From an uncultured Clostridia bacterium (GTDB lineage Bacteria > Bacillota_A > Clostridia > Oscillospirales > Oscillospiraceae): DNA of 28,409 nucleotides. Below, piece after piece: positions 1 to 28,409 of the stretch; position 1 is the stretch's first letter; the number at the start of each line of letters is the position of its first letter. The stretch is taken from positions 1 through 28,409 of the forward strand of contig CASEPH010000084.1 of the NCBI GenBank assembly GCA_949289625.1, in the 5' to 3' direction. The translations under genes and the position numbers were made by a program. Under the pieces are notes generated by a model. The model ran no database searches and had not been told where the DNA came from. It was given only the letters and a program-made list of their open reading frames with translations.

Positions 1-2
1 AT

Positions 3-791
3 ATGCCGGAGGGCATGCGGGGCTGGGAAAGCCCGGACTGGTGGACCCGTCCGGAGCATTATTACACTGACGAAGAGTGGCAGGCGATCTTTGACACCTG
101 GGCCAAGGAGGATTACCGGGGTGACAAGATCCTCTATTGGGATGATGTTCAGGTGGGAGATATGCCCAATGTGACCATTGACGGTCCCATCCACGCCTCC
201 TGTAATCCCACGCCTCCCTATGGAATGGCAGTAGGCGGCAGCCGTACCATGAAGGAACTGGCGGATCCTGCGGTACGGGCAAAGATGACCCGGGACCCCA
301 AATTCGGCGTCTATGTGCCGGAGGATATGAAGCAGTGGGATCCTGAGGTACCGCCCTATGATGATCCCCGGGCCAAGATGGGACCACCTCCCGGGGCTGG
401 CGCACCTCCCAAGGAGGTAAAGCGGGGCATCTTCATCAACTTCCTGGGTCGGGATTTTGCTATCCATCATATCAACAACTGGATGGGCACCCATGGCTGG
501 ATTCAGAACATCCGCTGGGGCATCATGACCGATCCGGTGGAGCAGGGCTTTGCCTTCCCGAAGAACACGGCTGTCTGTGAAATGATCGAAAAAATCCCCT
601 GCATGAAGGGCAAGAAGTGCAACACCCATGGCCTCCAATACGATGTCATGAAAATTCACTCTCAGGTCTATGACAAGTACGAGAAAGATGGAGAGTATTT
701 TGTAGAACTGGGCTTCTGGATCACCACCATCAACGACGATGAAATCTACGAAGAGGGCGGCGCCACCATTAAGCTGCCCAAGCGAAGCTAA
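3..791 (+). CDS. MaoC-like (hot-dog fold) acyl dehydratase, probably 5'-truncated by the window edge
   Basis: The protein matches the two-part MaoC-like dehydratases. Around residues 44-63 it has YWDDVQVGD followed by a GPIHAS segment, the usual entry to the first hot-dog domain. Near residue 160 it has NNWMGTHGW, like the family's DWMGDDGW. It ends with GGATIKLPKRS, like the family's PGTATVLLPSR end. Such proteins hydrate or dehydrate acyl-CoA or related substrates in the cytoplasm; the substrate here is unknown. A Pro/Gly-rich stretch at about residues 127-137 interrupts the middle. The first ATG lies at base 3 with no visible ribosome site, and family members usually have more N-terminal sequence, so the true start is probably upstream of the window. 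The stop codon is part of the ribosome site of the next gene, so the two are co-translated. Family call is moderate; no catalytic residue was confirmed. Confidence 0.6.
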   Translation: MPEGMRGWESPDWWTRPEHYYTDEEWQAIFDTWAKEDYRGDKILYWDDVQVGDMPNVTIDGPIHASCNPTPPYGMAVGGSRTMKELADPAVRAKMTRDPKFGVYVPEDMKQWDPEVPPYDDPRAKMGPPPGAGAPPKEVKRGIFINFLGRDFAIHHINNWMGTHGWIQNIRWGIMTDPVEQGFAFPKNTAVCEMIEKIPCMKGKKCNTHGLQYDVMKIHSQVYDKYEKDGEYFVELGFWITTINDDEIYEEGGATIKLPKRS

Positions 792-802
792 GGAGGGCGT
801 GC

Positions 803-1261
803 ATGATGGAAAAAGCGATTTCCGGTACTTACTTTATCAAAATGCGTCTGCCGGATCCCAAACTGGTCCACGGCCCTGATTTTCAGGCCGGACCACCGGC
901 AGGTGGTCCTCCTCCGGAGGGCGGCCCGGAAGGGATGCCTGCAGGGGGACCGCCTCCTGCACCCCCCGCGCCCGAGGGCCTGAAAGACTACGGCGAGCCT
1001 GGGTGGGGATCCTTCGAGGGAGAGATGACCTTTCATTTCACCCCTAACCCTGACGGCACGCTGTCCGGGGATGCCAACGGCAGCCCCATCAACTTCGGCT
1101 TCTACACTGGAGACGAGTTCTTCAAGGTGGATTTCCCTGCCGGTCCCGGCCGTTGGGAGGTATGGGCGAGAGTTGATAAGGAAGGCTACATCGAAGGGAT
1201 GATCTCCGTAGGTGGAAACAAAGGCTTCCCCAACTTTGTCTATGGGAAAAAGCTGGATTGA
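803..1261 (+). CDS. Small beta-rich protein of unknown function with a Gly/Pro-rich linker
   Basis: I do not recognise this 152-residue protein with certainty. It has no signal peptide or membrane segment, so it is likely cytoplasmic. A short N-terminal strand (ISGTYFIKMRLPD) is followed by a Gly/Pro-rich stretch, about residues 32-56, made of GGPPP-type repeats. The second half alternates strands and Gly turns (FTPNPDGTLSGD, INFGFYTGDEFFKVDF, GYIEGMISVGG), which suggests a small beta barrel reminiscent of lipocalin-like domains. It sits 11 bases after the MaoC-like gene, with AAGGAGGG at 790-797 overlapping that gene's stop. ATG 803 and ATG 806 are both possible starts. The position suggests it works with the MaoC-like protein, perhaps in substrate or product binding; that is inference. 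A strong terminator follows. Confidence 0.6.
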   Translation: MMEKAISGTYFIKMRLPDPKLVHGPDFQAGPPAGGPPPEGGPEGMPAGGPPPAPPAPEGLKDYGEPGWGSFEGEMTFHFTPNPDGTLSGDANGSPINFGFYTGDEFFKVDFPAGPGRWEVWARVDKEGYIEGMISVGGNKGFPNFVYGKKLD

Positions 1262-1286
1262 TTCTATCAGCCCATATCGGAATACA

Positions 1287-1340
1287 GGCCATGGCTGTAC
1301 TGGCAAACAATATTGCCGGTCAGCCGTGGCCGCTTTTTTT
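1287..1340 (+). terminator. Rho-independent terminator after the MaoC-like pair
   Basis: GGCCATGGCTG (1287-1297) pairs with CAGCCGTGGCC (1321-1331), with a smaller GGCAA/TTGCC hairpin inside the loop. Seven Ts follow at 1334-1340. This ends the first transcription unit and separates it from the flippase operon. Confidence 0.85.
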
Positions 1341-1399
1341 CAAAAAAGGAAAAAACATATCAAAACTTCACAAAAACTACACAAAATGCACAACGAAGC

Positions 1400-1428
1400 T
1401 TGAAGCCTATGGGATCATGTGCTATAGT
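1400..1428 (+). promoter_or_regulatory. Sigma-A-type promoter of the flippase/murT/gatD-like operon
   Basis: TTGAAG (1400-1405) and TATAGT (1423-1428) are separated by 17 bases. The predicted start of transcription is near 1435, about 65 bases before the GTG start of the flippase gene. Confidence 0.65.
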
Positions 1429-1499
1429 ATGCCATAGAAATTTTCCCATGTAATGCTTATCCATGGCATCGAGAGAGAAACCGGGGGAAGGGGGATCCT

Positions 1500-3143
1500 G
1501 TGAGCAGAGGTATGCGAAAAAACAGCTTTGCAGAGGGAACCTTTGTGGCTTATGCGGCCATTGTGATCTCAAAGCTGATGGGCGCGTTGTACAGCATCCC
1601 CTTCTATCACCTCATCGGAGACCAAGGCGGCGTAATCTATTCCTGTGCCTATAACATCTACGCATTGTTCTTGGACATCTCCACTGCTGGAATTCCCATA
1701 GCGGTGAGTATTGTGATCAGCGAGTACAATGCCAGGGGAATGTATCGTTCCAAGGAACGGACCTATCGTGTGGCGCTGCGGGCTGTATTGGGACTATCTG
1801 TTGTATCCTTCCTAGTGCTTGAAGTGTTTGCCAAACAGATCGGGCTTTATTTTCTGGAGGATATGACAGAAGGCGTCAGACCGGAGGATATTGCCGCAGG
1901 GGTCAGAGCGGTGGCGCTGTGCCTGCTGGTGGCGCCCTTTCTCAGCGTGAAGCGAGGGTATCTCCAGGGCCATAAGTTCCTCGCTGCTCCCTCCCAAAGC
2001 CAGATCATTGAACAGCTGGTGCGGATCGCAGTGGTGCTAGCGGGCACCTATTGTACGGTGGTTTTGATGCAGCTGAGCGCCACCGTGGGCGTCTGCGTAG
2101 CGTTGACTGGCGCTGCCATCGGTGCGTTGGCAGCACTGCTGTATTTGCAACACAAATGCCGCGGCAGCCGGGATGCGTTCCAAACGGTAGGAAACCAGGG
2201 GGAACCGGTGGCCTCCACAGGGCAGATCCTGAAAAAGGTCCTGTCCTACTGTACCACCATCGTGATCATGTCCGTCTCCATCAGCATCTACAGCTTGGTG
2301 GATATGAAAATGCTGCTGGTGGGACTTCACAATCTGGGTTTCCCGGACCAGGATACCCAGGTGATTGCCAGCATCTCCTCCACCTGGATCCCCAAGATCT
2401 GCATGATCATTACGGCCTTGTCCATGGGCCTGGTCAGCAGTTTGGCCCCCCATATGGCTGAGAGCAATACCCTGGGAGAGCAGCGGCAGATCAATGCCAA
2501 GCTGAATCAGGCGCTGGGCACGCTGGTGCTCATTGCGGTGCCGATGGGACTGGGAATGATCCTGCTGTCGGAACCGGTGTTCCGGCTGTTTTATGGAGAA
2601 AGCGCCTACGGCTCTGGGATTTTACAGCTGGCGGTGGTGGTGAACGTGGTGGGCAGCATGGCCACGGTGACCAGCATGTCCATGCAGAGCATTGGCCGGG
2701 GAAAGACCGTTTGCGTTGTGACGCTGATCGGGATTGTGGTGAATGCGGCCCTGGATCTGCCTCTGATCTATCTGTTTCATGGGCTGGGCATCCCGGCCTA
2801 TCTGGGAGCAACAGCTGCCAGTGTGGTCGGGCAGGGCCTGACGGTGCTGATGCTGTTGGGGGCGCTGAAGCGGACCTATCGATTTCGATATTTTCCGGTG
2901 CTCCGGACCTTTCTGCGAGAGCTGCTTCCCCTGGCCGCTATGACGGCTGTGGTACTCTGCTTGAAGCTTCTTTGGCCTGTGACCGAGGCCAGAGGCATAT
3001 TCCTGGTGGTGCAGCTCTTTGCCTATGCCATTGTGGGTGGCGGCGTATATCTGGGCCTGGCCTACCGGATGGGGGCTGTGGCGGAGGTTGCAGGGACCCG
3101 GTTCTTGCAAAATGTTTTTCAGAGACTGAGATTTGGAAGGTAA
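1500..3143 (+). CDS. MurJ-like lipid flippase (MOP superfamily, YtgP/SpoVB type)
   Basis: This 547-residue integral membrane protein has the MOP-superfamily pattern of about 14 hydrophobic helices and the opening typical of Clostridia MurJ/YtgP-like flippases (EGTFVAYAAIVISKLMGALYSIPFYHLIG). Its length matches B. subtilis YtgP. Members move lipid-linked precursors, such as lipid II or wall-polymer intermediates, across the cytoplasmic membrane. GTG at 1500 is preferred because the purine-rich AAGGGGGAT lies about six bases upstream; the in-frame ATG at 1512 has a ribosome-like sequence directly against it. The MurT-like gene begins four bases after the stop, and its ribosome site lies inside the last codons here. 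This supports coupled translation and a lipid II role. A second MOP-family gene lies at 20378-21922, so this copy may be the MurJ-type one; substrate is inferred from context. Confidence 0.8.
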   Translation: MSRGMRKNSFAEGTFVAYAAIVISKLMGALYSIPFYHLIGDQGGVIYSCAYNIYALFLDISTAGIPIAVSIVISEYNARGMYRSKERTYRVALRAVLGLSVVSFLVLEVFAKQIGLYFLEDMTEGVRPEDIAAGVRAVALCLLVAPFLSVKRGYLQGHKFLAAPSQSQIIEQLVRIAVVLAGTYCTVVLMQLSATVGVCVALTGAAIGALAALLYLQHKCRGSRDAFQTVGNQGEPVASTGQILKKVLSYCTTIVIMSVSISIYSLVDMKMLLVGLHNLGFPDQDTQVIASISSTWIPKICMIITALSMGLVSSLAPHMAESNTLGEQRQINAKLNQALGTLVLIAVPMGLGMILLSEPVFRLFYGESAYGSGILQLAVVVNVVGSMATVTSMSMQSIGRGKTVCVVTLIGIVVNAALDLPLIYLFHGLGIPAYLGATAASVVGQGLTVLMLLGALKRTYRFRYFPVLRTFLRELLPLAAMTAVVLCLKLLWPVTEARGIFLVVQLFAYAIVGGGVYLGLAYRMGAVAEVAGTRFLQNVFQRLRFGR

Positions 3144-3147
3144 AACA

Positions 3148-4581
3148 ATGAGGAAGTTGCAGTTTTTTGTGGCGCTGTGGGCAGGGAAACTATTCCTTTG
3201 GTGGTACCTGCGCAGAGGAAAACGACAAAATGACCGCCCAGGCATGGTATCCATGCGGCTGTGCGGAGATTTTTTAAAGTATGTGGCAAAGCCCCAGCTG
3301 ACCATTGCCGTGACCGGCACCAACGGAAAGACCACGGTTTCCAGCATGGTTGCATCTATTCTGGAGGCCCAGGGGAAAAGCGTATCCTATAACGATTGGG
3401 GCGCCAACCATCACGCCGGACATGCCCGGTGCTTGCTGGATGCGGTGAGCATTTTCAATAAGCCCACCAAGGATGCCGTGGTCATTGAGATGGACGAGTT
3501 GATTTCTCCCATCAATGTGCCGAAGTTGAAGCCGGATTATCTCATCATCAATAATTTGGCGCGGGACTCCATGCTGCGCAATGCCCATCCCGGCTATATC
3601 CAGGATCATCTGCGACAGGCGGTGGAGGCGGCCCAGGATACGGTGGTGATCGTCAACGCAGACGATCCCTGCTGCTGTTTTCTGGGGGAGCACAATCGCC
3701 GGGTCTATTTTGGCATGACCGATACCAGAACCAATCCCATGCCCACCCGGGTGGACGATTTTTCCGTATGCCCCAAGTGTGGGGCAAAGCCGGTATACAA
3801 GTATCGGCAGTATCGTCATGTGGGAGAGTTCTACTGCCCCAGATGCGGACTGAAAACCCCGGAACGGGATTACTTTATCCAGCAGGTGGACTATGACGGC
3901 ATGACCATGCAGGTGCGGGAACCGGATGGTATCCATGGCTATCCCTTGGTGTCCAAGGCCATCTATAATATCTATGACGTGGCGGCAGTGATTGCCCTGT
4001 TTCGGGATATGGGAATGCCGGCGGAAGTGTTGGCCCAGGCGCTGGGGCATGTGAAGGTACCGGCGTCCCGGGAGACCCGTCAGACCGTAGAGGGCATTGA
4101 GCTCATCACCCAGCTGGCCAAGGGGCAAAATCCCACTGCCACCTCTACGGTGTTTGAGAATGTTTATCGGGACCCTCGTACCAAAGAAATTGTGCTGCTG
4201 CTGGATGAGGTGTTTGACGATCCCCACAAGTCGGAGACCATTGCCTGGATCTATGACAGCGACTATGAGTTTCTCGGGGGCGATACGGTCAAGAAAATCA
4301 TTGTGGGAGGAGAACGATATCTGGATCATCGGGTCCGGCTGCTGCTGGCAGGGATTCCGGCGGAACGGATCGTCTGTGTGCGGGATCCCTTTGACACGCC
4401 CCAATATGTGGATACAGAGGGTGTGGAACATATCTATGTGCTTCACGATGTGAATTTCATCAGCCGGGGCCACAGGATCCGGGATGAAATCGCCGCTGGG
4501 ATTCGGGAAAGTGCAGCCCACAAAAAAGAGCAGCACCAGCCCCTGACAAAGCCTGCCCAGGAAACGAGGTGCTGCGTATGA
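3148..4581 (+). CDS. murT: MurT-like Mur ligase (lipid II isoglutaminyl synthase, ligase subunit), divergent
   Basis: In the known family MurT amidates the alpha-carboxyl of D-Glu in lipid II using ATP and ammonia supplied by GatD. This 477-residue protein has an N-terminal hydrophobic helix (about residues 5-20), the Mur-ligase P-loop GTNGKTT (57-63), and the MurT-specific zinc ribbon with Cys 208, 211, 230 and 233. The C-terminal domain carries the segment TIAWIYDSDYEFL, where MurT proteins usually read close to D-x-SWLWDxDFE. The family's RDQLDRYGE-like segment appears here as RDSMLRNAHP, so the ligase core is divergent. ATG 3148 is chosen over an upstream TTG because GGAAGG at 3135-3140 is seven bases before it. 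The gene overlaps the GatD-like gene by ATGA. Ligase family is clear; the exact substrate is less so because its partner looks catalytically dead. Confidence 0.8.
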   Translation: MRKLQFFVALWAGKLFLWWYLRRGKRQNDRPGMVSMRLCGDFLKYVAKPQLTIAVTGTNGKTTVSSMVASILEAQGKSVSYNDWGANHHAGHARCLLDAVSIFNKPTKDAVVIEMDELISPINVPKLKPDYLIINNLARDSMLRNAHPGYIQDHLRQAVEAAQDTVVIVNADDPCCCFLGEHNRRVYFGMTDTRTNPMPTRVDDFSVCPKCGAKPVYKYRQYRHVGEFYCPRCGLKTPERDYFIQQVDYDGMTMQVREPDGIHGYPLVSKAIYNIYDVAAVIALFRDMGMPAEVLAQALGHVKVPASRETRQTVEGIELITQLAKGQNPTATSTVFENVYRDPRTKEIVLLLDEVFDDPHKSETIAWIYDSDYEFLGGDTVKKIIVGGERYLDHRVRLLLAGIPAERIVCVRDPFDTPQYVDTEGVEHIYVLHDVNFISRGHRIRDEIAAGIRESAAHKKEQHQPLTKPAQETRCCV

Positions 4582-5294
4582 CCATAGAAGTGCTCTTTCC
4601 AGAACTCAGTAATCTCTATGGAGACATGGCGAATATCAGGTATCTCCAGGCGTGCATGCCGGAGGCGGAGGTGCTCCAGACTAACAACTGCCAGGAACCC
4701 CGGTTTGTGACCCAATGGGTGGATATGCTCTATTTGGGATCCATGCCGGAGCAGGCGCAGAAGCTGGCGGTTCGGCGGCTTTTGCCCTATCGGGAACGGC
4801 TGAAAGAGATGATCCGTGACGGTGTGGTTGTGCTGGTTACCGGAAATGCCGTGGAGCTGTTTGGTCAGTATATTACAGAACAAGCTGGGAAAACAGAAAT
4901 GCTGGGCATGTTCCCCTATTATTCCAAACGGGATATGGAAAATCGCCACAATTCCATGTTTTTGGGGCGGTTCGAGGATATCCCAATTGTGGGATACAAG
5001 TCCCAGTTTTCCTTCTGCTATGGACATTTCCCGGGGAAGTTCATTGACGTTACCGGAGGCTTTGGCAACAATCCCGAGGACTGCAGTGAAGGATTCCACT
5101 ACCGGAACTTCTTTGCCACCTATCTGTTGGGCCCCTTTTTGGTGCTCAATCCCTTGTTTACTAAGTATCTGCTGCGGCTGCTGGGCCATGATGACCACTT
5201 GGCCTTTGAATCGGAGACCATGGAAGCCTTCCGCTTTCGGAAGGAAAACCTGGAAAAGCCGGGAGTCAACTTTCTGATGGGGGAAAATGGCTGA
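4578..5294 (+). CDS. GatD-like class I glutamine amidotransferase domain lacking catalytic Cys and His (pseudoenzyme)
   Basis: GatD normally hydrolyses glutamine and passes ammonia to MurT. This 238-residue protein keeps the GatD layout: an N-terminal PELSNLYGD motif (family: LYPDLLNLYGD), GFGNNPEDCSEG at 161-172 (family: GYGNNGEDGxEG), and TYLLGPFLVLNP at 181-192 (family: TYLHGPLLPKNP). The active site is gone. The nucleophile elbow, normally ICGGYQLLG, reads TGNAVELFG (88-96), placing Gly89 at the Cys position, and the catalytic His becomes Leu184. The ENHGGRT-type segment is also replaced (YKSQFSF). The frame is intact throughout, so this is not a frameshift artefact. The ATG overlaps the murT-like stop (ATGA), and GAGGTG at 4565-4570 serves as ribosome site, so the proteins are probably made in equal amounts. 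It is likely a structural or regulatory partner of the MurT-like ligase. Confidence 0.75.
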   Translation: MTIEVLFPELSNLYGDMANIRYLQACMPEAEVLQTNNCQEPRFVTQWVDMLYLGSMPEQAQKLAVRRLLPYRERLKEMIRDGVVVLVTGNAVELFGQYITEQAGKTEMLGMFPYYSKRDMENRHNSMFLGRFEDIPIVGYKSQFSFCYGHFPGKFIDVTGGFGNNPEDCSEGFHYRNFFATYLLGPFLVLNPLFTKYLLRLLGHDDHLAFESETMEAFRFRKENLEKPGVNFLMGENG

Positions 5295-5301
5295 CGTCCC
5301 G

Positions 5302-6129
5302 TTATGGGAGGCGAAGCTGCCAGAAGGCCACTGCACTGGCGGCGGCTACATTTAGAGAATCCACACCCCTGAACATGGGAATGCATATTGTATCATCACA
5401 ACTGGCTATGGTTTTGGAGGAGAGGCCGTCTCCCTCGGTGCCCAAAACGATGGCCAGTTGCTTTTTTTGCGTTAGCTGGGGGGAGGTTATGTCAACTGAA
5501 TTGTCGCTGAGGGCCATGGCTGCCGTATGAAATCCCAGAGAACGAAGCCGAGCAAGGCCAGCCTCTGGCCAATCCTCCGGTTTTTGACCGATCCGGGTCC
5601 AGGGAATTTGAAAAACGGTGCCCATGCTGACCCGCAGCGCGCGCCGGTGCAGGGGATCGCAGCAGGAGGGGGTGACCAAAACGGCGTCCATTCCCAGGGC
5701 TGCTGCACAGCGGAAGATGGCCCCCACATTGGTGGGGTCCACAATATTCTCCAGCACGGCGATCCGCCGGACGCCGGTGCAGATCTCCTCAACGGAAGGC
5801 AGGGGACGGCGTCGCATGGCGCACAGAATCCCCCGGGTCAAAGCATACCCGGTGAGCTGGGATAAAAGGTCACGGTCTGCAGTGAAAACCGGGATGTCAC
5901 CGCAGCGAGCAATCAGTTCCCGGGCCTGGCCGGCGATGTGCTTGCGCTCCATCAACAGAGACAGAGGCGTATAGCCTGCGTCCAGTCCATGGGAAATCAC
6001 CTTGATGCTTTCCGCGATAAAGATTCCCTTCTCCGGTTCTCGGCGGGACCGAAGCTGTGCTTCGGTCAGACGACAGTATATGTCCAGCTCCGGTGCTGTC
6101 AGATCTGTGATTTCCACGATGTTTGCCAT
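5302..6129 (-). CDS. SpoU/TrmH-family RNA 2'-O-ribose methyltransferase
   Basis: A cytoplasmic 275-residue SPOUT methyltransferase that transfers a methyl group from S-adenosylmethionine to a ribose 2'-OH in rRNA or tRNA. All three SpoU motifs are present: ENIVDPTNVGAIFRCA (127-142) with the invariant Asn and Arg, IVLGTEGDGLS (227-237), and IPMFRGVDSLNVAAASAV (250-267), which forms the knotted cofactor site. The N-terminal half (about 1-105) fits the L30e-like RNA substrate-binding domain of the RlmB/TsnR group. ATG 6129 is preferred to the upstream TTG at 6144, because the protein then begins MANIVEITDL and the ribosome-like GGGG lies upstream. The gene converges on the GatD-like gene with only seven bases between the stops. 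The precise RNA target cannot be told from sequence alone. Confidence 0.85.
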   Translation of the reverse strand: MANIVEITDLTAPELDIYCRLTEAQLRSRREPEKGIFIAESIKVISHGLDAGYTPLSLLMERKHIAGQARELIARCGDIPVFTADRDLLSQLTGYALTRGILCAMRRRPLPSVEEICTGVRRIAVLENIVDPTNVGAIFRCAAALGMDAVLVTPSCCDPLHRRALRVSMGTVFQIPWTRIGQKPEDWPEAGLARLRSLGFHTAAMALSDNSVDITSPQLTQKKQLAIVLGTEGDGLSSKTIASCDDTICIPMFRGVDSLNVAAASAVAFWQLRLP

Positions 6130-6180
6130 ACCCCTGCACCCCAATCTCAGATTTTATGCGGCGGAATTTGCCGTATGGGT

Positions 6181-6209
6181 ATTGTACCAAATTTTTTTCA
6201 AAGCCTCAA
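6181..6209 (-). promoter_or_regulatory. Promoter of the SpoU-family methyltransferase
   Basis: Read on the minus strand, TTGAGG (6209-6204) and TACAAT (6186-6181) are 17 bases apart. The predicted transcription start is about 45 bases before the ATG. Confidence 0.6.
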
Positions 6210-6225
6210 CGGGGCATATCTTTAT

Positions 6226-6272
6226 AAAATCATTCCGGGTTTGACAATGCGTGCCAAACCCGGGATGATTTT
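6226..6272 (-). terminator. Terminator of the bile salt hydrolase gene
   Basis: A near-perfect long inverted repeat (AAAATCATTCCGGGTTTG against CAAACCCGGGATGATTTT) surrounds a nine-base loop. The hydrolase stop codon at 6271-6273 touches its first arm. The A/T-rich arms supply the T tract for the hydrolase transcript. It also insulates the methyltransferase promoter just downstream. Confidence 0.75.
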
Positions 6273-7245
6273 AATTTTGCTTCCGAAATTGTTCTTGGCG
6301 GATCAGGGGCCAATGGAACAGCCGGGAATCGTTAAGATCCTGGCGGTGCATATCTACGGCGGTGATCTGGTGATTTTCATAGGTGGTATAGTAGTAAACC
6401 CCGCTGTCGGTGTTGCAGCAGGAGGTATATTGGGTATACTCCCAATGGCCCTCCTCGGTTTCATTGCAGCCTTTGGCCTGTTCCACCGTGCCGAGCATGT
6501 GAAAGAACTGTCCTACACGGGTTTCCTCCGTACTGCCGGAGACAGCGTGAAATCTGGCGAAGGCTGCTCGCACGAAACGGGAACTGGAGGAGAGGTCTCC
6601 CGGCAGACCCAGGGCACCCATGCCCAGACTGTAGGGGCCCAGAGGCAAATCCTTTGCGAACTGGTTGACGGGGGGCTGGGCAGACAAATGCATATAGTGG
6701 TTCAGGTGCAGCAAATGAAAATCAAAGGGCGGATTATTGGTCAGAACACCCACGGGATTGTCGTAGACCACCAGCCCTTCCTTCAGGGGTTCCACCGTGA
6801 TGCAGGTTTTGCGGTCAGCTAGGAGCCAATGCTGCTGCGCAGGGGGCAGATCCTTCTGAAAGGGCGTGTCCACGATTTGCAGCCGGGCCAGCAGGGTGCG
6901 GGCCTCTTCCACATCGGCGCATTGTCCCAAAATCCACGGGATCAGTTCGAACTGGGCCACGTTGTCCCGACCTGCAGCCGGGTCCCAGTAATGGGCGTTT
7001 CCCACGAAATTGAGGCCTGCCATACCCAGGCCTTTTTCGTTGACGGCGTCGTAATAAAGGGGGTATCCGTCACGGATATGGGCCATGCCGATCATGGCAT
7101 AATGGGTAGAAAGGTCGCCCATATGGCGGAAAGAAAAGGGATAGTTTCTGGGGGTCACCGTCACTTCGTCTCCAAAAGAGAAGCTATGATCCAGCGTGCG
7201 GCCGAAGTAAAAATCCCCGGACAGATAGGTAGCAGCGGTACACAT
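6271..7245 (-). CDS. bsh: Bile salt hydrolase (choloylglycine hydrolase, Ntn-hydrolase)
   Basis: Cleaves the amide bond of glycine- or taurine-conjugated bile acids (EC 3.5.1.24). The 324-residue protein begins MCTAATY, so removal of Met exposes Cys2, the N-terminal nucleophile. Other active-site elements are in place: GRTLDHSF (Arg16, Asp19), the conserved VTVTPRNYPF, Asn83 in GLNFVGNAHY, TNNP (Asn170-171), and SSSRFVRAAF (Arg223, with Arg226 near). The substrate-selectivity loop reads YSLGMGALGLPGD (205-217). I recall most homologs as YSRGMG here, so Leu207 in place of Arg is noteworthy. There is no signal peptide, in keeping with the usual cytoplasmic location. ATG 7245 has GGAGG nine bases upstream and gives Cys at position 2. 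It is a single-gene unit, divergent from the nitroreductase. Penicillin V acylase is the sister activity, but the GRTLD and PRNYPF motifs favour bile salt hydrolase. Confidence 0.9.
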   Translation of the reverse strand: MCTAATYLSGDFYFGRTLDHSFSFGDEVTVTPRNYPFSFRHMGDLSTHYAMIGMAHIRDGYPLYYDAVNEKGLGMAGLNFVGNAHYWDPAAGRDNVAQFELIPWILGQCADVEEARTLLARLQIVDTPFQKDLPPAQQHWLLADRKTCITVEPLKEGLVVYDNPVGVLTNNPPFDFHLLHLNHYMHLSAQPPVNQFAKDLPLGPYSLGMGALGLPGDLSSSSRFVRAAFARFHAVSGSTEETRVGQFFHMLGTVEQAKGCNETEEGHWEYTQYTSCCNTDSGVYYYTTYENHQITAVDMHRQDLNDSRLFHWPLIRQEQFRKQN

Positions 7246-7396
7246 GATATGGCCTCCAATTGTGCAGCGGCATTGCGCCTGCTGTTGTTTTCGTTATTGT
7301 GCGTCGGCGGGGTGGATTTATTCCTGGGGAGCAGCGTCTGCATCCAGGGCAAGAGGGAATCCCGGATTTTGATACGCCATCTTTTGAAATTGAGTC

Positions 7397-7425
7397 TTGC
7401 CCAAGGGACCAGGATTCCCTATGAT
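7397..7425 (+). promoter_or_regulatory. Promoter of the nitroreductase gene
   Basis: TTGCCC (7397-7402) and TATGAT (7420-7425) have a 17-base spacer. The site lies in the 213-base gap shared with the divergent bile salt hydrolase gene, for which I saw no convincing promoter. Confidence 0.5.
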
Positions 7426-7458
7426 GGAACTAGAATTCAGGAGAAAGGAGCGTTCTTT

Positions 7459-8085
7459 ATGATTCACAACGAAACCATTGATACGATTTTGGCCCGGGAA
7501 AGCTGCCTGGACTTTACGGGAGAGCCCATTCCGGAGGAGGCCATTGAAACCATCCTGACAGCGGGTCGATATGCGCCCACGTCCGGCGGCAGACAACCCT
7601 GGCATTTTACCGTAATCACCGATCCGGAGACGCTGGATGAGATTTCCCGCCTGGTCTACGGCAATTTCCTGGAGATGATGGATACCATCAAAAAGGAAAG
7701 CGAAAAAGGCGGCGTAAAAAAGACGCCCTTTTCCGGCTATGACGAGAACCCCACACCGGCATCCGTCCGCTATCACGCTCCCATGATTGTGATTGTATCC
7801 GGCGATCCTAAGAGATCTGGTGTGTACCATACCGACTGCTGCCTGGCCACGGAGAATATGTATATCGCGGCCCAGTCCATGGGGATCAGCTCCCTGTGGT
7901 GGGGTGCGCTGGAGCGGGGCGGTTTGCGGAACCCCAAGGGCAAAGAACTGCGGGACAGATTGGTGCCTGAGGGCTATGAGGTGGTCTCAGCGTCCCTGTT
8001 CGGCTATGCCAAGCCCGATGCTACCCGGCAGCCTGGACGAGTGGTTGGGTTCCAACGGGGGGCCGGCGGCGTTACGAGGATTTGA
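7459..8085 (+). CDS. Nitroreductase-family FMN-dependent oxidoreductase
   Basis: A 208-residue flavoprotein of the nitroreductase fold. It opens with a typical segment: a catalytic-core Arg/Ser region (ARESCLDFTGEPIPEEAIETIL), then AGRYAPTSGGRQPWHF, the FMN phosphate and ribityl contact region. Near residues 130-155 it has DCCLATENMYIAAQSMGISSLWWG, the dimer/FMN helix followed by the usual Gly-rich turn, and later the LFGYAKPDA segment. Members reduce nitroaromatics, quinones or flavins with NAD(P)H; a few act on enones or on amino-acid side chains. The physiological substrate is unknown. ATG 7459 follows AAAGGAG (7444-7450) by eight bases; longer upstream reading frame is non-coding. The gene stands alone with its own promoter. 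Confidence 0.8.
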   Translation: MIHNETIDTILARESCLDFTGEPIPEEAIETILTAGRYAPTSGGRQPWHFTVITDPETLDEISRLVYGNFLEMMDTIKKESEKGGVKKTPFSGYDENPTPASVRYHAPMIVIVSGDPKRSGVYHTDCCLATENMYIAAQSMGISSLWWGALERGGLRNPKGKELRDRLVPEGYEVVSASLFGYAKPDATRQPGRVVGFQRGAGGVTRI

Positions 8086-8104
8086 TGATATGATTAAAAA
8101 TCAG

Positions 8105-8149
8105 ACAGGGAGCCGTGGCAAAATTTTTCGTTTTACCATAGCTCTCTGT
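8105..8149. terminator. Hairpin between convergent nitroreductase and ECF genes
   Basis: ACAGGGAGCCGTGG pairs, with wobbles and a mismatch, with CCATAGCTCTCTGT around an A/T-rich loop. On the minus strand it is followed by CTGATTTTTAAT, so it best serves as terminator of the ECF gene, whose stop is five bases away. It could also slow plus-strand transcription from the nitroreductase. Confidence 0.5.
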
Positions 8150-8153
8150 GCTG

Positions 8154-8702
8154 TTATATTCTAGTGTTTGCCTGGGATATTGTGCTTTGTCGTTTTAGCA
8201 CAAGCACCAAAGCCGGGACCAAAATCAGCTGAACAATAATTCCGGGAATCGCTGTGGTGACAGCTCCAGCAAAAAAGGCGGAAAGACCAAAGGCGGAGGG
8301 GTTAAGTCCTGTGCATAGAAAACGGGCGGCACCCCAAATCAGACGACCGGCAATCATAGCTCCCAGTAGGGACACATAGACAAAAACAGTTTTTTGAGGA
8401 AGCATTCGATACAGTAAGGCTGAAACGGCACCATAGGTGGCAAGCTCCAGGCTCATACATAGGGCTGTGGGGAATATGGGAGGCATTCCGAACAGCAGGG
8501 AACGAAATACTGGTGCGATGAGGCCCACTGCCAGCCCCCAGGGCCAGCCGCAGAAGAACCCGCAGAGCAGGGCGGGAATGTGCATGGGACAAAGCATGGA
8601 ACCGATCTCTGGAATCTGACCGGTCAAAAGGGGGAGCAGAAGCGCCAATGCCAAAAAAAGCGCCGCTAATATTAGATTCTTAAGTTGCGAATGCGTGTTC
8701 AT
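8154..8702 (-). CDS. ECF transporter substrate-binding (S) component, substrate unknown
   Basis: A 182-residue membrane protein with about six hydrophobic helices, the size and layout of ECF vitamin-transporter S components. It has the pattern CPMHIPALLCGFFCGWPWGL followed by GLIAPVFRSLLFGMPPIFPTALCMSLELATYG, which I associate with a group of energy-coupling-factor S proteins, but I cannot assign the vitamin. S components bind substrate and dock onto a shared module (two ATPases plus EcfT), which is not encoded in this window. ATG 8702 is chosen because AGGAAAGGA lies about seven bases upstream, and translation from there starts at MNTHSQLKNLILAALFLAL. The upstream extension would run into the structured leader. 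The leader suggests control by a metabolite-binding RNA or RNA-binding protein, as is common for such transporters. Confidence 0.75.
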   Translation of the reverse strand: MNTHSQLKNLILAALFLALALLLPLLTGQIPEIGSMLCPMHIPALLCGFFCGWPWGLAVGLIAPVFRSLLFGMPPIFPTALCMSLELATYGAVSALLYRMLPQKTVFVYVSLLGAMIAGRLIWGAARFLCTGLNPSAFGLSAFFAGAVTTAIPGIIVQLILVPALVLVLKRQSTISQANTRI

Positions 8703-8716
8703 TAGATTTCCTTTCC

Positions 8717-8828
8717 TACAATGCAAAAGGCGCCATTTCCTCTTCTGAGGAAACAACGCCTTCAGGCATCGTAAATACAATGGTTTTATAGAAAAGAACT
8801 TCTGTTCTATTGGCATTCTTCTGAATAC
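8717..8828 (-). ncRNA. Structured 5' leader with three C(AGAA)G hairpins; candidate riboswitch or protein-binding leader
   Basis: On the minus strand, from the predicted transcript start to the ribosome site, three hairpins follow one another. Hairpin 1 is GTATTC-AGAA-GAATGC (8828-8813). Hairpin 2 is AGAAC-AGAA-GTTCT (8808-8795). Hairpin 3 is TTTCCTC-AGAA-GAGGAAA (8753-8736). All three have the same AGAA loop closed by C-G. Hairpin 3 tops a longer arm: AAGGCG/CGCCTT (8762-8757 with 8732-8727) and TACGATGC/GCATTGTA (8773-8766 with 8724-8717), with two small internal loops, CTG/TT and TTG/TGG. That gives about 21 base pairs ending just before the ribosome site. It does not match the THF, preQ1, TPP or cobalamin riboswitch consensus as I remember them. 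The structure is visible; regulation is inference. Confidence 0.55.
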
Positions 8829-8836
8829 GCATTAAA

Positions 8837-8865
8837 ATTATATCACAATGTCCAGAAAAATGCAA
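8837..8865 (-). promoter_or_regulatory. Promoter of the ECF S-component gene and its leader
   Basis: On the minus strand TTGCAT (8865-8860) and a perfect TATAAT (8842-8837) are 17 bases apart. Transcription should start near 8830, leaving a leader of about 128 bases before the ATG. Confidence 0.7.
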
Positions 8866-8897
8866 ATCGAAAAGGAAACATACCGAGAAAAAAGACG

Positions 8898-8930
8898 AAA
8901 GTCCTGAAGTCATTTTGGCTTCAGGACTTT
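8898..8930 (-). terminator. Terminator of the tRNA-Val gene
   Basis: AAAGTCCTGAAG (8898-8909) and CTTCAGGACTTT (8919-8930) form a perfect 12-base-pair stem with a nine-base loop. On the minus strand it is followed by CGTC and six Ts. It separates the tRNA from the ECF promoter. Confidence 0.85.
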
Positions 8931-8935
8931 TAGTA

Positions 8936-9011
8936 TGGTGGACGATAACGGACTCGAACCGCTGACCCTGCGCACGTCAAGCGCATGCTCTACCAGCTGA
9001 GCTAATCGTCC
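8936..9011 (-). tRNA. tRNA-Val, anticodon GAC, with encoded CCA
   Basis: Read on the minus strand, the acceptor GGACGAT (9011-9005) pairs with ATCGTCC (8946-8940). The D arm reads TAGCTCAGCTGGTAGAGCA. The anticodon stem-loop is TGCGC-TTGACGT-GCGCA, so the anticodon is GAC, which reads GUC and GUU valine codons. The T loop is TTCGAGT. The discriminator A is followed by an encoded CCA (8938-8936). It has its own promoter and terminator and is the only tRNA in the window. Confidence 0.97.
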
Positions 9012-9025
9012 AAAGAACGATGGTT

Positions 9026-9053
9026 ATTATAACACAGATCACAAAAAAGTCAA
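9026..9053 (-). promoter_or_regulatory. Promoter of tRNA-Val
   Basis: TTGACT (9053-9048) and a perfect TATAAT (9031-9026) on the minus strand are 16 bases apart. A small AAAAGTC-CTT-GACTTTT hairpin (9061-9045) overlaps the -35 box and may also act as a weak terminator for the EamA gene upstream. Confidence 0.75.
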
Positions 9054-9079
9054 GGACTTTTGCAGAAAAAAGCCCGATT

Positions 9080-9976
9080 TTATGTCTCGGTCGTTGGAAT
9101 GCGCTTGGGAAGGCTGAGCAGGACCAGGGCAGCCAGCACCAGAACCATGCCTAGGAATGCGGGGATGGTGGGAGACTCGCTGTAAAACACGAGACCCAGC
9201 AGGGTCGCCACCACAGGTTCCACGGACGCCAGGACAGAGGCAGGACCGTTTTCCACATAGGTCAGGCCCGTGGTATACAGCAAATATGGCAGTACCGTGG
9301 TGACGATGCAATATAACACCAGGAAACCGAACAGCTGAAGACCATAGTTGGAAAATGCTGCCGCTATGGCGGAAAAGTCCGTCAGAAAGGCACCACCGAT
9401 GGCTGCGAATAAAAACGTGTAGTTGGTGATGGTCATGCTGCCCAATCCCTGGTTCAGGCTGAACCGGGAAAAGATGCTGTAGAGGGCATAACCGAAACCG
9501 GAGCCCAGTCCCAGCAGTAGGCCGGCTGTGGACAGAGATTCCGTGGCGGAGCCAATGCCGCTGACCAGGCAGCAGCCGAAGAAGGCCAGACCCAGTGCCA
9601 GCAGCTTCTTCGGGGTGAGGCGCTCCCGAAAGAAGATCAGACTCATAAGCATCACAAAAATGGGAGAGGTATAGAGCAAAATTGCAGCTGCGGAGAGGTT
9701 CATCCGCTCAATGGTGGAGAAATAGCAGTAATTGAAAAATACAATGCTGAAAATGCCGGAGCCGATCAGGGACCAGAGGTTTTTGGGGTGGATTTTGAGC
9801 TGGGAACGATCTTTGATCGCGGTACAGGGAAAGAGAATGAGGGCGGCAAGGATACTGCGGGCCTCCACGATCTCCATGGAGGCCAAACCCATATCGTTGA
9901 GGTGGCGGACAAACAGCCCCATGGTTCCCCAAAGACAGGCTGCCAAAATAATCAGCAGCGGCGCAATTCGTTTCAT
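9080..9976 (-). CDS. EamA/DMT-superfamily permease (ten-helix exporter)
   Basis: A 298-residue protein with ten hydrophobic helices in two EamA repeats. The first begins IAPLLIILAACLWGTMGLFVRHL, the second TAGLLLGLGSGFGYALYSIFSRFS. Both repeats have the Pro/Glu-containing helices usual in the drug/metabolite transporter superfamily, e.g. ASVLASVEPVVATLLGLVFYSE near the end. Members of this family usually export amino acids or other small metabolites from the cytoplasm; the substrate cannot be read from sequence. ATG 9976 is chosen because a strong GGAGGTGG lies six bases upstream, and the protein then begins with Met-Lys-Arg and the first helix. It forms a single-gene unit between its own promoter and the tRNA gene. 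Confidence 0.88.
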   Translation of the reverse strand: MKRIAPLLIILAACLWGTMGLFVRHLNDMGLASMEIVEARSILAALILFPCTAIKDRSQLKIHPKNLWSLIGSGIFSIVFFNYCYFSTIERMNLSAAAILLYTSPIFVMLMSLIFFRERLTPKKLLALGLAFFGCCLVSGIGSATESLSTAGLLLGLGSGFGYALYSIFSRFSLNQGLGSMTITNYTFLFAAIGGAFLTDFSAIAAAFSNYGLQLFGFLVLYCIVTTVLPYLLYTTGLTYVENGPASVLASVEPVVATLLGLVFYSESPTIPAFLGMVLVLAALVLLSLPKRIPTTET

Positions 9977-9998
9977 CTTTGACCACCTCCGAAACTCT

Positions 9999-10027
9999 AT
10001 TTTACACGCTGCTGCTTTATTGCGCAA
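9999..10027 (-). promoter_or_regulatory. Promoter of the EamA permease gene
   Basis: TTGCGC (10027-10022) and TAAAAT (10004-9999) on the minus strand have a 17-base spacer, about 30 bases before the ATG. Confidence 0.5.
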
Positions 10028-10090
10028 TCCGCATAAAGTACAAAATTCTCCGGGGACAAACCCCTGCTTCGGGGAATCCGCGCAGAAAAG

Positions 10091-10124
10091 GAGGGACGGC
10101 CGCCAATGCCAGCAGCCGTCCCTC
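10091..10124 (-). terminator. Terminator of the Old Yellow Enzyme-type reductase gene
   Basis: GAGGGACGGC (10091-10100) pairs perfectly with GCCGTCCCTC (10115-10124) across a 14-base loop. On the minus strand it is followed by CTTTTCTG. Confidence 0.8.
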
Positions 10125-10136
10125 TAAATTGTGCGT

Positions 10137-12155
10137 TTAGATTCTCATGGCCAGGGCATAGGCGTCCCGGATGGCGTTTCGCATATTGCCATTCTGGCGG
10201 CAGTCGCCGATCATATAAAACTCCTTGGCGCAGTCCCGGAATGCAATGGCCGCGTCGCTGTTGGGCTCCATGCCGCCGCAGGCCACCACGTCATCACAGG
10301 CAACAGTAACGGTGTTGCCCTTGCGGTCGATATATGTGACCAGGCCAGGCTCGATTTTCACGGTCTTTGCCTTCTTGATGACCTGAACACCCAAGGATGC
10401 GGCCTTGGCGTTCATATAGCCAATGGAGCGGATGGGGTTAAGATCGTAGGCCAGCCGTCCCTGCCGGCTGATTTCCACCACTTCATGGCCGCACTCCGCC
10501 AGGTAGCAGGCTGCCTCCGCTGCCACGGAGCTACCGCCGATGACCACCACTTTCTTTCCCAGCTTTTCCTGCTGCCCGTAGATATTGACGCCGTTCCAGT
10601 CCGTGGTGTCCACGCCGTCGATGGGCGGCTTTTTTGGGGTGGAACCGGTGGCGGCCACTACCACGTCAAAGTTTTCGGCGGCGATCATGTCCGGCGTGGC
10701 CTTGGTGTTCAGCCGCACCTGGATGCCCTTGCGGTCTACCTGATTCCGCAAAAAGTCCAGATATCGCTTCAGCTCCCACTTAAACTCCGGGTACTCGGAG
10801 GTTTTGATTTGACCGCCCAGGGCATCGCTCTGTTCGAAGATCACAGGTGTGTGGCCCCGATCTTTAAGCCACATGGCGCATTTGATGGCGCCAGGACCGC
10901 CGCCAATTAGAGCTACCTTTTTGGCCTTACCCACCGGCTCTGCCAGCCGCTTGACCCGGTGCTCCATGCCAATCTCCGGATTGATGGTGCAGTGGCTCAT
11001 CCAGTCGCCGGTGGAGGAGGTGCCTCGGCAGCAGTGACATTCAATGCAGGGATTGAGATCCTCGCCGTTGCCGTCCCGGAGGATTTCTCCCAGATGCTCG
11101 TTGCAGATAAAGAGATGACCGGGGGCCACCAGATCTGCGGCGCCGGAGGCAATGACGTTGTTGAGAGAGTCCAGATCTTTATAATAGGTGCTGATGGCAA
11201 TGGGGGTTTTGACGCCTCGGGCCTTGAGCCCCTTGGAAAGCTCCGCGGATTCACAGACAGTGACCTTTTCGTGGTCAGGATGACGGCCCCGAACCTGCAA
11301 TAGATCAATATAGGGCTCGATCCGTTTTAGAAATTCTGCCGCTTCATCCAGATCCATGCCGTCGTCCCCGATGTTGGGGGCGTTGATCACCAGCAGGTAG
11401 CTGTCGCCCATGGCTTTTCTGATGGCTTTAATGACCTCTACAGGGAAGCGAATGCGGTTCTCAAAGCTGCCGCCGTATTCATCGGTACGCCAGTTGGTGC
11501 GGGGATTTAGAAATTTCCCGATGTTGAAGTTGTGACAGAAATCGAACATACCGCCGTCAAAATTCAGGTTTTTGTACTGTTGGGCGTGCTGAATATGAAC
11601 CCGAATATATTCGTCCATATCCGCCCGGGTCATCATTCTGGCCCCAGCCATGGGCCGGCCGGGGGCGCCGGAGACGCCCTCTTCCATGGGCTTGACGCCG
11701 GGTGCGGCAGTGATCTCGTCCTCGTCATCCTTGGATACCATTGCAAAGGGATTGACCGGTTCGCCGTAGGGGGAGGGAACGGAGGGATCGTTGACCTGGA
11801 GCGGCATCCGGTTGTCCAAATTCAGTTCCGGGGTGATGTAGCTGCCATAGTAGTGGACCATCTCCGCCATGAAGGTAAAGCCGTTTTGACATCCAATGTC
11901 GTCAATGTCATACATGGCAAAGTGGCCGCAGTCGGCGGGCATTTTCCGCTGATCCAGGTTCGTGAGATCCTGCATCAGCAGGATGGAGGCACCGTTTTTG
12001 GCTCTGGAGGCGTAATAGGTGACCACCGGATCATCCGGAAACAGCTGATTTGCTTGGAGAAAATGGGGTTGCGCCACCGGATATAGCAGGCGGGATTTAA
12101 GGGTTTTATCCCGAAGCCGCAGCGGGGCGGTCAGGGCAGAATAACGGTTGGACAT
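10137..12155 (-). CDS. Old Yellow Enzyme-type NADH:flavin oxidoreductase with Fe-S and FAD domains (BaiCD/FadH-like), atypical active site
   Basis: This 672-residue protein has the three-domain plan of 2,4-dienoyl-CoA reductase and the bile-acid enzymes BaiCD/BaiH: an FMN TIM barrel (about 1-360), an Fe-S cluster, then FAD/NAD domains with GGGPGA (418-423), VIGGSSVAAEAA (538-549) and a terminal MIGDC (648-652). Such enzymes reduce enoate or enone double bonds in the cytoplasm. Three features are odd. The usual HGYL active-site motif reads CHNFNIG (207-213), putting Phe210 at the Tyr position. The cluster cysteines are 370, 373, 375/376 and 389, where family spacing needs one at 377 (here Arg). 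There is an extra Pro/Gly- and acid-rich insertion at about 123-172. ATG 12155 follows AAGGGG by eight bases. It is divergent from an AraC regulator. Substrate unknown. Confidence 0.82.
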   Translation of the reverse strand: MSNRYSALTAPLRLRDKTLKSRLLYPVAQPHFLQANQLFPDDPVVTYYASRAKNGASILLMQDLTNLDQRKMPADCGHFAMYDIDDIGCQNGFTFMAEMVHYYGSYITPELNLDNRMPLQVNDPSVPSPYGEPVNPFAMVSKDDEDEITAAPGVKPMEEGVSGAPGRPMAGARMMTRADMDEYIRVHIQHAQQYKNLNFDGGMFDFCHNFNIGKFLNPRTNWRTDEYGGSFENRIRFPVEVIKAIRKAMGDSYLLVINAPNIGDDGMDLDEAAEFLKRIEPYIDLLQVRGRHPDHEKVTVCESAELSKGLKARGVKTPIAISTYYKDLDSLNNVIASGAADLVAPGHLFICNEHLGEILRDGNGEDLNPCIECHCCRGTSSTGDWMSHCTINPEIGMEHRVKRLAEPVGKAKKVALIGGGPGAIKCAMWLKDRGHTPVIFEQSDALGGQIKTSEYPEFKWELKRYLDFLRNQVDRKGIQVRLNTKATPDMIAAENFDVVVAATGSTPKKPPIDGVDTTDWNGVNIYGQQEKLGKKVVVIGGSSVAAEAACYLAECGHEVVEISRQGRLAYDLNPIRSIGYMNAKAASLGVQVIKKAKTVKIEPGLVTYIDRKGNTVTVACDDVVACGGMEPNSDAAIAFRDCAKEFYMIGDCRQNGNMRNAIRDAYALAMRI

Positions 12156-12195
12156 AGAGGGCACCCCTTTCAGATATTTTGAATTCGATAGATCC

Positions 12196-12224
12196 AGTGT
12201 AGCACAGGACAAGGTCTGGCGCAA
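12196..12224 (-). promoter_or_regulatory. Promoter of the Old Yellow Enzyme-type reductase gene
   Basis: TTGCGC (12224-12219) and TACACT (12201-12196) on the minus strand are 17 bases apart. The -35 box sits inside the palindrome at 12207-12240, a layout that would allow regulation there. Confidence 0.5.
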
Positions 12225-12240
12225 GAATCGCCTTGTGTCC
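12207..12240. repeat. Imperfect palindrome, candidate operator in the divergent promoter region
   Basis: On the plus strand GGACA (12207-12211) and TGTCC (12236-12240) flank inner arms GGCG and CGCC, separated by seven bases. The two half-sites differ in the spacing between arms, so symmetry is partial. It overlaps the reductase -35 box and lies about 40 bases upstream of the AraC promoter. The divergent AraC regulator is the natural candidate to bind it. Confidence 0.4.
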
Positions 12241-12278
12241 TGCTGGTCAAATCGTGTGCTTTTCCGAACAGGGGGTCA

Positions 12279-12308
12279 TTGAAAAAGATAGGGCTGGTAT
12301 GATAGAAT
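12279..12308 (+). promoter_or_regulatory. Promoter of the AraC-family regulator gene
   Basis: TTGAAA (12279-12284) and TAGAAT (12303-12308) are 18 bases apart. Transcription would start about 20 bases before the ATG, giving a very short leader. Confidence 0.5.
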
Positions 12309-12333
12309 AGCACAAGAAAGAAGGGATGCCTCC

Positions 12334-13794
12334 ATGAAGAAAAAGTTTGAGCCCCGCCAGATTCCAGCGTTGGGCACTGTAACAGCCGTATGCGCGCTGG
12401 GAATGGCCCTGTGGGGATGTGCAATTGCGGCGGCAACGCTATGGCGTCCCTGGCTGGGTGGAATCGTGGCCGGCGTGGGGGTGCTGATGGGAGCCTTTTG
12501 GGTATGGTCCTTCTATGGGCGGCTGCTGAATACCAACCGGGAACTGGATCGAGCTTGCCGAACCCGTTTGCTGGAAAAATATTTGGGAGGAGATGTTCCG
12601 CCGGAGGGAGATCTCACGGAGGCCATGCCGGGAGTCCAGAGCGAGTATTTTGCGGTGGCCACCATTCAATGCATCGATTTCTCAGGTTATCTGCCCAAAT
12701 GCGGCGATGAGCACATTCCTCATACCGCATTTTTACAGGTGGATACCTGGATGCGGGAGTATGTGTCCCGTCGGCTTCAGGGAATCAGCATTCCCTATTA
12801 TGTACCTATGACGGACGGGATGGAAGTGGTCATCAATGTGACGGGGCTGGAGGAAACGGATCTGGACGCCTCCTCCCGTCGGAAGGTGGCGGAGATTTGC
12901 CAGGCTCTGAGTTTGGTATCTGACGATCTGCAGAAACACGGCCTGATCTGCGGGGCGGTGGTGAGTACGGTATATTGCGGCAGGGAAAACATCGTTCGAG
13001 CCCGAAAGGAGGCCATGGAGCTGACCTCCTATGCCGAACTCATGGGAGACAGCAGCCCGGTGAAAAACGCCTATGACAAGGCGGAGAACCCGGTGGAACT
13101 CAGCGACAAGCTTCTTCGGACGGAGCTGGAAAAACGCTTTATGCAATCCGTCACCAATCGGAATTTTGAACAGCTGGAAAAGACCATGGACAGCTTTGTG
13201 GATCTGGAACTCCGGACAGCTTCCCGATATCCGGATTTGCTGAAAAACCGGCTGGTCATGCATATGGAGCAGATGCTTTCTGCCTTTTCGATTTCGGTGG
13301 TGGACTATGAAGCGGAAGAGGCAGAGGTGGTGGGACAGTTCCGGCTTCTGATGGATATGACCTCTGCCCAGCAGCTTCGTCAGCAGTGTTCCCGGCTCAT
13401 TGGCGCGCTACGGACCTATGAGGAGTCGGAGCAGCAGCTGCGGTCTGATAAGGTGACCAGGGCTCTGACGTTTATCGAGGAACATTATGACGATCCGGGG
13501 ATCTGTGCGGAAATGATCGGGGAAGCGCTGGGTGTCAGCGCCTCCTATGTGAGCCGGATGCTCAAGCAGAATACCGGTCTGGGGGTGGTGGATCATATCC
13601 ATGGAGCCAGGCTGCAAAAGGTGAAGGAGCTGCTGGCACAAACGGAGCTGTCTCTGGATGAGATTGCTCAGCAGGTGGGCTTTTCCAGCCGGTTTACGCT
13701 AACCCGGTCCTTTAAGCGTTATGAAGAGATGACGCCGGGGGCTTGGCGGGAGATCCACGGGGGAAAGCCGGATGCGGAAGCGTGCAGCGAATAG
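12334..13794 (+). CDS. Membrane-anchored AraC/XylS-family transcription regulator
   Basis: The 486-residue protein starts with two hydrophobic helices (about 12-35 and 41-60) joined by a very short turn, so almost nothing projects outside the cell. A cytoplasmic middle region (about 70-365) has no family I recognise. The C-terminal DNA-binding domain (about 372-475) has both AraC helix-turn-helix motifs: CAEMIGEALGVSASYVSRMLKQ and LDEIAQQVGFSSRFTLTRSFKRY, followed by TPGAWRE. The second helix-turn-helix is followed by the usual Phe-Lys-Arg-Tyr pattern. ATG 12334 has AGAAGGGAT as ribosome site. It is divergent from the reductase gene, 178 bases away, so it most likely controls that gene and itself in response to a membrane or cytoplasmic signal. 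It lacks the large extracellular sensor loop seen in many membrane-bound AraC regulators of Firmicutes. Confidence 0.85.
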   Translation: MKKKFEPRQIPALGTVTAVCALGMALWGCAIAAATLWRPWLGGIVAGVGVLMGAFWVWSFYGRLLNTNRELDRACRTRLLEKYLGGDVPPEGDLTEAMPGVQSEYFAVATIQCIDFSGYLPKCGDEHIPHTAFLQVDTWMREYVSRRLQGISIPYYVPMTDGMEVVINVTGLEETDLDASSRRKVAEICQALSLVSDDLQKHGLICGAVVSTVYCGRENIVRARKEAMELTSYAELMGDSSPVKNAYDKAENPVELSDKLLRTELEKRFMQSVTNRNFEQLEKTMDSFVDLELRTASRYPDLLKNRLVMHMEQMLSAFSISVVDYEAEEAEVVGQFRLLMDMTSAQQLRQQCSRLIGALRTYEESEQQLRSDKVTRALTFIEEHYDDPGICAEMIGEALGVSASYVSRMLKQNTGLGVVDHIHGARLQKVKELLAQTELSLDEIAQQVGFSSRFTLTRSFKRYEEMTPGAWREIHGGKPDAEACSE

Positions 13795-13811
13795 AGTAAA
13801 AATAAAAAACA

Positions 13812-13856
13812 ATAGGCGGGATCCTCAAGGTGAGGGTCCCGCCTATATGATTTTTT
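13812..13856. terminator. Bidirectional terminator between the AraC gene and the feo operon
   Basis: ATAGGCGGGATCCTCA and TGAGGGTCCCGCCTAT (13812-13846) form a long stem with a three-base loop. T tracts follow on both strands: 13851-13856 on the plus strand and TGTTTTTTATTTTT on the minus strand. The stop codon of the Cys-rich gene lies in the T tract. Confidence 0.85.
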
Positions 13857-14022
13857 ATAGATCATGGCGTTTGTTTTTACATTTTTTGCATTGAGTGCAG
13901 GTGCTGCAGGAAGTGCAGCTGTTGGAACCGCAGCTACAGGAGCCGTGACGGACAAGATGCAAAACGGCAGCTACGATCCATCCCACAATCAGGCCCAACA
14001 GGACCCAGCTCAGAATATCCAT
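13855..14022 (-). CDS. FeoB-associated Cys-rich membrane protein (55 residues)
   Basis: A short gene easily missed by length-filtered gene finders. It encodes one N-terminal membrane helix (about residues 4-23, ILSWVLLGLIVGWIVAAVL) and then a cytoplasm-facing or external tail with seven cysteines at positions 29, 31, 36, 39, 42, 45 and 48. The last five repeat at three-residue intervals. It ends in a basic patch (KKCKNKRHD). It fits the FeoB-associated Cys-rich protein family of Firmicutes, thought to assist ferrous iron uptake. The spacing supports this: feoB ends at 14032 and its TAG is part of the ribosome site TAGGAGG, five bases before this ATG at 14022, so translation is coupled. How the protein works is not known. 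Metal binding by the CxxC repeats is a reasonable inference. Confidence 0.88.
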   Translation of the reverse strand: MDILSWVLLGLIVGWIVAAVLHLVRHGSCSCGSNSCTSCSTCTQCKKCKNKRHDL

Positions 14023-14031
14023 TTCAACCTC

Positions 14032-16380
14032 CTACAGCAGCATGAGGGCGGCGTGGAAGAGGAATGCCACCAGCCAGGCCACAGCGCATTGGGAGATCAC
14101 CACGATCAGGGCCCATTTTCCGCCCAGCTCCCGTTTCACGGAGGCGATGGCCGCCACACAGGGCGTATACAGCAGCGAGAACACCAGGAAGGTGGCGGCA
14201 GAGCCAGGCGTAAACAGGGTGCTCAGGGCTGCCGTGGAGCCGCCCAGTAGGACGGTCAGGGTGCTCACCACGCTCTCCTTGGCGGTGAAGCCGGTGATGA
14301 GGGCGGTGGAGATTCGCCAATCCCCCAACCCCAATGGGGAAAAGATGGGGGCAATCCAGCTGCCCACCATGGCCAGCAGGCTGTCTGCGGAATCCGTCAC
14401 CAGGTTGAGCCGGGTGTCAAAGGTCTGGAGGAACCATATGATTACCGAGGCTAGAAAGATCACGGTGAAGGCCTTGGTGGCAAAATCCTTGGCCTTTTCC
14501 CCGATGAGCTGAAGCACGTTTTTCGCACCGGGCATCCGGTAGTTGGGCAGTTCCATGACAAAGGGCACCGGTTCCCCCTGGAAGCAGGTTTTTTTGAGCA
14601 GCAGGGCGTAGAGGATTCCCACCAGAATGCCGGTAAAATACAGGCCGATCATCACTAGCGCACCCTGGTTTGGGAAAAAGGCGGCAGTGAACAGGGCGTA
14701 AATGGGAAGCTTAGCAGAGCAACTCATGAACGGGGTCAGGAGGATGGTCATTTTCCGGTCCCGGTCAGAAGGCAAAGTCCTGGTGGCCATAATGGCGGGG
14801 ACAGAGCAGCCGAAGCCGATGAGCATGGGGACGAAGCTCCGTCCGCTGAGGCCAATTTTCCGAAGCAGCTTGTCCATGACAAAGGCAACCCGAGCCATGT
14901 ATCCGCTGTCCTCTAGGATGGACAAAAAGAAGAAAAGTACCACGATAATGGGTAAAAAGCTCAGTACGCTGCCCACACCGGCAAAGATACCGTCGATGAT
15001 GAGGGAATGGACCACGGGGTTGATGCCGTAGATGGAAAGCCCACGGTCACAGAGGTCGGTGAGATAGCCGATGCCCAGTTCCATCAAATCGGAAAGCCAG
15101 GAGCCGATGAGGCCGAAGGTGAGATAAAACACCAGGGCCATGATCCCGATAAAAGCGGGGATGGCGGTGAATTTGCCGGTGAGGATCTGATCCATCTTCC
15201 GGCTGCGAATCCGTTCCTTGCTCTCCTTGGGATGTACTACGGTTTCTTCGCACAGGGCGGTAATGAACTGAAACCGCATGTCAGCCAGAGCAGCCATTCG
15301 ATCCAGTCCTCGTTCCTCTTCCATCTGACTGATGATATGCTCCAGGGCCTCCACCTCATTCTGATCTAGATGGAGAGCCGCCAGGATCAGAGGATCACCC
15401 TCAATCAGCTTGGTGGCGGCAAAACGTACCGGAATCCCTTCTCGCTTGGCATGGTCCTCAATGAGATGGATTACCGCATGAATGCACCGGTGGACCGCAC
15501 CACCGAAGGCGTTGGCGTCGCAGAAGTCCATACGTTCGGGTACTTCGCCGTAACGGGCCACATGAAGGCAATGGTCAATGAGCTCGTCGATGCCCTCGTT
15601 TTTTGCGGCGGAGATGGGGACCACAGGGATGCCCAGGGCTTGTTCCAGATCGTTGATCTGAATGGTGCCCCCGTTGACCCGGACCTCGTCCATCATATTC
15701 AGGGCCAGCACCATGGGGATGTTCAGTTCAATGAGCTGAATGGTCAGATAGAGATTGCGTTCAATATTGGTGGCGTCGAGAATGTTGATGATGCCGTCGG
15801 GGTGCTCCTTGAGCAGAAACTCCCGGGTGACAATTTCTTCGCTGGTATAAGGGGATAGAGAGTAGATTCCAGGCAGGTCGGTGACGGTGGCTTCGCTGTG
15901 GCCCCGAATGACGCCGTCCTTCCGATCTACAGTGACCCCGGGGAAATTGCCCACATGCTGATTGGAGCCTGTGAGCTGATTAAACAGGGTGGTTTTGCCG
16001 CAGTTCTGGTTTCCGGCTAGGGCAAAATGGAGTGGTTTCCCCGATGGGATCACTTCCCGAGATTTGCTGCCCCGATAGGTCACCGATTCTCCCACGCCGG
16101 GATGGGGAACCACAGATCGGCGCGGTTGGGAACCGGGCTGCTCGTGGGCAGGATGAATGTCGGAAAGGGTGACCTTGGCAGCGTCCGCCTTTCGCAGGGT
16201 CAGCTCGTAGCCCCGCAGCCGCAGTTCCAGAGGATCGCCCAGGGGTGCGGCCTTAATCATGGTGACTTCAGTACCGGGGGTCAGCCCCATATCCAATATA
16301 TGCTTCCGCAGGGAAGGTTCATCGCAGTTCACGGCGGCGATAATGGCGTCGTTGCCTGGCTGCAGCCGGTCCAATGTCAT
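14032..16380 (-). CDS. feoB: FeoA-FeoB fusion, ferrous iron transporter
   Basis: This 782-residue protein fuses FeoA (about 1-75, SH3-like, with LRKHILDMGLTPGTEV) to FeoB through a linker of about 40 residues. The G domain starts with GNQNCGKT (123-130, family usually GNPNCGKT), then DLPGIYSL (G3, 168-175), NMMD (G4, 228-231) and a SAAKNEG segment (G5). The membrane part holds the FeoB Gly-rich signature (PMLIGFGCSVPAIMATRTL) and further helices, ending with a Gate-like half. It imports Fe2+ across the membrane, gated by GTP hydrolysis. ATG 16380 is chosen because the FeoA domain begins at MTLDRLQPG directly after it, with GGAG about ten bases upstream. The next gene is the Cys-rich mini-protein. 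Fusion of FeoA and FeoB occurs in other Clostridia. Confidence 0.93.
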   Translation of the reverse strand: MTLDRLQPGNDAIIAAVNCDEPSLRKHILDMGLTPGTEVTMIKAAPLGDPLELRLRGYELTLRKADAAKVTLSDIHPAHEQPGSQPRRSVVPHPGVGESVTYRGSKSREVIPSGKPLHFALAGNQNCGKTTLFNQLTGSNQHVGNFPGVTVDRKDGVIRGHSEATVTDLPGIYSLSPYTSEEIVTREFLLKEHPDGIINILDATNIERNLYLTIQLIELNIPMVLALNMMDEVRVNGGTIQINDLEQALGIPVVPISAAKNEGIDELIDHCLHVARYGEVPERMDFCDANAFGGAVHRCIHAVIHLIEDHAKREGIPVRFAATKLIEGDPLILAALHLDQNEVEALEHIISQMEEERGLDRMAALADMRFQFITALCEETVVHPKESKERIRSRKMDQILTGKFTAIPAFIGIMALVFYLTFGLIGSWLSDLMELGIGYLTDLCDRGLSIYGINPVVHSLIIDGIFAGVGSVLSFLPIIVVLFFFLSILEDSGYMARVAFVMDKLLRKIGLSGRSFVPMLIGFGCSVPAIMATRTLPSDRDRKMTILLTPFMSCSAKLPIYALFTAAFFPNQGALVMIGLYFTGILVGILYALLLKKTCFQGEPVPFVMELPNYRMPGAKNVLQLIGEKAKDFATKAFTVIFLASVIIWFLQTFDTRLNLVTDSADSLLAMVGSWIAPIFSPLGLGDWRISTALITGFTAKESVVSTLTVLLGGSTAALSTLFTPGSAATFLVFSLLYTPCVAAIASVKRELGGKWALIVVISQCAVAWLVAFLFHAALMLL

Positions 16381-16420
16381 AGGTATCAACTCCGTCCAGA
16401 GGATTCGTTTTCTAAAGACA

Positions 16421-16449
16421 ACTGTAGCATTTGCCGGTACATCCGTCAA
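16421..16449 (-). promoter_or_regulatory. Promoter of the feoAB operon
   Basis: TTGACG (16449-16444) and TACAGT (16426-16421) on the minus strand have a 17-base spacer, about 40 bases before the ATG. No Fur- or DtxR-type box was recognised with confidence. Confidence 0.65.
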
Positions 16450-16490
16450 GGAAAAATGCATACAAAAATCTATGTTGGAATGGGGCGGAT

Positions 16491-16502
16491 TATGACATCA
16501 TA
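16491..16502. repeat. Short palindrome upstream of the feoAB promoter
   Basis: TATGACATCATA has five-base arms (TATGA/TCATA) around two bases. It lies about 40 bases upstream of the feo -35 box and next to the threonine aldolase terminator. It could be a regulator site, or chance in A/T-rich sequence. Confidence 0.25.
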
Positions 16503-16512
16503 GCAGCAAAAT

Positions 16513-16539
16513 GTCCGGCCTCCTGAGGAGAAGCCGGAC
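16513..16539 (-). terminator. Terminator of the threonine aldolase gene
   Basis: GTCCGGCC and a complementary AGCCGGAC (with inner TCCTGAGGA pairing) form a compact hairpin; on the minus strand ATTTTGC follows. Confidence 0.75.
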
Positions 16540-16553
16540 GAAATTTGACGCAA

Positions 16554-17567
16554 TCAAAGAGCGTGGAGAAACGCCTCCACGGTTTCCGGCTGGGTGGCCC
16601 AGGAGGTCACCAGCCGGATGACGCTGTGCTCCACATCATGAGGACCCCAGACCTCAAAGGCAAAATCCCGGGAGAGGGCTTCGATCTGGTCGTTGGGGAA
16701 GATGGGGAACAGCTGGTTGGTGGGGGAGGTCACCATCAGGGGAACGCCCCGTTCTATCAGACCAGTTTGCAGAATTTCTGCCTGCTGGTTGGCATGGGCT
16801 GCGATCTGAAACCAGAGATCCTCCCGAAACAGCTCCAAAAACTGGACCCCCAGCAGACGGCCCTTGGCCAGCATCCCGCCGTGCTGCTTCATGCTGGAGC
16901 GAAAATGCTTTTTCAGACGGTCATTGACAATGACCAAGGCTTCTCCAAAGAGGGTCCCGTTTTTCGTGCCGCCAATGTAAAAGGCGTCGGTGAGCCGGGG
17001 CAGATCCTCGGAACGGAGGTCGTTTTCCCGGCTGGTCAGGGCAGTGCCCAGCCGAGCCCCGTCCAGATAGAGGTAGAGACCATGGGCCTGGCAGCAATCG
17101 TGGAGGGCCTCCAGTTCCTTCCGGGAGTAGATGGTGCCGATCTCCGTGGCGTTGGAGATATAGACCAGACCGGGGGTGGCGGTGTGCTCATCCGGATTAT
17201 CCACAAAAGCCTGTTCTATGATGGAGGGGGTTACCTTTCCGTCGGGGGAGGGGTAGGTAAGCACCTCGTGGCCGGTGGCCTCCACGGAGGAGGATTCATG
17301 GGTGGCGATATGGCCGGTAGATACCGTCAGAGCTGCCTCAAAGCTGCGGAGGGCATGGTCGATGAAGGTGAGATTTGCCTGGGTGCCGCCTACCAGAAAA
17401 TGCACGTCGGCGTCGGGACAGCCAAAGACTGCCTGGATGCGGGAAGCAGCTTCTGTGCAATAGTCGTCCATGCCGTATCCGGTGGTGGCTTCCAGATTGG
17501 TTTTGGTAAGGGCCTCCAGCAGCTGGGGATGGCAGCCCTCGGAGTAGTCGTTTTTCAGATAGTACAT
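16554..17567 (-). CDS. Low-specificity threonine aldolase (PLP-dependent, beta-eliminating lyase family)
   Basis: Cleaves threonine, or allo-threonine, to glycine and acetaldehyde. The 337-residue length is normal for the family. It opens with LKNDYSEGCHPQLLEAL, has the substrate and PLP-binding GGTQANL (60-66), His90 where the stacking His is expected, Asp169 in LDGARLGTAL, and the Schiff-base Lys202 in YIGGTKNGTLFGEAL. The ATG at 17567 has CAGGTGA six bases upstream, and a good promoter lies further up. It is divergent from pepT, so the two share an intergenic region but not a transcript. In context it may route threonine from imported peptides into glycine metabolism; that is inference. 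Phenylserine- or other beta-hydroxy amino acids could also be substrates. Confidence 0.88.
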   Translation of the reverse strand: MYYLKNDYSEGCHPQLLEALTKTNLEATTGYGMDDYCTEAASRIQAVFGCPDADVHFLVGGTQANLTFIDHALRSFEAALTVSTGHIATHESSSVEATGHEVLTYPSPDGKVTPSIIEQAFVDNPDEHTATPGLVYISNATEIGTIYSRKELEALHDCCQAHGLYLYLDGARLGTALTSRENDLRSEDLPRLTDAFYIGGTKNGTLFGEALVIVNDRLKKHFRSSMKQHGGMLAKGRLLGVQFLELFREDLWFQIAAHANQQAEILQTGLIERGVPLMVTSPTNQLFPIFPNDQIEALSRDFAFEVWGPHDVEHSVIRLVTSWATQPETVEAFLHAL

Positions 17568-17597
17568 GGTTTCACCTGATTTCTATGTAGTATCGTT

Positions 17598-17626
17598 AGT
17601 ATACGACGGGATAAGACAAAGGTCAA
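17598..17626 (-). promoter_or_regulatory. Promoter of the threonine aldolase gene
   Basis: TTGACC (17626-17621) and TATACT (17603-17598) on the minus strand are 17 bases apart, a close match to the sigma-A consensus. Confidence 0.7.
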
Positions 17627-17671
17627 GGAGGAACTGGGCGGAGAACCAGCGGGACAAAGCTGGATTGGGAA

Positions 17672-17699
17672 TTGACATCTTTCCGCCGTGTGGTAGAAT
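17672..17699 (+). promoter_or_regulatory. Promoter of the pepT-pepV operon
   Basis: TTGACA (17672-17677) and TAGAAT (17694-17699) are 16 bases apart. Transcription would start near 17706, leaving a leader of about 14 bases holding the GGGAGGTG ribosome site. Confidence 0.7.
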
Positions 17700-17719
17700 A
17701 ACATCCGGGAGGTGTCAGT

Positions 17720-18952
17720 ATGACAGCTTTTGAGAGATTTATGAAGTATATCGCGGTGGAAACCACGTCCAGCGAGGAGACCGGCGTCCGGCCTTCCACG
17801 CCTGGACAGCGGACACTGACGGAGCAGCTGGCCGAGGAAATGCGGGAGCTGGGGCTGGTAGACGTGTATGTTTCCCAGCAGGATGGGGCGGCCTTTGGTA
17901 CGATTCCGGCCAACACTCCGGAGCAGCGGCCTACTATAGGTTTTCTGGCCCATGTGGACACGTCGGACGCTGCATCCGGCAGGAATGTGAAGGCACGGAT
18001 CGTGACAAACTATGACGGCGGAACCATTCATCTCAGCGATACGGTCTCCATGTCTCCGGAGACAGGCTTTGCCTGCCTGCGGGAGGTGGTGGGGGAGGAC
18101 CTGATCGTCACTGATGGGACCACCTTGCTGGGCGCCGATGACAAGGCCGGCGTGGCGGAGATCATGACTATGGCAGAGCTGCTGCTGCATTCGGATCGGC
18201 CCCACGGTGTGGTAAAGGTGGCCTTTACCACCGACGAGGAGATCGGTGCAGGTCCGGACCTGTTTGATGTGGACCGGTTTGGCTGCGATTTTGCCTATAC
18301 GGTGGACGGCGGTCCCCTGGGAGAACTGGAGTATGAGAATTTTAATGCAGCCTCGGCCACGGTGACGGTGGCGGGTGTGGGGGTCCATCCCGGCGGCGCC
18401 AAGGACACCATGAAAAATGCCTGCACCATCGCTATGGAGTTTCAGGGAATGCTGCCAGCGGCCCAGGCACCGGAATATACCACGGATTATGAGGGGTTTT
18501 ATCATCTGCTGGCCATGGAGGGGCAGGTGACGGAGGCCAAGCTTAGCTATATCCTTCGGGACCATGACCTGGAAAAGCTGCGGCAAAAGGAACATGTGAT
18601 GGAACAGGCGGCTGCGTTTCTCAATGAGAAGTACGGGGCTGGGACGGTGAACCTCTCCCTGCAGGAGACCTACTACAATATGCGGGAGAAGATCGAGCCT
18701 CACATGCATCTCATCGAAACGGCCAAGGCGGCCTTTGCGTCCCAAGGCGTGGAAACCGTGACGGTGCCCATCCGGGGCGGTACGGATGGTGCACGGCTGA
18801 GCTTTATGGGGCTGCCCTGCCCCAATCTGTCCACCGGTGGCTACCAGTTCCACGGGATCTATGAGTTTATCCCGGTGCGAGCGCTGGAGACCATGCCTCA
18901 GGTGCTTTTGGAAATCGTATATGCCTATGGAGGAGGAAACACGCATGTATAA
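17720..18952 (+). CDS. pepT: Peptidase T (tripeptide aminopeptidase, M20B)
   Basis: A cytoplasmic di-zinc enzyme that removes the N-terminal residue from tripeptides. Its 410 residues match the usual PepT length. Metal ligands and catalytic residues are in place: HVDTS (His78, Asp80), GADDKAG (Asp140), the TDEEIG catalytic/ligand Glu pair (Glu173-174), Asp196 in YTVDGGPLGELEYENFNAA, and His in the YQFHGIYE segment near the C-terminus. PEFE-like HPGGAKDTMKNA and RGGTDGARLSFMGLP are also PepT-typical. ATG 17720 follows GGGAGGTG. Its last codons contain the start of pepV (8-base overlap), so both peptidases are made from one message. Together with the opp operon downstream, it fits use of imported peptides. 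Confidence 0.95.
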   Translation: MTAFERFMKYIAVETTSSEETGVRPSTPGQRTLTEQLAEEMRELGLVDVYVSQQDGAAFGTIPANTPEQRPTIGFLAHVDTSDAASGRNVKARIVTNYDGGTIHLSDTVSMSPETGFACLREVVGEDLIVTDGTTLLGADDKAGVAEIMTMAELLLHSDRPHGVVKVAFTTDEEIGAGPDLFDVDRFGCDFAYTVDGGPLGELEYENFNAASATVTVAGVGVHPGGAKDTMKNACTIAMEFQGMLPAAQAPEYTTDYEGFYHLLAMEGQVTEAKLSYILRDHDLEKLRQKEHVMEQAAAFLNEKYGAGTVNLSLQETYYNMREKIEPHMHLIETAKAAFASQGVETVTVPIRGGTDGARLSFMGLPCPNLSTGGYQFHGIYEFIPVRALETMPQVLLEIVYAYGGGNTHV

Positions 18953-20357
18953 GGAACAAATTACAAAATGGGTGGATGATCACCGGGACGAGCTGGTGGA
19001 GGATGTCAAAAAGCTGGTGCGCATTCAGAGCGACAAGGGACCGGCACTGCCTGGCAAGCCCTATGGCGAAGGACCGGCGAAGGTCCTCGACGCTGCATTA
19101 AAGCTGGCGGAGGGCTACGGCTTCCACACGAAGAACTATGACAACTATGTGGGTACCGTGGATCTTCTGCCGGAAAACGACCATCACCTGGACATTTTAA
19201 GCCATATGGACTGCGTTCCTGTGGCCGAGGGGTGGACGGTAACGGAGCCCTTTGACCCCATTGTGGTGGATGGCAAGCTCTATGGTCGTGGCACTGCGGA
19301 CGACAAGGGGCCGGGTGTAGCGGCACTGTATGCGGCACGGTGTGTCAAGGAGCTGGGGATTCCGCTGAAACACAACGTCCGGCTGATCTGGGGCTGCGAC
19401 GAAGAGTGTGGCAGCAGTGACATTGCATACTATTATAAAAAGGAGCCCGAAGCGGCCTACACCTTTACTCCCGATGCGGATTTCCCGCTGATCAACATCG
19501 AAAAGGGCGGCCTCAACGGCACCATTACGGCGGAATTTCCGGAATCGGAAGCGCTGCCTCGGGTGAAGTGCCTGGAGGCTGGACTCAAGATCAACGTGGT
19601 GCCGGACAAGTGCCATCTGGAAATCGAGGGAATGCGGAAGACCGTGGCGGAGATCTACTGCGCTGCTGCCAAGGATCAGACCGGTGTCAGCTTTACGGTC
19701 ACGGAACTGGATCCCAATACCATTGCCATTGACGCCAAGGGCGCAGGAGCTCATGCGGCGTCTCCTCAGGTGGGCAACAATGCCATTACGGCTACCCTGC
19801 ACCTGGTGGCGTCCATGCATTTGGCTCCCTGCCAGCAGTTTGAGAAGCTGACGGCGCTGTCCAAGCTGCTGCCCCACGGGGATTACCTGGGCGAGGGGCT
19901 GGGCGTGAAGATGTCCGATGAGATTTCCGGAGAATTGACCCTGAGCTTGAATATCATCCGGGTCACCCCCACCAGCCTGATGGCCCAGTTTGATTCCAGA
20001 AGTCCCATCTGCGCCAACGACGAGAATATGAGACAGGTGGTTGCGGCCAACTGCGAAAAGTATGGCCTGCATTTGGGAGATACGCCCATGAAGCAGCCCC
20101 ACCATGTCCCGGCGGACAGTCCCTTTATTCAGACACTGCTGGGGGCGTATGTGAAATATACCGGAGACACTGACGCCAAGCCGCTGGCCATCGGCGGTGG
20201 TACCTACTGCCATGAGATGAAAAACGGCGTGGCTTTCGGCTGCACCATGCCCGGCACCGACAACAGAATGCACGGCAATGATGAATTTGCAGTGGTGGAA
20301 GAGTTGGTGACGTCAGCCAAGATCTTTGCGGATGCGATTGTCAGCCTCTGCAGCTAA
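18945..20357 (+). CDS. pepV: Dipeptidase PepV (M20A, di-zinc)
   Basis: A 470-residue cytoplasmic dipeptidase, the same length as Lactobacillus PepV. The active-site residues line up: SHMDCVP (His87, Asp89), GRGTADDKGP (Asp119), CDEECGSSD (Glu153-154), TPDADFP (Asp176 and Asp178), and a C-terminal His in NRMHGNDEF. The central lid domain (about 185-380) separates the two halves of the catalytic domain. It releases amino acids from dipeptides. ATG 18945 is inside the end of pepT, with GGAGGAGG about eight bases upstream, so translation is probably coupled. A strong terminator follows. The internal start used here is preferred over an ORF that extends 108 bases into pepT. Confidence 0.93.
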   Translation: MYKEQITKWVDDHRDELVEDVKKLVRIQSDKGPALPGKPYGEGPAKVLDAALKLAEGYGFHTKNYDNYVGTVDLLPENDHHLDILSHMDCVPVAEGWTVTEPFDPIVVDGKLYGRGTADDKGPGVAALYAARCVKELGIPLKHNVRLIWGCDEECGSSDIAYYYKKEPEAAYTFTPDADFPLINIEKGGLNGTITAEFPESEALPRVKCLEAGLKINVVPDKCHLEIEGMRKTVAEIYCAAAKDQTGVSFTVTELDPNTIAIDAKGAGAHAASPQVGNNAITATLHLVASMHLAPCQQFEKLTALSKLLPHGDYLGEGLGVKMSDEISGELTLSLNIIRVTPTSLMAQFDSRSPICANDENMRQVVAANCEKYGLHLGDTPMKQPHHVPADSPFIQTLLGAYVKYTGDTDAKPLAIGGGTYCHEMKNGVAFGCTMPGTDNRMHGNDEFAVVEELVTSAKIFADAIVSLCS

Positions 20358-20365
20358 AGAAAAAA

Positions 20366-20401
20366 CCCGGAACAGCATCAGCTGTTCCGGGCGCTTTTTT
20401 T
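20366..20401. terminator. Shared terminator of pepTV and the convergent flippase gene
   Basis: CCCGGAACAGCATCAGCTGTTCCGGG (20366-20391) forms a stem with a short loop, then seven Ts. The stop codon of the minus-strand flippase gene (20378-20380) falls inside the loop, so that gene's last codons encode one arm. On the minus strand TTTTTTCTTTAG follows the stem. Confidence 0.85.
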
Positions 20402-21922
20402 GCGGAGAATTAGGCTGCGCAGCCAAATGAGGTCATCCCGGGCCAGGGCACCGACAAAACCGCTCAACAGGGTATAGAGCAGCAAAAAGCCACAGCCTCG
20501 CAGCAGTGTCCAGGAAAGACTTCCGTCGCTGGGCCAGAGATTCATAATGAGCAGACTCAGTCCACAGCACAGCGCGGCCTGAATAGTGGCCCGAAATCGA
20601 GGCAGATACCCTGTGACGATAATCAGCCGCCGCAGGGACAGATAAAAGTTCAGCGCATGGGAGACGGCAAAGGCTGCCAGAAAGCCACCAATGCCGTATT
20701 TGGGCAGCAGCAGATAGATCATCGCCACGTCCAGAATGGAGGTGATGGTGTTGTACCGCACAGAATGGATCTGCTGAGAAAGCCCCTTGAGCATCCCGTC
20801 GGTGATGGCATCCACATAGAGCAGCAGGATCAGCGGGGCAAAGACCCGGATATAAACCCCGGCCTCCAGGCTGGAGAACAGCAAAAGTCCCAATTCTTCC
20901 CCTAGAAGAAAGCATAGGCCAGCTGTTCCGGTGGCAAAGAGCATGGTGAGTCTGAGACACTTGTCCGCCAGAAATTGAATGCGTTCCGTTCGCCCTTTGG
21001 CCCGGTTACGGGCCATTTCCGGAACCAGAAGATCGCTGAGAGAGTAGAGGATCACACTGGGAAAGGTGATAACGGGGAATACCATGCCGCAGATGGTTCC
21101 GTAGGCAGCCAGGGACTCCGTACCGGAACGGCCGCTTTTTTTCAGGCCCTTGGGAACTAGGATGTTTTCCAGGGTGCCCAGGCCGCTGCGGAGAATGTCG
21201 TTAAGGCCCAGGGGGATGGTCAAACGGAAAAGCCGGCGCATCATAGGACCAAGGGGCATGGGCGTCACATAGCGAATGGACTGCCGGTAACGCCAGAACA
21301 GGAATAAAAAGCTGATGGTAGTGGCTAGAGAGGAACCTAAAAAAATGGCCAGACAGGGATCCAGTACATCCGAGCCTGTCCGCAGTAGTACGACTACCAA
21401 TCCGATGGAAAGCAGCCGTTCAAAAAACTCCAGGCTGACCAGTTCGGTGATCCGTCCCGCGGCGGTAAAGTACCCGGCCAGTACAGACCAGAGGCAGTTC
21501 ACAGGAAGAAATACGGCCAGGACCCGCAGCGGCAGCGCAGCAGTGGAATCCTCCACCCAGGTCTGGGCCAGAAAGTCCGAGAGAATGTAGAGGCAGAAAC
21601 CCACGCAGAGGCTTAACGCCAGACCGTAGATCCCGCAGCAGCGCACCGCGGTACGAACGCCCGAGGCGTTTTCCTTTCCGGCTTCCTCGGCAGCTAGGCA
21701 GGTAACAGCAATCCGTACACCTCCAGAGGCCAGGATGGCTGCAAATCCGCCCACGGTCATTATGAGCTGCATGCGGCCAAGCCCCCCGGCTCCCATGACA
21801 CCGGAAATGTACACCTGGAAGATCATCTGTACGAAGCGCATGGCGATGGAGCCAAGGGTCAAAAGCAGTGCACCATAGAACATGGAATTTTGCGGCCTGA
21901 GGGGCTGATAATTGTCTCCCAT
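20378..21922 (-). CDS. SpoVB-like MOP-superfamily flippase
   Basis: A 514-residue membrane protein with about 14 helices, the MOP exporter layout. It begins with a polar head (GDNYQPLRPQNS) and then MFYGALLLTLGSIAMRFVQMIFQVYISGVMGAGGLG, the Gly-rich first repeat of the SpoVB/MurJ group. The helix with GLGTLENILVPKGLKKSG is typical of the SpoVB side. SpoVB acts during spore cortex formation, so a sporulation role is possible but not proven. No clear sporulation promoter was found upstream. ATG 21922 follows GGGAGGTG by about five bases. It is distinct from the MurJ-like protein at 1500, which has only loose similarity. The 3' end lies within the shared terminator. Confidence 0.82.
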   Translation of the reverse strand: MGDNYQPLRPQNSMFYGALLLTLGSIAMRFVQMIFQVYISGVMGAGGLGRMQLIMTVGGFAAILASGGVRIAVTCLAAEEAGKENASGVRTAVRCCGIYGLALSLCVGFCLYILSDFLAQTWVEDSTAALPLRVLAVFLPVNCLWSVLAGYFTAAGRITELVSLEFFERLLSIGLVVVLLRTGSDVLDPCLAIFLGSSLATTISFLFLFWRYRQSIRYVTPMPLGPMMRRLFRLTIPLGLNDILRSGLGTLENILVPKGLKKSGRSGTESLAAYGTICGMVFPVITFPSVILYSLSDLLVPEMARNRAKGRTERIQFLADKCLRLTMLFATGTAGLCFLLGEELGLLLFSSLEAGVYIRVFAPLILLLYVDAITDGMLKGLSQQIHSVRYNTITSILDVAMIYLLLPKYGIGGFLAAFAVSHALNFYLSLRRLIIVTGYLPRFRATIQAALCCGLSLLIMNLWPSDGSLSWTLLRGCGFLLLYTLLSGFVGALARDDLIWLRSLILRKKSARNS

Positions 21923-22229
21923 GGAAACACCTCCCGTCTAAATTATTCGTCGTAGAAAGAAAATATGCTGAAGACAAGTTGAAGGTAAAGTGATAATTCT
22001 GTGATGAAATATTGTACTAAAGCACTAAAAAAAGGAAGGGAAAAAGACGAGAGTAAATGGAATTGTATGGTTTGACAAAAGTGGGTAAAAAAACAGAGGA
22101 TTTCTTGTCAAGTTCTTCATTGACGATTGGGATGGAAAAGTTTATAATTAGGACATCAAATGTCCATGCTGGGGAATATTGTGTTCGCGTATCGGAGACA
22201 ACCTGGCTAGATTAAAGGAGAGATTTTGC
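21923..22229. other. Intergenic region with the opp promoter and leader
   Basis: This 307-base A/T-rich stretch separates the flippase and oppA genes. It holds the opp promoter: TTGACG (22120-22125) and TATAAT (22143-22148), 17 bases apart. Three bases after the -10 box an inverted repeat, GGACAT-CAA-ATGTCC (22151-22165), covers the expected transcription start. It could be an operator or a stabilising 5' hairpin. A second TTGACA (22073-22078) has no matching -10. The oppA ribosome site AAAGGAG is at 22214-22220. I saw no gene here and no confident promoter for the minus-strand flippase. Confidence 0.6.
22120..22148 (+). promoter_or_regulatory. Sigma-A promoter of the opp operon
   Basis: TTGACG and a perfect TATAAT at a 17-base spacing, the strongest promoter match in the window. 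Confidence 0.8.
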
Positions 22230-23933
22230 ATGAAAAAGAGAGTGCTTGCACTGCTTTTGGCCGCGCTGATGGTCATGAGCTGCACAGCCTGCGGCGAATC
22301 CGCTGCCTCCACTGCCGAGACTTCCGCTCAGTCGGCTGCCTCCAGTGCTGAGGGCAGTACCGCCGAAACCACTACCGCCTCCGGCGGATACCTCAATGTC
22401 ATGACTGAGGTGGAGGTTGCTTCGCTGGATCCTCAGCAGGCCACCGACGGTACTTCCTTTGAAGTCATTGCCGACTATACCGACGGTCTGATGCAGATGG
22501 ATGCGGAGGGCTCTGCTGTTCCCGCAATTGCAGAGAGCTATGAGGTCTCTGAAGACGGCACCACCTACACCTTCAAGCTCCGTGAGGATGCCAAGTGGTC
22601 CAACGGGGATCCCGTTACTGCCGATGACTTCGTTTTTGGCTGGCAGCGTGCTGTGGATCCCAATGTTGCCTCTGAGTATTCCTATATGCTCAGCGACATC
22701 GGCCAGGTTGTGAATGCTGCCGAGATCATCGCCGGAGAGAAGCCTCTGGAGGAGTTGGGCGTCAAGGCTGTGGATGAAAAGACCCTGGAGGTTCAGCTGA
22801 ACGTCCCCGTGTCCTACTTCCTGTCTCTGATGTACTTCCCCACCTTCTATCCCGTGAACCGTGCGTTCTATGAGTCTCTGGAAGAGGGCACCTTCGGCAC
22901 CAGCCCCGAGACTGTGCTTTCCAACGGCGCCTTCATCCTCGAGTCCTATGAGCCTGCCGCTCTGAACTTCACCCTGAAGAAGAACCCTGACTACTATGAC
23001 GCTGATAAGGTTCAGCTGGAAGGCTTGAACTATCAGGTCATCAAGGATCCTCAGCAGGCTCTGATGAGCTATCAGGCTGGCGACCTGGATGTTATGAAGC
23101 TTTCTGGCGACCAGGTAGACCAGGTTAAGGATGATCCTTGCTTCACTGTCCACGGTGCTGGCTATCTGTGGTATCTGACCATGAACGGCAACGATGTGGA
23201 AGCCCTGAGCAATGTCAATATGCGTATGGCCATCTCCAATGCGCTCAACCGTGAGGCCATTGTCAACGACGTGGTGAAGGACGGCTCCGTGGCTACATAC
23301 ACCGCTGTTCCGCCTCAGTTTGCCACCGGCCCCGACGGCTCCGACTTCTCTGCCGATCAGACCAAGTTCCAGGAGTACTGCGCAGATGACGCCGAAAAGG
23401 CCAAGGAATACTACGACAAGGCTTGCGAGGAGCTGGGCCAGACGGAGTTCACCTTTGAACTGCTGGTAGAAGACCAGACCGAGACCCAGAACGTGGGCGC
23501 TGTTATCAAAGAGCAGATCGAGAGCGCGCTGCCTGGCGTGACCCTGAACCTGAAGGTAGAGCCTAAGAAGCAGCGTGTAGAGGACATTCAGAACGGCAAC
23601 TATGAGGTCTGCCTGACCCGCTGGGGTCCCGACTACGCCGATCCTATGACCTACCTGAACATGTGGGTTACCGATTGCTCCAACAACTACGGTCTGTGGA
23701 GCAACGCTGAATACGATGCCATTATCGAGAACTGCACCACCGGCGAGCTGTGCACCGATCCTGAGGGCCGCTGGGAGGCCATGTACGAGGCAGAGCAGAT
23801 CGTGATGGAAGAGGCCGTGATCGCGCCTGTTTATACCAAGGCTGACGCGTGCATGATCAGCAGCAACGTCTCCGGTATCGAATTCCATCCTGTTGCTTTG
23901 AATCGCGTATATAAAAACGCCACGAAGGGTTAA
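22230..23933 (+). CDS. oppA: Oligopeptide ABC transporter substrate-binding lipoprotein
   Basis: Binds peptides outside the membrane and delivers them to OppBC. The 567-residue protein has a signal peptide (MKKRVLALLLAALMVMS) ending at a lipobox; Cys21 in SCTACG is the likely lipidated residue, with Cys18 possible. A Ser/Thr/Ala-rich linker (about 22-51) precedes the family 5 solute-binding fold, with the hallmark VASLDPQQATDGTSFEVIADYTDGLMQ and later the domain II segment LTRWGPDYADPMTYLNMW typical of OppA. ATG 22230 follows AAAGGAG by nine bases; the longer reading frame from 22179 would place non-signal residues ahead. Codons are more T- and C-ended and even than in neighbours, consistent with high expression. 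A hairpin separates it from oppB. Specificity (oligo- versus dipeptide) is not certain. Confidence 0.9.
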   Translation: MKKRVLALLLAALMVMSCTACGESAASTAETSAQSAASSAEGSTAETTTASGGYLNVMTEVEVASLDPQQATDGTSFEVIADYTDGLMQMDAEGSAVPAIAESYEVSEDGTTYTFKLREDAKWSNGDPVTADDFVFGWQRAVDPNVASEYSYMLSDIGQVVNAAEIIAGEKPLEELGVKAVDEKTLEVQLNVPVSYFLSLMYFPTFYPVNRAFYESLEEGTFGTSPETVLSNGAFILESYEPAALNFTLKKNPDYYDADKVQLEGLNYQVIKDPQQALMSYQAGDLDVMKLSGDQVDQVKDDPCFTVHGAGYLWYLTMNGNDVEALSNVNMRMAISNALNREAIVNDVVKDGSVATYTAVPPQFATGPDGSDFSADQTKFQEYCADDAEKAKEYYDKACEELGQTEFTFELLVEDQTETQNVGAVIKEQIESALPGVTLNLKVEPKKQRVEDIQNGNYEVCLTRWGPDYADPMTYLNMWVTDCSNNYGLWSNAEYDAIIENCTTGELCTDPEGRWEAMYEAEQIVMEEAVIAPVYTKADACMISSNVSGIEFHPVALNRVYKNATKG

Positions 23934-23948
23934 TCGCAGGACGAGATA

Positions 23949-24006
23949 ATACTGGAAACAGGACCGCACAGTGGTTACAACATTCCGCTGTGCGGCCTTT
24001 CAGTAT
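23949..24006 (+). terminator. Intercistronic hairpin between oppA and oppB
   Basis: CCGCACAG (23964-23971) pairs with CTGTGCGG (23988-23995), inside a wider ATACTG/CAGTAT stem (23949-23954 with 24001-24006). Only a short T stretch is present, so it probably stops part of transcription or protects the oppA message, leaving more binding protein than permease. Confidence 0.5.
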
Positions 24007-24049
24007 GGAAGGCAATCATTAACCCAAATGTGGAAAGGATGGCAAAAGC

Positions 24050-24985
24050 GTGTTAAAGTATATTCTCAAGCGAGTGGCGATGTCCGTTTGCACCTTGCTT
24101 GTTATTCTTCTGGTGCTGTTTACCCTGCTCCAGCTCATGCCGGGCTCTCCCTTCAACGACGAAAAGCTTACGGACGAGCAGCGAGCGGCGTTGGACGCCA
24201 AATACGGCCTAGATCAGCCTCTGGTGGTCCAATTCGGCCGGTATGTGGTGAACATGATGCAGGGCGATCTGGGCGTCAGCTACAATATCAGTAAAAATAC
24301 ACCCATTAGTCAGCTGATCGAAGCCCGGCTGCCGGTGTCCATTCGTGTGGGCGGACAGGCGGTGTTCCTGGGGGCTGTGGTAGGTTTGCTGCTGGGAATT
24401 ATCTCCGCACTGATGCGGGGAACCATTGTGGACTCGCTCTGTACGCTGATTTCTGTCATCGGCATTGCGGTCCCCTCCTATGTGTTCGCCTTAGCCCTGA
24501 GCTACTCCATGGGATTCAAGGCAGGATGGTTCCCCATGCTCTATGACAGCACCGAGGCATTTCGGTCCTCCGTGCTTCCTTCCATCTCTCTGAGTATGTT
24601 TACCATGGCATCTATTGCCCGGTTTACTCGCAGTGAGATGCTGGAGGTGCTGGACAGCGATTATATGCTTCTGGCAGAGAGTAAGGGCATCAGCGGGGCA
24701 TCCCTGATTTTCAAACATGCGCTGCGGAACGCCCTGATTCCCATTGTAACGGTTCTGGCACCGCTGATCGTGGACCTGATGACCGGTTCTTTGGTGGTGG
24801 AGAAAATCTTCTCCATTCCCGGCGTGGGCAGCTTGCTGGTTACTGCGATCCAGTCCAACGACTATAATGTGGTTATCTCTCTGAGCTTTATTTATTCTCT
24901 GATGTATATTGTGATTATGCTGGTGGTGGATGTGCTCTACGGCATCATTGATCCCAGAATTCGCTTGGCAAAGGACGGTGATTGA
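24050..24985 (+). CDS. oppB: Oligopeptide ABC transporter permease OppB
   Basis: A 311-residue membrane permease with six helices. It has the OppB start (LKYILKRVAMSVCTLLVILLVLFTLLQLMPGSPF) and the external loop after helix 1 with KYGLDQPLVVQFGRYVVNMMQGDLG. The cytoplasmic EAA loop near residue 205 (YMLLAESKGISGASLIFKHALRNALIP) is where the ATPases dock. GTG 24050 is the start, with AAAGGAT about nine bases upstream, and puts the first helix directly after MLKYILKR. The gene follows the oppA hairpin and overlaps none of its neighbours; oppC starts two bases after its stop. Confidence 0.92.
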   Translation: MLKYILKRVAMSVCTLLVILLVLFTLLQLMPGSPFNDEKLTDEQRAALDAKYGLDQPLVVQFGRYVVNMMQGDLGVSYNISKNTPISQLIEARLPVSIRVGGQAVFLGAVVGLLLGIISALMRGTIVDSLCTLISVIGIAVPSYVFALALSYSMGFKAGWFPMLYDSTEAFRSSVLPSISLSMFTMASIARFTRSEMLEVLDSDYMLLAESKGISGASLIFKHALRNALIPIVTVLAPLIVDLMTGSLVVEKIFSIPGVGSLLVTAIQSNDYNVVISLSFIYSLMYIVIMLVVDVLYGIIDPRIRLAKDGD

Positions 24986-24987
24986 CT

Positions 24988-26067
24988 ATGGCGAGACAGA
25001 AAGCGAAACCCATTGTGGCCTCGGGGCCTGTGGACTTGGATTCCATTGAATTCCTGCCCAATGATTTTGAACGGAAGCAAGTCGGAGATGAGATCCATAC
25101 CGATTCCAGCTTTACTTCTCAAAACTATTGGAAGGATGTTCGGAAACGCTTTTTCTCAAAGAAAAGCGCTGTAGTCGGTCTGGTGCTCATTTTGCTGATT
25201 GCTGTGATGGCCATTGTGGGCCCGGGGATGAATGATTACACCTATTCCGGCCAGACCTTGGCGGAAAAGAATTTGGCACCCAGAATCCCTGGAATCGAAG
25301 AGCTGGGGATTTTCGACGGTGATGAGAAAATGTCCACTACCACCGGCACCAAAATTGTCAACTACTACGAGGAAAAGGGACTGGATGACACCTACTACTG
25401 GTTCGGTTCCGATACCCTGGGCCGGGACATTTGGACCCGCGTCTGGTCCGGCGCCCGTGTTTCCCTGATTATTGCCGTGGTGGCCACCGTAATTGATATG
25501 ATTATCGGCATGAGCTACGGCCTGATTTCCGGCTATTTTGGCGGCATGGTGGACAACGTGATGCAGCGTATCGCGGAAATTGCCAACAGTATCCCACGAC
25601 TGGTCATTGTAACTCTGCTGCTTCTGGTGCTCAAGCCCGGCCTTTGGACCATCATCTTTGCGCTGATGCTGACAGAATGGATCGGTATGAGCCGTATTGC
25701 CCGAGCGGAAATGCTCAAGCTCAAGGAGCAGGAGTTTGTCCTGGCCTCCAGAACCCTGGGTGCAGGCAGCTTCTTTATCATTTTCAAGGAAGTTCTGCCC
25801 AACATCATTGGGCCCATCATCACCCAGTGCATGTTGTCCATCCCCACCGCCATCTTTACCGAGGCGTTCCTGAGCTTTGTGGGTCTGGGCATTCCGGTGC
25901 CTGAGTGTTCCCTTGGTTCCCTCATCAACGATGCGTTCAACAGCTTTACCACCCATCCCTATCAGATCATTCCGCCCATTGTGGTGATGGCGCTGTTGAT
26001 GCTGAGCTTCAATATCGTGGCCGACGGACTCCGCGAGGCGTTGGACCCGAAGATGAAGGAAGCGTAA
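24988..26067 (+). CDS. oppC: Oligopeptide ABC transporter permease OppC
   Basis: A 359-residue permease that pairs with OppB. A cytoplasmic head (about 1-58) precedes helix 1 (KKSAVVGLVLILLIAVMAIVGP). An external loop longer than usual, about 70 residues, then follows, ending in the OppC motif YWFGSDTLGRDIWTRVWSGARVSL. The EAA loop (EQEFVLASRTLGAGSFFIIFKEVLPN) and the conserved FLSFVGLGIPVPECSLGSLIN are near the end. ATG 24988 is preferred to a TTG six bases earlier because it gives a start next to AAGGACGG. The loop expansion may be a docking site for OppA, but that is inference. Confidence 0.92.
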   Translation: MARQKAKPIVASGPVDLDSIEFLPNDFERKQVGDEIHTDSSFTSQNYWKDVRKRFFSKKSAVVGLVLILLIAVMAIVGPGMNDYTYSGQTLAEKNLAPRIPGIEELGIFDGDEKMSTTTGTKIVNYYEEKGLDDTYYWFGSDTLGRDIWTRVWSGARVSLIIAVVATVIDMIIGMSYGLISGYFGGMVDNVMQRIAEIANSIPRLVIVTLLLLVLKPGLWTIIFALMLTEWIGMSRIARAEMLKLKEQEFVLASRTLGAGSFFIIFKEVLPNIIGPIITQCMLSIPTAIFTEAFLSFVGLGIPVPECSLGSLINDAFNSFTTHPYQIIPPIVVMALLMLSFNIVADGLREALDPKMKEA

Positions 26068-26080
26068 GGAGGTGGCGGAT

Positions 26081-27154
26081 ATGGCAGATAAAGAACAGAT
26101 TTTGAAAATCCGCGACCTGGATATCAGCTTTAAGACTTCCTCGGGCTATGTCCATGCCATTCGTGGCGTGAATATTGACCTGATGAAGGGAGAGACTGTG
26201 GCCGTGGTGGGTGAGTCCGGCTCCGGTAAATCCGTGACCATGAAGGCGGCCATGGGTATCTTGGCCAAAAACGCCACCGTGGGCAGCGGAACCATTGAGT
26301 TTTCCTATCACCATGATGACGGCACCCCGGAGACTGTGGACATCCTCAAAAAGGATAAGAAATGGATTCGTCGGCATATCAACGGCAAACGGATCGCCAT
26401 GGTGTTCCAGGATCCCATGACCTCTCTGGATCCCACCATGACGGTGGGCAAGCAGATCATGGAAGGCATGATCTGGCACTACAAAACCCCCAAGGCGGAG
26501 GCCTACCAAAAGGCGTTGAAACTTCTGGAACTGGTGGGCATCACGGACGCGGAGAAGCGGATGAAGAACTATCCCCATCAGCTCTCCGGCGGTATGCGGC
26601 AGCGTGTGGTCATTGCCATTGCCCTGGCCTGTGACCCGGATCTGCTGATCTGCGATGAGCCCACCACAGCCTTGGACGTCACCATCCAGGCCAAGATTCT
26701 GGAGCTCATCAAAGACATCCAGGCCAAGACCGGTATCTCCGTCATTTATATTACCCACGACCTGGGCGTGGTGGCCAAGGTGGCGGACTTTGTCAACGTG
26801 ATGTACGCCGGTAAAATCGTGGAGCGGGGTACCATCGATGAAATTTTCTATGATCCGCGGCATCCCTATACCTGGGGCTTGCTGTCGGCTATGCCGGATC
26901 TGGATACCACAGACGACAGACTCTATACCATTCCCGGCAGCCCACCCAACCTGCTCCACGAGCCCAAGGGTGACGCCTTTGTGGATCGCAACGAGTTTGC
27001 CCTGAACATTGACGACCGTTTGGATCCGCCCATGTTTAAGATTACGGATACCCACTATGCGGCCACATGGCTGCTGGATCCCAGAGCACCCAAGGTGGAT
27101 ATGCCGCCGGAGCTCCGGGCCAGAATCGACCGGATGAAGAAGGAGGGGAACTAA
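26081..27154 (+). CDS. oppD: Oligopeptide ABC transporter ATPase OppD
   Basis: A 357-residue ATPase that drives uptake with OppF. Walker A is GESGSGKS (44-51), the signature LSGGMRQR (168-175), and Walker B ends in LLICDEP (Asp192, Glu193). The C-terminal OppD extension has the family-typical [29 protein letters not shown] segment, followed by a [17 protein letters not shown] tail without the four-cysteine Fe-S site seen in some homologs. ATG 26081 has GGAGGTGG as ribosome site, and an earlier GTG is ignored. It is the fourth gene of the operon. Confidence 0.93.
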
Positions 27155-27155
27155 T

Positions 27156-28076
27156 ATGGCAGAGCCTGTTTTGAAGGTAGAAGGGCTCAAGCAGTACTTC
27201 CCCATCAGCCGGAAGTTCACCGTCAAGGCGGTGGACGGCGTTAATTTTGAAATCTATCCGGGGGAAACCTACGGCCTGGTGGGCGAGTCTGGTTCCGGAA
27301 AATCCACCATTGGTCGGAGCGTCATTCGGCTCTACAATCCCACGGATGGCACCATTATTTTTGACGGAGAGGACATCTCCGGAAAGCTGACCAAGGAAAA
27401 GCAGACCAAACTCCGCACCCAGATGCAGATGATATTCCAGGATCCCATGGCCTGTCTCAACCCCCGGAAAAAAGTGGTGGACATTATCGCCGAGGGCCTG
27501 GACATCCACCATCTGTGTAAGAGCAAGGCGGACCGGGAGGAGCAGGTGGCTAGGATCCTCCAGAAGGTGGGACTGGCACCGGAGCATGCGGAACGGTATC
27601 CCCATCAGTTCTCCGGCGGACAACGGCAGCGTGTGGGCATTGCCCGGGCACTGATTATGAATCCCAAGCTGATCATTGCCGACGAATGCATTTCCGCTCT
27701 GGACGTGTCCATTCAGGCTCAGGTGGTGAACCTGATGAAGGACCTCCAGAAGGAGACAGGAACGGCCTATATGTTTATTGCCCATGATCTGTCCATGGTC
27801 AAATATATTTCGGATCGCATTGGCGTATTACATCTGGGGCATCTGGTGGAGAGTGGAACAAAGGACGAAATTTTCTCCAATCCCATTCATCCCTACACCA
27901 AGAGCCTTTTAAGCGCGATTCCCCATCCCAATCCCAGAGCGGAGAAGAATCGGGTGGCCCTCAGCTATGACTATGCCACCTCTGGAATCGACTACACCTT
28001 GGGACAGCAGCATCTGATCGATGGCAGCCATTATGTGCTGGGAACTGACGAGGAGATCGCCAGCTGGACAAAGTAA
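27156..28076 (+). CDS. oppF: Oligopeptide ABC transporter ATPase OppF
   Basis: A 306-residue ATPase that partners OppD. It has Walker A GESGSGKS (43-50), the signature FSGGQRQR (152-159) and Walker B ending IIADE (Asp176, Glu177). Cys178 replaces the more common Pro after the Glu. The C-terminus carries HPYTKSLLSAIPHPNPRAEK. Start ATG 27156 lies one base after the oppD stop, with AAGGAGG upstream. A hairpin follows and closes the operon. Confidence 0.92.
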   Translation: MAEPVLKVEGLKQYFPISRKFTVKAVDGVNFEIYPGETYGLVGESGSGKSTIGRSVIRLYNPTDGTIIFDGEDISGKLTKEKQTKLRTQMQMIFQDPMACLNPRKKVVDIIAEGLDIHHLCKSKADREEQVARILQKVGLAPEHAERYPHQFSGGQRQRVGIARALIMNPKLIIADECISALDVSIQAQVVNLMKDLQKETGTAYMFIAHDLSMVKYISDRIGVLHLGHLVESGTKDEIFSNPIHPYTKSLLSAIPHPNPRAEKNRVALSYDYATSGIDYTLGQQHLIDGSHYVLGTDEEIASWTK

Positions 28077-28086
28077 AACCAGATAC

Positions 28087-28120
28087 AAGAACCGGTCGGA
28101 AGATTTTCCGGCCGGTTCTT
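28087..28120 (+). terminator. Terminator of the opp operon
   Basis: AAGAACCGGTCGGAA pairs with TTCCGGCCGGTTCTT around a four-base loop. Only a short T tract follows, so termination may be incomplete. Confidence 0.65.
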
Positions 28121-28152
28121 TGCGTGTAATATGGAGATTCTGCCGATGGCAG

Positions 28153-28181
28153 TTGATTTTAAGGGATAATTTTGGTATAAC
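28153..28181 (+). promoter_or_regulatory. Promoter of the uridine kinase gene
   Basis: TTGATT (28153-28158) and TATAAC (28176-28181) have a 17-base spacer, about 30 bases before the ATG. Confidence 0.55.
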
Positions 28182-28212
28182 GGAAGAAAAAAAGAAGAGG
28201 GGGGGACATGGC

Positions 28213-28409
28213 ATGGGACAGACCTATGTTGTGGGAATTGCCGGTGGCAGCGCATCGGGAAAAACCACCATTGTGGAGCAACTGCAGCGCAGCTTTGGGG
28301 ATCAGTTGGAGGTCATCGGTCACGACTGCTATTATTATGCGCATGATGAACTGCCCTATGAGGCGCGCTGCCAGCTCAACTATGACCATCCACAGGCCTT
28401 TGAGACTGG
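28213..28409 (+). CDS. udk: Uridine kinase, N-terminal part (cut by the window end)
   Basis: Phosphorylates uridine and cytidine with ATP or GTP in pyrimidine salvage. Only the first 65 residues are in the window. They show GIAGGSASGKTT (8-19, P-loop), then HDCYYYAHDELP and NYDHPQAFE, where Udk proteins read HDSYYKD and NYDHPDAFD. ATG 28213 follows a GGGGGGA stretch. The gene has its own promoter after the opp terminator. The Gly to Ala change in the P-loop (GSASGKTT) is common in Clostridia. Confidence 0.85.
   Translation, partial: MGQTYVVGIAGGSASGKTTIVEQLQRSFGDQLEVIGHDCYYYAHDELPYEARCQLNYDHPQAFET

What the first reader, a model, noticed from the sequence alone, without database searches (positions are those of the whole stretch)
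4578..5294. GatD-like protein that has lost its glutaminase active site but is still co-translated with MurT
The GatD fold motifs (LYGD, GNNPED, TYL-GP-NP) are intact, yet the nucleophile elbow reads TGNAVE instead of CGGYQ-type sequence (Gly89 at the Cys position), and the catalytic His is Leu184. The ENHGGRT-like segment is also replaced. The reading frame is clean, the ribosome site is good and the gene overlaps the MurT-like gene by ATGA, so this looks like a maintained pseudoenzyme rather than a decaying gene. It could stabilise the ligase, channel free ammonia, or mark a change of amine donor. Loss of glutaminase residues is seen directly; function is inference.
Basis: partly seen in the sequence, partly recalled or inferred. 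Interest (0 to 1): 0.8.

Follow-up and report, generated by a model that had tools for sequence, protein, structure and literature searches.

The report
Cell-wall amidase partner without glutaminase site
Many clostridial bacteria make a peptidoglycan-amidating enzyme pair whose glutamine-splitting half has lost its catalytic residues yet is conserved, and in some the other half is fused to a flippase-like protein, which suggests that they amidate cell-wall precursors with free ammonia.

The parts
1400..1428 (+). promoter-like site (TTGAAG-17-TATAGT, TG before second hexamer) upstream of the operon
   Evidence: consensus scan only, (6 found in 1200-5500, 3.4 expected)
1500..3143 (+). MOP-superfamily flippase, SpoVB/MurJ type, first gene of the operon; relatives of it are fused to MurT
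   Evidence: Pfam Polysacc_synt 67.8, MatE 43.8, MurJ 39.9 bits, all over cut-off; NCBIfam SpoVB 99.5 and MurJ 37.9, both under cut-off; stop ends 4 nt before the MurT start
3148..4581 (+). MurT-type Mur ligase, 477 aa, partner subunit
3562..3591 (+). MurT gate loop facing GatD: RDSMLRNAHP instead of RDQLDRYGE-type
   Evidence: DNA read
4120..4131 (+). MurT K-G-Q-N loop with a two-residue insertion against canonical K-N-P
   Evidence: insertion in 73 of the 76 main-clade rows with a readable GatD (gap in the other 3), absent in 89 of 89 Cys/His rows
4566..4569 (+). GAGG, likely ribosome-binding site, 8 nt before the GatD start
   Evidence: sequence
4578..4581 (+). ATGA overlap of MurT stop and GatD start
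   Evidence: sequence
4578..5294 (+). pseudo-GatD, 238 aa, class I glutaminase fold without catalytic Cys and His
4842..4844 (+). codon of Gly89 at the nucleophile position (S. aureus Cys94)
4998..5009 (+). KSQF segment replacing the ENHGG-type segment
5127..5129 (+). codon of Leu184 at the catalytic His position (S. aureus His189)

Best explanation
The protein is a conserved pseudo-glutaminase. It no longer hydrolyses glutamine (inferred from the missing Cys, His and oxyanion glycines) but still docks on MurT, is needed to hold the ligase in its active form, and leaves open or shapes the path by which free ammonia/ammonium reaches the MurT site. MurT activates the alpha-carboxyl of D-Glu in a lipid-linked peptidoglycan precursor with ATP, and ammonia attacks to give D-isoglutamine. 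The rebuilt MurT gate loop (new Asn, usually a new His) would help the pair use ammonium at cytoplasmic pH. In the window's lineage the pair is made in one operon with, or fused to, a flippase of lipid II type, so that the precursor is modified where it is flipped. Shown: loss of the site, conservation, selection, retained MurT core residues, co-varying gate, operon and fusion. Inferred: docking, ammonia as donor, D-isoglutamine as product, the role of the new His, and that the flippase moves lipid II.
For: Fold and pairing. Clade: 76 of 76 readable without Cys, 74 of 74 without His. Selection. MurT core in the 78-row clade: P-loop Lys 78/78, E114 78, D116 78, E117 75, N87 75, zinc Cys 78/78. 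Gate co-variation: Asp139 (S. pneumoniae numbering) absent in 78/78 and present in 89/89 Cys/His rows; Phe/Tyr141 is Asn in 72/78; Glu143 is His in 68/78. Direct precedent: S. aureus MurT/GatD C94G, the same Cys-to-Gly change, loses glutamine- but keeps NH3-dependent amidation at pH 8.5, and MurT alone is inactive (PMC3266927 section 22). A separate loss with an unchanged MurT gate (L138, L139, L140, L143, L144) shows that the glutaminase can be lost while the pair is kept. Flippase-MurT fusion: L095 and 12 protein clusters; the operon again in L165. Genomes G001 and G002 also hold a CarA paralogue with Cys to Gly, which looks like a second ammonia-fed enzyme.
Against: No biochemistry or muropeptide data. 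The S. aureus C94G pair, like the wild type, did not use ammonia at pH 7.5. The gate and pocket changes (E58 67/76, N90 65/76, E93 63/76) exceed what loss of hydrolysis needs, which may mean a different donor or ligand. The new gate His is not universal: all 12 fusions have Thr there. 28 of 30 class I amidotransferase loci read in seven such genomes keep their Cys elbow, so there is no general switch to ammonia. MurT Asp349, needed in S. aureus, is mostly replaced (Asp in 18 of 78; an acid there or one residue earlier in 76 of 78).
Confidence: 0.5

Rival explanations
1. The pair uses another amine donor (an amino acid, diamine or similar), bound by the remodelled pseudo-GatD pocket and MurT gate, and makes a substituted D-Glu rather than D-isoglutamine.
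For: New conserved pocket-side residues (E58, G89, N90, E93 invariant in a set of 19; 67, 75, 65 and 63 of 76 in the wider clade) and a new Asn/His gate loop look like a new binding site. Substituted D-Glu alpha-carboxyls are known in other bacteria (recalled, no call).
Against: The MurT core is unchanged; the C94G precedent shows that ammonia suffices; the separate loss in L138-L144 keeps the old gate, so loss alone does not need a new donor.
Confidence: 0.2
2. Ammonia is supplied by a separate glutaminase acting in trans, so the chemistry still starts from glutamine although GatD is inert.
For: Other class I amidotransferases of such genomes keep the Cys elbow (28 of 30 loci). A GlmS-like gene lies near the pair in L064 (by eye).
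Against: Reading by eye the starts of the frames in 14 main-clade neighbourhoods and 11 more I noticed no recurring glutaminase gene besides that one GlmS; no family search of the neighbours was run, so this is weak.
Confidence: 0.12
3. Pseudo-GatD is purely regulatory or structural: a sensor or scaffold linking MurT to the flippase, with amidation lost or minor.
For: Fusion and operon with a flippase; remodelled interface loop.
Against: The MurT core, hinge and zinc residues tabulated are each kept in at least 72 of 78 rows, which relaxed catalysis would not predict.
Confidence: 0.13
4. Decay, sequencing error or chance.
For: Single odd GatDs elsewhere (e.g. L012, L142, L171) could be such cases.
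Against: Clade-wide replacement motif, purifying selection, confident fold.
Confidence: 0.02

Closest known systems
MurT/GatD lipid II isoglutaminyl synthase (S. aureus, S. pneumoniae, S. pyogenes structures)
   Same: Gene pair, folds of both subunits, MurT ATP/acceptor/zinc residues, LYGD motif, TYL-GP-NP region
   Different: No Cys94/His189 equivalents, no oxyanion GGG, changed ENH segment; MurT Asp349 mostly replaced, often by a Glu one residue earlier; gate loop and K-xx-N insertion; NCBIfam scores far under the equivalog cut-offs
S. aureus GatD C94G laboratory mutant (PMC3266927, section 22)
   Same: Cys to Gly at the nucleophile; behaves as the proposed natural state (ammonia only, at pH 8.5)
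   Different: The natural clade has also lost His, oxyanion and ENH residues and has a rebuilt MurT gate
Vertebrate carbamoyl phosphate synthetase I
   Same: Inactive glutaminase domain kept as part of an ammonia-using synthetase (PMC4655335, PMC7657897, passages)
   Different: Unrelated synthetase; only the principle is shared
SpoVB/MurJ-type MOP flippases
   Same: Window 1500-3143 and the N-terminal half of the fusions match these families
   Different: Fused to MurT in relatives; scores under the NCBIfam equivalog cut-offs, so lipid II as cargo is inferred

Membership tests
GatD, class I glutaminase subunit of lipid II isoglutaminyl synthase | GatD fold | tested here: met
GatD, class I glutaminase subunit of lipid II isoglutaminyl synthase | nucleophile Cys in the elbow | tested here: not met
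   Gly89
GatD, class I glutaminase subunit of lipid II isoglutaminyl synthase | catalytic His | tested here: not met
   Leu184
GatD, class I glutaminase subunit of lipid II isoglutaminyl synthase | oxyanion GGG | tested here: not met
   GSMPE in place of GGG(S/Q)D
GatD, class I glutaminase subunit of lipid II isoglutaminyl synthase | Arg128 for glutamine capture | tested here: inconclusive
   an Arg is near (R123), but the alignment is shifted by two residues between subclades
GatD, class I glutaminase subunit of lipid II isoglutaminyl synthase | curated NCBIfam cut-off | tested here: not met
   82.2 of 450 and 58.1 of 400 bits
GatD, class I glutaminase subunit of lipid II isoglutaminyl synthase | glutamine hydrolysis | not testable with these tools
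   needs assay
MurT | P-loop, GAN Asn, Glu/Asp-Glu set, zinc ribbon | tested here: met
   invariant together with canonical MurT in a 47-row alignment
MurT | Asp349 (S. aureus) third catalytic residue | tested here: not met
   window has Thr at W-3 and Glu at W-4; Asp at W-3 in 88 of 88 canonical rows, 18 of 78 in the clade; an acid at W-3 or W-4 in 76 of 78
MurT | curated NCBIfam cut-off | tested here: not met
   137.7 of 800 and 129.1 of 800 bits
MurT | lipid II amidation | not testable with these tools
   needs assay
Lipid II flippase MurJ | Pfam PF03023 over cut-off | tested here: met
   39.9 against 27.4 bits, but Polysacc_synt scores higher (67.8)
Lipid II flippase MurJ | NCBIfam murJ_mviN equivalog cut-off | tested here: not met
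   37.9 of 235.55 bits; spore_V_B 99.5 of 372.3
Ammonia-dependent pseudo-glutaminase complexes (CPS I type) | glutaminase domain without its site plus synthetase with its core residues | tested here: met
   by sequence only
Ammonia-dependent pseudo-glutaminase complexes (CPS I type) | ammonia-dependent activity | not testable with these tools
   needs assay

The most novel reading that the evidence does not exclude
A clade-wide, glutaminase-free MurT/pseudo-GatD complex, in some lineages built onto the flippase itself, modifies a lipid-linked peptidoglycan precursor with free ammonium (or another amine) as it is flipped: a natural ammonium-fed, flippase-coupled version of lipid II amidation in Clostridia.
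Probability: 0.35. Interest if true: 0.85.

Novelty: new variant of a known kind. Interest (0 to 1): 0.72.

Why it matters
MurT/GatD is described as a glutamine-dependent enzyme and a drug target, with the Cys-His site as its hallmark. Here the majority type in one clostridial order (47 of 66 MurT-bearing genomes of the sample) has no such site. If the ammonia reading is right, peptidoglycan amidation in these bacteria depends on ambient ammonia, glutaminase-directed inhibitors would miss them, and the amidation of their wall, which in mycobacteria masks a NOD-1 ligand (PMC11132681, abstract in the listing), could follow ammonia supply. The flippase-MurT fusion gives physical evidence for where in the pathway the modification happens.

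Tried and rejected
Chance or decay: rejected for the main clade. Alternative Cys/His pair: none conserved clade-wide; Cys144 of the NKCS-type subclade is present in 24% of the 76 rows. Flippase adjacency as a general rule: rejected; in the loci fetched by then, hits only at L023/L106, L030/L095, L165 and (opposite strand, weak) L142; canonical loci mostly have short flanks, so no rate is claimed. MurT Asp349: I first read it as the Asp of WIYD; counting residues showed it is three before the Trp, and the statement was corrected. The genome of the window is not held, so I could not ask whether it has a second pair or which order it belongs to; the order survey is that of G001, the genome of the one named relative. 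The single genome-contig scan gave one relative. Proportions from the class and phylum surveys are not given because mainly low-scoring and top-scoring hits were fetched there; the relatives and order surveys were read completely. Six short MurT rows were dropped from the tree (L001, L018, L151, L177, L217, L220) and 21 duplicate loci were removed by hand. The tree is a quick search with SH-aLRT support only. The fusion search scored only the 7994 candidates sharing most words. Absence from print rests on these listings in open PubMed Central only: searches (no paper; one paper, PMC3266927; 40 of 78 listed; 15 of 16 listed), judged by titles and abstract starts.

Full report

Not one odd gene. 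A first protein search gave 425 relatives, 120 of them listed. Aligned with the window, none of the 121 has a Cys at the nucleophile position (116 Gly, 3 Ser, 2 Asn) and none of the 120 readable has the His; the elbow reads TGN(A/S)xE or a near variant. The one relative with a named record, from the single genome-contig scan, is a buffalo-rumen Oscillospiraceae MAG (L001). Its genome, G001, holds two MurT/GatD-like pairs, and both GatDs lack the site. The first two surveys were read completely. In the order survey 47 of 66 genomes carry the main-clade type without Cys and His, 16 carry Cys and His, and 3 were not readable. In the relatives survey 15 of 27 are of the main-clade type, 9 have Cys and His, 2 have no GatD in the stretch and 1 has His but no Cys. 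No genome of the tree set has a main-clade and a canonical row together.

Tree and co-variation. A MurT tree of 194 rows (six short rows dropped; quick IQ-TREE, LG+C20, SH-aLRT support) has a branch with support 99 that cuts off 78 rows including the window: 76 with readable GatD, one partial, one without GatD. Of the 76, the nucleophile is Gly in 75 and Ser in 1, and the His position, readable in 74, is never His. Across the tree at least 10 changes between 'Cys and His' and 'lost' are needed. So there were other losses: a clade of five (L138, L139, L140, L143, L144) that keeps the canonical MurT gate, a group L209-L213 of which four keep the His, and scattered single cases that may be errors (L012, L129, L142, L167, L170, L171, L216, L218). 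All 89 Cys/His rows have the canonical gate Asp and lack the two-residue insertion, which is present in 73 of the 76 main-clade rows (gap in 3). In the 78-row clade the gate Asp is absent in 78, Phe/Tyr141 is Asn in 72 and Glu143 is His in 68, while P-loop Lys, Glu114, Asp116 and all four zinc Cys are kept in 78 of 78, and Glu117 and the acceptor Asn in 75. MurT Asp349 is Asp in 88 of 88 canonical rows and in 18 of 78 here, but an acid lies at that place or one residue before it in 76 of 78. The ligase core has been kept; what changed is the side that faces the glutaminase.

Selection. Pairwise dN/dS of main-clade GatD is 0.04-0.41 in 15 measurable pairs of 16, against 0.04-0.12 in seven canonical pairs (some dS values are saturated). 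The gene is constrained, somewhat less than canonical GatD.

The fusion. In genome G002 the flippase and MurT are one frame of 1004 codons (L095), followed by pseudo-GatD (L030). A search that could only return long proteins (0.55-1.75 times this length) gave 20 hits, of which 12 are such fusions of 1003-1050 aa; all 12 have the pseudo-type gate (RDSMLRNATP in 11, RDSMLRNATV in 1). Twelve clusters down to 57% identity make an assembly fault unlikely. Five more hits (P0188-P0192) are MurT-GatD fusions with Cys elbows, and P0194 is a MurT-pseudo-GatD fusion. A flippase frame also stands before MurT and pseudo-GatD in L165, a distant subclade, and after them on the same strand in L106. This links the pair to a lipid-linked precursor.

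Mechanism. Published work on S. aureus shows that C94G, the same change as here, abolishes glutamine-dependent but not ammonia-dependent amidation at pH 8.5, that neither wild type nor mutant uses ammonia at pH 7.5, and that MurT alone is inactive (PMC3266927, section 22). In S. pneumoniae the loop 135-143 lies at the GatD interface, may form the ammonia channel, and lacks the His that other Mur ligases have in this loop (PMC6085368, sections 11 and 13). The clade here has lost the glutaminase, kept the subunit, and rebuilt this loop, usually with a new His (whether at the place of the other Mur ligases' His I did not test). I therefore think pseudo-GatD is an obligate non-hydrolytic subunit and ammonium is the donor, the new loop helping to take up ammonium at neutral pH. 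That last step is inference. Carbamoyl phosphate synthetase I is a known case of the same principle (PMC4655335 and PMC7657897, passages). As a control, of 37 class I amidotransferase (PF00117) places in seven pseudo-GatD genomes 30 loci were read: 28 keep the Cys elbow; the two others are CarA paralogues of the sister genomes G001 and G002 with Gly at the Cys. So the loss is largely specific to GatD, with a second ammonia-type enzyme in those two genomes.

What is not shown. Donor, product, docking and cargo are inferred. A different amine donor would also explain the remodelled pocket. The structural work used single chains, without coordinates.

Literature. I saw passages of PMC6113224, PMC5871853, PMC11915815, PMC7657897 and PMC4655335; passages and sections 5 (part 1 of 4), 11, 12 and 13 of PMC6085368; passages and section 22 of PMC3266927. 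The searches showed, among the papers listed, none on a glutaminase-free GatD clade or a MurJ-MurT fusion.

Noticed in passing
L241 967-2070 and onward (G002); L244 (G001): A CarA paralogue with Gly at the catalytic Cys (LAVGLGHQ) and, in L241, FDPV for HPE, followed with overlap by CarB: looks like an ammonia-dependent carbamoyl phosphate synthetase; the same genomes have a CarA with the usual site (L223, L224)..
   Followed up: partly
L209-L213: Another MurT/GatD-like lineage in which MurT itself has lost the GAN Asn and the Asp-Glu pair; GatD lost Cys, and four of five keep His. Genome G838 carries it (L213) beside a canonical pair (L186)..
   Followed up: partly
L138, L139, L140, L143, L144: Separate loss of GatD Cys and His with an unchanged MurT gate loop.
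   Followed up: partly
L016/L176, L157, L173, L207, L215: MurT-like genes with no GatD found in the fetched stretch.
   Followed up: no
P0194 (761 aa), L208, L255, L258: Divergent MurT with gate of xDQVxRNGxP type and a pseudo-GatD with a GTS or GTA elbow, in P0194 fused into one chain.
   Followed up: partly
G001 (L001 and L002), G002 (L030 and L018): Two different MurT/pseudo-GatD pairs in one genome.
   Followed up: partly
window 22179-28076: Looks like an oligopeptide ABC transporter operon (binding protein, two permeases, two ATPases), by eye from the ORF list.
   Followed up: no
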